A program made the position numbers and the translations under genes. The notes under the pieces are model-generated. The model made no database searches and was not told the DNA's origin. It saw only the letters and a program-made list of their open reading frames with translations. A stretch of DNA of 64,000 bases, taken from NCBI RefSeq assembly GCF_027622875.1, contig NZ_JAPZVP010000008.1, forward strand, positions 178,161 through 242,160. The letters run 5' to 3'. The stretch is from Glycomyces luteolus (lineage in GTDB: Bacteria > Actinomycetota > Actinomycetes > Mycobacteriales > Micromonosporaceae). Positions 1 to 64,000 of the stretch are shown in pieces. Numbering within the stretch: the first letter of the stretch is position 1; every line of letters starts with the position of its first letter.

Positions 1-81
1 CCCGACGGTCCCGGCGCCCCCACCACGGCGACGGGGGGGGCGCCCCCACCGGCCCCCCCGCCGCTTCGTGTCTGCGGTGCT
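1..81. other. low-complexity G/C stretch downstream of secF
   Basis: The first 60 bases are almost only G and C, with runs of nine G and seven C. No gene or hairpin can be supported. Similar tracts elsewhere in the window coincide with damaged genes, so this may be an assembly edge rather than real sequence. Confidence 0.4.
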
Positions 82-1263
82 TTAGCGCCGCTTGCGCTTC
101 TTCGGCCCGCCGGAGCGGGCACCGCCCGAGCCGCTGGCGGCCTTCTCGGGCTCCTCCAGCAGTTCCAGCGGGAGGTCGTCGCTCTTGGCGAGCACGAGGC
201 GGTCGTCGTCCTCGTCTTCGGCCTTGGCGCTCTTGCGGGCGGGCTTCGCGCCCTCGTCCTCCGCGTCGGTCCCGGCGCGCTTGTTGGCGATCTTCTGGTT
301 GTGGCGCTTGTAGACCGCGCTGCGCTCGGCCATGTCGACCACCCAGGGGGCCGCCAGGAAGATCGAGGAGTAGGCACCCACGATCATGCCGACGAACAGC
401 ACCAGCGCGAGGTCCTTCAGCGTGCCGACCCCGAGGATGCCGACGCCGACGAACAGCAGCGCCGCCACCGGCAGCACGCCGATGATGGTGGTGTTGATCG
501 AGCGCATGAGCGTCTGGTTGATCGCGTCGTTGACGCCCTCGGCGAAGGTCTTGCTGCGGGTCTGCAGCAGCTGCGCCGTGTTCTCCTGGACCTTGTCGAA
601 GACCACGACCGTGTCGTACAGCGAGTAGCCCAGGATGGTGAGCATGCCGACGATGGTCGAGGGCGTGATCTCGAAGCCGACGAGCGAGTAGATGCCCGCG
701 GTCAGCACGAGGTCGTGCATGAGCGCCCCGAACGCGGCCACGGCCATGCGCCGCTCGAACCTGATCCAGATGAACAGCGACACCAGGACCATGAAGACGA
801 TGAGGGCGATCAGCGCCTGCTTGGACACCGAGGCGCCCCAGGTCGCCGAGACCTCGGAGACCGAGATCGAGTCGACCCCGACCCCCGCCTCCTCGGCGAT
901 GGCGGTGCGCACGGCCGTCTGCTCGTCCGAGTCGAGCTCGCCGACGCGGATGATGAAGGCGCGGCCGTCGCCCGAGCCGGCGATCTGGCCGGAGGCGACC
1001 TCGGCCCCGGCGTCGGCGGCGGCGTTCTCGACGTCATCGAGGCTCACCGACGAGTCGGTGGCCGGCACGCTGTACTGGACGCCGCCCGCGAAGTCGATGC
1101 CCAGGACGAAGCCCTTGACGAGCATGACGACGACGAGCGCGCCGAGGATCACCGCGGAGGCGATGTAGAACTTCTTGCGTGCGGCGACGAACTGGAAGTC
1201 CGTCTCGCCGCGGTAGAGCTGGCTGAGGATGCCCGGCCGCTTCTCGTTCTGCTTGGTGCTCAT
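82..1263 (-). CDS. secF: protein translocase subunit SecF
   Basis: Membrane partner of SecD in the auxiliary SecDF complex, which uses the proton gradient to help release exported proteins on the outer face of the membrane. The 393-residue protein has a first membrane segment near residues 32-54, followed by the family signature GIDFAGG (55-61). A periplasmic-type domain follows, then five membrane segments between about 147 and 310 containing GYSLYDTVVVFDKVQEN (212-228), a hallmark of SecF. The charged tail (about 320-393) is Lys/Arg/Glu-rich and probably cytoplasmic. It lies 9 bp downstream of secD and is surely co-transcribed with it. Length and order are normal for actinobacteria. Confidence 0.97.
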   Translation of the reverse strand: MSTKQNEKRPGILSQLYRGETDFQFVAARKKFYIASAVILGALVVVMLVKGFVLGIDFAGGVQYSVPATDSSVSLDDVENAAADAGAEVASGQIAGSGDGRAFIIRVGELDSDEQTAVRTAIAEEAGVGVDSISVSEVSATWGASVSKQALIALIVFMVLVSLFIWIRFERRMAVAAFGALMHDLVLTAGIYSLVGFEITPSTIVGMLTILGYSLYDTVVVFDKVQENTAQLLQTRSKTFAEGVNDAINQTLMRSINTTIIGVLPVAALLFVGVGILGVGTLKDLALVLFVGMIVGAYSSIFLAAPWVVDMAERSAVYKRHNQKIANKRAGTDAEDEGAKPARKSAKAEDEDDDRLVLAKSDDLPLELLEEPEKAASGSGGARSGGPKKRKRR

Positions 1264-1272
1264 GTGCGTTCC

Positions 1273-3114
1273 CTAGCCCTTCGCGGCGGCTTCGCCGGCG
1301 GCCGCCGGGGCGGTCTTGGTGTGCAGCCCCGAGAGGCTGGGCTTGTTGAGGAGGTTCCCGCGCGAGAGGAACTCGGCGATCGGGTGGGTGAACAGGAAGA
1401 CCACCATGATGTCCACCAGAGTGGACAGGCCCAGCGAGAACGCGAAGGCGCGCACGGGTCCGATGGCCAGGATGTACAGGACGACCGCGGAGAGCATCGA
1501 GACGGCCGCGGCCGACAGGACGGTCCTCCGCGCCCGGACCCAGGCCCGGGGGACGGCCGAGCGGGCGGATCTGCCCCCGGCCATCTCCTCCTTGATGCGT
1601 TCGAAGTAGACGATGAAGGAGTCGGCGGTGATACCGATGGAGACCACGAAGCCCGCGATGCCCGCGAGGGTCAGCGTCAGGCCGATCTGGGAGCCCAGAA
1701 GCGCCACGGTCGGGTAGAGCACCGCGGTGGCGACGATGAGGCTGCCGAGGACCACGAAGCCCATGAAGCGGTAGTAGACCATGCAGTAGAGGAACACCAG
1801 GATCAGGCCGAGGACCATGGCGATCATGCCGGCCTTGAGCTGGTCGACGCCGAGGGTCGCGGTGACCTCGTTGACGGTCTCGACCACGAAGTTCGTGGGC
1901 AGCGAGCCGAAGTTGAGCTGGTCGGCCAGCTGGTTGGCCTCGGCCGCGGTGAACTCACCGGAGATCTGCGTCGAGTTCGACGAGACCTCCTGGATGGTCG
2001 GGGCGCTGACGACCTCGTTGTCGAGGACGATCGCGACCTGCGACTGCAGGTTCTCGGTGGTGAGGGCGCTCCACTTCTCGGCGCCTTCGGTGGAGAACTG
2101 CACGTTGACCACGAACTGGTTGAGGTTCGCCTGGTCGGTGCCGACGTCGGCGGAGGTGACGTCCGAGCCGAGCACGGTGGCCGGCTGCAGGAGGTACTTG
2201 TACTGGAAGGTCAGCGACGGGTCGTCGGCCGCGGCGGCCTCGGGGGCCGAGCACGCGGTGACCTCGATGTCGGGCTGCTGGACGGCGCCCGGGGGGCGCG
2301 AGTCGAGGGTCTCGCAGGTGATCTGCGGGAGGTAGAACTGGACGGTGGCCGGCAGGAGCGCGACCTCTTCGGGCTTGAGCGCGCCGAAGGGCTCCAGGAG
2401 GGCGCTGGTGGCCTCGTCGGGAGCGGCGGTGAGCGCCTGCGCCGCGGCGGCGGCGTCCGGGCCGACCTTGGCCCACACCTCGTCGAGGGTGGCGGCCGTG
2501 TCCTCAGTGGTGGGCGCCTGGCCGGAGCCTTCGGAGGTCTCCTCGGCCGCTTCGTCGGTCGGCGCCTCGGAGGCGTCCCCCGCGGGGGTCTCGGTGGACT
2601 CCGCGGTCGGCGTCTCGGACGCGCCGTCGGTGGGCTCCTCGGTCGGCGTCTCCTGCTCGGCGAGCTGCTCTTCGAGCGCGGAGGTGTCGGCGACGGAGTT
2701 GGTGACGATGCGGAACCGGAGTTCGGCGGGGGCGCCGACGGCGCGGAGGGCTTCCTCGTCGATGTCGTTGCCGGCGACATTGACGACGATGTTCTCGCTG
2801 CCCTCGACGTAGACCTCGGGCTCGGAGACGCCCGTGGAGTTGACGCGGTTCTCGATGATCTGGCGGGCCTGCTCCATGGTCTCGGGGGCAGGGGGCTCTT
2901 CGGTCCCCTGCTGGTACGCCGAGAGCGTCATGGACAGGCCGCCTTGCAGGTCGAGACCGAGCTTCGGCGTGGGGAACTTCCATCCGGAGCCCGCGATCGC
3001 GGCGACCCAGAGGAGCGCGAGCACCAGGATCAGCCCCACGAAGTAGGGGGCGACTGGCAGGCGCTTGCGCTGGATCTTCTTCCGTGGGCGGTCAGCGCCC
3101 GTTACTGAAGCCAA
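1273..3114 (-). CDS. secD: protein translocase subunit SecD
   Basis: Larger SecDF subunit. Residues 23-43 form the first membrane segment, followed by the signature LGLDLQGG (52-59), an external P1 region and five C-terminal membrane segments (about 420-590). An insertion of roughly 60 residues (about 148-207), made almost only of Thr, Glu, Pro, Ala, Ser and Gly, interrupts the external domain. Such acidic low-complexity inserts are seen in some actinobacterial SecD proteins; I infer a flexible extracytoplasmic linker. The gene lies in the order yajC-secD-secF. The 155-bp gap to yajC leaves room for its own promoter, which I could not pin down. Confidence 0.97.
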   Translation of the reverse strand: MASVTGADRPRKKIQRKRLPVAPYFVGLILVLALLWVAAIAGSGWKFPTPKLGLDLQGGLSMTLSAYQQGTEEPPAPETMEQARQIIENRVNSTGVSEPEVYVEGSENIVVNVAGNDIDEEALRAVGAPAELRFRIVTNSVADTSALEEQLAEQETPTEEPTDGASETPTAESTETPAGDASEAPTDEAAEETSEGSGQAPTTEDTAATLDEVWAKVGPDAAAAAQALTAAPDEATSALLEPFGALKPEEVALLPATVQFYLPQITCETLDSRPPGAVQQPDIEVTACSAPEAAAADDPSLTFQYKYLLQPATVLGSDVTSADVGTDQANLNQFVVNVQFSTEGAEKWSALTTENLQSQVAIVLDNEVVSAPTIQEVSSNSTQISGEFTAAEANQLADQLNFGSLPTNFVVETVNEVTATLGVDQLKAGMIAMVLGLILVFLYCMVYYRFMGFVVLGSLIVATAVLYPTVALLGSQIGLTLTLAGIAGFVVSIGITADSFIVYFERIKEEMAGGRSARSAVPRAWVRARRTVLSAAAVSMLSAVVLYILAIGPVRAFAFSLGLSTLVDIMVVFLFTHPIAEFLSRGNLLNKPSLSGLHTKTAPAAAGEAAAKG

Positions 3115-3269
3115 TGGTCGGTCTCTTCCTCAGAACTCGAATAGGGGCGGGCGCGAGGACGCCGCCGCGCGCGGGTGGCGCGCCGCGGCTGTGCTCTCGC
3201 ACACGTACCCTCGGCGGGGCTCATTCTAGGACGGGTGCCTCAAAGGCGGTGCAGGGCCCAGGGGGTGGC

Positions 3270-3734
3270 CTAGTACTCCTTGCGGTCCGGGTTGCCCGCG
3301 TGCTTGCCCTTGTCGTCTCCGTCGGTGGTCTCGTCGCTCGCGCGGAGCTTGTCGAGGTCCTCGTCGGAGAGGGTGGCGTCCGCTTCGGCGATCTCCTCGG
3401 CGGGGGCTTCTTCAGCGGTCTCGGTCTCGGCCGGGGTGACGACCTTGGCGATGGCCTGGCGGGCGAAGACCAGGAAGTTGTCGTCGCTGGCCTCGAGGGT
3501 GACGGTCTCCTCGTCGGAGTCGACGACGGTGCCGTAGAGGCCGCCGATGGTCATGACGCGGGCACCGGGGGCGACGTTGCTCTGCATGTCCTGCTGTTCC
3601 TTCTGCCGCTTGCGCTGCGGACGGATCATCACGAAGTACATGAGGGCGATGAAGCCCACGATCATGATGAGGAACATGATGTTCGAGGAGCCGCCGGCGC
3701 TGTCCTGCGCGAGGACGTCTGCGGATGCGAGCAC
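3270..3734 (-). CDS. yajC: preprotein translocase subunit YajC
   Basis: Small single-pass membrane protein that associates with SecDF. One hydrophobic segment (about residues 18-37) is followed by the typical MIRPQRKRQKE (36-46) and a small beta-rich domain with GGLYGTV. The C-terminal half is acidic and Glu/Ala-rich. The start is a GTG at 3734 with an AAAGG-like ribosome site 7 bases upstream. At 154 residues it is somewhat longer than the E. coli protein because of the acidic tail, as is usual in actinobacteria. It sits between ruvB and secD as expected. Confidence 0.93.
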   Translation of the reverse strand: MLASADVLAQDSAGGSSNIMFLIMIVGFIALMYFVMIRPQRKRQKEQQDMQSNVAPGARVMTIGGLYGTVVDSDEETVTLEASDDNFLVFARQAIAKVVTPAETETAEEAPAEEIAEADATLSDEDLDKLRASDETTDGDDKGKHAGNPDRKEY

Positions 3735-3840
3735 GATAGTGCCTTTCGTCGTTGCCGTACAGAATGTCGATATCGTCGGTGGTGACGTTGGCGGAGTCTA
3801 TCCCGCCGGGCGTGACGCTCCGTCCCCCCTAGGTCCCACC

Positions 3841-4902
3841 CTACGCGTCTCCGGTTCCGAAGAGCCCTTCGGCGTTCGGGGGGTTGAGTCCCAGGTGGTG
3901 CCACGCGGCGGCGGTGGCGACGCGGCCGCGGGGGGTGCGGGCGAGGAGTCCGGCGCGCACGAGGAAGGGTTCGCAGACCTCTTCGACGGTGTCGCGCTGC
4001 TCCCCCACGGCGACGGCCAGGGTGGCGACGCCGACGGGGCCGCCGTTGAAGGTGCCGGTGAGGGCGCGGAGGACGGCGCGGTCGAGGCGGTCGAGGCCGA
4101 GCGCGTCCACGTCGTAGAGGGCGAGCGCTTCGGAGGCGACCTTCGCGGTGATGACGCCGTCGGCGCGGACCTGCGCGAAGTCGCGGACGCGACGCAGGAG
4201 CCGGTTGGCGATGCGGGGTGTGCCGCGGGAGCGGCCGGCGATCTCGGCGGCCCCGGCGGGGGCGATGGCGACGTCGAGGATCCCGGCGGAGCGGGTGACG
4301 ATGGCCTCGAGTTCGGCGTCGTCGTAGAACTCGAGCTGGCCGAGGAAGCCGAAGCGGTCGCGCAGGGGCCCGGTGAGGAGTCCGGCGCGGGTGGTGGCGC
4401 CGACGAGGGTGAACGGTTCGAGCTCGAGGGGGATGGCGGTGGCGCCGGGGCCCTTGCCGACGATGACGTCGACGCGGAAGTCCTCCATGGCGGTGTAGAG
4501 GAGTTCCTCGGCGGGGCGGGCGATGCGGTGGATCTCGTCGATGAAGAGGACTTCGTTCGGCCCGAGGCTGGTGAGGATCGCGGCGAGGTCGCCGGAGCGC
4601 TCGATGGCGGGGCCGGAGGTCTGGCGCAGGCCGACGCCGAGTTCGGCGGCGACGATCATGGCGAGGGTGGTCTTGCCGAGGCCGGGCGGGCCGGAGAGCA
4701 GGAGGTGGTCCGGGGAGGCGCCGCGCCGGCGGGCGCCTTCGAGGAGGAGGCTGATCTGCTCGCGGACGCGGGTCTGGCCGATGACGTCGTCGAGCTTGCC
4801 GGGGCGGATGCCCTCCTCGGCGAGGCGGTCGAGTTCGGTGGCCTCGGCGGCGGTGAGGGCCGCGTTCCACTCTTCGGCGGAGTAGTCGTCGGGTCGTTCC
4901 AT
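3841..4902 (-). CDS. ruvB: Holliday junction branch migration helicase RuvB
   Basis: AAA+ ATPase motor of the RuvABC complex, which drives branch migration of Holliday junctions during recombination repair. The 353-residue protein shows Walker [10 protein letters not shown] (71-79), Walker B LFIDEIH (119-125), the sensor stretch GATTRAGLL (168-176) with an arginine finger region after it, and a C-terminal winged-helix DNA-binding domain (about 265-345). It starts 3 bases after the ruvA stop codon, so the two genes are co-translated. The order ruvC-ruvA-ruvB is conserved in actinobacteria. Confidence 0.98.
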
Positions 4903-4905
4903 CGC

Positions 4906-5505
4906 TTATCGCTTCCCGAGGAGTCGGATGGCCTGCTTGAGGAGCGAGGGCACGTCGGTGCCGTCGGCGCCTTCGGCGTCGAGCTTCTCGATGGCGGTCT
5001 CGGCCTCCTTGGCGGTCCAGCCGAGGGCTTGCAGGCCCTGGCTGACCTGGGTCCTCCAGCCGCCGGGGCGGCCTCCGGCCTGTTTGGGGACGCCGCCGAG
5101 GTCGACGGGGCCGATCTTGTCGGCGAGGTCGAGGACGATGCGCTCGGCGCTCTTCTGGCCGACGCCGGGGATGCGGGTGAGCGTCGCGGTGTCGCCGGTG
5201 GCGATCGCGCGGCGGATCGCTTCGGGCCGGAGCACTTCGACGGCGTCGCGGGCGATGCGCGGGCCGATCTTCTGGGCGTTCTGCAGCAGTTCGAACAGGT
5301 CGCGCTCTTCAGCGGTGTTGAAGCCGTGCAAGGTGATCGAGTCCTCGCGCACGATGGTGGAGATGGCGAGGACGGCTTGGGAGCCGACCTTGAGGTTGGC
5401 GAGGGTGTGGGCGCCGGCGTGGACGGCGTAGCCGACGCCTTGGACGTCGACGACCGCGTAGGTCTCGCGGACCGACGAGATGGTGCCGGTGAGCTGGGCG
5501 ATCAT
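4906..5505 (-). CDS. ruvA: Holliday junction DNA helicase subunit RuvA
   Basis: Tetrameric DNA-binding subunit that loads RuvB onto Holliday junctions. The open frame extends upstream, but homology begins at MIAQLTGTI, so the ATG at 5505 was chosen; it overlaps the ruvC stop as ATGA. The 199 residues show the N-terminal OB fold (1-65), the helix-hairpin-helix pair (ending in [17 protein letters not shown]) and a C-terminal UBA-like domain (about 150-199) that contacts RuvB. Length is normal. Confidence 0.97.
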
Positions 5506-6020
5506 CGGGAGCTCTCCTTGTTCACGGCCGCGGCGATCCTGGCTTTGACGCCGCCGCGCCACAGGTGGCAGATGGCGATGGCGAGGGCGTCGGCCGCGTC
5601 GGCGGGCTTGGGCGCCTCCTTGAGTCGGAGGATGCGGGTGACCATGGCGGTGACCTGGCGCTTGTCCGCGGTGCCGTTGCCGCACACGGCGGACTTCACT
5701 TCGGACGGTGTGTAGGTCGCGGTGGGCAGGCCGAGGCGGGCGCCGGAGAGGATCGCGATGCCGGAGGCTTGCGCGGTGCCGATGACACTGGCCACATTGT
5801 GCTGACTGAAGACGCGTTCGACGGCCACGGCCTCGGGCTCGTACTCCTCGAGGTAGGCGCGGAGGCCGTCGTCGAGGGAGAGGAGCCGGTCGGCAAGGGG
5901 CGCTTCGGGATCGGTGCGGACCACCCCGACCGCGATCATGGTGCCCGGTGCTCCGGGGCGGCCGTCGACGACGCCGACGCCGCACCGGGTCAGGCCCGGG
6001 TCGATCCCCATGACGCGCAC
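5502..6020 (-). CDS. ruvC: crossover junction endodeoxyribonuclease RuvC
   Basis: Holliday junction resolvase that cuts the junction symmetrically. I chose the GTG at 6020 because AGGAGG lies 5 bases upstream and the product then begins MRVMGIDPG, as in the family. The acidic catalytic residues are visible: D7 (GIDPG), E68 (AVERVFS), D141 and D144 ([12 protein letters not shown]). The 172-residue length is normal. It is first in a ruvC-ruvA-ruvB unit with 4-base start/stop overlap to ruvA. In most actinobacteria yebC is directly upstream; here yebC is 3 kb away behind three inserted genes. Confidence 0.97.
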
Positions 6021-6110
6021 GCGTTCCTCCTGTCGCTCGATTCGCGTCAGCTTATCCGGCCGGTCCGACGTTCGGCCCGAAGCACGTCGGAGGGAGCGGC
6101 CGCGGCGACG

Positions 6111-6132
6111 CCGACCGATCGTGATCGGTCGG
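6111..6132. promoter_or_regulatory. 22-bp palindrome between ruvC and an MFS exporter gene
   Basis: Perfect inverted repeat with 10-base arms CCGACCGATC / GATCGGTCGG around GT. It lies in the divergent intergenic region about 90 bases upstream of ruvC and 165 bases upstream of the exporter gene. The form suits a dimeric repressor such as a TetR or MarR protein acting on the exporter. No such regulator is adjacent, so this is inference. It could also fold as a small RNA hairpin. Confidence 0.35.
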
Positions 6133-6298
6133 GAATCGGACCGGTGGCCTTGCCCATAAACCACTTGCCGGTCGGCTAGTAACGTGCTTCGCTGGTATCG
6201 GCCGGACCTGTCGCGCCCGCCTCCCATCGGCGAGCAGCGCGAGGTGCGAGTCCGGCCCCCGCTGTCCTTCTCCGCTCCGCGAACCTGTTGGGATCACT

Positions 6299-7555
6299 GT
6301 GTCTGCTGCTGCCTTCATGCCGCCCGTCGCCGCGCCCGGACACTCGCGACGCTTCATCGCCACGATGGTGTTCGTGCTCGGCGCGCTCTCGGCGACCGCG
6401 CCGATCGCGATCGACCTCTACCTCCCCGCGTTCCCCGCCATGGCCGACGCCCTCGGCTCCCCCGAGAGCCGCATCCAGCTCACCCTCACCTCGATGATGA
6501 TCGGCATGGGCCTGGGGCAGGCCTTCATCGGCCCGCTCTCCGACCGCATCGGCCGCCGCAAGCCGCTGCTCGTCGGCATGATGGTCTTCACGCTGACCTC
6601 GCTGGTGTGCACCGTCGCCCAGAGCGCCGACCTGCTCATCGCCATGCGCTTCCTCCAGGGCCTCAGCGGGGCCGCCGGGGTCGTGGTCGCCCGCGCGGTC
6701 ATCCGCGACCACTTCGCGGGCGACGACATGACCCGCTTCACGGCCAAAATGATGTTCGTCACGATGCTCGCGCCGATGCTCGGCCCGATCGTCGGCGCGC
6801 AACTCATCCGCTTCGGCCCGTGGCAGACCGTGTTCGTGTTCATGGCGGCCCTGTCGATCCTGACCACCTTCCTGGTGTGGAAGTTCCTTCCCGAAAGCCT
6901 TCCGGCGCAGGAGCGCCGCGCGATGGGCGGGCGCGAGTTCGCCGCGTCCCTCTTCACGCTCGTCCGGGACGCGCGCTTCATCGCGCCCACCCTCGTGGTC
7001 ATCATGAACTTCTCGATGCTGTTCACGTACGTCTCGACGTTCAGCTTCATCTCGCAGAACGAGCTCGGGGCCACGGCGGGCTTCTACTCGCTGCTGTTCG
7101 CCGCGGGCACGCTGGCGCTCCTCGCCGGGAACCAGACCAACATGCTCATGATCGACCGCAGCGAATCCCACCAGCGCATGGTCGCCGGCATGGCGATCTC
7201 GCTCGCGGGCGTCGCCTGGATCGCCGCCGTCCAGATCGCGGGCGCCGCGAACGTGTGGACGGTCCCGGCCGGGATCGTGCTCATGATGTTCGGCTGCGGC
7301 GTGCTCTTCCCGAACGCGGGTGCGGCCGCCATGTCCTCGCAGCCGCCGCAGATCGCCGGCACCGCCTCGGCGTTCATGGGCTCGATGCAGATGGGCGCGG
7401 GCGGCGCGATGCCCGCACTGGCGACGATCGGCGGCGTGACGCTCGCGAACATGACGATCGGCCTCGCGGTGTACGCGGTCGCCACGGCGGCCGCGGTCGT
7501 GTGGACGATCGCGGTGTACCGCAAGAAGCCCGCCGAGGCCGCCGCCGACGCGTAA
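6299..7555 (+). CDS. Bcr/CflA-type MFS drug efflux transporter
   Basis: Proton-driven exporter of the major facilitator superfamily, drug:H+ antiporter-1 group. The 418 residues form about twelve membrane segments. The loop motif GPLSDRIGRRKPLL follows segment 2, and segment 1 has the PIAIDLYLPAFP pattern typical of Bcr/CflA proteins. The GTG start at 6299 gives a short polar N-terminus; an ATG at 6317 is an alternative. The gene is on the plus strand, opposite to ruvC, and interrupts the normally tight ruvC-yebC linkage. The substrate is unknown; members handle bicyclomycin, chloramphenicol or sulfonamides. Confidence 0.88.
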   Translation: MSAAAFMPPVAAPGHSRRFIATMVFVLGALSATAPIAIDLYLPAFPAMADALGSPESRIQLTLTSMMIGMGLGQAFIGPLSDRIGRRKPLLVGMMVFTLTSLVCTVAQSADLLIAMRFLQGLSGAAGVVVARAVIRDHFAGDDMTRFTAKMMFVTMLAPMLGPIVGAQLIRFGPWQTVFVFMAALSILTTFLVWKFLPESLPAQERRAMGGREFAASLFTLVRDARFIAPTLVVIMNFSMLFTYVSTFSFISQNELGATAGFYSLLFAAGTLALLAGNQTNMLMIDRSESHQRMVAGMAISLAGVAWIAAVQIAGAANVWTVPAGIVLMMFGCGVLFPNAGAAAMSSQPPQIAGTASAFMGSMQMGAGGAMPALATIGGVTLANMTIGLAVYAVATAAAVVWTIAVYRKKPAEAAADA

Positions 7556-7583
7556 GCGCGGTAGGGCCGGGTATCCGGCCCTC

Positions 7584-8219
7584 ATGGAGGCAACGGTGAC
7601 GATCCCGGTCGGCCCCGCCGAGCTGGACGGCGACCTGGTCCTGCCCGAGGAGGCGGAGGCGGTGGTGCTGTTCGCGCACGGGTCCGGTTCGAGCCGCCGC
7701 AGCCCCCGCAATCGCTTCGTCGCCGAACGGCTCCAGCAGGCCGGTCTCGGCACGCTCCTGTTCGACCTGCTCACGCCGATCGAGGCCGACGACCGCGCGA
7801 ACGTGTTCGACATCTTCCTGCTCGCCGAGCGGCTGGTCAGGGCCACCCAGTGGATGCACGGGCGCCATGAGCGCCTGCGGATCGGGTACTTCGGGGCGAG
7901 CACCGGCGCGGCCGCCGCACTGTGGGCGGCCGCCGCCCCGGAACTGCGGATCGGGGCCGTCGTCTCGCGCGGCGGCAGGCCGGATCTCGCCGGTGAGCGG
8001 CTCACCGAGGTGACCGCGCCGACGCTGTTCATCGTGGGCGGCCACGACGAGGTCGTGCTCGATCTGAACCAGCGAGCCGAGCGCCTGCTCGGCGGCCCCA
8101 GCCAGCTCGCGGTCATTCCCGGCGCGACCCACCTCTTCGAGGAGCCGGGCACGCTGGAGGCCGCGGCCGATCTGGCGCGCGAGTGGTTCACCGATCACCT
8201 GGCGCCGCAGGGGCCTTGA
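7584..8219 (+). CDS. alpha/beta hydrolase (dienelactone-hydrolase-like)
   Basis: Compact 211-residue alpha/beta hydrolase. The expected triad is visible: nucleophile S106 in GASTG, D155 in VGGHDE and H183 in GATHLF; the oxyanion region is FAHGSGSSRR (30-39). The substrate cannot be told from sequence. It begins 28 bases after the MFS gene on the same strand, so the two are probably co-transcribed. Its stop is 10 bases from the stop of the convergent phosphoribosyltransferase gene. In many actinobacteria this hydrolase subfamily is paired or fused with a phosphoribosyltransferase, which matches the neighbour here. Confidence 0.85.
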   Translation: MEATVTIPVGPAELDGDLVLPEEAEAVVLFAHGSGSSRRSPRNRFVAERLQQAGLGTLLFDLLTPIEADDRANVFDIFLLAERLVRATQWMHGRHERLRIGYFGASTGAAAALWAAAAPELRIGAVVSRGGRPDLAGERLTEVTAPTLFIVGGHDEVVLDLNQRAERLLGGPSQLAVIPGATHLFEEPGTLEAAADLAREWFTDHLAPQGP

Positions 8220-8229
8220 CCGCGCTGCT

Positions 8230-8898
8230 TCAGAACGCCGGATCGTCCTGGCCGGCTTCGGCGGCGGCCAGCAGCGCGTGCACCTCGTCGTCCGACGTCT
8301 GCGAGAAGTCCCGGTAGCTCTGGCCGACCGCCATCAGATGCGTCGGCTGGGTCACGCACACCACGTCGTCGACGATCGCGCCCAGTTCGCGGCAGACCGA
8401 CGCCGGGGCGGTCGGGACCGCCACGACGACATGCTCGGGGCCGAGCTCGCGCACGGCCCGCACCGAGGCCCGCATGGTCATGCCGGTGGCCAGGCCGTCG
8501 TCGACCAGCATCGCCGTCTTGCCGTCCAGGTCGATCGGCGACCGGTCCCCGCGGTAGGCCTGCTCGCGGCGCTCGAGTTCGACCGTGGCGCGCTCGGCGG
8601 CCAGGTCGAAGCGCGCGGGCGCGATACCGAGCTGGTCCACGACCTCGTAGTTCATGACGACCGCGCCGCCGGTGGCGATCGCGCCCATCGCGAGCTCCTC
8701 CTGGCCCGGCACGCCGATCTTGCGGACCGTGAACACCTCCAGCGGGGCGTCGAGCGCCCGCGCCACCTCGAAGGCCACGGGCACGCCGCCGCGCGCCAGC
8801 CCCAGGACCACCACGTCCTCGCGTTCCCGGTAGTCCCCGAGTTCTCGCGCCAACGCGCGCCCGGCGTCGCGCCGGTCGGCGAACACCTGATCCCTCAT
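8230..8898 (-). CDS. phosphoribosyltransferase-family protein
   Basis: Type I phosphoribosyltransferase fold, 222 residues. The PRPP-binding loop LVDDGLATGMT (131-141) matches the family pattern of two acidic residues followed by a small-residue turn. LARGGVPVAFEVA (34-46) and VRKIGVPGQEELAMGA (58-73) are typical of the stand-alone subgroup often found with a dienelactone-hydrolase partner, as here. The true substrate of this subgroup is not established. It is separated from yebC by a hairpin terminator, so it has its own promoter. Confidence 0.85.
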   Translation of the reverse strand: MRDQVFADRRDAGRALARELGDYREREDVVVLGLARGGVPVAFEVARALDAPLEVFTVRKIGVPGQEELAMGAIATGGAVVMNYEVVDQLGIAPARFDLAAERATVELERREQAYRGDRSPIDLDGKTAMLVDDGLATGMTMRASVRAVRELGPEHVVVAVPTAPASVCRELGAIVDDVVCVTQPTHLMAVGQSYRDFSQTSDDEVHALLAAAEAGQDDPAF

Positions 8899-8949
8899 AG
8901 GGCTGAAGTGCCCGCTCTACGCGCGGCCAAACCCTTCCCGAACAGGCAA

Positions 8950-8980
8950 GCAGGCCCGGAACCAGCGGTTCCGGGCCTGC
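8950..8980 (-). terminator. hairpin terminator after yebC
   Basis: Perfect 14-bp stem (8950-8963 with 8967-8980) and a 3-base loop AGC, starting 9 bases beyond the yebC stop codon. There is no clear U-tract, as is common for actinobacterial terminators. It separates yebC-pdxT transcription from the phosphoribosyltransferase gene. Confidence 0.75.
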
Positions 8981-8989
8981 TCCTGCCGT

Positions 8990-9751
8990 CTACTCGGCGT
9001 CGAGTTCCGCGAGGACCTCGTCGGAGATGTCGGCGTTGGTCCACACGTTCTGGACCTCGTCCGAGTCTTCGAGCGCGTCGACCACGCGGATGACCTTGCG
9101 GGCGCCATCGACGTCGACCGCGATGTGCATGGAGGGCACGAAGCCCGCCTCAGCGGAGTCGTAGTCGATCCCGGCCTCCTGCAGCGCGGTGCGGACCGCG
9201 ACCAGGTCGGTGGGCTCGCACAGCACCTCGAAGCCGCCCTCGCCGAGGTCGTTGACCTCTTCGGCGCCCGCGTCGAGGACCGCCATGAGGATGTCGTCCT
9301 CGGTGAGCTTCTCGTCGGGCGAGACGATGATCGTGCCCTTGCGGGAGAACATGTAGCCGACCGAGCCGGCCTCGCCGAGCGAGCCGCCGTTGCGCGTCAG
9401 CGCCACGCGGACCTCGGCGGCGGCCCGGTTGCGGTTGTCGGTCAGGCACTCGATGAGCACCGCCACGCCGCCCGGCGCATAGCCTTCGTACATCAGGGTC
9501 TCGTAGTCGACGCCGCCGCCGTCGAGGCCGCCGCCGCGCTTGACCGCGCGGTCGATGTTGTCGTTGGGGACCGAGCTCTTCTTGGCCTTCTGGATCGCGT
9601 CGAAGAGCGTCGGGTTGCCCGTCGGGTCAGGACCACCGGTGCGCGCCGCGACCTCGATGTTCTTGATGAGCTTCGCGAAGATCTTGCCCCGCTTGGCGTC
9701 GATCGCGGCCTTCTTGTGCTTGGTCGTCGCCCACTTGGAGTGGCCACTCAT
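8990..9751 (-). CDS. yebC: YebC/PmpR family protein (TACO1 family)
   Basis: Cytoplasmic protein of the YebC family, described as transcription regulators and more recently as ribosome-associated factors that ease translation of difficult motifs. The 253 residues begin [23 protein letters not shown], the family signature, and include the conserved [13 protein letters not shown] stretch and [16 protein letters not shown]. Length is normal. It follows pdxT by 20 bases and ends at a strong hairpin, so it closes the pdxT-yebC unit instead of continuing into ruvC as in relatives. Confidence 0.96.
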
Positions 9752-9771
9752 ACCGGCGTTCCTCGTTCCTA

Positions 9772-10410
9772 CTACTCGACCGGTCCGGCGTCTGCGCCTC
9801 GGACCATATCCACGAAGTACTCGTGCACCCGCGCGTCAGGGGTCACCTCCGGGTGGAAGGAGGTGGCCAGGCAAGCGCCCGCACGTACGGCGACGATCCT
9901 ACCGCCCTGCGCTTCGCCCGCCCCGTCACCGTTGTGGACCCTCGCCAGGACCTCGACGCCCTCGCCGATCCGCTCGACCCAGGGCGCGCGGATGAACACC
10001 GCCCGGAACGGCTCGCCCGCGACGCCGTCGATCGCGATCTCGGTCTCGAACGAATCCACCTGGCGGCCGAAAGCGTTGCGGCGCACCGTCATCGGGATCG
10101 CGCCGAACGAGCGCTGGTCGGGGCGGCCGTCGAGCACCTCGTCGGCGAGCATGATCATGCCCGCGCACGAGCCGAACACCGGCAGCCCGGCGTCCAGCCG
10201 CTTCTTGACGGGCTCGAACAGGTCGAAGATCTCCAGGAGCTTGCTCATCGTCGTCGACTCGCCGCCGGGGATGACCAGGCCCTCCACGGCGTCGAGCTCC
10301 GAGGCGCGGCGCACCGGCACGGCCCGGGCCCCGGCGGCCTCGAGCGCGCGCATGTGGTCGACCACGTCGCCTTGCAGGGCGAGCACGCCGATCGTGGGCA
10401 CACGGGTCAT
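9772..10410 (-). CDS. pdxT: pyridoxal 5'-phosphate synthase glutaminase subunit PdxT
   Basis: Class I glutaminase that feeds ammonia to PdxS for vitamin B6 synthesis. The ATG at 10410 was chosen: GGAG lies 7 bases upstream and the product begins [15 protein letters not shown], although the frame is open further up. The 212 residues show the oxyanion motif GGES (49-52), nucleophile C82 in FGSCAG, and the pair H186/E188 in SFHPE. Unusually, pdxS is not adjacent but 2 kb away, beyond four accessory genes. The two subunits must still assemble together. Confidence 0.97.
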
Positions 10411-10592
10411 CAGAGAACTCCAAAAGTCGCGAAGCATCGGGCGCCACAAGCGTAATTCGGGTTCGCTCCAGTGCCTACCTGGAAGATCGCGGCTGTGACC
10501 GAAAGCGGCCTGAACCCGGTCGACAGGCAGCGATCCGTTAAAGTCTGCCATCGAACGTGACGCACCCCTTCATGCCCGGGAGTAAGAACAAG

Positions 10593-11003
10593 ATGGCCAA
10601 GACCTCGAAGCGCAACCCGATGCCCCGTGCCGTCCGGGCCGGACGCAACACGATGTGGATCGAAGCGGCGATCGCCCTCGCCGCCGGCGGGCTCATCGTG
10701 CTGCTCCACCACAAGGCGAACGACTTCGTGCCCCCGGCCGCCGTCCACGACGTCTACCGCGCCGCGGTGGGCCTCGGCGGCCTCGCGCTGTTCCTGCTCC
10801 TCGCCATCGCCCTGCTGCGCTTCCAGTGGCGCATCCTGTGGGTCCTCATCCTGCTCGTCCAGGTCGCCGCCATTCTCGGCCTCGGCTGGCTGCTGTTCAC
10901 CGGCGGACTCTACTGGGCGCTCTGCATCGGCCTCGTCATCGTGCCGATTACGATCTTGGGAACGCTTACCGAACGTTTCGCCCGCCGCTGGTTCAACCAC
11001 TAG
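10593..11003 (+). CDS. hypothetical four-helix membrane protein
   Basis: Unrecognised small integral membrane protein. After a basic N-terminus rich in Lys/Arg there are about four hydrophobic segments with short loops (roughly residues 20-36, 55-73, 77-99 and 102-125), and the chain ends FARRWFNH. I chose the ATG at 10593 (MAKTSKRNP), preceded by GGGAG; the frame also has an ATG at 10572 and a GTG at 10557. It is divergent from pdxT and 48 bases ahead of another membrane protein gene, probably in one transcript. No function can be assigned. Confidence 0.7.
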   Translation: MAKTSKRNPMPRAVRAGRNTMWIEAAIALAAGGLIVLLHHKANDFVPPAAVHDVYRAAVGLGGLALFLLLAIALLRFQWRILWVLILLVQVAAILGLGWLLFTGGLYWALCIGLVIVPITILGTLTERFARRWFNH

Positions 11004-11051
11004 GGCGATCCTCCGGCAGCGACCGAGCCGCCACCGCTGAAAGGCCACATA

Positions 11052-11621
11052 ATGCTTCCGCAACCGAACTTCGGCCGCGACAAGGGCCCGATAGAGCCCG
11101 ACAAGGATGAGACCGGTGAGGACGCGATGCCTCGCAAGAAGCTCTTCCGGCTGCAGATCGCGATGTGGGTGCAGGTGGTGTTCGCCGTGGTGCTCGGCAA
11201 CCTCTTCGCGTTCAACTCGATCGGCGCGCGGAACGTCAGCCAGGCCGACATCCTGAAGCACTACCAGGACAACCCGCCCGCGGAGGGCGTCACGCCCGAG
11301 GAGATGGCGAAGACCGCCTACGAGACGTTCCAGAGCACCGGGTTCCTCGTCATGGTCCTCGCCATCGCGGGCTTCGCGATCATCGGCGCCATCGTCGCCG
11401 CGCTGTGCGCGATCCGCCTCAAGTCCCGCCTGAAGGCCGTGCGCTGGTGGGCCGTCGGCGCCACCGCGGTCCTCTTCGTGATCGGCATGTACATGTCCAC
11501 GCAGTTCGGACTCCTGGTGGCCCCGTGGGTGTTCGCCTCGGTGCTGGCCCTGTGGTGGCTCTTCGCCAGCGACATCCGGTACTGGCTCAGCGAGTCCGCC
11601 AAGAGCCGCGCCGAAAGCTAG
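11052..11621 (+). CDS. hypothetical multi-pass membrane protein
   Basis: Unrecognised protein of up to 189 residues. It has a first hydrophobic segment beginning LQIAMWVQVVFAVVLGNLFAF, then an external acidic loop (VSQADILKHYQDNPPAEGVTPEEM) and three more segments. The ATG at 11052 has AAAGG upstream; an ATG at 11127 (MPRKKLFRLQ) with GGTGAGG 5 bases upstream is equally plausible and would give 164 residues. Its TAG stop is the same CTAG that ends the convergent gene. Proteins of this layout occur in actinobacteria without known function. Confidence 0.7.
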   Translation: MLPQPNFGRDKGPIEPDKDETGEDAMPRKKLFRLQIAMWVQVVFAVVLGNLFAFNSIGARNVSQADILKHYQDNPPAEGVTPEEMAKTAYETFQSTGFLVMVLAIAGFAIIGAIVAALCAIRLKSRLKAVRWWAVGATAVLFVIGMYMSTQFGLLVAPWVFASVLALWWLFASDIRYWLSESAKSRAES

Positions 11622-11917
11622 CCGTTCGGTTCCTCATCGGCGCCGTGCCGCTGGATGTAGTCGATGAAGGCCGCCCGCGCGAGCGGCTCGGCCGAGCCCC
11701 AGTCGCCCTTGGTGCCCTCCCGCCACATGCTCAGCAGATCGTCGATCGCCACCCCGATCTCGGACACGTCCGGGTCGAGGTCCTCGGCTTCGAGTGCGGT
11801 CGGGGTGTGCCGGAACAGGTCGATGAAGAACCGCCAGTCGCGGCGCTCGCGCGCCAGCGCGAACGCGCGTTGCTGGAGTTCGGAGGTGGGGAGCCGATCG
11901 AGGTTGTTTTCGTCCAT
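11618..11917 (-). CDS. small acidic hypothetical protein
   Basis: A 99-residue acidic soluble protein, MDENNLDRLPTSELQQRAF at the start and DEEPNG at the end; no membrane segment or signal peptide. The ATG at 11917 is preferred because AGGA lies just upstream, although the frame opens at 11941. It is convergent with the membrane protein gene, and both end in the shared palindrome CTAG (11618-11621). I do not recognise the family; the predicted all-helical look suggests a small regulatory or binding protein. Confidence 0.65.
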   Translation of the reverse strand: MDENNLDRLPTSELQQRAFALARERRDWRFFIDLFRHTPTALEAEDLDPDVSEIGVAIDDLLSMWREGTKGDWGSAEPLARAAFIDYIQRHGADEEPNG

Positions 11918-11980
11918 GGTTCCTAGCCTAAAGCGTGTCAAAGCGGGTTCGGACGCCGTCGGCTCCTTAGGATCAGCCCC

Positions 11981-12418
11981 ATGAGAAAGCTCGTCGTCGG
12001 CGCCCTAGCGGCCGCCGCCATCCTCGCCGCGACCGCGGCTCCGGCCCAGGCGAACTGGTTCCGGTACACCGATCCGGTCCCGGTCGACCCCGGCATCGGC
12101 GACGGTTCCGGCCCGCACAGTGAGTTCCACATCAGCATCGCCTCGGTCCGCGGCGGCGGCTCGGCCTCGATCACGCTGGCGTGCCCGCAGGAATGGAGCG
12201 AGCATCCGAACGCTGAAACCGCGTGCGGGCAGCTCGAGCAGGCGAACGGGTACGTCGAGGGGGTCGCGCCCGCCGACGGCATGTGCACCAAGGAGTACGC
12301 GCCTGTCCGGGTGCTGGTGGCCGGCCACTGGCACGAGACGGGGCACGTCTTCATGAAGACGTACGGCAACCGGTGCGAGGCGGTCCTCGCCACCGGCGGG
12401 AGCCTGCTCGACTTCTGA
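11981..12418 (+). CDS. secreted subtilisin-inhibitor-like (SSI) protein
   Basis: Exported serine-protease inhibitor of the Streptomyces subtilisin inhibitor family (MEROPS I16). A signal peptide with a long hydrophobic run (4-21) ends at about PAQAN. The mature part has the four family cysteines C68, C82, C102 and C132, with spacing close to the known disulfides (C-x13-C and C-x29-C), and the core CTKEYAPVRVLVAG matching the reactive loop region. By alignment with SSI, where P1 is two residues after the third cysteine, P1 is K104 and P1' is E105. A lysine at P1 favours trypsin-like targets rather than subtilisin. It sits alone between the pdx genes and ends before a bidirectional hairpin. Confidence 0.85.
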   Translation: MRKLVVGALAAAAILAATAAPAQANWFRYTDPVPVDPGIGDGSGPHSEFHISIASVRGGGSASITLACPQEWSEHPNAETACGQLEQANGYVEGVAPADGMCTKEYAPVRVLVAGHWHETGHVFMKTYGNRCEAVLATGGSLLDF

Positions 12419-12432
12419 GCGCTATGTCGAGC

Positions 12433-12470
12433 GCGAAGGGGCCCGGGCCAAACCGCCCGGGCCCCTTCGC
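12433..12470. terminator. bidirectional hairpin between SSI gene and pdxS
   Basis: Perfect 16-bp GC-rich stem (12433-12448 with 12455-12470) and a 6-base loop. It lies 14 bases after the SSI stop and 8 bases beyond the convergent pdxS stop, so it can serve both genes. Confidence 0.8.
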
Positions 12471-12478
12471 GTTCGGGT

Positions 12479-13399
12479 CTACCAGCCGCGCTTGGCGAGT
12501 TTCTGCTCCTCGGGGAGGGTGTCGACGTTGATGCCGACCATGGCCTCGCCCAGGCCGCGGGAGACTTCGGCGATGACCTTCGGGTCGTCGTGGAAGGCGG
12601 TGGCCTTGACGATGGCGGCGGCGCGCTTGGCCGGGTCGCCGGACTTGAAGATGCCGGAGCCGACGAAGACGCCTTCGGCGCCGAGCTGCATCATCATGGC
12701 CGCGTCGGCGGGGGTGGCGATGCCGCCGGCGGTGAAGAGCACCACCGGGAGTTTGCCGAGCTTGGCGACCTCGGCGACGAGCTCGTAGGGCGCGCGCAGT
12801 TCTTTGGCGGCGGCGTACAGCTCGGTGGAGTCGAGGGTGGTGAGCTTGCCGATGTCCTGGCGGATCTGCCGCATGTGGCGGGTGGCCTCGACGACGTTGC
12901 CGGTGCCGGCCTCGCCCTTGGAGCGGATCATGGCCGCGCCCTCGCTGATGCGGCGCAGGGCCTCGCCGAGGTTGGTCGCGCCGCACACGAACGGCACGTT
13001 GTACTGCCACTTGTCGATGTGGTTGGCTTCGTCGGCCGGGGTGAGGACCTCGGACTCGTCCACGTAGTCGACGCCGAGGGACTCCAGGACGGCGGCTTCG
13101 GTGAAGTGGCCGATGCGGGCCTTGGCCATGACGGGGATCGAGACGGCCTCGATGATGCCGTCGATCATGTCGGGGTCGCTCATGCGCGAGACGCCGCCTT
13201 CGCGGCGGATGTCGGCGGGGACGCGTTCGAGGGCCATGACCGCGACGGCCCCGGCGTCCTCGGCGATCCTGGCCTGCTCGGGGGTGACGACGTCCATGAT
13301 GACGCCCCCCTTCAGCATGTCGGCCATGCCGCGCTTGACGCGGGCGGTCCCGATCTCGGCCTCGGGCTTCTGGGTCTCTGACACGGTCACCGGCTCCAT
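12479..13399 (-). CDS. pdxS: pyridoxal 5'-phosphate synthase lyase subunit PdxS
   Basis: Builds pyridoxal phosphate from ribose 5-phosphate, glyceraldehyde 3-phosphate and PdxT-derived ammonia; forms a dodecamer carrying PdxT subunits. The 306-residue (beta/alpha)8 barrel shows the Schiff-base lysine K93 in [11 protein letters not shown], the second active lysine in [10 protein letters not shown], and the phosphate-binding loops ending in FVGSGIFKS. An N-terminal extension of about 20 residues precedes [18 protein letters not shown]. Length and identity are clear. pdxT is separated from it by four genes, which is unusual for actinobacteria. Confidence 0.98.
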
Positions 13400-13535
13400 C
13401 TGAGGTAGTACGTCGCGGGCAGGGTCGACTCGCGGATCGCAAGTCCTCCCGATATGCAGGGGTGATCTGACCTCGACGATTCTACGCCGCGACCCGCCTC
13501 ACAGGCCCCCTGATACAAAGCGGGCGGACGGGACT

Positions 13536-14015
13536 TCAGTGCACCGGGTCCTCGATGTCCCAGTACTCGGGGCGGGGCAGGCGGTAGTGCAGGCGGAGCA
13601 CGACGGACATGGGGAGGGAGCGGGAGGCGACGGCGTCGCGCACGAAGTCGCTGTGGATCTGGCGGGCGAGGGCGACGCGGCGGTTGGCGGCGTCGAGGTC
13701 GTCGGACCAGAGGGGGTTGCCGGCGAGGTCGCGCAGGGCGCGGGTGAGGTCGTTCTCGGCGTACTCGCGCAGTTCGCGCTGGCGCTGGGTGTCGGCGGGG
13801 ACGGCGACGACGGAGAGGGCGAGGGCGACCACCTCTTCGAAGCCGGGGTTGCCGACGAATTTGAGGACGGTTTCGGCGCGGTCGTCGAGTTTGGCGAGGA
13901 GGGCGTCTTCGGCGGCTCGGGCGCGGCGGTGCAGGCGTTCGACTCGGGTGACCGTCCACGTCGCGTACGCGCCGACGACGGCCACGATCGTCACGAGCAC
14001 AGCCAACCACCACAT
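13536..14015 (-). CDS. membrane-anchored LemA-like protein
   Basis: A 159-residue protein with one N-terminal membrane anchor (about 3-22) followed by a helical soluble domain (TRVERLHRRARAAEDALLAKLDDRAETV...), resembling the LemA-type helical bundle found next to pdxS in several actinobacteria. The C-terminal part PRPEYWDIEDPVH is typical of this conserved neighbour. Function is unknown; the position between pdxS and the phosphatidylinositol mannoside genes is conserved. The family call is moderate: membrane anchor and coiled helices are seen, LemA relationship is inferred. Confidence 0.65.
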   Translation of the reverse strand: MWWLAVLVTIVAVVGAYATWTVTRVERLHRRARAAEDALLAKLDDRAETVLKFVGNPGFEEVVALALSVVAVPADTQRQRELREYAENDLTRALRDLAGNPLWSDDLDAANRRVALARQIHSDFVRDAVASRSLPMSVVLRLHYRLPRPEYWDIEDPVH

Positions 14016-14089
14016 CGGGCTGATCTTACGGTGGCGCGCCCACCTCCGGTTTCCCGGTGGTGGACGCTTGTGCGGGTCCGGGTCTGCGT

Positions 14090-14542
14090 CTAGGTCTCAG
14101 ATCCGGCTTCGTCGCGGAAGCTGCGGACCTGCCAGGCGGCCATGAGGCCGAGCAGGAAGGCCAGCGCCCCGACGATGATGTTGTTCCATGCGAGGCTCAC
14201 CGGCGGATCGGTGATGAGCACCCACGGCGAGACCGCCAGCCAGATACCGACGGCGCACAATGCCCAGCTCATGCCGTACATGCGCTGGGGGGTCACTGTG
14301 AACCCGAGCGCGAGCAGCCCGACGGCGATGCCCACGATCAGGTTGTGCGTCGCGAAGTCCGCCTGCGTAGCCGAGAATCCGACCACCCAGGGGGAGATGA
14401 TGCAGTACAGGCCGAGGAGGAAGATCGGGGCGTCGATCATCGCCACGTCCCTCCGGCCGAGCATCTTGTCGTATCTGGCCCGCATCTCGTGGACGTCCGG
14501 GTGCGTCGTCATAGGTTCGCCCCGGTGAGAGATATCGGCCAT
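14090..14542 (-). CDS. SPW-repeat membrane protein
   Basis: Integral membrane protein with two copies of the SPW motif: ISPWVVGFSATQ and VSPWVLITDPP, each following a hydrophobic segment, four segments in all. This is the SPW repeat family of unknown function. The ATG at 14542 (MADISHRGEP) was chosen because GGAGGG lies 7 bases upstream; the frame is open to 14650, but the extra residues are unlike the family. The N-terminus (about 1-50) is soluble. It interrupts the spacing between the pimA and pdxS groups and probably has its own promoter. Confidence 0.8.
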   Translation of the reverse strand: MADISHRGEPMTTHPDVHEMRARYDKMLGRRDVAMIDAPIFLLGLYCIISPWVVGFSATQADFATHNLIVGIAVGLLALGFTVTPQRMYGMSWALCAVGIWLAVSPWVLITDPPVSLAWNNIIVGALAFLLGLMAAWQVRSFRDEAGSET

Positions 14543-14659
14543 CGATCTGCCCTCCGTCGGGTCCGCGCGCGTGCGGTTCCGGCACGGGATTACGCGGCCC
14601 CTTCGCCTCATTATGTACCCATTTCGCACGCAGAGTAAAGAGGCGATCACTGCTTTTGT

Positions 14660-15784
14660 TCAGCGGCGCTCGGTGCCCGCTTCGATCGCGGCGCGGTAGA
14701 CCTCGAGGAGGCGGGCGGCGACTTCAGGCCAGTCGTAGCGCCTGACCCACTCGTTGGCGCGTTCGACGTACGCCGTACGGAGTGGTTCGTCGTCGAGGAG
14801 TCTGGCGGCTTTGGCGGCGAGGTCGTCGGCGTCGCCGACGGCGAACAGCTCCCCCGCGTTCCCGTCGTCGAGGACGGAGCTGAACGCCTCGATGTCGGAG
14901 GCGAGGACGCAGGTCCCGGCGGCCATGGCCTCGGTGAGGATCATGCCGAACGACTCGCCGCCGGTGTTGGGGGCGACGTAGAGGTCGACGCCGGCGAGCA
15001 TCGAGGCCTTCTCCTCGTCGGGGACGGCGCCGAGGAAGCGGATGCGGCGGGCGATGTCGGGATCGAGCCCGGCGACGGCCGCTTCGGGGTCGCCGCGGCC
15101 GACCACGAGCAGGTGCAGGTCGGGGCGTTCGGCGGCGAGGCGCGCGAAGGCGTCGCGGAGGATCGGGAAGCCCTTGCGGGGCTCGGTGTAGCGGCCCATG
15201 AAGCCGATGGTGGGGCCGTCGGGCCGGTCCAGGAGCGGGGCGGCCTTGCGGTAGAAGGCGACCGAGACGCCGTTGGGGATCTCGACCGCGCCGCCGCCGA
15301 GGTGTTCGACCTGGACTTTGCGGGCGTAGGGGCTCACGGCGATGCGCGCGGAGAGGCTCTCGAGCACGAGCTGCGCCATGTGCTTCCCGGCCGCGAGGAT
15401 GCGCGAGCGGGTCATCGCCGTGTGGAAGGTGGCGACGACGGGGCAGCGGGCGTTGAGGACCGCGAGGCACGACAGGCTCGGGGTGAGCGGTTCGTGCACG
15501 TGGATGACGTCGAAGTCCCCTTCTGCGCACCACTTGCGCACGCGCGCGGCCGAGCGGGGCCCGAACGCGAGCCGTGCGATCGACCCGTTGTAGGGCACGG
15601 CGACGGCCTTGCCGCCGGGGACCACGAAGTCAGGGAGGCCGGCGGTCTCGGTGGCGGGGGCCAGGACCGACACGTCGTGTCCGGCGGCGATCAGGGTCTC
15701 GGCGAGGTCGCGGATGTGGAACTGGACCCCGCCGGGCACGTCGAAGGAGTACGGGCTGACGATCCCGATACGCAGGTCGCCCAT
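14660..15784 (-). CDS. pimA: phosphatidylinositol alpha-mannosyltransferase PimA
   Basis: GT4-family retaining glycosyltransferase that adds the first mannose from GDP-mannose to phosphatidylinositol on the inner membrane face. The 374 residues show the N-terminal acceptor domain (IGIVSPYSFDVPGGVQ, 6-21; DVIHVHEPLTPSLS) and the donor-domain motif GGESFGMILTEAMAAGTCVLAS with the conserved glutamates. It starts 1 base after the acyltransferase stop and follows pgsA, forming the classic pgsA - acyltransferase - pimA operon. Length is like the mycobacterial enzyme. Confidence 0.94.
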   Translation of the reverse strand: MGDLRIGIVSPYSFDVPGGVQFHIRDLAETLIAAGHDVSVLAPATETAGLPDFVVPGGKAVAVPYNGSIARLAFGPRSAARVRKWCAEGDFDVIHVHEPLTPSLSCLAVLNARCPVVATFHTAMTRSRILAAGKHMAQLVLESLSARIAVSPYARKVQVEHLGGGAVEIPNGVSVAFYRKAAPLLDRPDGPTIGFMGRYTEPRKGFPILRDAFARLAAERPDLHLLVVGRGDPEAAVAGLDPDIARRIRFLGAVPDEEKASMLAGVDLYVAPNTGGESFGMILTEAMAAGTCVLASDIEAFSSVLDDGNAGELFAVGDADDLAAKAARLLDDEPLRTAYVERANEWVRRYDWPEVAARLLEVYRAAIEAGTERR

Positions 15785-15785
15785 G

Positions 15786-16682
15786 TCAGCCCGCGCTTTC
15801 CCGCGGTGCGTCGAAATCGGCGGACCAGAAGCGCTGCAGCATGTGCCAGTCGGCGGGGTGGGCGCGGATGCCCTCCTCGAAGGCCTCGGCCATCCGCTGG
15901 GTCGTGCCCGCGACGCGCTCGCGGAACGACCCGGTGCCGGTGTCGACCGGGCCGGTGATGTGGCAGACGGCGCGGTCGTCCTCGTAGTGGATCGCGGCGG
16001 TGAACAGCTCGACCTTGTTGCGGATCGCCAGCAGCGCGGGGCCGGTGGGGAACGTGGTGGCCTCGCCGAAGAACTTCACGTCGGTGCCGCCGCGGCCGAG
16101 GTCGCGGTCGGCGACGAGCGCGACCACGTGCCCGTTGTCGAGCGCTTCGCCAAGGGCCGCTTGCGGGTTGCGGTCGCCGCCGGAGGTCGGGATGATGTGC
16201 ATGCCGAGCGATTCGCGGTATTCGAGGAAGCGCCGGTAGACCCCTTCGGGCTTGAGCCGCTCGGCGACGGTGGTGAGCCGGTCCTTGGCGACCGCGCCGA
16301 CCCAGGCGCCCGCGAAGTCCCAGTTGCCGGAGTGCGGCAGCGCCACGATCGAGCCGAGGCCCCGCTGGGCGCGTTCGTGGACGGGCTCGTAGCCGTTCAT
16401 CTCGAACCTGCGCTGCAGTTGGGCGGTACTCATCGACGGCAGCCGGAACGCCTCCAGCCAGTACCGCGCGTACGAGCGCATCGCCTGGCGCATGAGCGCC
16501 TCGTCGGGTTCACCGCCGACGACGCGGGCGAGGTTTCGGCGCAGCTGGCGCACGCCACGGCCGTCCTGCTTCAGGGCCCGGTCCGCGAAGCGGTTCCCCA
16601 GGGCGCCCGCGGCGCGCTCGGGAAGGAGCCGCACGCCGCGCCAGGCGGCCAGGTAGGCCAGCTCGGTGAGGCGCTCAGACAT
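15786..16682 (-). CDS. patA: phosphatidylinositol mannoside acyltransferase
   Basis: Membrane-associated acyltransferase of the LpxL/HtrB type that acylates the mannose of PIM1/PIM2. The 298-residue frame from ATG 16682 contains the catalytic H-x4-D motif as H117-SGNW-D122 and the conserved glutamate region ERLKPEGVYRRFLEYR (141-156). The start overlaps the pgsA end by 8 bases, and its stop is 1 base before pimA, so the three genes are translated together. An upstream open extension in the same frame is the shadow of pgsA. Confidence 0.93.
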   Translation of the reverse strand: MSERLTELAYLAAWRGVRLLPERAAGALGNRFADRALKQDGRGVRQLRRNLARVVGGEPDEALMRQAMRSYARYWLEAFRLPSMSTAQLQRRFEMNGYEPVHERAQRGLGSIVALPHSGNWDFAGAWVGAVAKDRLTTVAERLKPEGVYRRFLEYRESLGMHIIPTSGGDRNPQAALGEALDNGHVVALVADRDLGRGGTDVKFFGEATTFPTGPALLAIRNKVELFTAAIHYEDDRAVCHITGPVDTGTGSFRERVAGTTQRMAEAFEEGIRAHPADWHMLQRFWSADFDAPRESAG

Positions 16683-17304
16683 CGAGGCGCTCCTCGCTCG
16701 CGGCCAGCACGGCGCGGGCGAACACCAGGCGCTGCACCACGGTGATCGAGGCGAGCACGGCCAGCACGCCCATGCCGACCTCCAGCGCCCAGGGCACGCC
16801 CAGGACCTCGACGAAGACCGCGACGGCCGCGATGATGAGCCGCTCGGGGCGCTCGGCGATGCCCACATTGCACTCGGCGCCGAGCGATTCGGCGCGGGCC
16901 TTCACGTACGAGACCATCTGCGAGGCGATGAGCGCCCAGAGCGCCAGCGCGCTGCCCAGGCCCCGGTCCTCCGCGAGGAGGAAGTAGGCGAGGCCGGCGA
17001 AGATCGCACCGTCCGCGAGGCGGTCGCAAGTGGAGTCGAGGAGCGCGCCGTAGCGGCTGCTGGTGCCCTTGACGCGGGCGATCGCGCCGTCGAGCATGTC
17101 GGTGAGCACGGACGCGGCGACCACGATGAGTCCCGCGAGCAGGTGGCCGGGCGCGAGGAGCAGCACGGACGCGCCGACGACCACTGCGGTCCCGGCCACG
17201 GTGACGGCGTTGGCGGACACGCCGACGCGGATGAGGACCTTCGCGGCGGCGTCGACGTAACGGCGCACGCCCGCTCGGCCGGAGGTCCGAAGGAACTTCG
17301 CCAT
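16675..17304 (-). CDS. pgsA: CDP-alcohol phosphatidyltransferase (phosphatidylinositol phosphate synthase)
   Basis: Makes phosphatidylinositol phosphate from CDP-diacylglycerol and inositol phosphate at the membrane; first committed step toward PIMs. The 209 residues have about six membrane segments and the full CDP-alcohol motif D69xxDGxxAR(x8)GxxxD90xxxD94. The operon context with the acyltransferase and pimA supports the inositol-phosphate substrate over glycerol phosphate. The ATG at 17304 is followed by a typical amphipathic N-terminus. Confidence 0.93.
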   Translation of the reverse strand: MAKFLRTSGRAGVRRYVDAAAKVLIRVGVSANAVTVAGTAVVVGASVLLLAPGHLLAGLIVVAASVLTDMLDGAIARVKGTSSRYGALLDSTCDRLADGAIFAGLAYFLLAEDRGLGSALALWALIASQMVSYVKARAESLGAECNVGIAERPERLIIAAVAVFVEVLGVPWALEVGMGVLAVLASITVVQRLVFARAVLAASEERLDV

Positions 17305-17419
17305 GGTCTCCTGTTTTTCTCAGACTGGCCCAGATGGGTGTTCGGGCAAGTGGGTCGGTCCTCGCCCCCGGACCGGGCCGGGGAGGAGTCCCGCCTTGAC
17401 TCTAACGGGGTCCGGCCCG

Positions 17420-17959
17420 TCACACCCGCTCCCATGCGGCCGCGAGCTCCGCCCGGGTGTCCTTCAGCAGTTGAGGGAGGGTCTTGGTGCGCCCGATGAT
17501 CGGCATGAAGTTCGCGTCGCCGCCCCAGCGCGGGACGATGTGCTGGTGCAGGTGCCCGGCGATCCCGGCGCCCGCGACCTGGCCCTGGTTCATGCCGATG
17601 TTGAACCCGTGCGCGCCCATCACGGCGCGCAGGACGGTCATGGAGCGCTGCGTGAGCGAGCCCATCTCCGCGATCTCGTCGGCGTCGAGGTCGGTGTAGT
17701 CGGGGACGTGCCGGAAGGGCACCACCATGAGGTGGCCGTTGTTGTACGGGTACTTGTTCATGACCACGTACATGGCCGCGGCGCGCGCGACGATGTTGCC
17801 GTCCTCGTCGTCGAGCTTGGGGATCTCGCAGAACGGGCAGCCCTCGACGTCCTCGTCGTCGCCTGTGGGCTTGCCTTCGCCTTGGATGTAGGACATGCGG
17901 TGCGGGGTCCACAGCCGCTCGTACCCGTCGGGGACGCCGACGCCTTCGCGCTCTTCCAC
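17420..17959 (-). CDS. HIT-domain protein (Ap4A phosphorylase-like)
   Basis: Histidine-triad protein of 179 residues. The triad reads GHLHQHIVPRW (135-145), and the N-terminal part carries CPFC (41-44), a likely zinc site with a later histidine. Mycobacterial homologues in the same gene position (next to pgsA, near thrS) act as diadenosine tetraphosphate phosphorylases; I transfer that role by context. It lies 115 bases upstream of pgsA on the same strand and diverges from the antiporter gene. Confidence 0.9.
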   Translation of the reverse strand: MEEREGVGVPDGYERLWTPHRMSYIQGEGKPTGDDEDVEGCPFCEIPKLDDEDGNIVARAAAMYVVMNKYPYNNGHLMVVPFRHVPDYTDLDADEIAEMGSLTQRSMTVLRAVMGAHGFNIGMNQGQVAGAGIAGHLHQHIVPRWGGDANFMPIIGRTKTLPQLLKDTRAELAAAWERV

Positions 17960-18041
17960 GGAACGATCCTAGGCCACGCGGGACCCGAGCTGGAAACCCG
18001 ACGAAAACACCGTGACACGCGGTGTCGGTTAAGCTCCGGAC

Positions 18042-19535
18042 GTGACGTTGCCCCAGCTGTACCTCGTAGTGCTGATCGGCTGCGTCACGGTGCTCCTCTC
18101 CATCGCGGCGCTGCGCGCGACGCAGCGGCTCGGGCTTCCGGCGCTGCTGGTGTTCCTCGGGGCGGGCCTGGTGCTCGGCGAGGACGGCGTGGGCATCCCG
18201 TTCGAGGATTTCGAGCTCGCCCAGGCGCTCGGCACGTTCGCGCTGGCGCTCATCCTCATCGAGGGCGGCCTCTCGACCCGGTGGACGGCGATCTCCAAGC
18301 AGCTCGCCCCGGCGGGGATGCTGGCGACGATCGGCATCGGCGTCTCGGTCGTGGTGACCGCGCTCGGCGCGCATTACGTGCTCGGTTTCGGCTGGCAGCT
18401 CTCGCTCACCCTCGGCGCGGTCGTGGCATCGACCGACGCGGCGGCGGTGTTCTCCGTGCTGCGCGGCATCGGACTGCCCAAGCGGCTCAGCGGCACGCTG
18501 GAGGCCGAGTCGGGTTTCAACGACGCGCCCGCGGTGATCCTGGTGCTCGCGTTCTCGGCCGCGGCGGGCATCCCCGACCCGGCTCACCTGCTCGGTGTCC
18601 TGGTGTGGGAGCTCGCGGTCGGCTCGCTGACCGGCGTCGCGATCGGATTCGGGGGCGCCTGGCTGCTGCGGCGCCTGGCGCTGCCGGTCTCGGGCCTGTA
18701 CCCGCTGGCGGTCTTCAGCCTCGGCATGGCCGCGTTCGCGGCGGCCGGGATGCTGCACGCCTCGGGGTTCATCGCGGCCTACCTGGCGGCGCTCGTCCTC
18801 GGCAACTCGCACCTGCCGCACCGGGCGGCGACCCAGTCGTTCGCGACGGGCCTGGGCTGGATGGCGCAGCTCGGCATGTTCGTCATGCTGGGGCTGCTCG
18901 CCTCGCCGTCGAGCCTGCTGCAGGCGATCGTGCCGGGCCTGGTGCTCGGGGTGGTGCTCACACTGGTGGCCCGGCCCATGGCGGTGTGGGTGTCGTTGCT
19001 GCCGTTCAAGTTCACGTTCAAGGAGCAGGTGCTCATGTCGTGGGCGGGCCTGCGCGGGGCGATCCCGATTGTCTTGGCGACGATCCCCCACGCGGCGCAT
19101 CTGCCTGGCGCGCAGAATCTCTGGGATATCGTGTTCGTCCTCGTGGTGGTCTTCACGCTCCTGCAGGGCCCGACGCTGCCGTGGGTGGCGCGCAAGCTCG
19201 GTCTCGCGCAGGAGGGGGTCGTGCAGGAGATCGACATCGAGACGGCGCCGCTCGACGCGGTGGACGGTGAGGTCCTGACGATCACGGTCCAGAAGGCCTC
19301 GGGCCTGGCCGGCATCAGGATCTTCGAACTGCGGCTCCCCGAGGGCAGCGCCATCGCCGGAGTGGTGCGGGGCGACCGCCTCTTCGTCCCCGCAATGGCT
19401 GACCGCCTCCGCAGCGGCGACCAGCTCATCGTCGTGACGACCCCGAAGCTCCGCGAAGCGACCGAGCAGCGCCTCACCGCCCTGGCCAGGGCCGGAAGGC
19501 TCGCCCGCTGGCTCGGAGAAACCGGCAAGAACTGA
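18042..19535 (+). CDS. CPA1 cation/proton antiporter with TrkA-C domain
   Basis: Membrane antiporter of 497 residues, most like the potassium/proton antiporter (NhaP2/YcgO) branch. About twelve to thirteen membrane segments fill residues 1-385, with the ion-binding stretches VVASTDAAAVFSVLRG and ESGFNDAPAVILV. The C-terminal part (about 405-475, GDRLFVPAMADRLRSGDQLIVVTTP) is a TrkA-C/RCK-C domain, expected to bind a small ligand and gate transport. The start is a GTG at 18042, divergent from the HIT gene. It is an insertion in the thrS-HIT block. Confidence 0.9.
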   Translation: MTLPQLYLVVLIGCVTVLLSIAALRATQRLGLPALLVFLGAGLVLGEDGVGIPFEDFELAQALGTFALALILIEGGLSTRWTAISKQLAPAGMLATIGIGVSVVVTALGAHYVLGFGWQLSLTLGAVVASTDAAAVFSVLRGIGLPKRLSGTLEAESGFNDAPAVILVLAFSAAAGIPDPAHLLGVLVWELAVGSLTGVAIGFGGAWLLRRLALPVSGLYPLAVFSLGMAAFAAAGMLHASGFIAAYLAALVLGNSHLPHRAATQSFATGLGWMAQLGMFVMLGLLASPSSLLQAIVPGLVLGVVLTLVARPMAVWVSLLPFKFTFKEQVLMSWAGLRGAIPIVLATIPHAAHLPGAQNLWDIVFVLVVVFTLLQGPTLPWVARKLGLAQEGVVQEIDIETAPLDAVDGEVLTITVQKASGLAGIRIFELRLPEGSAIAGVVRGDRLFVPAMADRLRSGDQLIVVTTPKLREATEQRLTALARAGRLARWLGETGKN

Positions 19536-19542
19536 AACGTGG

Positions 19543-19896
19543 TTAAGCCATCTTCCAAGAACGGTCGCCGACAGTGGCAGTCAATTCGACGTGCCCGCCA
19601 ACCGCCGCAACATAATCTCTGACAACGTCAATGCCGGAGACCTCTCCTGATTCGATCTTGGATACCCGCGCCTGGCTCACACCGAGTTTCTCAGCGACCT
19701 CATCCTGCTTGAGGAGGGCAGCCTTGCGCATCTCGGCGAGCTGGTGCCCACGCACGTATGCATCAAGACGCGCCCTAGATGCTTCCTTGGCATCAATCTG
19801 CGAAGCATCGTCGCGGGCGTCAGCCTTCTGCCTACGAGCCTTGACTTCTTCCCATTTCGAGTACTTAGAGCGTGTCTCAGTTGGCGTGCAAGGCAT
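19543..19896 (-). CDS. HigA-like XRE antitoxin, 5' end replaced by IS sequence
   Basis: Helix-turn-helix antitoxin of the HigA/XRE kind: KQDEVAEKLGVSQARVSKIESG (63-84) is the DNA-binding motif and the tail VGGHVELTATVGDRSW is typical. The IS element sits right after codon 2 of the original gene, which began GTG ACT AAG TAC (M-T-K-Y), overlapping the toxin stop as GTGA. The body remains open into the IS, where an ATG at 19896 could give a 117-residue product with nine IS-derived residues (MPCTPTETR) replacing the native start. Whether it is expressed is unknown. The minus strand of the IS end would have to supply promoter and ribosome site. Confidence 0.7.
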   Translation of the reverse strand: MPCTPTETRSKYSKWEEVKARRQKADARDDASQIDAKEASRARLDAYVRGHQLAEMRKAALLKQDEVAEKLGVSQARVSKIESGEVSGIDVVRDYVAAVGGHVELTATVGDRSWKMA

Positions 19897-19912
19897 CTGG
19901 TATAGATCGTGC

Positions 19913-20269
19913 ATGGACGAGTTCACCAGGCGCCTTGTGCCCGATGGGTTGTGGGAGATTGTCGAGCCGCTGATTCCGGCCTCGCCGAAGCGGGCACAGG
20001 GCGGTGGTATCCCTCGGGCTGATGACCGGCAGGTGTTCGCGGCGGTCGTGTTCGTCCTGACCACCGGTTGCGCTTGGCGGCTCCTGCCGCCGGTCTTCGG
20101 CGTCTCGCACCAGACCGCGCACCGACGCTTCACCGAATGGTCCGAGGCAGCGCTGTGGGCCAAGCTCCACCGCACCGTGCTCGACCGGCTCGGCGCCGCC
20201 GGCGAGATCGACTGGTCGCGGGCGATCGTCGACGGCGCGAGCCTGCGCGCCAAAAAGGGGGATCACTGA
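19913..20269 (+). CDS. IS5-family transposase, upstream frame (OrfA)
   Basis: First frame of the transposase, 118 residues, from the ATG at 19913. It holds the N-terminal DUF4096-type domain (MDEFTRRLVPDGLWEIVEPLIP; TTGCAWRLLPPVFGVSHQTAHRRFTEW) and the first catalytic aspartate in AIVDGASLRAKKG. The frame ends at TGA 20267-20269, shortly after the run AAAAAGGGGG (20252-20261), where a -1 slip would continue into the second frame and give one full DDE enzyme. Confidence 0.9.
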   Translation: MDEFTRRLVPDGLWEIVEPLIPASPKRAQGGGIPRADDRQVFAAVVFVLTTGCAWRLLPPVFGVSHQTAHRRFTEWSEAALWAKLHRTVLDRLGAAGEIDWSRAIVDGASLRAKKGDH

Positions 20270-20718
20270 CCGGTCCAAATCCGGTCGATCGTGGCAAGTC
20301 CGGCTCGAAGATCCATGTCCTGTCCGACCGCGCCGGACTGCCACTAGCACTCGGGGTCTCAGCCGCGAACATGCACGATTCGCAAGCCTTCGAGCCGCTG
20401 GTCCAAGGCATCCCGAAGATCCGATCGCGACGCGGCCCGCGTCGCAGGAAACCCGCGAAGGTCCACGCCGACAAGGCCTACGACATCCCCGACTGCCACC
20501 GTGCGCTGCGCGAGCGGCACATCGGCGACAGGATCGCCCGCCGCGGCATCGAGTCCTCGGCCCGGCTCGGCCGCCACCGCTGGGTCATCGAACGGACCAT
20601 CGCCTGGCTCGGCGGCTACCGCCGCCTCACCATCCGGTACGAGCGCCACGGCCACCTGTTCGCCGCATTCCTCGCCCTCGCCGCCGCACTCACCTGCTAT
20701 AAGAAACTCGCCAACTGA
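20251..20718 (+). CDS. IS5-family transposase, downstream frame (OrfB)
   Basis: Second transposase frame, read after a -1 shift on AAA AAG at 20252-20257. It carries GSKIHVLSDRAGLPLALGVS, the second catalytic aspartate in HADKAYD and the glutamate in RWVIERTIAWLGGYRRL, completing the DDE set begun in OrfA. It has no start codon of its own near the junction, so it is probably made only as an OrfA-OrfB fusion of about 268 residues. It ends 9 bases before the element's right end. Confidence 0.9.
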   Translation, partial: QKGGSLTGPNPVDRGKSGSKIHVLSDRAGLPLALGVSAANMHDSQAFEPLVQGIPKIRSRRGPRRRKPAKVHADKAYDIPDCHRALRERHIGDRIARRGIESSARLGRHRWVIERTIAWLGGYRRLTIRYERHGHLFAAFLALAAALTCYKKLAN

Positions 20719-20731
20719 GACACGCTCTTAG

Positions 20732-21033
20732 TCACCTTTGGCCTCCATCTCTCAAGGATTCTTGGTGCTCGGCAAACCGTGCATCCGCTAGCGGGATCGC
20801 ATCGTCATACCAACTCTTCCATCTTCCGGATTTGCTCCTGCAACCAGGAATATCGCCGCGCGCCCCCGATCAAACGCGAACAGAATCCTCACTTCCGTAT
20901 TCCCTGACGAAGGTGGCCTCAGTTCCTTCATATTCTGGAAGCTACTTCCATTTATCCGATCCACCAAAGGACGGCCCAAAGCCGGACCGTTGGCAGCCAG
21001 CTGATCGATTGCGCATTCAAGTAGCATCGACAC
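20732..21033 (-). pseudogene. HigB/RelE-type toxin remnant (frameshifted)
   Basis: The frame beginning at GTG 21033 encodes AIDQLAANGPALGRPLVDRI and MKELRPPSSGNTEVRILFAFD, the core of the HigB/Gp49 mRNA-interferase family. Near 20830 one base is missing: the frame shifts after LVAGA, while the other frame continues S-G-R-W-K-S-W-Y-D-D-A-I-P-L-A-D to a TGA at 20732-20734. That TGA overlaps the original antitoxin GTG by four bases (GTGA). The N-terminal 30 or so residues are also lost: an in-frame stop (21043-21045) and then a G/C run follow upstream. The toxin is therefore inactive as read. The base loss is far from the homopolymer, so it is probably real. Confidence 0.85.
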
Positions 21034-21055
21034 GCTGTCATGTCACCAAAAGAGT

Positions 21056-21095
21056 GGGGGGGGGGGGGGCCCCCACCCCCCCCCCCCCCCCCACC
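21056..21095. other. G/C homopolymer tract, probable assembly fault
   Basis: Fourteen G, five C, one A, seventeen C, then ACC. It falls exactly where the toxin homology stops and 16 bases before the thrS stop codon. Nothing biological is expected in such a tract; it more likely marks a poorly read or wrongly joined point. Confidence 0.6.
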
Positions 21096-21110
21096 GGCGT
21101 TCGTCTCGCG

Positions 21111-23132
21111 TTAGGCCTCTTCGGTTGCGGCGCTGGGGCCTTCGTTCACTCGGGACTTGACGATCTCGGCGACGTGGGCGATGGCCTCGTCGGCGGGGAC
21201 GCCGTTGCGCTGGGAGCCGTCGCGGTAGCGGAACGAGACGGTGCCCGCGTTCTGGTCGTCGTCTCCGGCGATGATCATGAACGGGGTCTTCTGGAGCTGG
21301 GCGTTGCGGACCTTCTTCTGCATCCGGTCGTCCGAGTGGTCGACCTCGCCGCGGATGCCCGCCGCGCGGAGCTTGCCGAAGAACGCCTCGAGGTAGTCGG
21401 CGTTCTCGTCGCGGACGGGGATGCCGACGGCCTGGACCGGTGCCAGCCACGCCGGGAACGCGCCCGCGTAGTGCTCGGTGAGCACGCCGAAGAACCGCTC
21501 GATCGAGCCGAAGAGCGCGCGGTGGATCATGACCGGCTGCTTGCGGGTGCCGTCCGCCGCCGAGTACTCGAGGTTGAAGCGCCCGGGCTGGTTGAAGTCG
21601 AGCTGGATGGTCGACATCTGCCAGGTCCGGCCGATCGCGTCCCGCGCCTGCACCGAGATCTTCGGGCCGTAGAAGGCCGCGCCGCCCGGGTCCGGGACCA
21701 GGTCGAGCCCGGACTCCTCGGCGACCTGGCGCAAGGTGGCGGTCGCGGAGTTCCACAGCTCGTCGTCGCCGATGAACTTCTCCGACTCGCCCTTGGTGGA
21801 GAGCTCCAGGTAGAAGTCGTTGAGCCCGTAGTCGCGCAGCAGCTGCAGCACGAACTCGAGCAGGCTCTTGATCTCGCCCGGCGCCTGCTCCTGGGTGCAG
21901 TAGATGTGCGCGTCGTCCTGGGTCAGGCCGCGCACGCGGGTCAGGCCGTGGACCACGCCCGACTTCTCGTAGCGGTACACGGTCCCGAACTCCGACAGGC
22001 GCAGCGGCAGCTCGCGGTACGAGCGCCCGCGCGAGCGGAAGATCAGGTTGTGCATCGGGCAGTTCATGGCCTTGAGGTAGTAGTTCGCGCCCTCGAGCTC
22101 CATCGGCGGGAACATGGTGTCCGCGTAGTACGGCAGGTGCCCCGAGGTGTGGAACAGCTGCTCCTTGGTGATGTGCGGGGTGTTCACCAGCTCGTACCCG
22201 GCCTCGCGCTGGCGTTCGCGCAGGTAGGACTCCATCTCGTGCCGGATGATCCCGCCCTTGGGGTGGAACACCGGGAGCCCGGAGCCGAGCTCGTCGGGGA
22301 ACGAGAAGAGGTCGAGCTGCTGCCCCAGCTTGCGGTGGTCGCGCTTCTCGGCCTCAGCGAGGCGCGCCAGGTAGTCCTTCTGGTCCTGGATGGTCGGCCA
22401 GGCGGTGCCGTAGATGCGCTGGAGCTGCGGGTTCTTCTCCGAGCCCATCCAGTACGCGGCGGCCGACCGCATGATCTTGACGGCCCCGATGAGCTTGGTC
22501 GAGGGCAGGTGCGGGCCGCGGCAGAGGTCGCCCCAGACGCGTTCGCCGTTGCGGTCGTGGTTGTCGTACGCGGTGAGCTCGCCGCCGCCGACCTCCATGA
22601 CCTCGTCGGCGTCGGTGCCCTCGCCCTTGGTCTCGATGAGCTCGAGCTTGTACGGCTCGTTCGCGAGTTCGGCGCGGGCCTCGTCGAGAGACGCGTACTT
22701 GCGTCGGTGGAAGGTCTGCCCCTGCTTGATGATCTGGAGCATCCGCTTCTCGACGGCCTTGAGGTCGTCCGGGTTGAACGGCTCCTCGACGTCGAAGTCG
22801 TAGTAGAAGCCGTCGGTGATCGGCGGGCCGATGCCCAGCTTGGCCTGGTGCAGCTCCTGCACCGCCTGCGCCATGACGTGCGCGGCGGAGTGGCGCATCA
22901 CGTTGAGCCCGTCGGGGCTGCCCAGCGGTACGGGCTCGACCTTGGTGTCGGCTTCGGGGGCCCAGGAGAGGTCGCGCAGCTGCCCGTCGGCGTCGCGGAC
23001 GACGACGATCGCGTTCGGCCCGTTGCCGGGGAGGCCGGCCTCGGCCACCGCTTCAGCGCACGTGGTGCCAGCAGTGACCCACAGCGGTTCGATGACGGCT
23101 GGGCTGCTGTGGTTCGGCGCTGCGGGTGCCAC
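21111..23132 (-). CDS. thrS: threonine--tRNA ligase
   Basis: Class II synthetase charging tRNA-Thr. I chose the GTG at 23132 because GAGGAG stands 4 bases upstream; the frame also opens at 23189. The 673 residues contain a TGS domain at the N-terminus, the editing domain with [11 protein letters not shown], and the catalytic core with [29 protein letters not shown] (motif 2) and the zinc-site stretch [11 protein letters not shown]. The C-terminal anticodon-binding domain ends PSAATEEA. Normal length. In relatives it sits directly beside the HIT and pgsA genes; here the antiporter, toxin remnant and IS intervene. Confidence 0.97.
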
Positions 23133-23266
23133 GGTTCTCCTCGTTCGGTGCTGGTCATCGGAGTTTCCGATGTCGGATAACGGGTCCATGGTAGTAGCCG
23201 CGAGGCGGTGGACTCCATCGCATTAGTCCCGTGGTGAGCGCGTCGGAGATTTCTTCGGGTCGGGAC

Positions 23267-23298
23267 TTGACCTTGGTCCTGACACCAAGGTTTACGGT
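23267..23298 (+). promoter_or_regulatory. MerR-type promoter with 20-bp spacer and internal operator
   Basis: -35 TTGACC (23267-23272) and -10 TACGGT (23293-23298) are separated by 20 bases, the over-long spacing typical of MerR-controlled promoters. The spacer region holds a perfect dyad ACCTTGGT-N6-ACCAAGGT (23270-23277 and 23284-23291). The -10 ends 6 bases before the MerR ATG, so transcription should start at or very near that ATG, giving a leaderless message. This implies auto-regulation by the MerR protein encoded next. Confidence 0.8.
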
Positions 23299-23304
23299 CG
23301 TCGT

Positions 23305-23772
23305 ATGACCGCAGCAACCGTCACCCTGACCGTCGGGAAGCTCGCCGAGGAGGTGGGCGTCTCGTCCGATGCCATCCGCCACTGGGAGCGCGAGGGCCTG
23401 TTCCCCGCGCCCGAGCGCAGTCCGTCCGGTTACCGCCGGTACGGGACGGCCGAGCTCGACCGGGCGCGGTTCATCCGGGCGTGCCAGCGCGCGGGGCTGC
23501 GCCTGGCCGACATCGCGGACCTGCTGGCGGTGCGCGACACCGGCACGTGCCCGTGCGAGCCGGCCGGGCAGCATCTCGAGCGGCGGATCGGCGAGATCAC
23601 GGCCGAGATCGTGCGGTTGGAGGGGTTGCGGAGCCAGCTGACGGACATGCTGCGGGCGGTCGACGCGGGCTCCTGCGAACCGCCGCTGCCTGAGAACTGG
23701 TGTCCCCCGGTCCCGGAGAAACCTGCGAGTGGTGAATCCGCTGAGTTCGTCGTTGGAGGTGAGTGCAAGTGA
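23305..23772 (+). CDS. MerR-family metal-responsive regulator
   Basis: 155-residue regulator with an N-terminal winged helix (LTVGKLAEEVGVSSDAIRHWEREGLF, 8-33), a dimerisation helix (about 88-119), and cysteines placed as in soft-metal sensors: C82 and C84 (TCPC), then a loop C124-x8-C133, plus C154 near the end. ZntR/CadR/PbrR-like members use equivalent cysteines; which metal is sensed here cannot be told. The ATG overlaps the expected transcription start (leaderless). Its TGA stop overlaps the ATG of the cysteine-rich peptide gene as ATGA/TGATG, so both are made from one message. Confidence 0.88.
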   Translation: MTAATVTLTVGKLAEEVGVSSDAIRHWEREGLFPAPERSPSGYRRYGTAELDRARFIRACQRAGLRLADIADLLAVRDTGTCPCEPAGQHLERRIGEITAEIVRLEGLRSQLTDMLRAVDAGSCEPPLPENWCPPVPEKPASGESAEFVVGGECK

Positions 23773-23861
23773 TGATGACTGACGAGTGCTGCAACTGCTG
23801 CAATGACACCGCGTGCGACTGCGGTGGACAGGAATGCTGCCACGGCTGCTGCGAGAAGTAG
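23772..23861 (+). CDS. 29-residue cysteine-rich metallothionein-like peptide
   Basis: Tiny gene not detectable by usual length cut-offs. The product has ten cysteines (6, 7, 9, 10, 15, 17, 22, 23, 26, 27) and one histidine (24) in 29 residues, arranged CCNCC, CDC, CCHGCC with acidic and Gly/Asn spacers, and lacks aromatic residues: the profile of a metallothionein. The ATG (23772; a second ATG at 23775) overlaps the MerR stop, and GGAGGT lies about 11 bases upstream. A strong hairpin follows 8 bases after the stop. I infer a metal-binding buffer induced with MerR. I do not recognise a described family; MymT and SmtA are longer and arranged differently. Confidence 0.75.
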   Translation: MMTDECCNCCNDTACDCGGQECCHGCCEK

Positions 23862-23868
23862 GCGAACG

Positions 23869-23913
23869 AGACGCGCCCGCCACCGTCCCATCGGGACGGT
23901 GGCGGGCGCGTCT
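23869..23913 (+). terminator. strong hairpin after the MerR/peptide unit
   Basis: Perfect 21-bp stem (23869-23889 with 23893-23913) around a 3-base loop, followed by a short TTGG. It begins 8 bases past the peptide stop codon and isolates the two-gene unit from the convergent oxidoreductase gene. Confidence 0.85.
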
Positions 23914-24020
23914 TGGCGTGTCGCGGAGTGGCTTCGCAAATCGGGCGTTGCGAAGCGCCCCCGGTTTTCGGCTTGTCCGGCGGGTCCGACAGGTTCGCTC
24001 GGTCGGAACCCCTCGGCCGC

Positions 24021-24977
24021 CTACTCGGCGGTGAGGACGATCTTGCCGAAGTGGCCTCCCGCGCCCATGATGCGGTGGGCTTCGGCCGCCTCCGCCAACG
24101 GGATGCGGGTCGTGACGACCGGTTCGATCTCGCCTGAGTCGAGTGCGGGCCAGATGCGTTCGAAGGCTTCGGCGAGGATCTGGCGGCGCTGCTCGAGCGG
24201 GCGGGCCCGGAGGGTGGTGCCGGTGATGGTGGCGCGCTTGGCAAGGAGGCCGCCGAGGTGGATCTGCGCGGCGGCGCCCTGCTGGAGGCCGATGATCGCG
24301 AGGCGTCCGTCCTGCGCCAGGGCCTTGAGGTTCGGCTCGAAGTAGGCCGCGCCGATCACGTCGAGGATCGCGTCCGCGCCGCCCGCTTCCATGGCGAGCG
24401 CGGCGAAGTCCTCGCTGCGGTAGTCGATGACGCGGTCGGCGCCGAGGGCTTGGAGCTTCTGGGTCCATTCGGCGCGGGCGGTCGTCCAGGTCTCGGCGTC
24501 GGCGAGCTTCTTCGCGAACTGGATCGCGAACGTCCCGATGCCGCCCGCGCCGCCGTGCACGAGCACGCGCCGCTTGCGGTCGGCCTCCGAGTCCAGCAGG
24601 TAACCCAGGTTCGAGTACACGGTCGCGGCGACTTCGGGCAGTCCGGCCGCGTCGATCAGCGACACCTTCTCGGGCTTGGGGAGCACGAGTCCGGCGTCCA
24701 CGGTGGCGTACTGGGCGTAGCCGCCGCCGGGGAGGAGGGCGCAGACCTCGGCGCCGAGGAAGGACGCGTTGTCGTCGCTGCCGACGTTGACGATCGTGCC
24801 GGAGACCTCGAGGCCGGGCCAGGCGGGGGCGCCGGGCGGGCTCGGGTAGTGCCCGGCGACTTGGAGGAGGTCGGCGCGGTTGACGCCGGCCGCGGCGACC
24901 TCGATGAGGACTTCTTCGGGGCCGGGCGCGGGTTCGGGGACCTGGGCGGCGGTGAGGCGGCCGTCGGCGACGGTCAT
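24021..24977 (-). CDS. NAD(P)H quinone oxidoreductase, PIG3 family
   Basis: Zinc-free medium-chain dehydrogenase/reductase of 318 residues reducing quinones or similar acceptors with NADPH. It shows AAAGVNRADLLQVAGHYPSPPGAP at the N-terminal substrate domain and the nucleotide-binding HGGAGGIGTFAIQFAKKL, followed by GADRVIDYRSEDF, as in PIG3/TP53I3 proteins. The ATG at 24977 has GGAG 9 bases upstream and is preferred to the ATG at 24986, which touches the same GGAG. A 16-bp palindrome lies just upstream, suggesting repression by an unlinked regulator. Confidence 0.88.
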   Translation of the reverse strand: MTVADGRLTAAQVPEPAPGPEEVLIEVAAAGVNRADLLQVAGHYPSPPGAPAWPGLEVSGTIVNVGSDDNASFLGAEVCALLPGGGYAQYATVDAGLVLPKPEKVSLIDAAGLPEVAATVYSNLGYLLDSEADRKRRVLVHGGAGGIGTFAIQFAKKLADAETWTTARAEWTQKLQALGADRVIDYRSEDFAALAMEAGGADAILDVIGAAYFEPNLKALAQDGRLAIIGLQQGAAAQIHLGGLLAKRATITGTTLRARPLEQRRQILAEAFERIWPALDSGEIEPVVTTRIPLAEAAEAHRIMGAGGHFGKIVLTAE

Positions 24978-24999
24978 GGCAAGCATCTCCGCATAGTAT

Positions 25000-25015
25000 G
25001 ACTCCGGTCGGAGTC
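25000..25015. promoter_or_regulatory. 16-bp palindrome before the PIG3-type oxidoreductase gene
   Basis: Inverted repeat GACTCCGGTCGGAGTC, 7-base arms around GT, 22 bases upstream of the start codon and next to TACTAT, a possible -10 on the minus strand. Its size and position fit a TetR-type operator. No regulator gene is adjacent. Confidence 0.45.
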
Positions 25016-25087
25016 CCCGGCGCGATACCCGTCAGATCGTCACGTTAGTCCCGTCTGGATTTGCGAGATCTATTGTGCTGCAAAGCA

Positions 25088-26062
25088 TCAGGGGTTTTCA
25101 CTCGAGTGTCCAGGGAAGAGGTGCGCTTCGGGGTCGATCGCGACCGCGGCGTTGTTCACCGCCGTGGCGGCCTCGCCGAAGCCGGTGGCGATGAGTTTGA
25201 CCTTGCCCGGGTAGGAGGCGATGTCGCCCGCGGCGTAGACGCGCGGCAGGCTGGTGGCCATCGTGGAGTCGACGGCGATGCTGCGCCGGTCGAGGTCGAG
25301 GCCCCACTCCCCCAGCGGCCCGAGGTCGGCGGTGAAGCCGAGCGCCGCCACGATCGCGTCGGCCGGGAGTTCCTGGGAGCCTTCGTCTTTCACGTCGATG
25401 GTCACGCCGCTCACCTGCTCGGTGCCGTGGATGGCGGTGACCTGGGCGTTGACGCGCACCGGGACGCCGAGGTCCCGCACCTGGTCGACGGTGGCCTGAT
25501 GGGCCCTGAACTTCTCGCGGCGGTGCACGATCACGGTGCTGCGGGCGATGCCGTGGAGGGCGATCGCCCAGTCGAACGCGGAGTCGCCGCCGCCTACGAT
25601 CACCACGTCCTGCCCGGCGTGGGCGGCGAGTTCGGGGACGAAGTAGACGATGCCCGCGCCGTGGAAGTCCTCGGCCGCGGGCAGTGGCCGGGGCGCGAAA
25701 CTGCCGAGGCCGCCGGTGATGAGCACGGCTTCGGCCTCGATGACCTGGCCGTCGGCCAGTTCCAGCACGGGCTTGCCGTCGTGGTGCTCGAGCTTGCTCG
25801 CCTGGCGGCCGAGGAGGTACTCGGGCTCGAACGGGGCGGCCTGGCGCAGCAGGTTGTCCACGAGGTCGCGGCCCTTGATCGAGGGGAATCCGGCCACGTC
25901 GAGGATCTGCTTCTCGGGATACATGGCCGTGATCTGGCCTCCCGCTTCGGGAAGCGCGTCGAGGACGGCGGTCTTCAGGCCGCGGAAGCCCGCGTAGTAG
26001 GCCGCGAAGAGACCGGTGGGCCCGGCGCCGACGATCGCGAGGTCGACGGTGAGGACTGGCAT
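25088..26062 (-). CDS. ferredoxin/flavodoxin-NADP+ reductase (thioredoxin-reductase-like)
   Basis: Flavoprotein of 324 residues in the YumC-type ferredoxin-NADP reductase group. FAD site IVGAGPTGLFAAYYAGFRG (10-28), NADPH site VVIVGGGDSAFDWAI, and the FAD-closing YAAGDIASYPG are visible. The redox CxxC pair of thioredoxin reductase is absent, which separates it from TrxB. It is expected to pass electrons between NADPH and ferredoxin or flavodoxin. It is monocistronic, with the PhoX-like gene upstream behind a terminator. Confidence 0.9.
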   Translation of the reverse strand: MPVLTVDLAIVGAGPTGLFAAYYAGFRGLKTAVLDALPEAGGQITAMYPEKQILDVAGFPSIKGRDLVDNLLRQAAPFEPEYLLGRQASKLEHHDGKPVLELADGQVIEAEAVLITGGLGSFAPRPLPAAEDFHGAGIVYFVPELAAHAGQDVVIVGGGDSAFDWAIALHGIARSTVIVHRREKFRAHQATVDQVRDLGVPVRVNAQVTAIHGTEQVSGVTIDVKDEGSQELPADAIVAALGFTADLGPLGEWGLDLDRRSIAVDSTMATSLPRVYAAGDIASYPGKVKLIATGFGEAATAVNNAAVAIDPEAHLFPGHSSENP

Positions 26063-26125
26063 GGACGATCACCGACTCCGTTGTAGGGACACGTCTCGAC
26101 ATCCTAGCGATCGAGCGGCCCCGAT

Positions 26126-26159
26126 GGGGCTTCGCGGAGACGCGCCTCCGCGAAGCCCC
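26126..26159 (-). terminator. hairpin terminator after the PhoX-like gene
   Basis: Perfect 14-bp stem (26126-26139 with 26146-26159) with a 6-base loop, starting 9 bases downstream of the stop of the PhoX-like gene on the minus strand. Confidence 0.75.
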
Positions 26160-26167
26160 CTTCGGAT

Positions 26168-27319
26168 CTAGAGCGTGCGGAACGGTCCGGACACTTCGAA
26201 CGTCATGCCGCCCGAGCCGGAGCCGGTGGTGCCGCGCTGGGACGAGAAGTAGAGGCGGTTCCCGGCCGGGTTGAACGCGGGGCCGGTGATCTCGGAGGAG
26301 CCGTGGCCGGAGAGCCGCAGGAACGGCGCCACGATGTCGTCGGGCGTGATGATGCAGATCTCCTGGTTGCCGCCGTCCTCGGCGACGAACAGGTCGCCGC
26401 TGGCGGTGGAGCCGGTGATGTTGTCGATGCCGGTGAGCGGCGGGTTGGGGGTGAGCGAGTCGTCGTAGGCGATCTGGATGGAGTTCGCGGCAGTGTCGTA
26501 GGCCCACACCCGGTTGTCGCCCTTGGTGGTGAAGAAGCAGACGCCGTCGGCGTAGTAGCAGCCCTCGCCGCCATTGAAGCGCTTGGTGTTCGCGACCTGG
26601 TTGCGGGTGGCGGTCGGGGAGCCGTCCGGGTCGGGCACGTTCGCCCAGGCGAGGTTCCCGCCCGACTCGGTGAGCACCTGGAGCTGACCGGAGGAGAGGT
26701 TCCCCCAGGTGGTGGGCTTGAAGCGGTAGAACGCGCCGTCCGACACGTCCTCGGTCAGGTAGATCACCCGCAGGTCGGGGTCGGCCGCGGCGGCCTCGTG
26801 CTTGAAGCGGCCCATCGCGGGGCGCTGCACCGCGGCGGCACCGGTGAGCGGGTAGGTCTCGTAGACGTAGCCGAGGTCGACCTCCTCGCAGGACAGCCAG
26901 CTGTTCCACGGGGTCGCGCCCCCGGCGCAGTTCTGGCGCGTGTTGGAGAGCGTGCGGTAGGCGGCGGTGATGGTCCCCGAGGAGTTGAAGCGCAGGGCGC
27001 TGGCCCCGCCGCCGGGGCTGATCTCGGAGTTGGAGGTGTAGACCCAGCCGGTGCCGTCGGCGAAGCAGGCGCCGCCGTCCGGGGCGTTGTGCCACGTGTA
27101 GGAGGTGCCGGACACGGTCTGGGAGGAGCGGGCGACGATGCGGGAGGTGAAGCCCTGCGGGAGCATGACGCCGTTGGCGTCGGCGGACCGCAGGGAGCCG
27201 TACGGGCTCGGCCCGGTCTGGGCGGGGTAGGCGGCGAAGGACGGGCGGGTCATGGTGAAGCCGAAGGCGACGGAGCCGGTGCCGACCACGGCTGCTCGCA
27301 GGACGTTACGACGTTGCAT
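26168..27319 (-). CDS. Tat-exported PhoX-like phosphatase-family protein
   Basis: Secreted protein of 383 residues from the PhoX/DUF839 beta-propeller family. The N-terminus MQRRNVLRAAVVGTGSVAFG carries a twin-arginine signal and ends near PSFA-AY. The mature part includes NCAGGATPWNSWLSCEE (the family's conserved cysteine and glutamate region) and VAEDGGNQEICIITPD. It is shorter than classical PhoX enzymes (over 600 residues), so this is the short subfamily whose substrate is unknown. Calcium and iron cofactors are expected by analogy. It diverges from nothing close; a 160-bp gap separates it from the carboxylase gene end. Confidence 0.82.
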   Translation of the reverse strand: MQRRNVLRAAVVGTGSVAFGFTMTRPSFAAYPAQTGPSPYGSLRSADANGVMLPQGFTSRIVARSSQTVSGTSYTWHNAPDGGACFADGTGWVYTSNSEISPGGGASALRFNSSGTITAAYRTLSNTRQNCAGGATPWNSWLSCEEVDLGYVYETYPLTGAAAVQRPAMGRFKHEAAAADPDLRVIYLTEDVSDGAFYRFKPTTWGNLSSGQLQVLTESGGNLAWANVPDPDGSPTATRNQVANTKRFNGGEGCYYADGVCFFTTKGDNRVWAYDTAANSIQIAYDDSLTPNPPLTGIDNITGSTASGDLFVAEDGGNQEICIITPDDIVAPFLRLSGHGSSEITGPAFNPAGNRLYFSSQRGTTGSGSGGMTFEVSGPFRTL

Positions 27320-27481
27320 GAGGCGGTTCCTTTGCGGGCGATGATGGGGATCGCTTGGCCCACATACCGTAAGGAATCGACGGCGCTCCGCGTGGCAACT
27401 CGGCGGGACGGGTCGGTGATGACTCGGTGACCGCGACGTGAACGTCGTTCGCGCACAACGCCGTCCCCGCCGCGTGCGGCC

Positions 27482-30400
27482 TCAGCTCGGTTCCAGAACC
27501 GCCAGCGGGTTCCCTTGGGCGACAAGATCACCCGGGCCGGCCAGGAGCTTCAGGACCCGGCCGGACTGCGGTGCGAGGACCGGCGTCTCCATCTTCATCG
27601 CCTCCAGGACGAACAGCGTGTCGCCCGCCGCGACCTCCTGCCCCGGTTCGACCAGGGCCTTCCACACCGCGGCCGCAAGCGGTGCGGCCACCACGGCCCC
27701 GCCCGGCGGGGCGGCCACGTCCTCGGTCGGGGCGGCGGGCGGTTCGGCCTGCTGGCGGTCGAACTCGCCCGATGCCTCCCAGGCGGCGGGGGGGGGGGCG
27801 CGACCCGCCGGAGGGCGCGGGCGGATAGCGGCGGGGGGCGAGGGGCGGTTCGGCCTGCTGGCGGTCGAACTCGCCCGATGCCTCCCAGGCGGCGCGTTCG
27901 GCACCGAACGCCTCCGCGTGGCGCGCTTTGAAAGCGTCGATGCCATCGGCGTTCGCATCGAGGAAGCGGCGGTAGTCGGCGTAGCGGAACTCGCCCTCGG
28001 CGGTCCGCGGGACGAAGCGGCCCGCGTCCATCTCGGCCCGCAGCTCCCCCAGCTCCTCGGTGCCGACCGGGTACCAGCGGATGCGGTCGAAGAAGCGCAG
28101 CAGCCAGGGCTTGCCCCCGGTGAACGGCCCGCGCTGGCGGTGGGTGTTCCAGACCTGCACGGTGCGGCCGACGAACTGGTAGCCGCCGGGCCCCTCCATG
28201 CCGTAGACGCACAGGTAGGCGCCGCCGATGCCGACCGCGTTCTGCGGCGTCCAGGTGCGCGCCGGGTTGTACTTGGTGGTCACGAGCCGGTGCCGCGGAT
28301 CGAGCGGGGTCGCAACGGGCGCACCGAGGTAGACGTCGCCGAGGCCGAGCACCATGTACTCGGCGTCGAACACCGTGCGGTATACATCGTCCACAGTGTC
28401 CAGTCCGTTCATGCGGCGGATGAACTCGATGTTCCAAGGGCACCAGGGCGCGTCGTCGCGCACGCCGTTCATGTACCGGTCGATGGCCTCGCGGGTGGCC
28501 GGGTCGTCCCAGGACAGCGGCAGCCAGACCTCGCGGCTCGGCACGGCGAGCTCCGCCGTGGACGGCAGCGTCGATTCGATTGCCGCCAGTTGATCGACGA
28601 GCGCGGACTGGCGCAGCCGAGCCGGGTCGAAGTGGACCTGGAGGCTGCGCACCCCTGGGGTGAGGTCGAGCAGCACGCCGTCGCCGAGCCGCTCGGCGAC
28701 GGCCTCGGCCAGGGCGTGCACGCGCATCCGCAGGGCGAGGTCGAGCAGGTTGGGCCCGTATTCGACCAGCACGTTATCGTCGCCGGAGCGGCGATAGGCG
28801 ACCGCCGGGGCGTCCGGGCGGGCCGCGATGCCCTCGAGCACGCCGCCGTCAGCGACCGCGGGGCGGTCGGGGGCCGGGGCGAGCGCGGGGCGGCGCCGGG
28901 CGGCTGGGACGCTCGCGTCGCTGACGGGGACGAAGCGGACGGCGTCGCCGGGCCGCAGCTGCCCGAGCCGCCAGCGGTGTGCCGCGATCACCGTTGCGGG
29001 GCAGACGAAGCCGCCGAGACTCGGCCCGTCGGGGCCGAGGAGGACGGGCATGTCGCCGGTGAAGTCGACGGCGCCGATCGCGTACGCGTTGTCGTGGATG
29101 TTCGAGGGGTGGAGCCCGGCCTCGCCGCCGTCCGGTCGGGCCCAGCGCGGTTTGGGGCCGGTGAGGCGCACCCCGGTGCGGGCGGAGTTGAAATGGACTT
29201 CCCAACGGGCGCTGTAGAAGTCGTCCATGTCCTCGCGGGTGAAGAACTCCGGCGCGGCGTGCGGGCCCTCCACCACGGGCAGCTCCCACGTGTTCGTGAA
29301 GCGGGGCCGGTCCGTTTCGGGCACGGGGGCGGTGGCGGTGGGTCCGGCGTGAGCGGCGCGGAGCACGTCGCCCGGTTTGAGCGCGCCTCCGGTGAGGCCG
29401 CCGATCTCGCCGAGGGTGAAGGTGGCGGCCGAGCCGAGGTAGCGCGGTACGTCGAGGCCGCCGCGCACGAGCAGGTAGGTGCGGATGCCGGTGGTCTCGG
29501 GCGCGCCGATCGCGAGCTCGGCCCCTGCGGGGACGGTGAACGGCTCCCATTGCGGCGCGGGCGCTCCGGCCAGGGTCAGCGGGGCGGGCGCGCCCGTGAC
29601 GCACACGGTGGTGTCGTGGCTGAACCGCAGCGTCGGCCCCTGCGCGACGCATTCGAGGCCCGGGGCGCCTTCGGGGTTGCCGAGAGCGCGGTTGCCGAGC
29701 CGGAACGACAGGTCGTCCATCGGGCCCGAGGGCGGCAGGCCCACTTGCCAGTAGCCGGTGCGGCCGGGCCAGTCCTGGATCGTGGTCTGCGTCCCGGCGG
29801 CGAGCACGTCGATGCGGGGGCGCGGGTCGCACACGTCGGCGAGGGTGGCGGTGGTGTGGCGGGCGGCCGCGAACTCGGGGTGGGCGAGGGCGGCGGCGAG
29901 CTGGCCCTGGTTGGTCTCGACCCCGGCGATACGCAACTCCCCCAAGGCGTTCGCGGCGGTGGCGATGGCGTCCGCCCGGGTGGGGCCGTGGCTGATGAGC
30001 TTCGCGATCATCGGGTCGTAGTGGGGGCCGACCTCGGCACCGGCTTCGATCCACGTGTCGACGCGGACGCGTTCGGGGAGGGTGAGGTGGGTGACGGTGC
30101 CGGTGGAGGGCCGGTGGCCCTGGGCGGGATCCTCGGCGTACAGGCGGGTCTGCACGGCGTGGCCGCTCGCGCGCAGCGGCCGGCGCATCGGGGCCGCGTC
30201 GCCTTGGGCGAGGCGGAGCATCCACTCCACCAGGTCCACGCCGAAGACCGCTTCGGTGACGGGATGCTCGACCTGGAGGCGGGTGTTCACCTCGAGGAAC
30301 GCGACCTCCTCGCGTTCGGTGTCGTAGAGGAACTCGACGGTGCCCGCGGAGCGGTAGCGCACGTCCGCGCAGAGCCGCTGCGCCGCTTGCTGGTAGCGCT

Positions 30401-31157
30401 CGCGCAGGTGGTCGGGGACGGCGGGGGCGGGGGCCTCCTCGATCACCTTCTGGTTGCGGCGCTGGAGGGTGCAGTCGCGGTCGCCGAGGATGGTGACCGC
30501 GCCGAGGCCGTCGCCGAAGACCTGCGCCTCGAGGTGGCGGGCGCGGCGCACGAGTCGTTCGAGGAAGAGCCCGGCGTCGCCGAAGCCGGTCTCGGCGAGG
30601 CGCTTGACGCTGTCCCAGGCCTCGCGGAGCTCTGCGGGGTTCGCGGCGGGGCGCATCCCGATGCCCCCGCCGCCTCCGGTCGCCTTGAGCATCACGGGAT
30701 AGCCGATCCGTTCAGCTTCGGCGAGGGCGTGCGCCACGCCGTCGAGGAGCCCGGTCCCGGCGAGCAGCGGGACTCCGGCGGCCTCGGCGGCGGCCCGCGC
30801 GGTGTGCTTGGCGCCGAAGAGTTCCAGGTGTTCGGGGGCGGGGCCGACGAACGCGATCCCGGCGCCTTCGACCGTGCGCGCGAACCCGGCGTTCTCGGAG
30901 AGGAACCCGTACCCGGGGTGGATCGCGCCCGCGCCGGTCGCGGCGGCGGCCTCGAGGATCCTTTCGGGCCGCAGGTAGGAATCGGCGGGGGCCGGGCCGC
31001 CGATGCGCACCGCCGTGTCGGCGGCGTCCACGTGCGCCGCGCCCCGGTCGGCGTCGGAGTAGACGGCCACGGTGCGCAGTCCCATGCGCTTGGCCGTGGC
31101 GATGACGCGCACGGCGATCTCGCCGCGGTTGGCGATGAGGAGGGTGTCGAGGGACAA
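27482..31157 (-). CDS. guanidine/urea carboxylase, biotin-dependent (one frameshift)
   Basis: Large biotin enzyme that adds CO2 to guanidine or urea. It has biotin carboxylase (1-450; IANRGEIAVR, KATGGGGGIGM, FLEVNTRLQVEHPVTE), then KipA- and KipI-like halves (WPGRTGYWQVGLPPSGPMDDLSFRLGN; LGLGDVYLGAP, GIGGAYLCVYGMEGPGGYQ), then a biotinyl domain with EAMKMET. TTG start with GGAG 7 bases upstream. The continuous frame stops at 27528 because one extra base lies in an 11-G run (27788-27798) inside a duplicated Ala/Pro/Gln linker. Removing one G joins both frames into 1224 residues. DUF1989 partners point to guanidine rather than urea. No allophanate hydrolase is fused. Confidence 0.85.
27737..27894. 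repeat. near-tandem 49-bp duplication around a G run in the carboxylase linker
   Basis: Two identical copies of about 49 bases (27740-27788 and 27846-27894), 106 bases apart. Between them is a G/C-rich stretch beginning with eleven G. A period of 105 would be a clean 35-codon duplication of the linker before the biotinyl domain; the extra base breaks the frame. Either the duplication is real and one G is a read error, or the whole interval is an assembly fault. Confidence 0.75.
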
Positions 31158-31158
31158 A

Positions 31159-31818
31159 TCAGGACTCCGCTCTCGCCGAAGCTTGCGAGGGGCTCGGCGC
31201 GGTGACGGCGACGCGGATGGCGGTGGGGTTGAACGCGTTGCACGGGTTGTTGATCTGGGGGCAGTTGGAGATGAGGGCGATGACGTCCCGCTCGGCGCGC
31301 AGCGCGACTTCGAGGCCAGGCGCGGAGATGCCGTCCACGATGCCGAGGCAGCCGTCGTCCTCGACGGGCACGTTCATGAACCAGTTGATATTGCCGGTCA
31401 TGTCGCGCTTGCCCAGGCCCCATTTCGCGCCTTCGTGGAGGAAGTTCTCGACGCACGCGTGCTGGGCCCAGGTCTGGTGGCCGTAGCGGAGGGTGTTGGA
31501 CTCCTTCGAGCACGCGCCGCCGATGGTGTCGTGGCGGCCGCAGTTGTCGGCGGTCACCGTCGCCAGTGGACGGTGTTCGACGTCGCGGAGGATCGACCCG
31601 GTGGTGAGGAACAGCGCCCCGGCAGCCGCGATCGTGTGCTGGGCGCTGTAGCGCAGCGCGGTGTCGGCGGCGTCGAAGAGGAGGAAGTCGACGGCCTGGT
31701 TGCCTTCGAGGTCGGTGATCCGCAGGGTCTGCCCGGCGGCGACGAGACCGGACCAGGGGGCGCGGGCGGCGACCCTCTGCTCTTGAACGACCTGTTCGGT
31801 GGGCGTCTTGATGGTCAT
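31159..31818 (-). CDS. DUF1989 protein, carboxyguanidine deiminase subunit-like (UAAP2)
   Basis: 219-residue member of the DUF1989 family, long called urea-carboxylase-associated protein 2; the family was later shown to act as a two-subunit carboxyguanidine deiminase (CgdAB) in guanidine breakdown. The fold's conserved stretches LEGNQAVDFLLFDAAD, YSAQHTIAAAG, VTADNCGRHDTIGGACSKESN and the tail NPCNAFNPTAIRV include the metal-binding Cys/His residues. It overlaps the upstream paralogue by ATGA and is followed directly (1 base) by the carboxylase gene, so all three are one operon. Confidence 0.88.
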   Translation of the reverse strand: MTIKTPTEQVVQEQRVAARAPWSGLVAAGQTLRITDLEGNQAVDFLLFDAADTALRYSAQHTIAAAGALFLTTGSILRDVEHRPLATVTADNCGRHDTIGGACSKESNTLRYGHQTWAQHACVENFLHEGAKWGLGKRDMTGNINWFMNVPVEDDGCLGIVDGISAPGLEVALRAERDVIALISNCPQINNPCNAFNPTAIRVAVTAPSPSQASARAES

Positions 31819-32675
31819 GCGGCGGCTCCGATCCGGGCGGCGGTGTTGGCGAGGGCGCGGCGGCCCTCCGGGGTGGCGTCCCAGCGGGCGTCGCCGGGGC
31901 CGGTGGGACGCTCGCGCCAGGCGAGGACGCGGACCGGGGTGGCGGTGTAGTCCTCGCGCGGGTCGAGCGCGTGCGGGGCGTTGGCGAGCATGACCAGGAG
32001 CGGGGCCTCGGCGAGGAGGCGCACCCTCCGGCCGGGCCCGGCGCCGCCGAGCCAGTGGAGGCGGCCCTCGCCGTCCGCTTTGAGGCCCTTGAAAAGCGCG
32101 ATGGTCTGCGGGAGGTCGCGGGCGGTGAGGTCGTGCTTGGCGGCGGCGAGCTTGAGCAGTTCGCGGGCGGCCGGGGTCGGGCCCCACGGCGTGCCGTCGC
32201 CGTAGCGCTCCTTGTGCTGGGCGGCGGAGGGGGCGCCGCAGAACGCGTCGTGGCGTCCGGACTCGTCGAGCACCAGGCTCGCCAGCGCGCGGCCCTGGTC
32301 GGAGAGCAGGAGGCTGCCCTGGCCGAGGTAGGCGTTCCACTGGACTTTGACGGTGTCGGGGACGCAGAGGCGCTCCCAGGGGGCTGTGGCCCAGGCGAGG
32401 GCGAGGTGGACGCAGGCGTCGCCGTGGAGGTCGGTGATCTCGAGGACGGTGCCGGGGGCGATCACCTGGTGGGCGTATCCGCCGCCGCCGACGGTCTCGG
32501 CCCAGAGGAGCTGCTCGGGGTCGAGGTATTGGGGGGTGCGGGGGTAGTCGGCGGCGGGGACCCAGGCGCGTTCGGTTGCCGCGGCGGCGGCCTCTTGGGC
32601 GCGGGCGTGGTCGCGGGCGGCGTAGGTGCTGCCGGTGGCCGATGGTTCGGCTTGGGGTTCAGGGGTTTCGGTCAT
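31815..32675 (-). CDS. DUF1989 protein, carboxyguanidine deiminase subunit-like (UAAP1)
   Basis: 286-residue partner of the downstream DUF1989 protein, with an extra N-terminal segment (1-60). It shows LEITDLHGDACVHLALAWA, NAYLGQGSLLLSDQGRALASLV and DESGRHDAFCGAPSAAQHKERYGDG, the same core with diverged details. It is the first gene of the operon; GGAG stands 6 bases before the ATG. An operator palindrome lies 20-45 bases upstream. Together with the next gene it should convert carboxyguanidine to allophanate and ammonia. Confidence 0.88.
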   Translation of the reverse strand: MTETPEPQAEPSATGSTYAARDHARAQEAAAAATERAWVPAADYPRTPQYLDPEQLLWAETVGGGGYAHQVIAPGTVLEITDLHGDACVHLALAWATAPWERLCVPDTVKVQWNAYLGQGSLLLSDQGRALASLVLDESGRHDAFCGAPSAAQHKERYGDGTPWGPTPAARELLKLAAAKHDLTARDLPQTIALFKGLKADGEGRLHWLGGAGPGRRVRLLAEAPLLVMLANAPHALDPREDYTATPVRVLAWRERPTGPGDARWDATPEGRRALANTAARIGAAA

Positions 32676-32694
32676 GGCGGCCTCCGCTCCGATC

Positions 32695-32720
32695 TAATTT
32701 CTATCGATTGACAGAAATTA
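32695..32720. promoter_or_regulatory. operator palindrome before the deiminase-carboxylase operon
   Basis: TAATTTCTATC-GATT-GACAGAAATTA, 11-base arms with one mismatch. The same pattern occurs twice in the symporter/tetR interval. It lies 20 bases upstream of the first DUF1989 start codon. AT-rich in a very GC-rich genome, it is a good candidate for the binding site of the TetR protein encoded at 34590. Confidence 0.8.
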
Positions 32721-32815
32721 ACTCCGCGAGTGTTCGCGGCCGTGACTTCCGGGTTTCGGCTTCGTTGCGTGGCGCGCACAACCGCTCGGCGCGTGCGGGC
32801 TCGGTGAGCGGCAAA

Positions 32816-32853
32816 GGCTCCCGCGGGCGGCGAAGTGGCCGTACGCGGGAGCC
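32816..32853 (-). terminator. hairpin terminator after the symporter gene
   Basis: 10-bp stem GGCTCCCGCG / CGCGGGAGCC (32816-32825 with 32844-32853) around an 18-base GC-rich loop, 13 bases past the symporter stop. It separates the symporter transcript from the deiminase operon. Confidence 0.6.
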
Positions 32854-32865
32854 TGGCTGCGGCGC

Positions 32866-34377
32866 TTAGGCTTTCGCGGCCGCCGGTTCGAGGACCACCG
32901 CGGGGGTCCGCACGGGCGCTCGGTAGGCCTTGGCCGGGCGCATCAGTGCGACCGTGACGTAGGCGGCGGTGCCCGCGAGGAACGCGATGAAGGTGGGCCA
33001 GCCGTCGAAGGACGCGGTGATCGCGTCGTTCTCGAAGTACAGCAGGTCGTTCGGGGCGCCGTACACCGTCGGGGTGAGGGCGAACAGCACGAGGCGGACG
33101 GTGAAGCCGACGGCGATCGCGGCCGCCGCGGAGGCCGCGCCGCCGCGCTTCCACCAGAGCCCCAGGGCGAACGGCACGACGAGCCCGGCGAGCATGAGGT
33201 CGAAGGCGAGGGTGAGCAGGATGCCGGTCTGCGGCACTCGCACCGCCACGAGGACGGCGAGGCCCACGATCGGGAACATCGCGATGCGGCTGGCCCGCAG
33301 CAGCGGGTCCTTGCCCGCGCCGAAGATCTTCAGTTCGGGGAGCTTGCCGGCGTCGGTTTCGCGGATGCCCGCGATGTTGCGTGCGGCGACGGCGCCGGTG
33401 CCGAGGATCGCGCCGTTCGCGGTCGAGCACGAGGCGGCGACGATGGCGGCGAGCACCAGCATGGCGAGCCAGGCCGGTGCGTGGTCTTCGAGGAGCGTGA
33501 AGAGGACCGCGGAGCCCGCGTCGGGGCCGACGATGTCGACCGCGGAGAGGGCCACGTAGCTGAACGGGATGCCGATGAGGAGGGTCCCCGCCGCACCGAG
33601 GAAGCAGGCCCGTCGGGCGACGGAGGGGCTCTTGGCGGAGAAGATCCGCTGCATGAAGTCGATGGCCACGATGTCGCCGACGCCGAGGGCGATCAAGGTC
33701 GCCCAGTTGACCGGTGCGCCTTGGGCGGGGTCGGTCAACTGGCCGAGGTCGAAGGCGCCCATGCCTTCCGGGACGGTGATCCCGTGCGTCAAAGCCACCC
33801 AGGTGAACAGGGCGGCGGTGCCGATGATGGTGATGATCATCTGGGCGGCGGCGGTGTACGAGTCGGAGAACATGCCTCCGGCGACGGTGTAGGTCATGAC
33901 CACGGCGACGATGAGCAGCACGCCGAGGGTGTAGTCGATGCCGAGGAAGTGCTCGAACAGGAAGCCGCCCGCCACGAGGTTCCCGGCGAGGAGCAGCACG
34001 TACGCGCCGATCATCGCGACCGAGGCGATCAGTTCGATGCGGCGGCCGTACCGGCGGGCGTACCAGTCGGGGAGGGTGAGGAGTCTGGCGGCGTTCATGC
34101 GGCGGGCGAAGAACAGGCCGGTGAGGAGCAGGCACAGGGCGAGCCCGATGGGGAGGGTGGCACCGGCCCAGAAGCCGAAGCCGTAGGCGAGGTCGGTGTT
34201 GCCGAGGGTGGCGTTGGAGTCGACCGCCTGGGCCATGAGCCCGGCGGTGACGAGCGGGACGCCGAGCGTGCGGCCCGCGACGAGGTAGCGGCCGGAGTCC
34301 CCGTCCACTTTCTTGGAGACGACGAGGCCGATGACCAGGACGACGACGATTGAGAGCCCTACACCGAGGAGTATCAT
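32866..34377 (-). CDS. sodium:solute symporter (SSS family), guanidine/urea uptake candidate
   Basis: 503-residue symporter with about thirteen membrane segments, starting with a segment that ends in the conserved RYLVAGRTLG turn. GYGFGFWAGATLPIG-like and ADSNATLG-like stretches near residues 50-80 and DSYTAAAQMIITIIG fit the family. Its position beside the carboxylase/deiminase operon and shared operator suggest import of guanidine, urea or a related nitrogen compound. The ATG at 34377 has AAGG 6 bases upstream. It is monocistronic and divergent from the tetR gene. Confidence 0.85.
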   Translation of the reverse strand: MILLGVGLSIVVVLVIGLVVSKKVDGDSGRYLVAGRTLGVPLVTAGLMAQAVDSNATLGNTDLAYGFGFWAGATLPIGLALCLLLTGLFFARRMNAARLLTLPDWYARRYGRRIELIASVAMIGAYVLLLAGNLVAGGFLFEHFLGIDYTLGVLLIVAVVMTYTVAGGMFSDSYTAAAQMIITIIGTAALFTWVALTHGITVPEGMGAFDLGQLTDPAQGAPVNWATLIALGVGDIVAIDFMQRIFSAKSPSVARRACFLGAAGTLLIGIPFSYVALSAVDIVGPDAGSAVLFTLLEDHAPAWLAMLVLAAIVAASCSTANGAILGTGAVAARNIAGIRETDAGKLPELKIFGAGKDPLLRASRIAMFPIVGLAVLVAVRVPQTGILLTLAFDLMLAGLVVPFALGLWWKRGGAASAAAAIAVGFTVRLVLFALTPTVYGAPNDLLYFENDAITASFDGWPTFIAFLAGTAAYVTVALMRPAKAYRAPVRTPAVVLEPAAAKA

Positions 34378-34393
34378 CGGGCACCTTCCGGGG

Positions 34394-34421
34394 TTGATTT
34401 CTATCAGTCGATAGAAATCAA
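34394..34421. promoter_or_regulatory. operator palindrome at the symporter promoter
   Basis: Perfect 28-bp inverted repeat TTGATTTCTATC-AGTC-GATAGAAATCAA with 12-base arms, 17 bases upstream of the symporter start. It is the best copy of the motif also found at 32695 and 34431. Confidence 0.85.
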
Positions 34422-34430
34422 CCGCCCGGG

Positions 34431-34454
34431 GATTTCGATCAACTGACAGAATTT
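34431..34454. promoter_or_regulatory. second, weaker copy of the operator on the tetR side
   Basis: GATTTCGATC-AACT-GACAGAATTT matches the neighbouring perfect palindrome at most positions, keeping ATTTC, ATC, GA and AGAA. It is 37 bases from the first copy (centre to centre) and on the tetR side of the interval, suggesting auto-regulation of tetR. Confidence 0.7.
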
Positions 34455-34589
34455 ATTTCACCGGCATGAACACCCCCGCACAGCGGCAACACGCCAATGC
34501 GGGCCCGGTGTCCCGGACCGCGCTCGCCGACCGGATCAGAAGCCCGCGAACTAGACTGGTGCGCGCACCCAGGACAGGAAGGCGTACCG

Positions 34590-35357
34590 ATGCCCACCGC
34601 AGCGAAGGAGTCCCCCGCGGACCGGCCCAAGCGGCGGGTCGGCCGCCCCAGGGTCGCCCCGGAGCCCGGCGGCGGCACCGCCGGGGACGCCGACCCACGC
34701 GACCAGCTCCTCGCCGCCGCGGCCGAGCTCTTCACCGTCCAGGGCTACACCGCCACCTCCACGCGCGCGATCGCCGCCAGGGCCGGGATGCGCCAGGCCA
34801 GCATGTACTACCACTTCCCCAGCAAGGAAGCCCTGCTCAGCAGCCTGCTCGAGACCACCGTGGCCCCCTCGCTCGAATTCGCCGAATGGGCGCTGGCCGA
34901 GCAGGACGCCTCCGCCGAGGCGCGGCTGTGGGCGCTGGCCCGCATCGACGCCGCGCAGCTCGCCGGGGCCAGCCACAATCTCGGCGCGCTCTACCTGCTG
35001 CCCGAGGTGCGCCAGGAGGTCTTCGCGCCGTTCCGCGAGATGCGGGAGCGCCTGCGCGTGTCCTACCGCGAGCTGCTCGGCCGCACCGGCGCGGCCCGCG
35101 ATTACCCGCCCGGCGCCCTCGCCCAGCGCGCGCACCTCGTCTTCGGCCTGGTCGAAGGCGTGATCCTCGCCCGCCTCGAGAACGCCCCGGTCGCCGACCC
35201 GGCCACGTATTCGGCCGGCGTCGCCGACGGCGTGCTGCGCCTCGCCGAATGCGGCGACCTCGCCGCCGCGCGCCTCCAGGGCCTGCGGCTGTGCGCCGAC
35301 TGGATCGACCGCTCCGAGCACCTCCCGAGCACGACGACGGCAAAGGACCGCGCATGA
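34590..35357 (+). CDS. TetR-family regulator of the guanidine/urea cluster
   Basis: 255-residue regulator. The N-terminal 30 residues are a basic/Pro tail (KRRVGRPR); the helix-turn-helix follows at about 38-85 ([48 protein letters not shown]). The C-terminal ligand domain (about 90-230) is unremarkable. The ATG at 34590 has AGGAAGG 7 bases upstream. It is divergent from the symporter gene, with two operator copies between them and a third before the deiminase operon. The ligand is unknown; guanidine, urea or a pathway intermediate is the natural guess. Its stop overlaps the gmd start (ATGA). Confidence 0.85.
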
Positions 35358-36346
35358 CGATGGCCCCCGGCAAGACCGCGCTTATCACCGGCATCACCGG
35401 TCAGGACGGCTCGTACCTGACCGAGCTGCTGCTCGCGAAGGGCTACACGGTCCACGGGATCGTCCGGCACGCCTCGTCGGTCATCGCCAACACCTCCCGT
35501 CTCGACGCGGTCTACCAGGACCCGCACGAGTCGGGGCGGAAGCTCTTCCTGCACAAGGGCGACGTGACCGACGCGGGGATGCTGGTGAACCTGATCCGGG
35601 ACGTGCAGCCCGACGAGATCTACAACCTCGCCGCGCAGAGCCACGTGCGCGTCAGCTTCGACCTGCCCGAGTACACCGCGAACGTGACCGCGCTCGGCGT
35701 GATCCGGCTCCTGGAGGCCGTGCGCGCCAGCGGGATCGACACCCGGATCTACCAGGCGTCCACTTCGGAGATGTTCGGTCTGGCCGCACCGCCGCAGGAC
35801 GAGACCACGCCGTTCCACCCGCGCAGCCCCTACGGGGTCGCGAAGGTCTACGCGCACTGGGCGACGGTGAACTACCGGGAGTCCTACGGCATGTTCGCCG
35901 TCAGCGGGATCTGCTTCAACCACGAGAGCCCGAGGCGCGGCGAGACGTTCGTGACCCGCAAGATCACCCGCGCCGTGGCCCGGATCGAGGCGGGGCTCGA
36001 GCAGAAGGTCTTCCTCGGCAACATGGACGCGGTGCGCGACTGGGGCTACGCGCCCGAGTACGTCGAGGCCATGTGGCTGATGCTCCAGCAGGACGAGCCC
36101 GTCGACTACGTGCTCGCCACCGGCCGGCCCGCCACCGTGCGCGACTTCGCCGAGGCCGCGTTCGGCCACGCGGGCCTCGACTGGCGCGACCACGTCGAGC
36201 ACGACGAGCGCTACGAGCGCCCCGCCGAGGTCCCCGAGCTCATCGGGAACCCGGCCAAGATCGCCCGCGAGATCGGCTGGACCGCGAAGGTCCACTGGGA
36301 CGAGCTGGCCCGGATCATGGTCGACGCGGACCGGAAGGCCCTCTGA
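35354..36346 (+). CDS. gmd: GDP-mannose 4,6-dehydratase
   Basis: Extended short-chain dehydrogenase making GDP-4-keto-6-deoxymannose, precursor of GDP-fucose or GDP-rhamnose type sugars. The 330 residues contain the NADP site [10 protein letters not shown] (about 12-21), the RHASS nucleotide contact, the catalytic region [10 protein letters not shown] and [12 protein letters not shown], and [21 protein letters not shown], all diagnostic. The start overlaps the tetR stop (ATGA), so it may be co-transcribed with tetR, although the roles look unrelated. No fucose synthase follows. Confidence 0.94.
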
Positions 36347-36364
36347 GATGGTTACCCTCGGGGC

Positions 36365-37201
36365 ATGACTGATCTCAGCGCTCCGATCGAGCTCAACGAC
36401 GGCATCGCGATGCCCCGCATCGGCTACGGCACCTACAAGGTCGGCGACGACGAGGCCCAGCAGGCCGTCGAGTCCGCGCTCGCCGCGGGCTACCGGCTCA
36501 TCGACACCGCCGAGATGTACGGCAACGAGGTCGGCGTCGGCCGCGCGGTGGCCGCCTCCGGGGTCCCGCGCGAAGAGGTCTTCCTCACCACGAAGGTCTG
36601 GAACGACCACCACGGCGTAGGGCCGGCCCGCGCCGCGCTCGAGGCCTCGCTGGAGCGCCTCGGCACCGACTACCTCGACCTGTACCTGATCCACTGGCCC
36701 TCCCCGAAGCAGGGCCTGTACCCCGAGACCTTCCAGGCCCTGCTCAAGGCCCGGGACGAGGGCCTGATCCGCTCTGCTGGCGTCTCGAACTTCCTGCCGG
36801 AGCACCTCGAGAAGGTCCACGAGGCCACCGGCGTGTACCCCTCGGTGAACCAGGTCGAGCTGCACCCGTACTTCAACCAGCCCGAGCTGCGGGCCTGGCA
36901 CGCCGAGCGCGGCATCGCCACCGAGTCGTGGGGTCCGCTGGGCCAGCGCACCGGCTCGGTCCTCGCCGAACCGGCCGTCACCGCCGCCGCCGCGGCGCAC
37001 GGGAAGAGCCCGGGCCAGGTCGTGATCCGCTGGCACCTGCAGAACGGCTGCATCGTGATCCCCAAGTCCTCCAAGCCGAGCCGCATCGCCGAGAACTTCG
37101 ACGTGTTCGACTTCGCGCTCTCGGACGACGAGATGGCGGCGATCGACGCGCTGGAGACCGGCCGGCGCCAGGGCATCGACCCCGGCTCGAACGAGCGCTG
37201 A
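36365..37201 (+). CDS. aldo/keto reductase (first of two)
   Basis: 278-residue NADPH-dependent reductase of the 2,5-diketo-gluconate reductase type. The catalytic tetrad is visible: D and Y in YRLIDTAEMYGNE, K in VFLTTKVWND, H in LYLIHWPSP. The cofactor site includes VIPKSSKPSRIAENFDVFDF. It begins 19 bases after gmd, probably in the same transcript, and ends at a hairpin. A close paralogue lies 0.9 kb downstream at 38136. Confidence 0.93.
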   Translation: MTDLSAPIELNDGIAMPRIGYGTYKVGDDEAQQAVESALAAGYRLIDTAEMYGNEVGVGRAVAASGVPREEVFLTTKVWNDHHGVGPARAALEASLERLGTDYLDLYLIHWPSPKQGLYPETFQALLKARDEGLIRSAGVSNFLPEHLEKVHEATGVYPSVNQVELHPYFNQPELRAWHAERGIATESWGPLGQRTGSVLAEPAVTAAAAAHGKSPGQVVIRWHLQNGCIVIPKSSKPSRIAENFDVFDFALSDDEMAAIDALETGRRQGIDPGSNER

Positions 37202-37211
37202 CACTGACGCG

Positions 37212-37244
37212 AGCGGGGCGGGCGGTCTGGCCGCCCGCCCCGCT
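37212..37244. terminator. hairpin terminator after the first aldo/keto reductase
   Basis: Perfect 14-bp GC stem (37212-37225 with 37231-37244) with loop TCTGG, 11 bases after the stop codon and 17 bases from the convergent regulator gene's stop; it may serve both. Confidence 0.75.
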
Positions 37245-37260
37245 GCGATTCTCGGTGGCG

Positions 37261-37560
37261 CTACTCGATCGGGACGCCCGCCGCGAGCCGCCGCAGCTCG
37301 GCGACATGCCCGTTGAAAGCGTCCTTCCCCACGGGGGTGAGGGCGGCCCAGGTGCGGGTGCGGCCGTCCAGAGGGGACTTTCTGACGCTGAGGTATCCGG
37401 CGTCTTCAAGGGCCTTGAGCTGTTTGCTGAGAACCGAGTCGCTGACACCAAGCGCTTCGCGCAGGGCGGCGAACTCGACCTCGTTCATCGCCGAGAGCAT
37501 GGAGCAGATCCGCAACCGGTTGGGCGCGTGGATGATCTCGTCGAAACGCGGCTCGGTCAT
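37261..37560 (-). CDS. small winged-helix transcription regulator
   Basis: 99-residue DNA-binding protein: FDEIIHAPNRLRICSMLSAMNEVEFAALREALGVSDSVLSKQLKALEDAGYLSVRK is a compact winged helix of the HTH_34/MarR-like kind, followed by a short wing (GRTRTWAALTPVGKDAFNGH). The ATG at 37560 overlaps the upstream membrane gene's stop (ATGA). Regulators of this size commonly control their own two-gene operon with a membrane partner. No sensor domain is present. Confidence 0.85.
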   Translation of the reverse strand: MTEPRFDEIIHAPNRLRICSMLSAMNEVEFAALREALGVSDSVLSKQLKALEDAGYLSVRKSPLDGRTRTWAALTPVGKDAFNGHVAELRRLAAGVPIE

Positions 37561-38021
37561 GAGGTCTCGCGAAGCTCGGCCCGGAGCACCTTGTCGAAGT
37601 GGCGGCCCCACACTGCGATGGCCACCGCGACGACGAACCCGACGATCGGGGCGGTCCAGCGGATCTCCATCCCGATCGCGAAGGCCGCGCCGATGATGAC
37701 CACGACGAGCAGGCTCCCGAAGAACCGGAAGATGCTGCGACGCGCTTTGGGCCCGCCTTCGGTCCCGTTGAGCCACACGCCGGATTTGCGGCGGTAGGCG
37801 GTCACGAGTGCGCCGAGGCCGGCGCCGTAGGCGATGAGCACACCGATGAGGATCGAGGAGTGCAGGTCCGCGAAAGTGACGGTGATGAGTCCGCCGACCA
37901 GGAGGCCGAGCGCGGGGTGGTACCACCACGGGGTGTAGAGGCGGTCGGCGATGTCGGAACGGGACTGCTCCACGGACGCGAGGGCGGCCTGGGCTTCTTC
38001 GGGGGTGAGTCGACTTTCCAT
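37557..38021 (-). CDS. four-helix membrane protein partner of the winged-helix regulator
   Basis: 154-residue membrane protein. A soluble N-terminus (RLTPEEAQAALASVEQSRSDIADRLYTPWW) is followed by four hydrophobic segments. The ATG at 38021 is preferred; an in-frame ATG at 38072 would add 17 residues that overlap the direct-repeat operator region. The gene is translationally coupled to the regulator (ATGA). No known family function; the pairing with a small regulator is seen in many Gram-positive genomes. Confidence 0.78.
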   Translation of the reverse strand: MESRLTPEEAQAALASVEQSRSDIADRLYTPWWYHPALGLLVGGLITVTFADLHSSILIGVLIAYGAGLGALVTAYRRKSGVWLNGTEGGPKARRSIFRFFGSLLVVVIIGAAFAIGMEIRWTAPIVGFVVAVAIAVWGRHFDKVLRAELRETS

Positions 38022-38072
38022 GCCGGAAAGCCTAATCGCGACTTTCCATGGCGTCAAGTCGAGACTTTCCAT
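38012..38072. promoter_or_regulatory. three direct repeats GACTTTCCAT before the regulator operon
   Basis: The decamer GACTTTCCAT occurs at 38012-38021, 38040-38049 and 38063-38072, same orientation, 28 and 23 bases apart. The first copy contains the chosen start codon of the membrane gene (CAT = ATG on the minus strand). Repeats in this place suggest a cooperative binding site for the small winged-helix protein (self-regulation). Confidence 0.6.
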
Positions 38073-38135
38073 AACGGCAAGTTTCTCGATCTGCCTCGAT
38101 GCGCAACCGCTCGCCAAGTGGGTAGGCTCTCGCGC

Positions 38136-38966
38136 ATGAGCGAACTGAGCACAGCGATCACCATGTCCGGCGGTGCCGAAATCCCCCGCTACGGCTACGG
38201 CACCTTCAGGATCGAAGACGGCAGCGACGTGCAGACCGCCGTCGAGACCGCGCTCGAGACGGGCTACCGCCTGGTCGACACCGCGGTCGGCTACCACAAC
38301 GAGGCCGGCGTCGGCCGGGCCATCAAGGCCTCCGGCGTCGCCCGCGGCGACATCTTCCTCACCAGCAAGACCTGGGACCACGGCTACGACGAGGTCCGGC
38401 GCAATCTCACCGAGTCCCTGGAGCGGCTCGGGACCGACTACCTCGACCTGTACCTGCTCCACTGGCCGCGCCCGCAGGTCGACCGCTACGTCGAGTCCTG
38501 GCAGGCGCTCCTCGACGCCCGCGCCGAAGGCCTCCTCCGCTCCGCCGGCGTCTCCAACTTCACCATCGACCACCTCGCCCGCTGCGAGGCCGAGACCGGC
38601 AGCGCCCCCGAGATCAACCAGGTCGAGCTGCACCCCTACTTCAGCCAGCCCGAACTGCGCGCCTGGCACGACGAGCACGGCGTCGTCACCGAATCCTGGG
38701 GCCCGCTCGGCCTGCGCGCGGGCGGCCTCTTCGACGAACCCGCCGTCAAGGCCGTCGCCGAAGCCCACGGCCGCACCCCCGCCCAGGTGGTGCTCCGCTG
38801 GAACCTCCAGCGCGGCAACGTCGTCATCCCCAAGTCCGTCACCCCCGAGCGCATCCGCGAGAACTGGGCGGTCCTCGACTTCGTCCTCACCGAAAAGGAC
38901 CTCGCCGAAATCGACGTGCTCGACACCGGCGTCCGCCAGGGCGGCGACCCTCTCGAAGTCAACTAG
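38136..38966 (+). CDS. aldo/keto reductase (second of two)
   Basis: 276-residue paralogue of the reductase at 36365. Catalytic residues: D and Y in YRLVDTAVGYHNE, K in IFLTSKTWD, H in LYLLHWPRP; cofactor stretch VIPKSVTPERIRENWAVLDF. It shares the same end pattern (LDTGVRQGGDP). Divergent from the winged-helix/membrane operon, it may be a target of that regulator. The stop is followed within 15 bases by a G/C tract of doubtful quality. Confidence 0.92.
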   Translation: MSELSTAITMSGGAEIPRYGYGTFRIEDGSDVQTAVETALETGYRLVDTAVGYHNEAGVGRAIKASGVARGDIFLTSKTWDHGYDEVRRNLTESLERLGTDYLDLYLLHWPRPQVDRYVESWQALLDARAEGLLRSAGVSNFTIDHLARCEAETGSAPEINQVELHPYFSQPELRAWHDEHGVVTESWGPLGLRAGGLFDEPAVKAVAEAHGRTPAQVVLRWNLQRGNVVIPKSVTPERIRENWAVLDFVLTEKDLAEIDVLDTGVRQGGDPLEVN

Positions 38967-38979
38967 CGCAACCGAACCG

Positions 38980-39120
38980 GCGGGGGGGGGGGCGGCCCGG
39001 GGGGGCCCCGCCCCGGGGGCGGGCGGGGGGGGGGGGGCGCGCCCGGCCCCGCCCCCCCCCCCCCCCCACCCCCCCCCCCCCCCCCCGGCCGGCGCCCCCC
39101 CGCGGCGCCCCCCCCGACGC
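38980..39120. other. 140-bp G/C-only tract, probable assembly fault
   Basis: Almost pure runs of G and C, including G14, C16 and C22-like stretches, with only one or two other bases. No coding or structural signal can be trusted here. The tract ends inside what looks like the last codons of a lost gene (next entry), so sequence between the aldo/keto reductase and that gene is probably missing. Confidence 0.6.
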
Positions 39121-39153
39121 CGTGCGCAGTTCGAGCGGGCCGTCGCCGACTAG
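39118..39153 (+). pseudogene. C-terminal scrap of an unknown gene emerging from the G/C tract
   Basis: Eleven codons reading RRAQFERAVAD then TAG, directly downstream of the G/C tract, with ordinary codon use. The TAG is part of a CTAG shared with the convergent lipoprotein stop, the same arrangement as at 11618 and 47348, which supports a real gene end. The body of the gene is absent from this sequence. Confidence 0.35.
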
Positions 39154-40181
39154 ATGAAGACCAAGCCCCGTTCGCTGGGCGCGGGGGTGTCGAGGAAGGC
39201 GTAGTCGTCGCCTTCAGCGATGTTCTCGAGGTCGCCGACCGGTGTCAGGACCATGGGGAAGGCTTCGCTGTTCTCGGGAATGCTGAAAAGGGCGGTGTAC
39301 CGGAGCGTGCCGCCCGTATCGGGAAGTTCCTCGGCGCTCATCGAAAGCGGCGGGAGGGGCTCGCTTCCCGGCTTCGCGGCAAGCGATGCCTCCGGGTCCA
39401 GGTGCCAGACGAGGTTGTCCTCGTAGGTGCACCAGTTGAACGTCACCTGCAGAAAGACCGATTCCTCGGCAGCCCAGCCCAGGTCCTCGCGCCAGACGCT
39501 GCGGTCGGCTTCGAGGAAGTCGCTGTGGCAGCTCAGGTCCCAGGCCTTCTCGTCGTTGAGCACCGTGACCTCGGCAGAGAAGCTGTCGCCCTGGACCACA
39601 TCCGTGCTGAGCCCGTTGTAGTAAGCCATGATCGGCTCGACCTGCTCGCCGGTGCGCAGGTTCAGGCCCTGGGCGCGGCCGTCGTCCTCGATCCACAGGA
39701 CGGCGTCGTCGCCGGTGGGCACGGTGAGCGCGAGGAAGTCGCCTGGCGCGGGGATCGCGTCCAAGTCGAAGCGCTCGTCGCCGGAATCGATCCAGGCGGT
39801 CACCTTGGACGGGTCGTCTTCGAACTCGGCGGCGTAGTCGGGGCCCAAGGCGATCTGGTTGATCAGGACCTCGGTGCCGTCGGCGAGCTTCGGCAGGTCC
39901 GCGAGCGCGGTCGCGTGATCGGCGGCATCCTCCGGCATCTCGGTGCCTTCGAAGTGGCAGAGGATCGAGAGACCGAAATGGGGGCCGGCGATGTCGGCGT
40001 CGTTGCCGAGGAACCAGGAGCCGTCGCCGTTCGCGCACCAAGCGGTGTCGGTGGCGCCGGTGATGAGCTCGTGGGCCTCGGTCCGATCGAGGAAGGGAAT
40101 CGACGAGCAGCCGGTGGCGGTGAGGGCCACTGCGGCCAAAGCGAAGAGGGGTTTGATTGTGTTGGTTTGCGATGGGGGCAC
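39150..40181 (-). CDS. putative lipoprotein, paralogue A of an unrecognised family
   Basis: 343-residue exported lipoprotein: signal (about 1-24) with lipobox TATGC and C25 as the anchored residue. The mature chain is acidic and Trp-rich, with cysteine pairs (about residues 49, 75, 215, 250) that may form disulfides. It shares with the protein at 40618 the block VLWIEDDGRAQGLNLRTGEQVEPIMAYYNGL and overall spacing. GTG start at 40181. I do not recognise the family; an extracytoplasmic binding or cell-envelope role is inferred from the anchor only. Confidence 0.75.
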   Translation of the reverse strand: MPPSQTNTIKPLFALAAVALTATGCSSIPFLDRTEAHELITGATDTAWCANGDGSWFLGNDADIAGPHFGLSILCHFEGTEMPEDAADHATALADLPKLADGTEVLINQIALGPDYAAEFEDDPSKVTAWIDSGDERFDLDAIPAPGDFLALTVPTGDDAVLWIEDDGRAQGLNLRTGEQVEPIMAYYNGLSTDVVQGDSFSAEVTVLNDEKAWDLSCHSDFLEADRSVWREDLGWAAEESVFLQVTFNWCTYEDNLVWHLDPEASLAAKPGSEPLPPLSMSAEELPDTGGTLRYTALFSIPENSEAFPMVLTPVGDLENIAEGDDYAFLDTPAPSERGLVFI

Positions 40182-40260
40182 AACGGGACCCTAAGCGATC
40201 ACCTTCGGTAATGACTCAGTAGACGGTAACGATCTGCGATTCATCAGATACCATCGCAAA
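40175..40260 (-). promoter_or_regulatory. leader/promoter region shared with the paralogous lipoprotein gene (copy A)
   Basis: About 86 bases spanning the start codon and upstream region match 41628-41713 at roughly 70 positions by hand alignment, better than the coding parts match. Conserved cores include ATCACCTTCGGT, AGACGGT and TCTGCGATTCA. The conservation outside the coding frame suggests a common promoter or 5' leader element retained after duplication. Confidence 0.65.
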
Positions 40261-40272
40261 TTCACCGCGTAG

Positions 40273-40599
40273 GGTACCGGACGACCGCTCGCGGAACGGG
40301 CACAATGTCCGCCGGAGGCCATCGAAGGCCTCCTGCCCGACCGGGCGCAGCGCGAGGCCTTCACCGAGGCGCTCCGGCACGTGCCGCTCGACTACTTCGC
40401 CGAGGTCGCGCCCGACCCGCGGCCGCTGCCGACGTGGGGCGCCTACCTGCAACTGAGCGATACCTACGATGCCGAGGCTGCGGCAGCGGCCCAGCGCGGC
40501 TGGCCGGTGCGCCGCTTCGACGGCGACCACCTGACGATCCTCACTGATCCGCGCCCGGTCGTCGACCGCATCCTCGAGCTGACCGTCGAACGCCTCTGA
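40273..40599 (+). pseudogene. C-terminal fragment of an alpha/beta hydrolase
   Basis: An open frame without N-terminal half: LLPDRAQREAFTEALRHVPLDYFAEVAP, then GAYLQLSDTYDAEAAAAAQRGWPVRRFDGDHLTILTDPRPVVDRILELTVERL. This is the cap and C-terminal end of small alpha/beta hydrolases, including the histidine (GDHL) of the triad; the nucleophile half is missing. There is an in-frame stop at 40270. It lies between the two lipoprotein paralogues and against their direction, so an old insertion or deletion removed its front. Confidence 0.65.
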
Positions 40600-40617
40600 C
40601 GTGCTGCACCCGCGAGG

Positions 40618-41634
40618 TCAGAACGACGCGACCCATTCGGCCGCTTGCAGCGGCTCTCGGATCTGCCACTGGTCGCCTTCGCCGTCGACGATCTCGCCTA
40701 CGGGCTCGAATTCGATCGTGACCTCGGAATCGATGTCCGGGATCAGGAAAAACGCCTGAACCTCGATGCCGTACCCCTCGACTTCGCGCTCATACCAGGC
40801 GATCGGCGCATCGGCTTCGCCGCTGGCGAGCGTTATCGAACGCTGCTGATCGAGGTTCCAGGTGAATTCGTCGTAGTCGCGGCACCAGTAGGTGAAAACG
40901 CCGAGGTACACGCTGCCCTCTGGAGCCCACCCGAGTTCCTCTGTCCAGGGGCTCCTCCAGGCGTTGCCTCCGTCGTACTGGCATGAGAGCCAGCTCCACT
41001 CGTCTCCGTTGTCGATGTGGACCTCTTCGTAACTGAAGCCGCTGAAGAGATCGGAATACGCCGCAAGGTTCGTGTAGTACGAGAACACCGGCTCGATTCG
41101 TTCTCCGGTGCGCAGGTCGAGACCTTGGGCGCGGCCGTCGTCCTCGACCCAGAGCACGGCGGGGACGTCGGTCGGTGCCGTCACGACGATCCAGTCGCCT
41201 CGCTGCGGAGGAGCGTCGAGGTCGAACTCCCGGTCGCCGATCTGTACCCAGGACCGGACCTCCCAACCCGCGATGTCGAGGAAGTCCGACTCCGGGTCGG
41301 TCGTGAGGTGGTTGGCGATGAACTCGCTGCCTTTTTCGGCGCGGGGCAGGAGGGCGATCGTCGAAGCGCGCTCGGCGACCTCGTGCGGCAGCGTTTCGCC
41401 GGTGTACCGGCACTGGATCCCCACCGAGAAATGCGGGCCTTGGAGGATCGAGTCCTGCTTCAGGACATAGCCGCTTTCGCCTTCGGCGCACCAAGGTTCG
41501 GCGTCATTGTCGTGATAGATCTCGTAGGACTCGGTCTTCTCACCGATGGGTATGTATCCGCAGGCCGTACCGCTCAGGGCAAGAGCGATCAAGGGCACGA
41601 GCGAACGCAGGATTCTATTGTGATTTCGGGGCAC
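40618..41634 (-). CDS. putative lipoprotein, paralogue B of an unrecognised family
   Basis: 338-residue lipoprotein with signal (1-24), lipobox SGTAC, anchored C25. Shared block with paralogue A: VLWVEDDGRAQGLDLRTGERIEPVFSYYTNL; also GPHFSVGIQCRYTGETLP versus GPHFGLSILCHFEGTEMP. The overall acidic, Trp-rich composition is the same. GTG start at 41634. The two genes arose by tandem duplication, with the hydrolase scrap now between them. Function unknown. Confidence 0.75.
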   Translation of the reverse strand: MPRNHNRILRSLVPLIALALSGTACGYIPIGEKTESYEIYHDNDAEPWCAEGESGYVLKQDSILQGPHFSVGIQCRYTGETLPHEVAERASTIALLPRAEKGSEFIANHLTTDPESDFLDIAGWEVRSWVQIGDREFDLDAPPQRGDWIVVTAPTDVPAVLWVEDDGRAQGLDLRTGERIEPVFSYYTNLAAYSDLFSGFSYEEVHIDNGDEWSWLSCQYDGGNAWRSPWTEELGWAPEGSVYLGVFTYWCRDYDEFTWNLDQQRSITLASGEADAPIAWYEREVEGYGIEVQAFFLIPDIDSEVTIEFEPVGEIVDGEGDQWQIREPLQAAEWVASF

Positions 41635-41713
41635 GACGGGATCCTAGAGAATCACCTTCGGTGATGGCTCAGCAGACGGTCACGCTCTGCGATTCAGCCG
41701 ATACCGTGGCGAA
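41628..41713 (-). promoter_or_regulatory. leader/promoter region shared with the paralogous lipoprotein gene (copy B)
   Basis: Counterpart of the element at 40175-40260. It lies between the lipoprotein start and the end of the response regulator gene upstream (stop at 41694), so part of it overlaps the 3' end of that gene; the promoter would sit partly inside the regulator's last codons. Confidence 0.6.
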
Positions 41714-42320
41714 CCGCCCACAATGCGGCCTGGGTGCGGTCGGCGGCGCCGATGCGGCGGAGGAGGTTCGTGACGTGGGTCTTGACGGTCTTCTCCGAGA
41801 CGCCGAGGGCGCGGGCGATCTGGCGATTGGTCTGGCCCTTCGCGATGAGGCCGAGGACCTGGCTCTCGCGCGGCGTCAAGGACGGTGCCGAAGGGGCGCT
41901 GATGTTGCCGCTCATCAAGCCGCGCATGGCGACCGGCGAGAGCAGCAGCTGCCCGGCGTGGACGGTGCGGATCGCGCTGGCCAGCGCGTCCGGGTCGATG
42001 TCCTTGTACACGAACCCGGCCGCTCCGGCGGTGATGGCGTTCGGGACGCGTTCGGCGTCGGTGGCCGAGGTGAGGACCAGGACGCGGGGCGCGCCGCCGG
42101 TCGCGCCGAGGCGTTCGAGCACGCCTTGGCCGTCGAGGCCGGGCATCTTGAGGTCGAGGAGGACCACGTCGGGGTGGTGTTCTTCGATGGCGCGCAGGGC
42201 TTCCTCGCCGTCGCCCGCTTCGCCGACGACGGTGAAATCGGGTTCGAGTTCGAGGTAGCCGCGGAGGCCGCGGCGGACCACGGGGTGGTCGTCGACGAGG
42301 AGGAGTCGGATCTCAGTCAC
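41694..42320 (-). CDS. NarL/LuxR-type response regulator
   Basis: 208-residue regulator: receiver domain (1-120) with acidic pocket DDH (10-12), phospho-acceptor D in VLLDLKMPG (about 56) and K in VYKDID; C-terminal LuxR-type helix-turn-helix LTPRESQVLGLIAKGQTNRQIARALGVSEKTVKTHVTNLLRRIG. It overlaps the sensor kinase gene by 8 bases and is its cognate partner. Its C-terminus overlaps the lipoprotein leader region, so regulator and lipoprotein may be linked. Confidence 0.95.
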   Translation of the reverse strand: MTEIRLLLVDDHPVVRRGLRGYLELEPDFTVVGEAGDGEEALRAIEEHHPDVVLLDLKMPGLDGQGVLERLGATGGAPRVLVLTSATDAERVPNAITAGAAGFVYKDIDPDALASAIRTVHAGQLLLSPVAMRGLMSGNISAPSAPSLTPRESQVLGLIAKGQTNRQIARALGVSEKTVKTHVTNLLRRIGAADRTQAALWAVRHGIG

Positions 42321-43506
42321 GTTCGGCCTCTTCGGGATCGGTGAAGCCTTCGAGTTCGAGGGTCACGGTCGTGCCTTCGCCCGGGGCGGTCTTCAGGTCG
42401 AGGTCGCCGCCGAGTGCCTTGGCCCGCTCGCGCATTGAGAGGAGCCCGAGCCCGCGGGTCGCGGCCTCGGCCGCGTCGAAGCCCTCGCCGTCGTCGGCGA
42501 TGGTGATGCGCTCGGATTCGACGGTGACGGCGACGTGGCGGGCGCGGGCGTGCCGGAAGGCGTTGCTGAGGGCTTCCTGCACGAGCCGGAGCACTTCGAC
42601 CTCGCCGTCCCGGGAGAGGTCCACCGGGGAGCGGAGTTCGAACGTGACCTCGGTGTCGTGCAGGCGGTCCAGGAGGGTGACGTGCCTCCGGAGGGTCTCG
42701 ACCAGGCCGTGGGCGTCGAGGTCGGCGGGCCGGAGCTCGACGATCACCGCGCGCAGCTCGGCGATGGCCTCGGCCGCGAGGGTCTCTACCTCGCCGAGTC
42801 GGCGCGCGGCGGCCTCGGGGTCGGTGGGGGCGAGCTTGCGGGCGGCGCGGGCGGAGAGCCGCAGGGAGAACAGGCGCTGCATGACCGCGTCGTGGAGTTC
42901 GCGGGCGAGCCGGTTCCGCTCCTCGACGACGGTGAGCTCACGGCTGCGCTCGTAGAGGCGGGCGTTGGTGATCGCGATGGCCGCGTGGGAGGCGAGCAGT
43001 TCGATCAGCTCCGTGTCGGACTCGCTGAACCCGGGCTTGCCGAGGTCGTTGGTCAGCACGACGATGCCGATGGTGCGGATGCAGTCGGAGCCGCCGCCGA
43101 GGTCCGGACCGCAGTCGCGGATCGGGACGCCGAGCAGCGCGGCCATGGTCGGGTGGGCCTTCGGCCACCACTGGAAACGCGGGTCGCGGCGCAAGTCGTC
43201 GAGGCGGATGGGTTCGCTCTCGGCGAGGATCGCGGCGAGCATCCCGTGCTGGCGCGGGAGCGGCCCGATCTCGAGGCGCTGCGCTTCGCCGATGCCGTCG
43301 GTGATGAACTCGGCGAACCCGCCTTCGTCGTCGGGGATGCCGATGGCGGCGTAGTCGGCGCCGACGAGGCGCCGGGCCGAGGAGACGATCACTTCGAGCA
43401 CCTGGTGCACGGACAGGTGCCGGGTGATCGCGCCGACGGCCGCCGACACCTCGTGCAGCAGCGAGGTCGCTTCTCGGGAATGCCCGGTCGAATCGGAGGC
43501 GGTCAC
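42313..43506 (-). CDS. GAF-domain sensor histidine kinase (NarL-type)
   Basis: 397-residue soluble sensor. A GAF domain (about 15-175) with the cysteines of RDCGPDLGGGSDC inside, then the HisKA_3 phospho-acceptor helix ERNRLARELHDAVMQRLFSLRL (His about 206) and a C-terminal ATPase domain with VQEALSNAFRHARARHV, DDGEGFD and GLGLLSMRERA. No membrane segment. Similar to DevS/NreB-like kinases with redox or gas sensing; whether this GAF binds haem cannot be judged. It is co-translated with the regulator downstream. Confidence 0.93.
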   Translation of the reverse strand: MTASDSTGHSREATSLLHEVSAAVGAITRHLSVHQVLEVIVSSARRLVGADYAAIGIPDDEGGFAEFITDGIGEAQRLEIGPLPRQHGMLAAILAESEPIRLDDLRRDPRFQWWPKAHPTMAALLGVPIRDCGPDLGGGSDCIRTIGIVVLTNDLGKPGFSESDTELIELLASHAAIAITNARLYERSRELTVVEERNRLARELHDAVMQRLFSLRLSARAARKLAPTDPEAAARRLGEVETLAAEAIAELRAVIVELRPADLDAHGLVETLRRHVTLLDRLHDTEVTFELRSPVDLSRDGEVEVLRLVQEALSNAFRHARARHVAVTVESERITIADDGEGFDAAEAATRGLGLLSMRERAKALGGDLDLKTAPGEGTTVTLELEGFTDPEEAERD

Positions 43507-43629
43507 GCTGCCAATCTAGTCCACGCGGCACCTTCCGGGCCTCGGTCGCTGGTCTTAGGACCTGCGCCGGAGGCACCACCGCGACCTCGGCCCGATGCGC
43601 CCGGGCCGCGCCGGAAATAGCGTGGGGCC

Positions 43630-44385
43630 ATGAGTGAAGCACAGCTGCCGCAAGTGGACGACCGCACCGCCATCGTCACCGGGGCCTCCGCGGGCCTCGG
43701 CGAGGCGCTGGCCGAGCGCCTGGCCGCCTCCGGCTGGGACCTGATCCTGACCGCCCGCGGCGAGGAGCGCCTGGCGCGCGTCGCCGAACGGCTCGGCGTC
43801 CGCTACCTGGCCGGGGACGTCACCGACGACGCCCACCGCCGGGAACTGGTCGCGCTGGCCGGGAACCGGCTCGACCTGCTGGTGAACAACGCCTCGACCC
43901 TGGGCGAGGTGCCGCTGCCGCGCCTCGCCGACGCCGACCTGACCGTCTGGCCGCGCCTGTTCGAGATGAACGTGTGGGCCCCGATCGCCTTGGCGCAGTT
44001 GGCGCTTCCGGTCCTGCGCGAGCGGGGCGGGGCGATCGTGAACATCTCCTCCGACGCCGCGACGGGGCCGTATGCCACGTGGGGCCCGTACGGGTCGACG
44101 AAGGCCGCGCTCGACCAGCTCTCGAACGTGCTCGCCGCCGAGGAGCCCGCCGTCGCGGTCTGGGCGATCGACCCCGGTGAGATGTCCACCGCGATGCTCG
44201 CGGCGGCGGTGGGCGAAGCCGACGCGGCGGAGGCCGACCCGCCTTCGCTGGCCGCGGCGTCGATCTACTCGCTCGTCGGCGCCCGCTGGTGCACCTGCGA
44301 GTGGCAGGCGCCCGAGAGCGGCCGGTACGCGGCCCGCGATTTCGACAAGCTGCACAATCACACCCATGAGGAGGCGCGGGCGTGA
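43630..44385 (+). CDS. short-chain dehydrogenase/reductase
   Basis: 251-residue classical SDR. Cofactor site TGASAGLGEALAERL (17-31), NNAS motif, and the catalytic S-Y-K set in IVNISSDAATGPYATWGPYGSTKAALDQL. The N-terminal arginine in LTARGEERL suggests NADPH. Substrate unknown. It ends in GTGA overlapping the next gene (QueA-like), a pairing kept in several actinobacteria. Divergent from the kinase operon. Confidence 0.92.
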   Translation: MSEAQLPQVDDRTAIVTGASAGLGEALAERLAASGWDLILTARGEERLARVAERLGVRYLAGDVTDDAHRRELVALAGNRLDLLVNNASTLGEVPLPRLADADLTVWPRLFEMNVWAPIALAQLALPVLRERGGAIVNISSDAATGPYATWGPYGSTKAALDQLSNVLAAEEPAVAVWAIDPGEMSTAMLAAAVGEADAAEADPPSLAAASIYSLVGARWCTCEWQAPESGRYAARDFDKLHNHTHEEARA

Positions 44386-45392
44386 GCGCGACCTTGACTT
44401 CCTCGTTCGAGTTCGCGCTGGACGCCGCTTTGGAGGCCGTCCAGCCCGCCGAAGTGCGCGGGACGGGGCGATCCGACGTGCGTCTCCTGGTGTCGGACAA
44501 GGCAACCGGCGCGATCCGGCACCACCGCTTCGAGGACCTCCCGGTCCTGGTGCGCCCCGGCGACCTGCTCGTGGTCAACAACTCGGCGACCCTCCCGGCG
44601 GCCGTGCCGACCCGGCAGGGCCTGCGGGTCCACTTCTCTTCGACGCGGCCTGACGGGTCCTGGCTGGTGGAGCTCCGCGACCGGGACCGCCCGTTCCTGG
44701 GCGAGGTGCCAGGCGGAATCGTGGACCTCCCCGGCAAAGTGCCCTTGCGGCTGGAGCGGCGTTTCGGCAAGCGCCTGTGGGTGACCCGACCGCCGATCGA
44801 GTCGGTGCCCGAGTACCTGGCCCGCTACGGCGGGCCGATCAGGTACTCGTACATCGACCGCGACTGGCCGATCAGCGACTACCAGACCGCGTTCGCGACC
44901 GTTCCCGGATCAGCCGAGATGCCCAGTGCGGCAAGGCCGTTCACTCCGGAGATGGTGACCCGCCTGGTGTCGGCAGGAGTAGGGATCGCTCCCGTGACCC
45001 TCCACACGGGAGTCGCCTCCCTCGAGAGTGACGAGGACCCGTACCCGGAGTGGATGGAGGTCGGCGAGTACACGGCTCGGATGGTCAACGCCGCCAAGGA
45101 TTCGGGCAGCCGCGTGATCGCCGTCGGGACGACGGCGGTCCGCGCGCTGGAGAGCACCGTGGTCGGCGGCAAGGTGGTCGCGGCCTCGGGCCACACCGAG
45201 CGGATCATCTCCCCCGAGCACCCGGCCCAGGTCGTCGACGGTCTGCTCACCGGCTTCCACGAGCCGCGGTCCACCCACCTGGCCATGCTGGAGGCCCTGT
45301 GCGACACCGACCTCCTACGCGAGTCGTACAGTGCGGCAATCGAATCCAGGTATCTCTGGCACGAGTTCGGCGACGTTCACCTGATCGCTTGA
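44382..45392 (+). CDS. QueA-like S-adenosylmethionine:tRNA ribosyltransferase-isomerase family protein
   Basis: 336-residue protein with the QueA fold: RLLV(18 residues)FEDLPVLVRPGDLLVVNNSATLPA near the start, GIAPVTLHTGV, YTARMVNAAKDSGSRVIAVGTTAVRALES and LLTGFHEPRSTHLAML. QueA transfers ribosyl from SAM to preQ1-tRNA. This actinobacterial subgroup sits with an SDR rather than with other queuosine genes (tgt, queC), so its true substrate may differ. GTG start overlaps the SDR stop. It ends the operon; a long non-coding region follows. Confidence 0.88.
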   Translation: MSATLTSSFEFALDAALEAVQPAEVRGTGRSDVRLLVSDKATGAIRHHRFEDLPVLVRPGDLLVVNNSATLPAAVPTRQGLRVHFSSTRPDGSWLVELRDRDRPFLGEVPGGIVDLPGKVPLRLERRFGKRLWVTRPPIESVPEYLARYGGPIRYSYIDRDWPISDYQTAFATVPGSAEMPSAARPFTPEMVTRLVSAGVGIAPVTLHTGVASLESDEDPYPEWMEVGEYTARMVNAAKDSGSRVIAVGTTAVRALESTVVGGKVVAASGHTERIISPEHPAQVVDGLLTGFHEPRSTHLAMLEALCDTDLLRESYSAAIESRYLWHEFGDVHLIA

Positions 45393-45560
45393 GGCGCCGC
45401 CCGCTTGCGACCGAGAGGTGCGCTGCTTGTGGTCGGCCACGGCTTGCCTCTCGGCGGCGTTCTGGAAGCTCAGATCAGCGTCGCGCTCCGCGTCTTCCAG
45501 GTCGGTTGGACCGCCGCGCTCACCGCGGTCCAACTGGCCAGCGACGGAGCGGCGAAAGGT

Positions 45561-45790
45561 CGCTCGGGGCGGCTGGCCGGGGCCGGGTCCTCTTCGGCAC
45601 GGCTTCAAACGGGCGGCGATGAAGAGGTGAGCGGTTGCTCGGGGGTGCGTCGCCGAGGCCGGGTCGTCTTCGGCGTGCGGTTCAGGCAGGCGGCGATGGA
45701 GGGGTGGGCGTTCGCTCGGGGTGGCTGGCCGGGGCCGGGTCCTCTTCGGCCCGGCTTCAAACGGGCAGCGATGAAGAGGTGAGCGGCTGC
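45561..45790. repeat. three degenerate tandem copies of a ~76-bp repeat
   Basis: Copies begin near 45561, 45640 and 45713. The first and third are almost identical over about 95 bases at a distance of 152; the middle one is diverged. Shared parts are GGCCGGGTCCTCTTCGGC, the ACGGGC-GGCGATG stretch, and GCTCGGGG. The region has open frames in several directions, but these are repeat artefacts without start signals. Non-coding repeat DNA. Confidence 0.75.
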
Positions 45791-45811
45791 TCGGGGGTGC
45801 GTCGCCGGGGC

Positions 45812-45903
45812 GGGGCCGGTCGTCGCCACCCGGCAGGCGAAGCGGGCCGGGCGGGGCCGGTCGTCGCCACCCGGCAGGCGAAGCGGGCCGGGCGGGGCCG
45901 GTT
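45812..45903. repeat. 41-bp tandem repeat, 2.2 copies
   Basis: Copies start at 45812 and 45853 and a partial third at 45894, identical over 41 bases, containing GTCGTCGCCACCCGGCAGGC. It continues the repeat-rich stretch that begins at 45561. Confidence 0.85.
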
Positions 45904-46218
45904 GCCGCTGCCGGCCGGGCCGGGCCGGGCGGATTCGAGCCGGTGCCGAAGCGACCTGGCGAGTCCGGCTCGAAGCCCGATGAATCGGGCCAGACTGCGG
46001 AGCGACAAAGCGGGCGGCGATGCCGGAGCAGTCAGCGGCGGGCGTCGCCTCGGTCGCGGCTGCGGTGCGGGCCGTGCGCACGGTCGTGGTCGTCATGTCC
46101 TCTCGCCTCCTTCCCGCTACTCCTCGCGCTTCCCCCGCCTCGGCCTCCCTGGCCTAGGCTTGCGATTCAGGCTTCGGGCTTTCGCCTGAGCCTGCGATTC
46201 GCGGCCCTGACCTTCTCA

Positions 46219-46375
46219 GGCACCAGCCGCTAGACCCCTGCCTCCGCATACTTCGGGGCACCGGCCTCTGAGCCTTTGCCCCTCTCGCAGTTCAGGGCAC
46301 TGGCCTCCAGACCCTCACTCCCACTTGCATATCGGGGGCGCTGGCCTCTTCATTCTTGGCCCTTGGCTCCTGATC
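46219..46375. repeat. four degenerate ~39-bp repeats
   Basis: Units start with GGCACCAGCC (46219), GGCACCGGCC (46257), GGCACTGGCC (46296) and GGCGCTGGCC (46337), each followed by a C/T-rich stretch. Base composition is more pyrimidine-rich than the surroundings. No coding signal. Confidence 0.65.
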
Positions 46376-46916
46376 CTCCGATCGGGCCTGGGCCTGCCGG
46401 CAGGCACCATGTGGGTGCTCGCCGCTGTCCGTCCCGGGTCTCGCCCCGGTCCGGGGGTGCATGCCGTGTCCCCGTCCCTGCCAGGACAGTTCAACAGCTC
46501 ATCGCAAAGGGCCGTGGCCGAGTGACGCCGGAGCTCCTCATGGCTCCGACACCGGTCTCAACGTCCGTGCAATGCAGGCATATGGCCAGAGGCTTATGTC
46601 GTAGTCTGCTTACCACCATATCGTTCACCTACACGGATTCCGTATCCCTGTACGTACCTCAATTATCCACGCCCCCAACCACTCCCGCATCACCCACACG
46701 CAGGTAAAGCATTCACGTTCCGCCCGGCCCAGCCCCGCGCCGGCCCCGCCCAGCCCCTCACCGAACCCGCAGGCAAAAGGCCCGCCCCAACCCACCCCTT
46801 CGTCGCCGCCGCTTTGACCAAGAGCCACCACGACCCGAAGGCCGTACGGGGTCAAACCCGAGCCGGGATCGAACCCGTGCAGCGAGAACACCGCCTCTCG
46901 GCAGTACGATCGAGGG
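46376..46916. other. non-coding stretch with no recognised element
   Basis: No supported gene. It includes a noticeably AT-richer piece around 46590-46700. Open frames here lack ribosome sites and have non-coding composition. A GGGATCGAACCCG motif near 46866 resembles a tRNA T-arm on the minus strand, but no tRNA fold surrounds it. Confidence 0.5.
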
Positions 46917-47351
46917 GTGAGCAATCCGATCGAGCAGCATGGCGGCCCCTTCGGCATCGGGCCGAGGCGGCGGACGCGGTTCGCGATCCCCGATTCGCCC
47001 GTAGTCGCCGTCGTCACGGCCGTCATCACGCTCGCGCTCGCAGTGGTCCTGTTCATCTCGGCGATGCCGGGTGAGGAACGGGTGCTCTACTTCGAGGGCC
47101 AACAGGTCAGCCCCTCGGAAATCTGCCAGACCACCGGCCCCGACGGCGAGACCCTCCTGACCGCATGCGCCGAAGTCGGAGAATTCGAGACCCGCCCGAC
47201 CGGCTGGAGCGTCGTCCCGGCCGTGATCGCCGGGGTCCTGGCGGCCGCCGCCGTCGTGGTCCTCGCCGGTGTGCCGAAGCAGCTGCGCGAACGCCGGCAA
47301 GAAGAGCTCGCCCGCCTGGAGCGGCTCACCGACGAGGACTTCAAGGGCTAG
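46917..47351 (+). CDS. small two-helix membrane protein
   Basis: 144 residues: a first membrane segment (about 28-48), an external loop with two cysteines (ICQTTGPDGETLLTAC), a second segment (about 98-120), and a charged cytoplasmic tail RERRQEELARLERLTDEDF. The two cysteines could form a disulfide outside. GTG start at 46917. It ends in a CTAG shared with the stop of the convergent SDR gene. Unknown function. Confidence 0.7.
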   Translation: MSNPIEQHGGPFGIGPRRRTRFAIPDSPVVAVVTAVITLALAVVLFISAMPGEERVLYFEGQQVSPSEICQTTGPDGETLLTACAEVGEFETRPTGWSVVPAVIAGVLAAAAVVVLAGVPKQLRERRQEELARLERLTDEDFKG

Positions 47352-48184
47352 TCGACGTAGATGTCCGGCTGGAAGTCCTCCTGGCCCGGCACGACCGCGT
47401 ACCCCGACAGGTCCGTGACGCCCTCGGCGGCGAGCAAGTCCTCGACCATCACCGCATTGCCGGTGTAGTCCTTCGGGTTCTTCGCGAGGATCGCCAGCGC
47501 CGCATCCGCCACGATCTCGGGCTTGCGGCTGCGGTCGATCATCGGCTGCCCGCCGAGGGCGAACGCGACGGCGGCCGTGGCGATGGTGGTCCTGGGCCAC
47601 AGGCAGTTCGCGGCCACGCCCGGTTCGGTCTCGGAGGTGCCGAGGGTCATGATCGTCATGCCGTACTTCGTGGCCGTGTACGGCCCGCCCGCGAACCACT
47701 TGGGGTCGGTGTTCAGCGGCGGGCTGATGGTGAGCACGTGGGCGTGGTCGGAGCCGCGCAGGTACGGGAGGGCGGCGCTGATGGTCGCGAAGGTGCCGCG
47801 CAGGTTGACGCTCGAGATGAGGTCGAACTTCTTCAGGCTGAGCTCGCCGATGCCGGTGAGGTCGAGCGCGGAGGCGTTGTTGACGCAGATGTCGAGCCCG
47901 CCGAACGCGGCGGCGGCGGTGTCCACCGCCTCCCCCACCGACTCGGCGTCGCGGAGGTCGCCCACGATGGGGAGCGCCTGCCCGCCCGCGTCCTCGATGA
48001 GCTTCGCGGTCTCGTAGAGGGTCCCGGGGAGCTTCGGGTGGGGTTCGCCGGTCTTGGCGAACAGCGCCACTTTGGCCCCGGCCGCGCCGAGTGCGACGGC
48101 GATGGCCGCGCCGATGCCGCGGCTGGCGCCGGTGACGAACGCGGCCCTGCCGTTCAGGTTCGACGTGTTGATGGCTGGCTCCAT
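47348..48184 (-). CDS. short-chain dehydrogenase (HSDL2-like)
   Basis: 278-residue SDR. Cofactor site VTGASRGIGAAIAVAL, the HSDL2-type insertion FAKTGEPHPKLPGTLYETAKLIEDAGGQALPIVGDLRD, NNAS, and the active region LTISPPLNTDPKWFAGGPYTATKYGMTIM, where Ser is followed by PPLN as in the hydroxysteroid-dehydrogenase-like protein 2 family. Substrate unknown, probably lipid-like. The stop overlaps the convergent gene by CTAG. Confidence 0.92.
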   Translation of the reverse strand: MEPAINTSNLNGRAAFVTGASRGIGAAIAVALGAAGAKVALFAKTGEPHPKLPGTLYETAKLIEDAGGQALPIVGDLRDAESVGEAVDTAAAAFGGLDICVNNASALDLTGIGELSLKKFDLISSVNLRGTFATISAALPYLRGSDHAHVLTISPPLNTDPKWFAGGPYTATKYGMTIMTLGTSETEPGVAANCLWPRTTIATAAVAFALGGQPMIDRSRKPEIVADAALAILAKNPKDYTGNAVMVEDLLAAEGVTDLSGYAVVPGQEDFQPDIYVD

Positions 48185-48422
48185 TGCTCTGCCTCCAAGT
48201 GTTCGGTGTCACCCGAATACTACTAGTCAGTAACTTCTGGCGGAAGACCGCCGGGGACGACACTCCGATCGAATGCTGAATGCCAGCTGAGAGCGCGTCC
48301 AGAAGTCCCCTGGAAACGCTCTCGAACCCTTTCAGCCCCGCTGAGGCTGCAATAGGCTGGCCGAACAAAACGACGAACCGGGCAACCGACGAAGACCCGG
48401 CACGAGTACTGAGGAGCGGTGG

Positions 48423-49184
48423 ATGACTTCGACCAGCGGGCCAGCCGGGGCAACACCGCCTGCGGTGCCGCTCCGGGGCGACGGGTCCCCGGCACGGCTC
48501 CTCGTAGTGGATGACGAGGAGAGCCTGGCCGACCTGCTGGTCGAAGCCCTGTCCTTCCAGGGCTACGAGGTCACCGCCGCCCGCTCGGGCACCGAGGCGC
48601 TGGCTTCGCTCGAGAAGGTCCGCCCGGACCTCGTGATCCTCGACGTCAACATGCCCGGCCTCGACGGCTTCGGCGTGGCCGACCGGATGCGCGCCTCGGG
48701 CGACGAGACGCCGATCATCTTCCTCACCGCCCGCACCGCCCCGAGCGACCTGCGCGACGGTTTCGGCTCCGGCGGCGACGACTACCTCATGAAGCCCTTC
48801 CGTCTCGAAGAGCTGTCCCTGCGCGTCTCGGCGGTCCTGCGCCGCACGCTCGGCAAGGAGTCGGCTTCGAAGCGCGGCGGCGAGACGGTAGCCGTCGCCG
48901 ACCTCATCCTCGACCTCGCGGCCCACCAGGTGACCCGGGACGGCAAGACGATCGACTTGTCCCCCACCGAGTTCCGGTTGCTTCGCTACCTCGCGGCGAA
49001 CACCGGCCGGGTGGTGTCCAAATCGGAGCTGCTGCGGCAGGTCTGGGGCTACGACTTCGAGACCGAGTCGAGCCTCGCCGAGACGTACGTGTTCTACCTG
49101 CGCCGCAAGCTCGACAAGCTCGGCCCGCGGCTCATCCACACCGTCCGGGGCGTCGGTTACATGCTGCGCCCGCCGCAGGCATAG
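48423..49184 (+). CDS. OmpR-family response regulator
   Basis: 253 residues: an unstructured N-terminus (1-25), a receiver (26-140) with DDEE, acceptor D in VILDVNMPG and K in LMKPF, and an OmpR-type winged helix (LSPTEFRLLRYLAANTGRVVSKSELLRQVWGYDF...VRGVGYMLRPP). Most like TrcR/MprA-type actinobacterial regulators. It is followed after 6 bases by its sensor kinase. The 238-bp upstream gap, divergent from the SDR gene, should hold its promoter. Confidence 0.95.
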   Translation: MTSTSGPAGATPPAVPLRGDGSPARLLVVDDEESLADLLVEALSFQGYEVTAARSGTEALASLEKVRPDLVILDVNMPGLDGFGVADRMRASGDETPIIFLTARTAPSDLRDGFGSGGDDYLMKPFRLEELSLRVSAVLRRTLGKESASKRGGETVAVADLILDLAAHQVTRDGKTIDLSPTEFRLLRYLAANTGRVVSKSELLRQVWGYDFETESSLAETYVFYLRRKLDKLGPRLIHTVRGVGYMLRPPQA

Positions 49185-49190
49185 CGCGAC

Positions 49191-50579
49191 ATGGCCATCA
49201 GAACGAAGATCGCCGCGGCGATGGCGGTCCTGCTCATCGTCGCGGTGAGCATCATCGGCTTCGTCACGGTGCAGGCCGTCTCCAGTCACCTGATCAACCA
49301 GCTCGACCAGAAGTTGCACGGCGTCCTGGACCAGGGGGGAATCCGCTCGGGCCCGAGCGTTGTGACCGGCGAAGCCCCGTACAACGAGTTCGCGATCTTG
49401 ATCTTCGACGAATCCGGTGACGTCGTCGGCCGCGCCGCCGCCGGCTACAAGGGCGACCCGTATTCGATGCCCGAGATCACCTCGCCCCCGGACGAGAGCG
49501 GCTTCTTCACCGTTGCCAGCGTCGACGGCGAGATGACGTACCGGGCGGTGACCGCGGCCGATGTCGAGGTCGCGTTCAACGGCGTCCCGGGGACCTACAC
49601 GATCGTCGTCGCCACCTCCATGGAAGGCGTCGAGGCCACGATCGCGACCCTGACCCGCACGGTGCTCGTCACCGGGCTCGTGGTGGCCGGGCTCGGCATC
49701 CTCGCCGCCTGGATCATCACCCGGCGGGGCCTGCGCGTGGTCGACCACATGGTGGCCGACGCCGAGACCGTCGCCTCCGGGAGCCTCGACCACCGGATCA
49801 CCGCCGCCGATCCGCGCACCGAAATGGGCCGGTTGTCCTTGGCGCTCAACCGGATGGTCTCGCGCCTCACGGACGCGATCACCCAACGCGACCGCCAGCA
49901 CGAGCGCCTGCGCCAGTTCGTGGCCGACGCCGGGCACGAACTGCGCACCCCGCTCACCGCGATCGGCGGCTACGTGCAGCTCTACGAGTCCGGGGCGACC
50001 CCGCAGGGCGAGAAGCTCGACCGGGCAATGAGCCGCATCGGCAGCGAGAACGCCCGGCTGGCGAAGCTCGTGGACGACCTCATGGTCCTCTCCCGCCTCG
50101 ACGAGGAGGTGGGCGGCGACCGCGAACTGGTCGAACTCACCCAGCTCGCGCAGGACGCCGTGGACGACGCCGAGGTCGCCGCCTCGACGCACCCGATCAG
50201 CCTCACCGCGCGTCGGCCACTCACCGTGGTGGCGAACGAGGGCCAGCTCCGGCAGGTGCTCGTGAACCTCCTGACCAACGCCCGCGTCCACACCCCGCGC
50301 GGCACCGCAATCGAGGTCTCGGTCGCCGAGAACGCCGGCTGGGCGGTCCTCCGCGTCGCCGACCACGGCCCGGGCATCCCGGCCGAGCACCGCCAGAAGG
50401 TCTTCGACCGGTTCTACCGGGCCGACCCGTCGCGGTCGCGCGCCACCGGCGGCTCCGGACTCGGACTCTCCATCGTCTCGTCCATCGTGGCCGCCCACGG
50501 CGGCGAGATCCGCCTCGAGAGCGAGCCCGGTGAGGGCACCGTCATCGAAGTGCGCCTGCCGGTCGCGCGTCTCGAATAG
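49191..50579 (+). CDS. membrane sensor histidine kinase
   Basis: 462 residues: membrane segment (about 9-28), an external sensor domain (about 29-155), a second segment (about 160-180), HAMP linker (about 182-235), then HisKA with FVADAGHELRTPLTAIGGYVQLYESG (His about 249) and an ATPase domain (VNLLTNARVHT, DHGPGIP, GGSGLGLSIV). Classical partner of the OmpR regulator before it. Similar to TrcS-like kinases. The signal is unknown. Confidence 0.95.
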   Translation: MAIRTKIAAAMAVLLIVAVSIIGFVTVQAVSSHLINQLDQKLHGVLDQGGIRSGPSVVTGEAPYNEFAILIFDESGDVVGRAAAGYKGDPYSMPEITSPPDESGFFTVASVDGEMTYRAVTAADVEVAFNGVPGTYTIVVATSMEGVEATIATLTRTVLVTGLVVAGLGILAAWIITRRGLRVVDHMVADAETVASGSLDHRITAADPRTEMGRLSLALNRMVSRLTDAITQRDRQHERLRQFVADAGHELRTPLTAIGGYVQLYESGATPQGEKLDRAMSRIGSENARLAKLVDDLMVLSRLDEEVGGDRELVELTQLAQDAVDDAEVAASTHPISLTARRPLTVVANEGQLRQVLVNLLTNARVHTPRGTAIEVSVAENAGWAVLRVADHGPGIPAEHRQKVFDRFYRADPSRSRATGGSGLGLSIVSSIVAAHGGEIRLESEPGEGTVIEVRLPVARLE

Positions 50580-50594
50580 CGCGCCGAGCGCGCA

Positions 50595-51536
50595 TCAGAG
50601 CCAGCCGCGCCGCGCGGCCAGCATGCCCAGGTGGAACCGGTTGGCCGCGCCGAGGCGGGCCATCAGGTCCGCGACGTGGCGCCGGAACGTCCGCACCGAG
50701 ACGCCCATGGCCCGCGCCGCGGTCTCGTCCTTGCCGTGCGCGGTGAGCAGTTCGAGCACGCGCCGCTCCGTCGCGTCGGGCCCGTCCGGCACCGGCACGA
50801 GGTCGGCCGCGGCATTCCACGCCAGTTCGAAGTGGTCGACCAGGCTCGCGACCATGCCCGGCTGGCGGACCATGTACGCGCCCGCGCGATGGTCGGCCGG
50901 GTCGATCCGCACGAACGCGACCGCCCGGTCGTAGATCAGCACGTTCCGCAGCACCGCGTCGCTGACGCGGTGGCGGTCCCCGGCCTCGTGCAGGCGGTGC
51001 ACGCGGGCCGAATACGGCTCGGAGTCGAGCACCGAGCGGTGCACGATCGTCCGGTAGACCACGTCGGAACGCAAGCGGCGCAAGGTGTGCGCGGTGACCT
51101 CCGCGCGCTCCGCGAACGGCTCGGGGCCGTGCATCGCCAGCACTTCGCGTGCGCTCGCGCTGATCTCCAGGACCCGCAGCTGCGTGGCCTCGACCCCGTC
51201 GAGCCGCTCCACGGACTCGATCGCGGCCGCCTCGCGGTGCTCGGTCAGCAGACCCGGCAGCACCGCCCCGGCGGACGCGATCCCCCGCAGCTCCTCGCCG
51301 ACCTCGGACAGCCGCCGCGACACGAGCCGGTCGAACGCGGCCCCCGGATCCGCCGGGAGGCAGCGGCCCTCCACGTCCACGTGCACGATGCCCTTGTCGG
51401 CCAAGCGGACGACGCTCGCGGCGGCACCGTCGCCGAGCTCCCTGTCGAGCTCGTCGGCCCGCACACCGGGCGCGCGGAGGAGGCGCCGCCAGACCTGCTC
51501 GTCCCGCGCCGACAACCCGAAACTCTGGAGCGTCAC
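50595..51536 (-). CDS. LuxR-family regulator with TrmB-like N-terminus
   Basis: 313 residues: an N-terminal helix-turn-helix (LSARDEQVWRRLLRAPGVRADELDRELG...VVRLADKG) followed by a middle domain with hydrolase-less PLD-like look, and a C-terminal LuxR motif VLELLTAHGKDETAARAMGVSVRTFRRHVADLMARLGAANRFHLG. This architecture is common in actinobacteria with unknown ligands. It is convergent with the kinase gene (15 bases between stops) and divergent from the FAD monooxygenase gene, a likely target. Confidence 0.85.
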   Translation of the reverse strand: MTLQSFGLSARDEQVWRRLLRAPGVRADELDRELGDGAAASVVRLADKGIVHVDVEGRCLPADPGAAFDRLVSRRLSEVGEELRGIASAGAVLPGLLTEHREAAAIESVERLDGVEATQLRVLEISASAREVLAMHGPEPFAERAEVTAHTLRRLRSDVVYRTIVHRSVLDSEPYSARVHRLHEAGDRHRVSDAVLRNVLIYDRAVAFVRIDPADHRAGAYMVRQPGMVASLVDHFELAWNAAADLVPVPDGPDATERRVLELLTAHGKDETAARAMGVSVRTFRRHVADLMARLGAANRFHLGMLAARRGWL

Positions 51537-51686
51537 AGCGCGATGCTATCGGCCCCGGCAGGAAGCTGCACGGCCGGAACAGGTTCCTGCCAGCGCTGAC
51601 CAGTGCCTTCGGCGCTCGGTCCGCATAGGATCGGCGTTGCGGCCGCCCCGGGCCGCGCCCCGCTTCCTCGATCGGAGTCCCTCGCC

Positions 51687-52889
51687 GTGCCTGCTGTACG
51701 CGTCCTCGTCTCCGGTGCCGGCATCGCCGGCACCACCCTCGCCTATTGGCTGCACCGCAACGGTTTCGAGCCGGTGGTGGTCGAACGCGCCCCCGCATTG
51801 CGCCCCGGCGGGTACAAGATCGACATCCGCGGGGCCGCGCTCGAGGTCGTCGAGCGGATGGGCCTAATGGATCCGATCCGCCAGGCCCGCACCGATATCC
51901 GGAGCGCCTCGATCGTCAACGCGAAGGGCCGGAAGGTGGCCGGCCTCGACGGCGACACCTTCGGCGGCCGCGAGCACGGCGACGCCGAGATCCACCGCGG
52001 CGAGCTCGGGCACCTCCTCTACGGGCTCACCGAATCCGCCGTCGACTACCGCTTCGGCGACTCCGTCAAGGCCCTCGAGCCGACCGGCGACGGCGTCGAC
52101 GTCGCGTTCGAGCACGGCGCGCAGGAGCACTTCGACCTGGTCGTGGGCGCCGACGGCCTCCACTCGCGCACCCGCGGCCTCGCGTTCGGCCCCGAAGCCG
52201 ACTACGTGCGCGACCTGGGCTACGGCGTCGCGTCCTACAGCGTCCCCAACGATCTCGGCCTCGACCGGTGCGAGCTGACCTACGTCGGGCCGGGCCGCAC
52301 CGCGCTGGTCTACAACGCCGCCGGGAACGAGCACGCCACCGCGCTGTTCCTCTGGGCCGCCGCGGCACTCGACTACGACCGGTCCGATCGCGCCTCGCAG
52401 GTCGCGCTCCTGCGCGAGGCCTACGCGAACGAGGGCTGGGAGGTCCCGAAGCTGCTCGCCGCGGCCGAGACCGCACCCGACTTCTACTTCGACTCGCTCA
52501 GCCAGATCCACATGGACCGGTGGTCGCAGGGCCGCGCCGCCCTCATCGGCGACGCCGCGCACTGCGCTTCCGCCGCTTCCGGGCAGGGTACGAGCCTCGC
52601 GCTCGTCGGCGGCTACGTCCTCGCCGGGGAACTCGCGAAGGCGAAGGGCGACCCGGCGGCCTTCGCCGCGTACGAGGGGCTGATGCGGCCGTTCGCGAAG
52701 GCGAACCAGGCCCTCGGCCCGTCGAACGTCAAGGGCATGGTCATCCCCACCAAAGCGCGCATCGGCGCCAGCATGGCGTTCCTCGCGCTCGTGTCGCGCC
52801 TGCCGGGGAAGGAACGCCTCATGGGCCCGGTCGTGAAGGCCATCCACAAGGCCGCCAACGCGATCGACCTGCCGCATTACGGAGCGTGA
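51687..52889 (+). CDS. FAD-dependent monooxygenase (PHBH fold)
   Basis: 400-residue flavin monooxygenase. FAD site VRVLVSGAGIAGTTLAYWLHRNGFEPVVVERAP at the N-terminus, the middle DG-motif LVVGADGLHSRTRGLAF, and the second FAD contact LIGDAAHCASAASGQGTSLALVGGYVL. GTG 51687 gives the natural start (GGAG 9 bases upstream), although the frame is open to 51603. The substrate is an aromatic or polyketide-like compound in relatives; unknown here. Divergent from the LuxR regulator. Confidence 0.9.
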   Translation: MPAVRVLVSGAGIAGTTLAYWLHRNGFEPVVVERAPALRPGGYKIDIRGAALEVVERMGLMDPIRQARTDIRSASIVNAKGRKVAGLDGDTFGGREHGDAEIHRGELGHLLYGLTESAVDYRFGDSVKALEPTGDGVDVAFEHGAQEHFDLVVGADGLHSRTRGLAFGPEADYVRDLGYGVASYSVPNDLGLDRCELTYVGPGRTALVYNAAGNEHATALFLWAAAALDYDRSDRASQVALLREAYANEGWEVPKLLAAAETAPDFYFDSLSQIHMDRWSQGRAALIGDAAHCASAASGQGTSLALVGGYVLAGELAKAKGDPAAFAAYEGLMRPFAKANQALGPSNVKGMVIPTKARIGASMAFLALVSRLPGKERLMGPVVKAIHKAANAIDLPHYGA

Positions 52890-54054
52890 GCCGATCGGGG
52901 AGGACGCCGGCGCGTGCTAACGTCAGCGGTCGTGACACGCCTCCTCCCCGAATGGTTCGTCGAACGCATCAACCCCGTGCCCGACGAGGACGACCTCCCG
53001 GTCTCCACGCTGGAGCTGTTCTTCGACCTGATCTTCGTCTTCACCGTCGCCCAGTTCACCGCGATCATCGCCCACGACCCGCTCATCGGCCTGCTCCAGA
53101 CCGTGCTCATGTTCGGGTTCCTGTGGTGGATGTACGCCGGCTACTCCTGGCTGACCAACGTGATCCCGCCCGAGCGCCCCGCCCGCCGGATCCTCCTCCT
53201 GATCGCCATGGCCGGATGGCTCGTCATCGCCCTGACCATCCCTGCCGCGTTCCACGGCGGCGGCGGCATCTGGATCGCCGTCGGCCTGCTCGTGGTCGTG
53301 CTCGTCCACGGCCTCATGTACCTCCAGGCCGCCCGCGCGTTCGGTGCCGTCTTCATCGCCAACCTCGCCGCGGTCGCGTCCGTCTTCGCCGCCGAGATCG
53401 GGCCTGAAGGCCTGTGGCGCTACGTGTTCTGGGGCCTGGCCTCGGCGATCGTGTGGTCGGTCCCGATCTGGCACGGCCAGCGCGGCCTGCGCCTCCACCC
53501 CGCTCACATCACCGAGCGGCACGGCCTCGTCGTGATCGTCGCCCTCGGCGAATCGGTGGTGGCCATCGGGATCGGTGCGGCCGGACTGCCGATCGACGCG
53601 GATCTGCTCGTCGCCGCGGTCCTCGGACTCGCGATCGGCGCGTGCATGTGGTGGTCGCTGTTCGTGCACGACCTGCCCGCGACCGAGCACGCACTCACCA
53701 CCACAATGGACGCGGTGAAGCGCGTGCGGAAGGTCCTGGCGGGTCTGTCCTACGCGTTCATTCCGGTACTCATCGGCATCCTGGTCACCGCGGCGGGCCT
53801 GAAGAAGGCGGTCGGGCACGCCACCGAGCCGCTCGACCTCCCCGCGTCGCTGCTGCTCTCCGGCGGTGTGGCGCTGTTCCTGCTCGGCACGGCCGGACTG
53901 CGGTTCTCGATGCCGCTGCCCGGGCCCTGGCAGCGCGTGGCCCTCGCGGCGGCGGTGCTCGTGGCCGCCCCGCTCGGCCTCGTCAACACCGCGCTCCAGT
54001 TGGGCGCCATCGTGATCGTCCTGGTCGCGGGGCTCGAGATCGAGCGAAGGGTCG

Positions 54055-54848
<794 letters not shown>

Positions 54849-54852
<4 letters not shown>

Positions 54853-55895
54853 GACATGACCCCCTTCTTGCGTTGAGCGATGAGCAGCCAGACGAGGTAG
54901 AGCCCGCCGACCACGCCGGTGACGACCCCTGTGGGCAGTTGGCGGTCGCCGACGCCGACGACGGCGATCATGTCGGCGCCGGTGACGATGAGGGCGCCGA
55001 TGATCGCGGAGAGCATGAAGCTCCTGGTGGAGCCGGTGAGGCGGGCGGCGATGTGCGGGGCAGCGAGGGCGACGAAGGCGAGCGGCCCGGCGACCGCCAC
55101 TGCCCCGGCGGTGAGCACCGAGGCGGTGACGAGCGCGGTGACGCGGGTGCCGGTCACGTGCACGCCGAGGCCGGTCGCGCTCGCTTCGCCGAGGCGCAGG
55201 GCGTCGAGTCCGCGCGAGAGGAGGGCCACGACGATGAGGCCGGCTCCGAGCACGATCGCGACGGTCCGGGCCTGGCCCCAGTCGCGGCCCGAGAGGTCGC
55301 CGGTGAGCCAGTAGACCGCCCGGAACGCGTCCACGATGGTGGTGCGGGTGAGCAGGTAGCCGTTGACGCCCGCGAGGATCGCCGCGACCCCGATGCCCAC
55401 CAGGACGAGCCGGTACCCGGACGGGTCGCCGCCGCGGGTGAGCGCCCAGATCACGAGGCCGGTGGCGAGCGCCCCGAGCGCCGCGAACCCGGCCGTGAGC
55501 TGGAGGGTGGCGTCGGTGAGGATGATCGCGACGAGCGCGCCGGAGGTCGCGCCCTGGGTCAGGCCGAGGATGTCGGGGCTGCCCAGGGCGTTGCGGGTGA
55601 GGTTCTGGAACAGCGCGCCCGAGAGGCCCATGCACGCGCCGACGGCGAGGCCGGTGGCGAGGCGCGGGAGGCGCAGGTCCCAGAGGATGAACTCGTCGCC
55701 CTTGGTGCCCTGGCCGAGCAGGGCCGCCCAGGTCCGGTCGAGGCCGAGCGCGGTCGAGCCGGTCGCGGCGGACCACAGCGCGACCGCGACGAGGACGGCG
55801 AGCGCACCGAGGATCGCGGCGATCGTGCGGTGGCGCAGGCGGATCGAATTGCCGCCCAGGCGAAGCACGGTGGATCCGGAGGTCAGGGTGCTCAC
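54849..55895 (-). CDS. iron-siderophore ABC transporter permease (second)
   Basis: 348-residue FecCD-family permease, about ten membrane segments. ILWDLRLPRLATGLAVGACMGLSGALFQNLTRNALGSPDILGLTQGA is the family signature near residues 70-120, and GPLAFVALAAPHIARLT-like sequence marks the ATPase contact. GTG start (55895) overlaps the first permease stop as GTGA. Pairs with the upstream permease. Confidence 0.94.
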
Positions 55896-56959
55896 AGCCG
55901 GGCCACCTTCCTGCGGCTCACCAGGTAGAGGAAGAACGGGCCGCCGGCGACGGCGCAGACGATGCCGACCTGCACTTCGGCCGGGCGGGCGATGACGCGG
56001 CCGAGCACGTCGGCGGCGATGAGGAACGCCGCGCCCGAGAGCATCGAGTACGGCAGGACCCAGTTCTGGTCGGGCCCGGTGAAGGCCCGTACGACATGCG
56101 GCACGACCAGGCCGACGAAGACGATCGGGCCGCACACGGCGGTCGCGGTCCCGGCGAGCACGGTGATCGCGGCGATCCCGGCGACCCGCAGGACGCGGGG
56201 GTCGACGCCGAGTCCGGTCGCGGTCGCGTCCCCGAGCGCGAGGGCGTTGAGCGGGCGGGCGAGCAGGACGCCGACGGCGGCCGCGCCGCCGATGAGGAGC
56301 ACGACCGGGAGCATCGGCGCGACGTGCGCGTTCACGAGCGACCCGACCGACCAGAACCGCATCTGGTCGAGTGTGGCCGCGTCCATGAGCTGGATCGCCG
56401 AGACGTACGCGTACCCGGCGGCGGTCACCGCGGCACCGGCCAGCGCGAGCCGCGCGGGGGTCGCGGTCGCGGCCCCGGCGATGAGGTAGACCGCCACGGA
56501 GGCGACGGCCGCGCCGGTGAACGCGAAGACGACGGTCCCGGTGAAACCGAAGGAGCCCATGAAGAAGGAGGCGGTCACGACCGCGGCGGCCGCGCCGGTG
56601 TTGACGCCGAGGAGGCCGGGGTCGGCGAGGGGGTTGCGGGTCATGGCCTGCATGAGGGCCCCGGCGAGGCCGAGGGCGGCGCCGGCGGCGAGGCCGAGCA
56701 CGGTGCGGGGCAGGCGCAGTTCGGTGACCACGGGGTACGAGTCGGATCCGGCGTCGGTGAGTCCGGCCCAGACCTGGCCGAGGTCCATCGCGCGGGAGCC
56801 GACGGCGACGCTGAGAACCGCGAGGACGGCCAGGACGGCGACCAGGGCGAGGAGGCCGAGGACCCGGCGGGCGGTGCGCGATCGGGCCACGGGTTCCGTT
56901 GCGGCCCTTGGCGTATCGAGCACCGGAGCCTGCTCCCTGGCGCTTTGGGCGGTTGACAA
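55892..56959 (-). CDS. iron-siderophore ABC transporter permease (first)
   Basis: 355-residue FecCD-family permease: VVTELRLPRTVLGLAAGAALGLAGALMQAMTRNPLADPGLLGVNTGA and GPIVFVGLVVPHVVRAFTG are diagnostic. The start is a TTG at 56959, supported by GGAG 7 bases upstream; no ATG fits. It is the first gene of the minus-strand transport operon, divergent from the binding-protein gene, with an iron box between them. Confidence 0.93.
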   Translation of the reverse strand: MSTAQSAREQAPVLDTPRAATEPVARSRTARRVLGLLALVAVLAVLAVLSVAVGSRAMDLGQVWAGLTDAGSDSYPVVTELRLPRTVLGLAAGAALGLAGALMQAMTRNPLADPGLLGVNTGAAAAVVTASFFMGSFGFTGTVVFAFTGAAVASVAVYLIAGAATATPARLALAGAAVTAAGYAYVSAIQLMDAATLDQMRFWSVGSLVNAHVAPMLPVVLLIGGAAAVGVLLARPLNALALGDATATGLGVDPRVLRVAGIAAITVLAGTATAVCGPIVFVGLVVPHVVRAFTGPDQNWVLPYSMLSGAAFLIAADVLGRVIARPAEVQVGIVCAVAGGPFFLYLVSRRKVARL

Positions 56960-56990
56960 GTGCGAACTCCGGAGGGATAGTGTCTGCGGT

Positions 56991-57009
56991 TTTGTTTAGG
57001 CTAACCTAA
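56991..57009. promoter_or_regulatory. iron box (DtxR/IdeR operator) in the divergent transporter promoter
   Basis: 19-base site TTTGTTTAGGCTAACCTAA matches the known DtxR/IdeR consensus TTAGGTTAGGCTAACCTAA at 17 positions, with an intact right half. It lies 32 bases upstream of the permease start and 47 bases upstream of the first binding-protein start, so iron-loaded repressor would silence both sides. Confidence 0.88.
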
Positions 57010-57055
57010 CCGCGAAATCCCCGCCAGGATCGCTCTCCCTCCGAAGGAGTTCCCC

Positions 57056-58096
57056 GTGCCACTCCGCACCCCTCCGCTGCTGGTCCCCTCCCGTTCCGGA
57101 CTCACCCGGCGCGGCCTCTTCGCCGCCGGCGGCGGCCTCGGTGCCGCCTCGCTGCTCGCGGCCTGCGGCTCCGATGAGGACTCGGCCGAAGGCACCGGCG
57201 GCGGATCGTTCTCGTTCCTCGACGAGCGCGACCAGAAGCACGTGGAACTGGAGTCCGCGCCCGGCACCGTCGTCGCGTTCACCGGTCTCGCCGCGGCCCT
57301 GTACGACTACGGCGTCGAGGTCGCGGCCGTGTTCGGTCCGACCACGCTCGCCGACGGCTCCCCCGACATCCAGGCCGGGCGCATGCCCGTCGAGAACCTC
57401 ACGGTCCTCGGCAACGCCTGGGGCGAGTTCGACGTCGAGAAGTGCGCGGAGCTGAACCCCGAGCTGCTCGTCTCCCACTACTACGAGGGGTTCGACCTGT
57501 GGTTCGTGCCCGAGGAGCGCCTTAAGGAGGTCGAGTCCCTCGCGCCGGGCATCGGCATCGAGGTCTCCAGGCCGACCATCGACGAGATCATCGATCGCCA
57601 TGCGGCCCTTGCCGAAGCACTCGGCGCGGACCTGGACTCGGCGGACAACGCGGCCGGGGTCGAGCAGTTCGGGAACGCCGCGGGCGGTGTGGCCGCCGCG
57701 GTCGCGGACAAGCCGCTCAAGGCGATGGCCGTGGGCGCGTGGCCGGACGGGCTGTACATCGCCAATCCGCCGACGTTCAACGTGCTCGCGAAATGCGTCG
57801 AGCTCGGCGTCGACTTCGTCGTCCCCGACAACGCGGACCAGAACGGCTACTGGGAGCTTCTGTCCTGGGAGAACATCGACAAGTACGAGGCCGACGCGCT
57901 CTTCCTGGACGTGCGCACCGGGAACATCACCGCGGAGACGCTGCTCGCCGACTACCCGACCTGGGCGGCGCTCCCGGCCGTGGAGGCCGGGCAGGTGTAC
58001 GGCTGGAACGGCGAGCCCGTGTACTCGCACATCGGCGGTGCCGTTGAGCTGGAACGGATCACCGAAGGCCTCGGCGCCGCGCAGCCGCTCGGCTAG
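57056..58096 (+). CDS. iron-siderophore ABC transporter substrate-binding lipoprotein (first)
   Basis: 346-residue exported lipoprotein. Twin-arginine signal (LTRRGLFAAGGGLGAASLLAAC) with lipobox LAAC; the mature part is a FecB/FhuD-type binding domain (VVAFTGLAAALYDYGVEVAAVFGPTT, VENLTVLGNAWGEFDVEKCAELNPELLVSHYYEG, ending with LERITEGLGAAQPL). Divergent from the permease operon; regulated by the shared iron box. It delivers ferric siderophore to that transporter. The next gene encodes a paralogue. Confidence 0.92.
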   Translation: MPLRTPPLLVPSRSGLTRRGLFAAGGGLGAASLLAACGSDEDSAEGTGGGSFSFLDERDQKHVELESAPGTVVAFTGLAAALYDYGVEVAAVFGPTTLADGSPDIQAGRMPVENLTVLGNAWGEFDVEKCAELNPELLVSHYYEGFDLWFVPEERLKEVESLAPGIGIEVSRPTIDEIIDRHAALAEALGADLDSADNAAGVEQFGNAAGGVAAAVADKPLKAMAVGAWPDGLYIANPPTFNVLAKCVELGVDFVVPDNADQNGYWELLSWENIDKYEADALFLDVRTGNITAETLLADYPTWAALPAVEAGQVYGWNGEPVYSHIGGAVELERITEGLGAAQPLG

Positions 58097-58166
58097 CGAT
58101 TCGCCTAGCCGCGGGGCCAGTGGCTGACGCCACGTGAGGACCCCGATGCAGCACGCCAGAATCTGA

Positions 58167-58185
58167 TGAGGTTAGCCTAACCTCA
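58167..58185. promoter_or_regulatory. iron box before the second binding-protein gene
   Basis: TGAGGTTAGCCTAACCTCA, a 19-base palindrome with perfect 9-base arms around the central C, matching the DtxR/IdeR consensus at 16 positions. It is 74 bases upstream of the second binding-protein start, giving that gene its own iron control rather than read-through only. Confidence 0.88.
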
Positions 58186-58258
58186 GATCGGCCGGGCTGC
58201 GTCCGCGAGCCGTTCCCAGTCCGGCCCCTCAAACCCCCTTCAAGAAGGAGACACTCAC

Positions 58259-59296
58259 ATGGCTTTCGATGCCGACAGCGTCAAGTTCGGCCGACGCGGC
58301 CTGCTCGCGGGCGGCGGCGCCCTCGGACTCACCGGCGTCCTCGCCGCGTGCGGCGCGGGCGACGACGAATCCGGGGACGACGCTGCCGAATCGCAGCCCT
58401 GGGAGTTCACGGACGACCAGCCCGCCACCGTGAAGCTCGACCAGACCCCGGCCAAGATCGTCGCCTTCACCGGCATGGCCGCCGCGCTGTACGACTTCGG
58501 CATCGAGGTCCCGGCCGTCTTCGGCCCCACCACCAACGAGGACGGCTCGGCCACCACCCAGGCCGGGAACCTGCCCGTCGCCGAACTCGAGGTCTTCGGC
58601 AACGTCTACGGCGAGTTCGACGTCGAGGCCTTCGCCGCCTACGGGCCCGAAGTGCTCATGACGCACTTCTACTACGACCCCGCGACCCTCTGGTACGTGC
58701 CCGAGGAGAGCCACGACGAGATCACGAGCCTCGCCGAAGTCACCGCCCTCAACGTGGACGACGGCGCGAACACGCAGGACCAGATCATCGCCCGCCACGC
58801 CGAGCTCGCCGAATCCCTCGGCGCCGACCTCGACTCGGAGTCCAACGCCGCCAACAAGGAACGCTACGACGCCGCCGTGGAGGCCCTGAAGGCCGCCGCC
58901 GCGGCCAACCCGGTCAAGGTCCTCGCGTGCTCGGCCGCCGCCGAGACCTTCTACGCCTCGAACCCGGCCACCGGCAACGACCTGCGCTTCTTCGTCGAGC
59001 TCGGCGTCGACCTGATCGTGCCCGACGCGCTGGACGAGGCCACCGGGAACTACTACGAGCTCCTCTCGTGGGAGAACGCCGACAAGTACCAGGCCGACGT
59101 GCTGCTGCTCGACAACCGCGTGCAGGCCCTCCAGCCCGACGCGCTCACCGAGTTCCCGACCTGGACCGCCCTCCCGGCCGTGCAGGAAGGACAGATCGTG
59201 GGCTGGGAGGCCGAGCCGATGTACGCCTACGGCCTCGCCGCCGCCTCCATCGAGGCCCTGGCCACCGCGATCCAGAACGCCAAGAAGCTGGTCTAG
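58259..59296 (+). CDS. iron-siderophore ABC transporter substrate-binding lipoprotein (second)
   Basis: 345-residue paralogue of the preceding binding protein. Signal with a twin arginine-like FGRRGLLAGGGALGLTGVLAAC and lipobox LAAC. Shares AFTGMAAALYDFGIEVPAVFGPTT and FGNVYGEFDVEAFAAYGPEVLMTHFYYD with the first copy. AAGAAGGAG is just upstream of the ATG. Two binding proteins for one permease set suggest two siderophores or chelate forms. Confidence 0.92.
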   Translation: MAFDADSVKFGRRGLLAGGGALGLTGVLAACGAGDDESGDDAAESQPWEFTDDQPATVKLDQTPAKIVAFTGMAAALYDFGIEVPAVFGPTTNEDGSATTQAGNLPVAELEVFGNVYGEFDVEAFAAYGPEVLMTHFYYDPATLWYVPEESHDEITSLAEVTALNVDDGANTQDQIIARHAELAESLGADLDSESNAANKERYDAAVEALKAAAAANPVKVLACSAAAETFYASNPATGNDLRFFVELGVDLIVPDALDEATGNYYELLSWENADKYQADVLLLDNRVQALQPDALTEFPTWTALPAVQEGQIVGWEAEPMYAYGLAAASIEALATAIQNAKKLV

Positions 59297-59305
59297 AGCC
59301 AATGC

Positions 59306-59339
59306 GAAAGGGGCGGGTCCTGCCGGACCCGCCCCTTTC
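59306..59339. terminator. bidirectional hairpin between binding protein and nuclease genes
   Basis: Perfect 15-bp stem (59306-59320 with 59325-59339), loop TGCC, flanked by A and T runs of three on each arm end, located 10 bases after the binding-protein stop and 7 bases beyond the convergent nuclease stop. Confidence 0.85.
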
Positions 59340-59345
59340 ACTGCG

Positions 59346-61583
59346 CTACCTGATCTCGATGGTGATCACCGACGGGTCGTGGTCGGAGACACCGTAGTTG
59401 CCGTAAGCCGGCGCTTCGCCGAACTCGTGGGCGTCGGCCGGGTAGTCCGAGTTGATGTGCGCGGACACCGCGGACTCGACCTCGCGCAGCAGCCGCGGCG
59501 AGACGAACATCTGGTCGAGCGTCTGCGTCTGCCCCATGTAGGTGTAGGAGTAGGCGGCCTCGGGGTGCTCCTCCACCATGTAGTCGTACATGCTGGAGAG
59601 CCCCGAGTGCTCGTACAGGCCCGCGAGCTGGTCGGACGGGCCGACCCAGTCGCCCGCGATGGTCTGGCCCTCGGCGAACGGGTCGTCCGGACGCGGGAAG
59701 ACGTTGAGGTCGCCACCTGCGAGGACCTTCGCCCGGCGGTCGTTGTCCAGGATCGCGGAGCTGATCGCGGCAAGGTAGTTCGCCTGCTCGGTGCGGTGCA
59801 GCACGCGGGTGTTCGGGCTCGAGGAGAAGTGGTTGTTGATCAGGAAGATCTCCGAGGCCTTGAAGCCGTGGTTGTCCTTGAGGTAGAACTTCGCGACCTG
59901 GGCGGGACGGCTGAACACGTCGAAGCCGTTGCAGGCGTAAACACCCGAGCTCTTGCACTGGTCGATGACCTCCTGCGGCAGCGCCGCGTTGAGGGCCTTC
60001 GGGTTCTGCACGTCGGCGTTGATCGCGTCGGCCTCGGTCGGGTACTCGACCTCCGGCTCGGCGCCGAAGACCGGGTCCCAGTCCTTCACCTTCGACAGCC
60101 CGGCCAGCTTGGGCTGGTACAGGAAGCCGGTCATGATGCCGCGCGTGTCGGCCGAGTCCAGGTCGCCCACGGCCGTGTAGTCGGGGCCGCCGTACTCGGC
60201 GATGACGAGCGCGAGCTCCTGGATCGAGTCCGGCGCGCCGTCGCCGCCGGTGTTGGCGTCGCTCGCGTTCACCAGGTCGCACACCAGGCGGTCCGCGCCG
60301 AGGTCGGAGTCCTCGGTCCACTCGGGGTTGACCGAGCAGACGTCCTGGGCCTCGCCCTCCTGCGTCATCAGGATCGCGGGGCTGTGCAGATCGTCCACGA
60401 TCTGGCCGGCCTGGCGCAGCAGCTGCTCCTCGTACTCCTCATAGGAGGCCGGGACGTAGTTGAACGGCGGCTTGACGTTCCCTTCGGGGTCCTCGGCGTC
60501 GGTGCAGCCGGCGTTCCCGGTGTAGTCGCAGCCCGAGTTCGGGTTGTCGCGGAAGTCGTAGAGGTTCTCGATGTTGTACGAGGCGATCGTGGCCTCGTTC
60601 CGGCCCGCGGGCTCGACCGGCTCGTTCTCAGCCGGCTCGAGGCCGCCTTCGAGCGCGAGGTCGTTCGCGACCTGGATGCCGTACTTGGCGAACGAGAGGT
60701 ACACGCCGCCGGTGTTGGCCCCGGTGATGACGTCGTAGGTCTTGGCCGGGGCGATGATCGTCTCGTTCGTGCCTTCGGTGGCGCGGATGCCCATGTCGCC
60801 CATGACGAACAGGTAGCCGTTCCCGTCGTCGAAGCTGCCTTCGACGGTGTCGAGCGGGTGCGCGTCGCGGTAGGCGCGAGCGGCGTAGCCGTCCTGCTGG
60901 GCCGCTTCGCTGTCGCCGCGCATCGCCCAGACCTCGCCGCCGCTGGAGTACACGTCGCGACCGGCGGTGACCACCGAGTCGGCGGGCACCGTGAGCTGCA
61001 TGCCGAGGTGGCGGCGGAAGTACTCGGTGGAGGCCTTCGCGTCGTCCGGCGGGTCGACCTCGACCGTCTCGATCTCGGCGAGCGGGTCCAGCCCGGAGGC
61101 GACCACGTCGTAGACGAACGTGGAGCCGCCGCTGAACTGGATGTTCCCGAAGTAGTTGCCGACCACGCCGCGCACGACGATCTCGTCGCCGACCTTGACG
61201 GTCCAGTTGGCGCCGAGCTCGGTCTGCGCGGGCGAGCCGTTGAGGGTGCGCACCGTGGAGAACTTGTTGTTGAAGACGAAGATGCCGTCGGAGGAGAGCG
61301 GGTCGCCGTCCGTGGCGTCGGCCTTCTCCTGCAGGAAGAAGCCCTTGTTGCCGGAGGGGTCGAGGGTCTCCTGGGTGACCACGCCCTGCACGTACACGGT
61401 CTGTCCGGCCAGGGGCGAGGTGAAGTCGGTGTCGCCGTTGGCGATCGAGCCCTGGACCTCGCCGATGTTGACGATGTCGACGTCCGCGTAGGCGGATGAG
61501 GCGAAGACGAATCCGGCGGCGCCGACGATGACCGCGCCTGCGGCGGCCGCCGCGAGCCGGGCTCGTCGTCTGAGGGAACGCAC
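59346..61583 (-). CDS. secreted endonuclease/exonuclease/phosphatase-family nuclease
   Basis: 745-residue exported nuclease of the ExeM/NucH type. Signal peptide (about 1-33, ending SAYA-D). An OB-fold region follows (VQGSIANGD..YVQGVVTQETLDPSGNKGFFLQEKADATDGDPLSSDGIFVF), then the catalytic EEP domain from about 333 (ATIASYNIENLYDF; ILMTQEGEAQDVC; LINNHFSS; VLAGGDLNVF; VSDHDPSVITIEI) with the Asn, Glu, Asp and His of the active site. Likely degrades extracellular DNA for nutrients or biofilm turnover. Single gene. Confidence 0.93.
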   Translation of the reverse strand: MRSLRRRARLAAAAAGAVIVGAAGFVFASSAYADVDIVNIGEVQGSIANGDTDFTSPLAGQTVYVQGVVTQETLDPSGNKGFFLQEKADATDGDPLSSDGIFVFNNKFSTVRTLNGSPAQTELGANWTVKVGDEIVVRGVVGNYFGNIQFSGGSTFVYDVVASGLDPLAEIETVEVDPPDDAKASTEYFRRHLGMQLTVPADSVVTAGRDVYSSGGEVWAMRGDSEAAQQDGYAARAYRDAHPLDTVEGSFDDGNGYLFVMGDMGIRATEGTNETIIAPAKTYDVITGANTGGVYLSFAKYGIQVANDLALEGGLEPAENEPVEPAGRNEATIASYNIENLYDFRDNPNSGCDYTGNAGCTDAEDPEGNVKPPFNYVPASYEEYEEQLLRQAGQIVDDLHSPAILMTQEGEAQDVCSVNPEWTEDSDLGADRLVCDLVNASDANTGGDGAPDSIQELALVIAEYGGPDYTAVGDLDSADTRGIMTGFLYQPKLAGLSKVKDWDPVFGAEPEVEYPTEADAINADVQNPKALNAALPQEVIDQCKSSGVYACNGFDVFSRPAQVAKFYLKDNHGFKASEIFLINNHFSSSPNTRVLHRTEQANYLAAISSAILDNDRRAKVLAGGDLNVFPRPDDPFAEGQTIAGDWVGPSDQLAGLYEHSGLSSMYDYMVEEHPEAAYSYTYMGQTQTLDQMFVSPRLLREVESAVSAHINSDYPADAHEFGEAPAYGNYGVSDHDPSVITIEIR

Positions 61584-61756
61584 AGGAAGACTCCAATGCT
61601 GTCGTACGGGACCTCGGCGCGAGGGCGCGCCGGAGGCGAATGATGATGGGGGCGATCTTCACTCAACCGCAACAGCGGGTCGAAAGCAAGGCTTCAGAGT
61701 GAATTCCTCGTATCATCCCATGTCTATTTCCGGAGTAGACCCGGCACGGGCCGCAC

Positions 61757-61797
61757 GGGACGGGGGCGGACCGCTGTTCGCGGCCCGCCCCCTGTCC
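61757..61797 (-). terminator. hairpin terminator after the rhamnogalacturonan lyase gene
   Basis: Near-perfect 18-bp GC stem (61757-61774 with 61780-61797, two mismatches or a bulge) with loop TGTTC, 13 bases downstream of the lyase stop. Confidence 0.7.
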
Positions 61798-61809
61798 CGA
61801 TCCGTCGGA

Positions 61810-64000
61810 TCAGCCCCAGTAGCGGGGCGTGTAGTAGTCCGGCACTTCGACTTCGGCGAAATCCATGTCGGAGCCGAGGTAGAAGCTCGGGTACTGCGGC
61901 TGGTTGTAGGTGGTCTGCTGGTTCGCCACGCCGACCCGGTACTGCGGGTCGTGCATGAGCGTGAACAGCTTGTGGCCGGTCACCTCGGTGGAGGTGAAGA
62001 CGCGAATCGCGCTGGAGTCGGCGGTGCGGACCAGCAGCTCCTCGCGCCAGTCGCCGAGCACGTCGGCCACCAGGCCCGGGTTGCCCTTCGTGTAGTTGTT
62101 GGTGAGCGTCCCGGCGGCGTCGAGGACCACGCCGTCCTGGTAGTCGCGGATCGTCGTCTCCTCGACGGTGGCGGCGTCCGCGCCGTGCACGAGCTGGGTC
62201 GTCAGATCGGCGTCCCAGCGGATGTTCATGTTGGTGCCCGGCGTCGGCGCCTCGATCGGCTCGCCGGTCACGGTGAACAGGCCCTCGGGGTTCCCGGCCT
62301 GGTCGGGCGGGAGCGAAGCCCACGCCTCGTAGCCCGGGATCGACGGGTCGATGTCGCCGACCATGCCGCGCCCGGTGTCGCGGCCGGAATAGCCGCCCCA
62401 CAGGACCTCGCCGGTCTCGGCGTCGCGCATCGCGTACCCGTACGGCGCCCAGGCGCCGCCCTCGAAGACCGAGAAGATCTCCAGCCCTTCGCGGTTCGGG
62501 TCGAAGTCGCCCACGTGGAGCGCGTCGCCGTGGCCGAGCTTCGCGAGCGTGCCCGGGTTGTTGGCGTTCTCCGGCATGGTCGCGTAAGACGAGTAGAGCA
62601 GCGAGCCGTCGTCGTCGAGGGTCGCGGCCCCGTAGACGATCTCCTGCTTGCCGTCGCCGTCCACATCGGCCACGCTCAGCGAGTGGTCGCCCTGCGTGGT
62701 GAGGGTGCCCCACTCGGGGTCGGGTCCCTCGACGCCGTGCGGGGAGCCGTTGAACGGGTTGGACATCGGGGCGTGGCCGGAATCGGCCTGCCAGCGCTGC
62801 TCCAGGTGCTCGCCGTCCCAGTCGATCGCGGTGATGGTCGTGCGCGTGTAGTAGCCGCGGGCGAAGATCGCCGAGGGGTGCTCGCCGTCGAGGTAGGCGA
62901 CGCCCGAGAGGAACCGGTCGACGCGGTTGCCCGGTTCGATGCGGGCCATGGCGTAGTCGCCCCATTCGAGCCCGTCGTCGCCGCGCTGGACCGGGAAGTC
63001 GATGGTGTCCATCTCCAGGCCGGTACGCCCGTTGAAGACCGTCAGGTATTCCGGTCCGGAGAGGACGAACCCGGCGAAGTTCCGCAGCTGGTTCCGGGTG
63101 GAGCGCGAGGGCGCGTAGACGTCGATGAAGTGGTCCGCGAGCGTCTCGGCGTCGGCCTGCGAGAGCGGGTAGGCGAAGTCGAACTGCGCGTCGGCGCCGA
63201 GCGCGGCCTCGATGGTCGCGGGCCAGTCGCCCTTGACGACCTCGGGGTGCTCGTGCCAGTCCATGAACATCTGCACGAGGTGGTCGTAGTAGCCGGCGGC
63301 GGAGAGCCGGTAGTCGTCCTGGTGGGTGACTCCCGCTTCCACGTCGTCCTCGGGGAGCGTGATGTAGCGCTCCTCGCCGTCTTCCACATACGAGGTCGAC
63401 TTGGTTCCCGGCGCGGTCTTGAGCATGACCTCGGAGATGCCGTCGCCGTCGAAGTCGTACACGTCGAACTGGGTGTAGTGGGCGCCGGCCCGGATGTTCA
63501 CCCCGGGCTCGATGCGCCAGAGCAGCTCGCCCTCCTGGGTGTAGGCGTCGATGTAGACGGGCCCGGTGTAGCCGACCTGCGAGACGTCCTTCGAGTTCGA
63601 GGGGTCCCACTTGACGACGTACTCGTAGTCGCCGTCGCCGTCGAGATCGCCGGGGCTGATGTCGTTGGCCTTGTAGCGGTAGGCCTCCCCGGCTGGGGTG
63701 ACGCCGTCGGCGGGCTTCTGCAGCGGGATGTCGAGGTAGCCCTCGGACCAGGGCGTCACGGTGTCGGAGACGTCGATGGGCCAGCCGCGCTTGACAGCGA
63801 CGACCTTGTACTCCGAGTCGGCGTCGCCGGCTTCGTCGAGGAAGTTGGTGGAGTCGGTGACGGTGGCGATCTTGCGGCCGTCCCGGTAGACCTTGAAGGT
63901 CGCGCCGGTCAGACCTGAATCGTTATAACCGGTCACCTCGTCGGCGAGCAGCCGCCAGCTGAGGAAGACGCCGTCGCCGGTCACGGCCGCGATCAGGCCG
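61810..64000 (-). CDS. rhamnogalacturonan lyase, PL11 family (5' end outside window)
   Basis: C-terminal 730 residues of a pectin-degrading lyase. Visible: FLSWRLLADE..FKVYRDGRKIA (fibronectin-like N-part), then the beta-propeller with repeated Asp-rich calcium loops (SPGDLDGDGDYEYVVKWDPSNSKD, DVYDFDGDGISEVMLKTAPG, VADVDGDGKQEIVYGA, VLGDWREELLVRT) and the end YTPRYWG. This is the YesW/YesX-type PL11 enzyme, cutting the rhamnose-galacturonate backbone by beta-elimination. The frame remains open to the window end (GLIAAVTGDGVFLSW), so the signal peptide lies outside. It points to plant cell wall use. Confidence 0.93.
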   Translation of the reverse strand, partial: GLIAAVTGDGVFLSWRLLADEVTGYNDSGLTGATFKVYRDGRKIATVTDSTNFLDEAGDADSEYKVVAVKRGWPIDVSDTVTPWSEGYLDIPLQKPADGVTPAGEAYRYKANDISPGDLDGDGDYEYVVKWDPSNSKDVSQVGYTGPVYIDAYTQEGELLWRIEPGVNIRAGAHYTQFDVYDFDGDGISEVMLKTAPGTKSTSYVEDGEERYITLPEDDVEAGVTHQDDYRLSAAGYYDHLVQMFMDWHEHPEVVKGDWPATIEAALGADAQFDFAYPLSQADAETLADHFIDVYAPSRSTRNQLRNFAGFVLSGPEYLTVFNGRTGLEMDTIDFPVQRGDDGLEWGDYAMARIEPGNRVDRFLSGVAYLDGEHPSAIFARGYYTRTTITAIDWDGEHLEQRWQADSGHAPMSNPFNGSPHGVEGPDPEWGTLTTQGDHSLSVADVDGDGKQEIVYGAATLDDDGSLLYSSYATMPENANNPGTLAKLGHGDALHVGDFDPNREGLEIFSVFEGGAWAPYGYAMRDAETGEVLWGGYSGRDTGRGMVGDIDPSIPGYEAWASLPPDQAGNPEGLFTVTGEPIEAPTPGTNMNIRWDADLTTQLVHGADAATVEETTIRDYQDGVVLDAAGTLTNNYTKGNPGLVADVLGDWREELLVRTADSSAIRVFTSTEVTGHKLFTLMHDPQYRVGVANQQTTYNQPQYPSFYLGSDMDFAEVEVPDYYTPRYWG

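Follow-up and report, generated by a model that had tools for sequence, protein, structure and literature searches.

A merR-type gene coupled to a very short cysteine-rich ORF in Glycomyces luteolus: a probable minimal metal sensor-and-buffer operon

In the actinobacterium Glycomyces luteolus, a merR-type regulator gene overlaps a 29-codon ORF whose predicted product contains ten cysteines, and the two genes probably constitute a minimal autoregulated metal sensor-and-buffer operon. The unit spans positions 23267-23913 of the window, by which we mean the whole 64,000-nt stretch of genomic DNA analysed, and comprises, as read from the sequence, a promoter with its dyad, merR, the 29-codon ORF and a hairpin (Table 1). 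Comparison with relatives indicates that this ORF is very probably a real gene. That a metal acts as the inducer, which metal this might be, that the peptide binds metal and that it serves as a buffer are inferences, made in the absence of expression, translation, metal-induction or binding data.

Table 1. Features of the merR-peptide unit and its flanking genes, in window coordinates.
Feature	Position	Strand	Basis or remark
-35 element TTGACC	23267-23272	+	sequence
Promoter spacer, 20 nt	23273-23292	+	sequence
-10 element TACGGT	23293-23298	+	sequence
merR-peptide promoter, whole	23267-23298	+	sequence
Dyad, perfect over 8 bp, inside spacer; presumed MerR operator	23270-23291	.	sequence
merR-type regulator gene, 155 aa	23305-23772	+	Pfam MerR_1, MerR, MerR-DNA-bind
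Shine-Dalgarno sequence GGAGGTGA, strong, for peptide; within merR 3' end	23755-23762	+	sequence
Cys-rich peptide gene, 29 aa, 10 Cys	23772-23861	+	start overlaps merR stop (TGATG)
Hairpin, 21 bp perfect, 3-nt loop	23869-23913	+	presumed terminator between convergent genes
Threonyl-tRNA synthetase gene (thrS)	21111-23189	minus	divergent
PIG3-type quinone oxidoreductase gene	24021-24986	minus	convergent

An earlier note on this DNA had described a promoter with a 20-bp spacing and a perfect internal dyad, an apparently leaderless merR and a translationally coupled peptide gene, and each of these features was borne out. The long spacer and the 8-bp dyad, with arms ACCTTGGT (23270-23277) and ACCAAGGT (23284-23291), can be read directly, and the merR start codon lies only 6 nt past the -10 element, so that the mRNA is probably leaderless, although no transcript data exist. 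The merR stop codon (TGA, 23770-23772) shares its last base with the ATG of the peptide gene, which ends with a TAG at 23859-23861. The predicted peptide, MMTDECCNCCNDTACDCGGQECCHGCCEK, consists of 34% cysteine and lacks Phe, Tyr and Trp altogether. A GTG in the same frame, at 23763, could serve as an alternative start; however, the equivalent position reads GTA in the relative L012, where the overlap is still kept, and the overlapping start is therefore preferred. Among relatives, the start codon varies between ATG and GTG. Within the window, no co-directional gene follows the peptide, the next gene being the convergent quinone oxidoreductase gene. Elsewhere in the window (19631-20718), two overlapping plus-strand frames resemble, by eye, an IS5-type transposase split across two frames.

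Relatives of the unit were collected through the MerR sequence alone, without reference to the peptide. The regulator's nearest named relatives are from Glycomyces species, with 90% identity to the protein of Glycomyces sp. YM15. Matches were obtained in 36 of 200 family genomes (E<=1e-20), and genome contigs yielded 28 loci. A profile of 19 MerRs (alignment A1) then matched 96 of 397 order genomes at E<=1e-25 and 60 of 394 class genomes; its rows had been selected after their peptides were visible, whereas all later matches were taken on MerR score only. The scores of the order and class searches fell into two groups, at least 159.8 and at most 131.6 bits, with a gap that is filled by a more distant group found later in a phylum search. 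With a cut at 140 bits and identical MerR sequences collapsed, 160 loci gave 82 clade members and 43 other MerRs. The non-clade matches were fetched only in part and closely related sequences were kept, so the rows do not count as independent. Among the phages searched, there were only five distant MerR matches.

Using a fixed filter (ATG or GTG at -60 to +40 relative to the merR stop, at least 9 residues, at least four cysteines and at least 20% cysteine), we found a cysteine-rich mini-ORF at the merR stop of 73 of the 82 distinct clade MerRs and of none of the 43 others. The filter rarely passes by chance: it was met at 2 of 1456 other long-ORF stops and 3 of 18008 arbitrary positions, places near a merR stop being set aside in both cases, and in 0 of 1640 shuffles. 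Of the nine misses, L121 and L029 retain an intact peptide although their merR frame is broken, and L093 has the peptide fused in frame to MerR. In the G. lechevalierae copy (L004), a deletion has taken away the peptide's end and, by eye, the hairpin as well, and L122 is a second copy that has degenerated. The last four (L130-L133) belong to a sister group with a CPCGD motif, in which both the peptide and a dyad of their own are absent. When MerRs with a CPCE motif were pooled from the main clade set and the phylum-search set, counting in one CACE variant (L096), 75 of 82 distinct sequences passed the filter, and a Shine-Dalgarno-like motif lay near the merR stop in 73 of these 82 members, compared with 6 of 43 other MerRs. 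At the 73 CPCE-motif loci with a start between -10 and +40, the peptides measure 11-32 residues (median 20, longest start used) and contain 5-10 cysteines. On a MerR tree of 143 rows, many of whose forks are unresolved, the peptide trait requires 8 changes, as opposed to 44.5 with shuffled labels; 87 rows were labelled as having the peptide, six of them by hand (L121, L029, L093, L175, L171, L179), and rows of fewer than 100 residues were excluded. Judged from sequence, and for the MerRs compared, the mini-ORF is thus confined to this clade and its sister. Its genomic surroundings are stable within Glycomyces, where a family-genome search found thrS at 17 of 17 loci and the quinone oxidoreductase gene at 16, the contig ending at the 17th; among the clade loci tested outside the genus, these neighbours occur only at L029. 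The system is dispensable, given that 5 of the 22 same-genus genomes listed lack a match and that G. lechevalierae has lost the end of the peptide together with the hairpin.

The earlier note had held that its proposal would fall if the peptide frame were not conserved or showed no synonymous-site bias in relatives. In the event, the frame is conserved across the MerR clade, and the bias is evident within Glycomyces: twelve distinct peptides of one layout gave a pN of 0.099, a pS of 0.339 and a dN/dS of 0.23, and in the other two frames of the same copies pN exceeded pS. As these copies were chosen by their cysteine layout, 120 cysteine codons are conserved by construction; the 14 non-cysteine codons alone still yielded a dN/dS of 0.37 (pN 0.176, pS 0.388). 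Five of the 17 Glycomyces loci are omitted from this set, namely the truncated L004 and L015-L018, which encode a different, shorter cysteine-rich peptide. Homology searches with such short queries have little power: no match was found in Pfam at E<=10 for the window peptide and nine relatives, or, for the window peptide, in NCBIfam at E<=1 and among PDB chains at E<=10.

In MerR metalloregulators of the divalent-metal type, the cysteines that bind the metal lie where the dimerisation helix begins and in a C-terminal loop. The regulator encoded here matches PF13411 (MerR_1; E 1e-17), PF00376 (E 1.9e-16) and PF09278 (MerR-DNA-bind; E 2e-14), all above gathering scores, and falls short of the cut-off in all the NCBIfam families listed, including the equivalogs for MerR-Hg (79.1 bits, cut-off 150.85), CadR/PbrR (75.6, 151.45), ZntR (66.0, 167.95) and CueR (60.3, 147.4). 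Its cysteines lie in a CPCEP motif (Cys82, Cys84) and at positions 124 and 133, the latter two delimiting a proline-rich C-x8-C loop; in alignment A1, Cys124 is invariant and Cys133 is present in 17 of 19 rows. Among solved structures, profile A1 comes closest to CadR, the mercuric regulator 5crl and 4ua1, an entry named 'Regulatory protein'. In the first two, a cysteine that opens the dimerisation helix is aligned with Cys84, but the alignments end before the Cys124-Cys133 loop. The protein resembles MerR, CadR and ZntR in its helix-turn-helix and dimerisation helix, in a cysteine aligned with the helix start and in the 20-nt spacer with its dyad, but it differs from them in scoring far under their equivalog cut-offs, in the additional Cys82, which creates a CPC motif, in its C-x8-C loop and in presumably directing transcription of its own gene.

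MerR-family activators typically act on promoters with a 19-20 bp spacer and a dyad. An operator of the type seen here (at least 17 of 23 scored positions) precedes 76 of the 82 CPCE-motif members and 3 of the 43 other MerRs, with the start codon located 6-8 nt past the -10 element in 74 of those 76 loci. The six members without it include two plasmid cases with the dyad facing the opposite way, the degenerate copy L122, an incomplete merR frame (L058) and a locus scoring 16 (L057); L013, with 18 of 22 positions in another scoring, was missed in the count because of an over-long frame. The promoter scan is blind to such sites, since its sigma-70 model spans spacers of 16-18 nt. In the genome containing the window, the dyad promoter pattern occurs once without mismatches, before merR, and the only other forward site within three mismatches (it has two) precedes a different merR-type gene. 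Similarly, among the genomes of 38 chosen relatives, sites were detected in 32, and 33 of 35 distinct sites precede the clade's merR, the remaining two being one with two mismatches before another MerR gene and one with three mismatches. As far as this pattern can see, the regulator would control mainly its own operon, with the peptide as the sole product besides MerR. In six genomes, merR's own operator went uncaught, so that diverged second targets could have been missed. A second merR-type gene of the window's genome (L061, G000:C23:292179) has a similar dyad promoter before itself.

The best functional clue comes from plasmids. A clade MerR (E<=1e-28) is encoded on 5 of 72,556 plasmid records. 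The peptide is present on two Rhodococcus plasmids (L161, L233) and absent from two Streptomyces plasmids, which show no difference across merR and the 200 nt after it, and from one M. abscessus plasmid. All three peptide-less plasmids carry a gene for a heavy-metal P-type ATPase divergent from merR, and in both of those read, the 20-nt-spacer dyad promoter faces the ATPase gene. For the plasmid ATPases, the top-scoring subfamily is the cadmium one, TIGR01512 (453 and 465 bits against a cut-off of 313.5), but they also exceed the cut-off of the copper subfamily (416 and 418 bits versus 397), and the proteins encoded at L162:5811-7820 and L163:3833-5848 share an unusual CSC motif located some 40 residues ahead of DKTGT, so that the metal is not fixed. 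Both have a cysteine-rich N-terminal tail (DACGCDDAC and ECGGCGDSC). Since the M. abscessus plasmid groups with the Streptomyces plasmids on the MerR tree, these cases form a single lineage, which appears to use a pump where its relatives use the peptide; this is one evolutionary event, which does not name the metal. A CopA-type ATPase gene near L165 (L211) was considered as a further output and rejected on orientation alone, as it is convergent with merR. Near the CPCGD sister-group merR L131, which has no peptide, lies the end of an ATPase frame (L131:3337-3888) that matches the cadmium-family C terminus as a fragment, under the cut-off (64 bits), and whose cysteine-rich tail contains CGDDCGCG twice; a link to merR has not been shown.

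In established MerR biology, the dimer and RNA polymerase sit together at an over-long spacer until metal binding twists the DNA. By the same logic, a MerR activator of the thiol-metal type would occupy the promoter with its over-long 20-bp spacing and hold RNA polymerase there. Binding of a thiophilic metal to its conserved cysteines would then twist the DNA and open the promoter, giving rise to a self-activated, leaderless merR-peptide mRNA. Ribosomes that finish merR may re-initiate at the overlapping ATG and produce the 29-residue, ten-cysteine peptide, whose thiolates would sequester the metal; as free metal drops, the operon would fall silent and the loop close. The earlier note had proposed such a sensor and buffer, and its proposal gained support from the exchange of the peptide for an ATPase within the clade, from operators located almost only before merR and, in the window, from the fact that no gene in the same direction follows the peptide, even though metal activation and metal binding are still inferred. 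The Zn/Cd/Pb class is slightly favoured as the inducer; copper or arsenic is not excluded.

The system extends beyond the class. In 18 of 296 phylum genomes, a match was obtained at E<=1e-40, and 15 of these represent a CPCGHT sister group from other classes. All 15 share the same operator, and eight pass the peptide filter. Of the rest, one has a fused peptide (L175), one a peptide further downstream (L179) and five no such form: L168 has an ORF with two cysteines, L169 a thioredoxin-like frame, L176 and L178 a longer cysteine-containing protein, and in L170 nothing was seen. A peptide of the CPCCGCPCGDCGG type recurs across four genera. At L230 and L231, a CPCGHT MerR is followed by a protein of 81-98 residues with a cysteine-rich N terminus, and the surrounding genes resemble, by eye, those for CooC-type nickel ATPases and HypF.

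The range of forms bears on the possibility that the peptide is mainly a partner of MerR rather than a bulk buffer, either stripping metal from the regulator and so ending the signal or delivering metal to it. The tight translational coupling to merR and the presence of the operator almost solely at merR itself would fit such a role, as would in-frame MerR-peptide fusions in two different lineages, L093 (genome G570) and L175 (genome G1019), although both retain the internal ATG, so that a separate peptide may still be produced there. However, the large variation in length and sequence (11-32 residues, 5-10 cysteines) and the two tandem, different cysteine-rich peptide ORFs that follow merR in three other-class actinobacteria (L220-L222) fit sequestration better than a specific protein contact, and the peptide is missing where the ATPase is the output. 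We therefore consider a partner role unlikely, without dismissing it.

It is also conceivable, though we think it quite improbable, that the inducer is As(III), an electrophile or thiol/disulfide stress instead of a metal cation, with the peptide in the role of redox buffer or thiol scavenger. Its vicinal CC and its CXC motifs suit As(III). Among eight larger contexts (L212-L219), inspected by eye with few proteins scanned, genes of a metal or metalloid type were seen in L217 only, where merR and the peptide are followed by aquaporin-like (MIP) and arsenate-reductase-like genes (L217:3625-4754, genome G969), both under the NCBIfam cut-offs. This arrangement suggests an arsenic-linked version of the unit, predicted from gene content, so that different members of the wider family may respond to different inducers. 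The 'self-contained' character ascribed to the unit in the earlier note accordingly holds in Glycomyces but not in some other-class relatives, which add a second peptide or the aquaporin-like and arsenate-reductase-like genes. A role in thiol stress could also accommodate the thioredoxin-like frame VEVFTAGCPVCE, noted by eye after merR in the CPCGHT relative L169. The frames following three control MerRs (L106, L119, L149), of which only the first codons were seen, start in a similar way, and merR with a thioredoxin-like frame is possibly a parallel pairing of a sensor with a thiol protein. On the other hand, only one other output is clear in the CPCEP clade, namely a P-type ATPase of the heavy-metal kind, and Cys84 aligns with a cysteine of CadR and of the mercuric regulator, in line with the metal-sensing reading we prefer.

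The 21-bp hairpin described for the locus was likewise borne out, its role as a terminator being presumed. Its arms lie at 23869-23889 and 23893-23913 in a 69-nt stretch that folds at -57.7 kcal/mol (z -8.35), but it lacks a T-run, and the terminator scan lists no terminator there. In 36 of 72 clade loci, a hairpin with a perfectly paired arm of 8 bp or more begins within 90 nt downstream of the peptide gene, versus 11 of 316 positions taken at random and 20 of 360 shuffles; Rfam gave only sub-threshold matches, mostly to the hairpin. A strong hairpin 3' of the ORF could point to a cysteine-responsive regulatory short ORF, for which the act of translation would matter and not the product. Mycobacterial polycysteine attenuator ORFs, which regulate a downstream gene, provide a precedent in that they are likewise short, cysteine-rich, actinobacterial and missed by annotation (Canestrari 2020, as cited in PMC9094748). 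Attenuator ORFs, however, precede the gene they control, whereas the ORF here follows the regulator as the last of the unit in the window, ahead of a convergent gene. In addition, its sequence forms an in-frame extension of MerR in two relatives, even if both keep the internal ATG. We rejected an attenuator role on these grounds of position and fusion and regard it as highly improbable. That the ORF is merely an untranslated chance frame in GC-rich DNA, as the lack of proteomic or ribosome data and of any family match might allow, is scarcely credible in view of its conservation, purifying selection, start and Shine-Dalgarno architecture and clade specificity.

Bacterial metallothioneins are small, very cysteine-rich proteins with few or no aromatic residues. 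The peptide meets this description in composition, although it has no match to a described family and is unusually small by comparison. It is similar in size to the copper metallothionein of Neurospora crassa, a ribosomally made peptide of about 25 residues, which is fungal and, to our knowledge, not encoded with its own regulator; nor do we know of any coupling between MymT of Mycobacterium tuberculosis and a merR gene. MymT is likewise a small cysteine-rich protein of an actinobacterium. It is required for copper detoxification (PMC7387436). By analogy, the closest precedents are the CadR-zrd and SmtA/SmtB systems. In Pseudomonas aeruginosa, the MerR-family Zn/Cd sensor CadR turns on zrd, which encodes a small cysteine-containing protein that its authors liken to metallothioneins (PMC12301328). 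Zrd, however, has two predicted Cys4 zinc-ribbon sites and is a separate member of the regulon (PMC12301328), whereas the peptide considered here is short, has no recognised domain and is coupled to the gene of its regulator. SmtA and SmtB of Synechococcus similarly represent a self-contained pair of adjoining metallothionein and sensor genes, but SmtB is a divergently transcribed repressor (PMC7387436), while the MerR-type protein here shares an mRNA with a much smaller peptide. The coupling of a metal sensor to a metallothionein-like sink is therefore known; what seems new is a MerR on the same transcript together with a peptide this small in a bacterium. Among the matches listed by a search of the open PMC literature, based on titles and the starts of abstracts and not covering subscription journals or preprints, there was no description of such a unit.

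Collectively, our findings make it reasonably likely, if with less assurance than for the operon itself, that the unit represents a family of peptides, common among actinobacteria yet undescribed to date, that are ribosomally made, cysteine-rich, only about 11-32 residues long and quick to diverge, and that bind metal. Each would be linked to a MerR sensor of its own through adjoining or overlapping genes and a leaderless, self-activated mRNA, such that sensor and sink form one transcript that can replace an efflux pump. The approach also offers a route to functional micro-ORFs that is anchored at the conserved stop codon of a regulator instead of relying on peptide similarity. If the proposal is correct, some 75 natural variants would be available to learn how cysteine patterns and MerR metal sites match up, and the units could provide compact parts for metal biosensors. 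Moreover, a very simple metal-homeostasis circuit, with a sensor and a sink on one mRNA and no pump, would become testable, and many actinobacteria would turn out to use metallothionein-like peptides of about 11-32 residues, which are easily missed by annotation because of their size.
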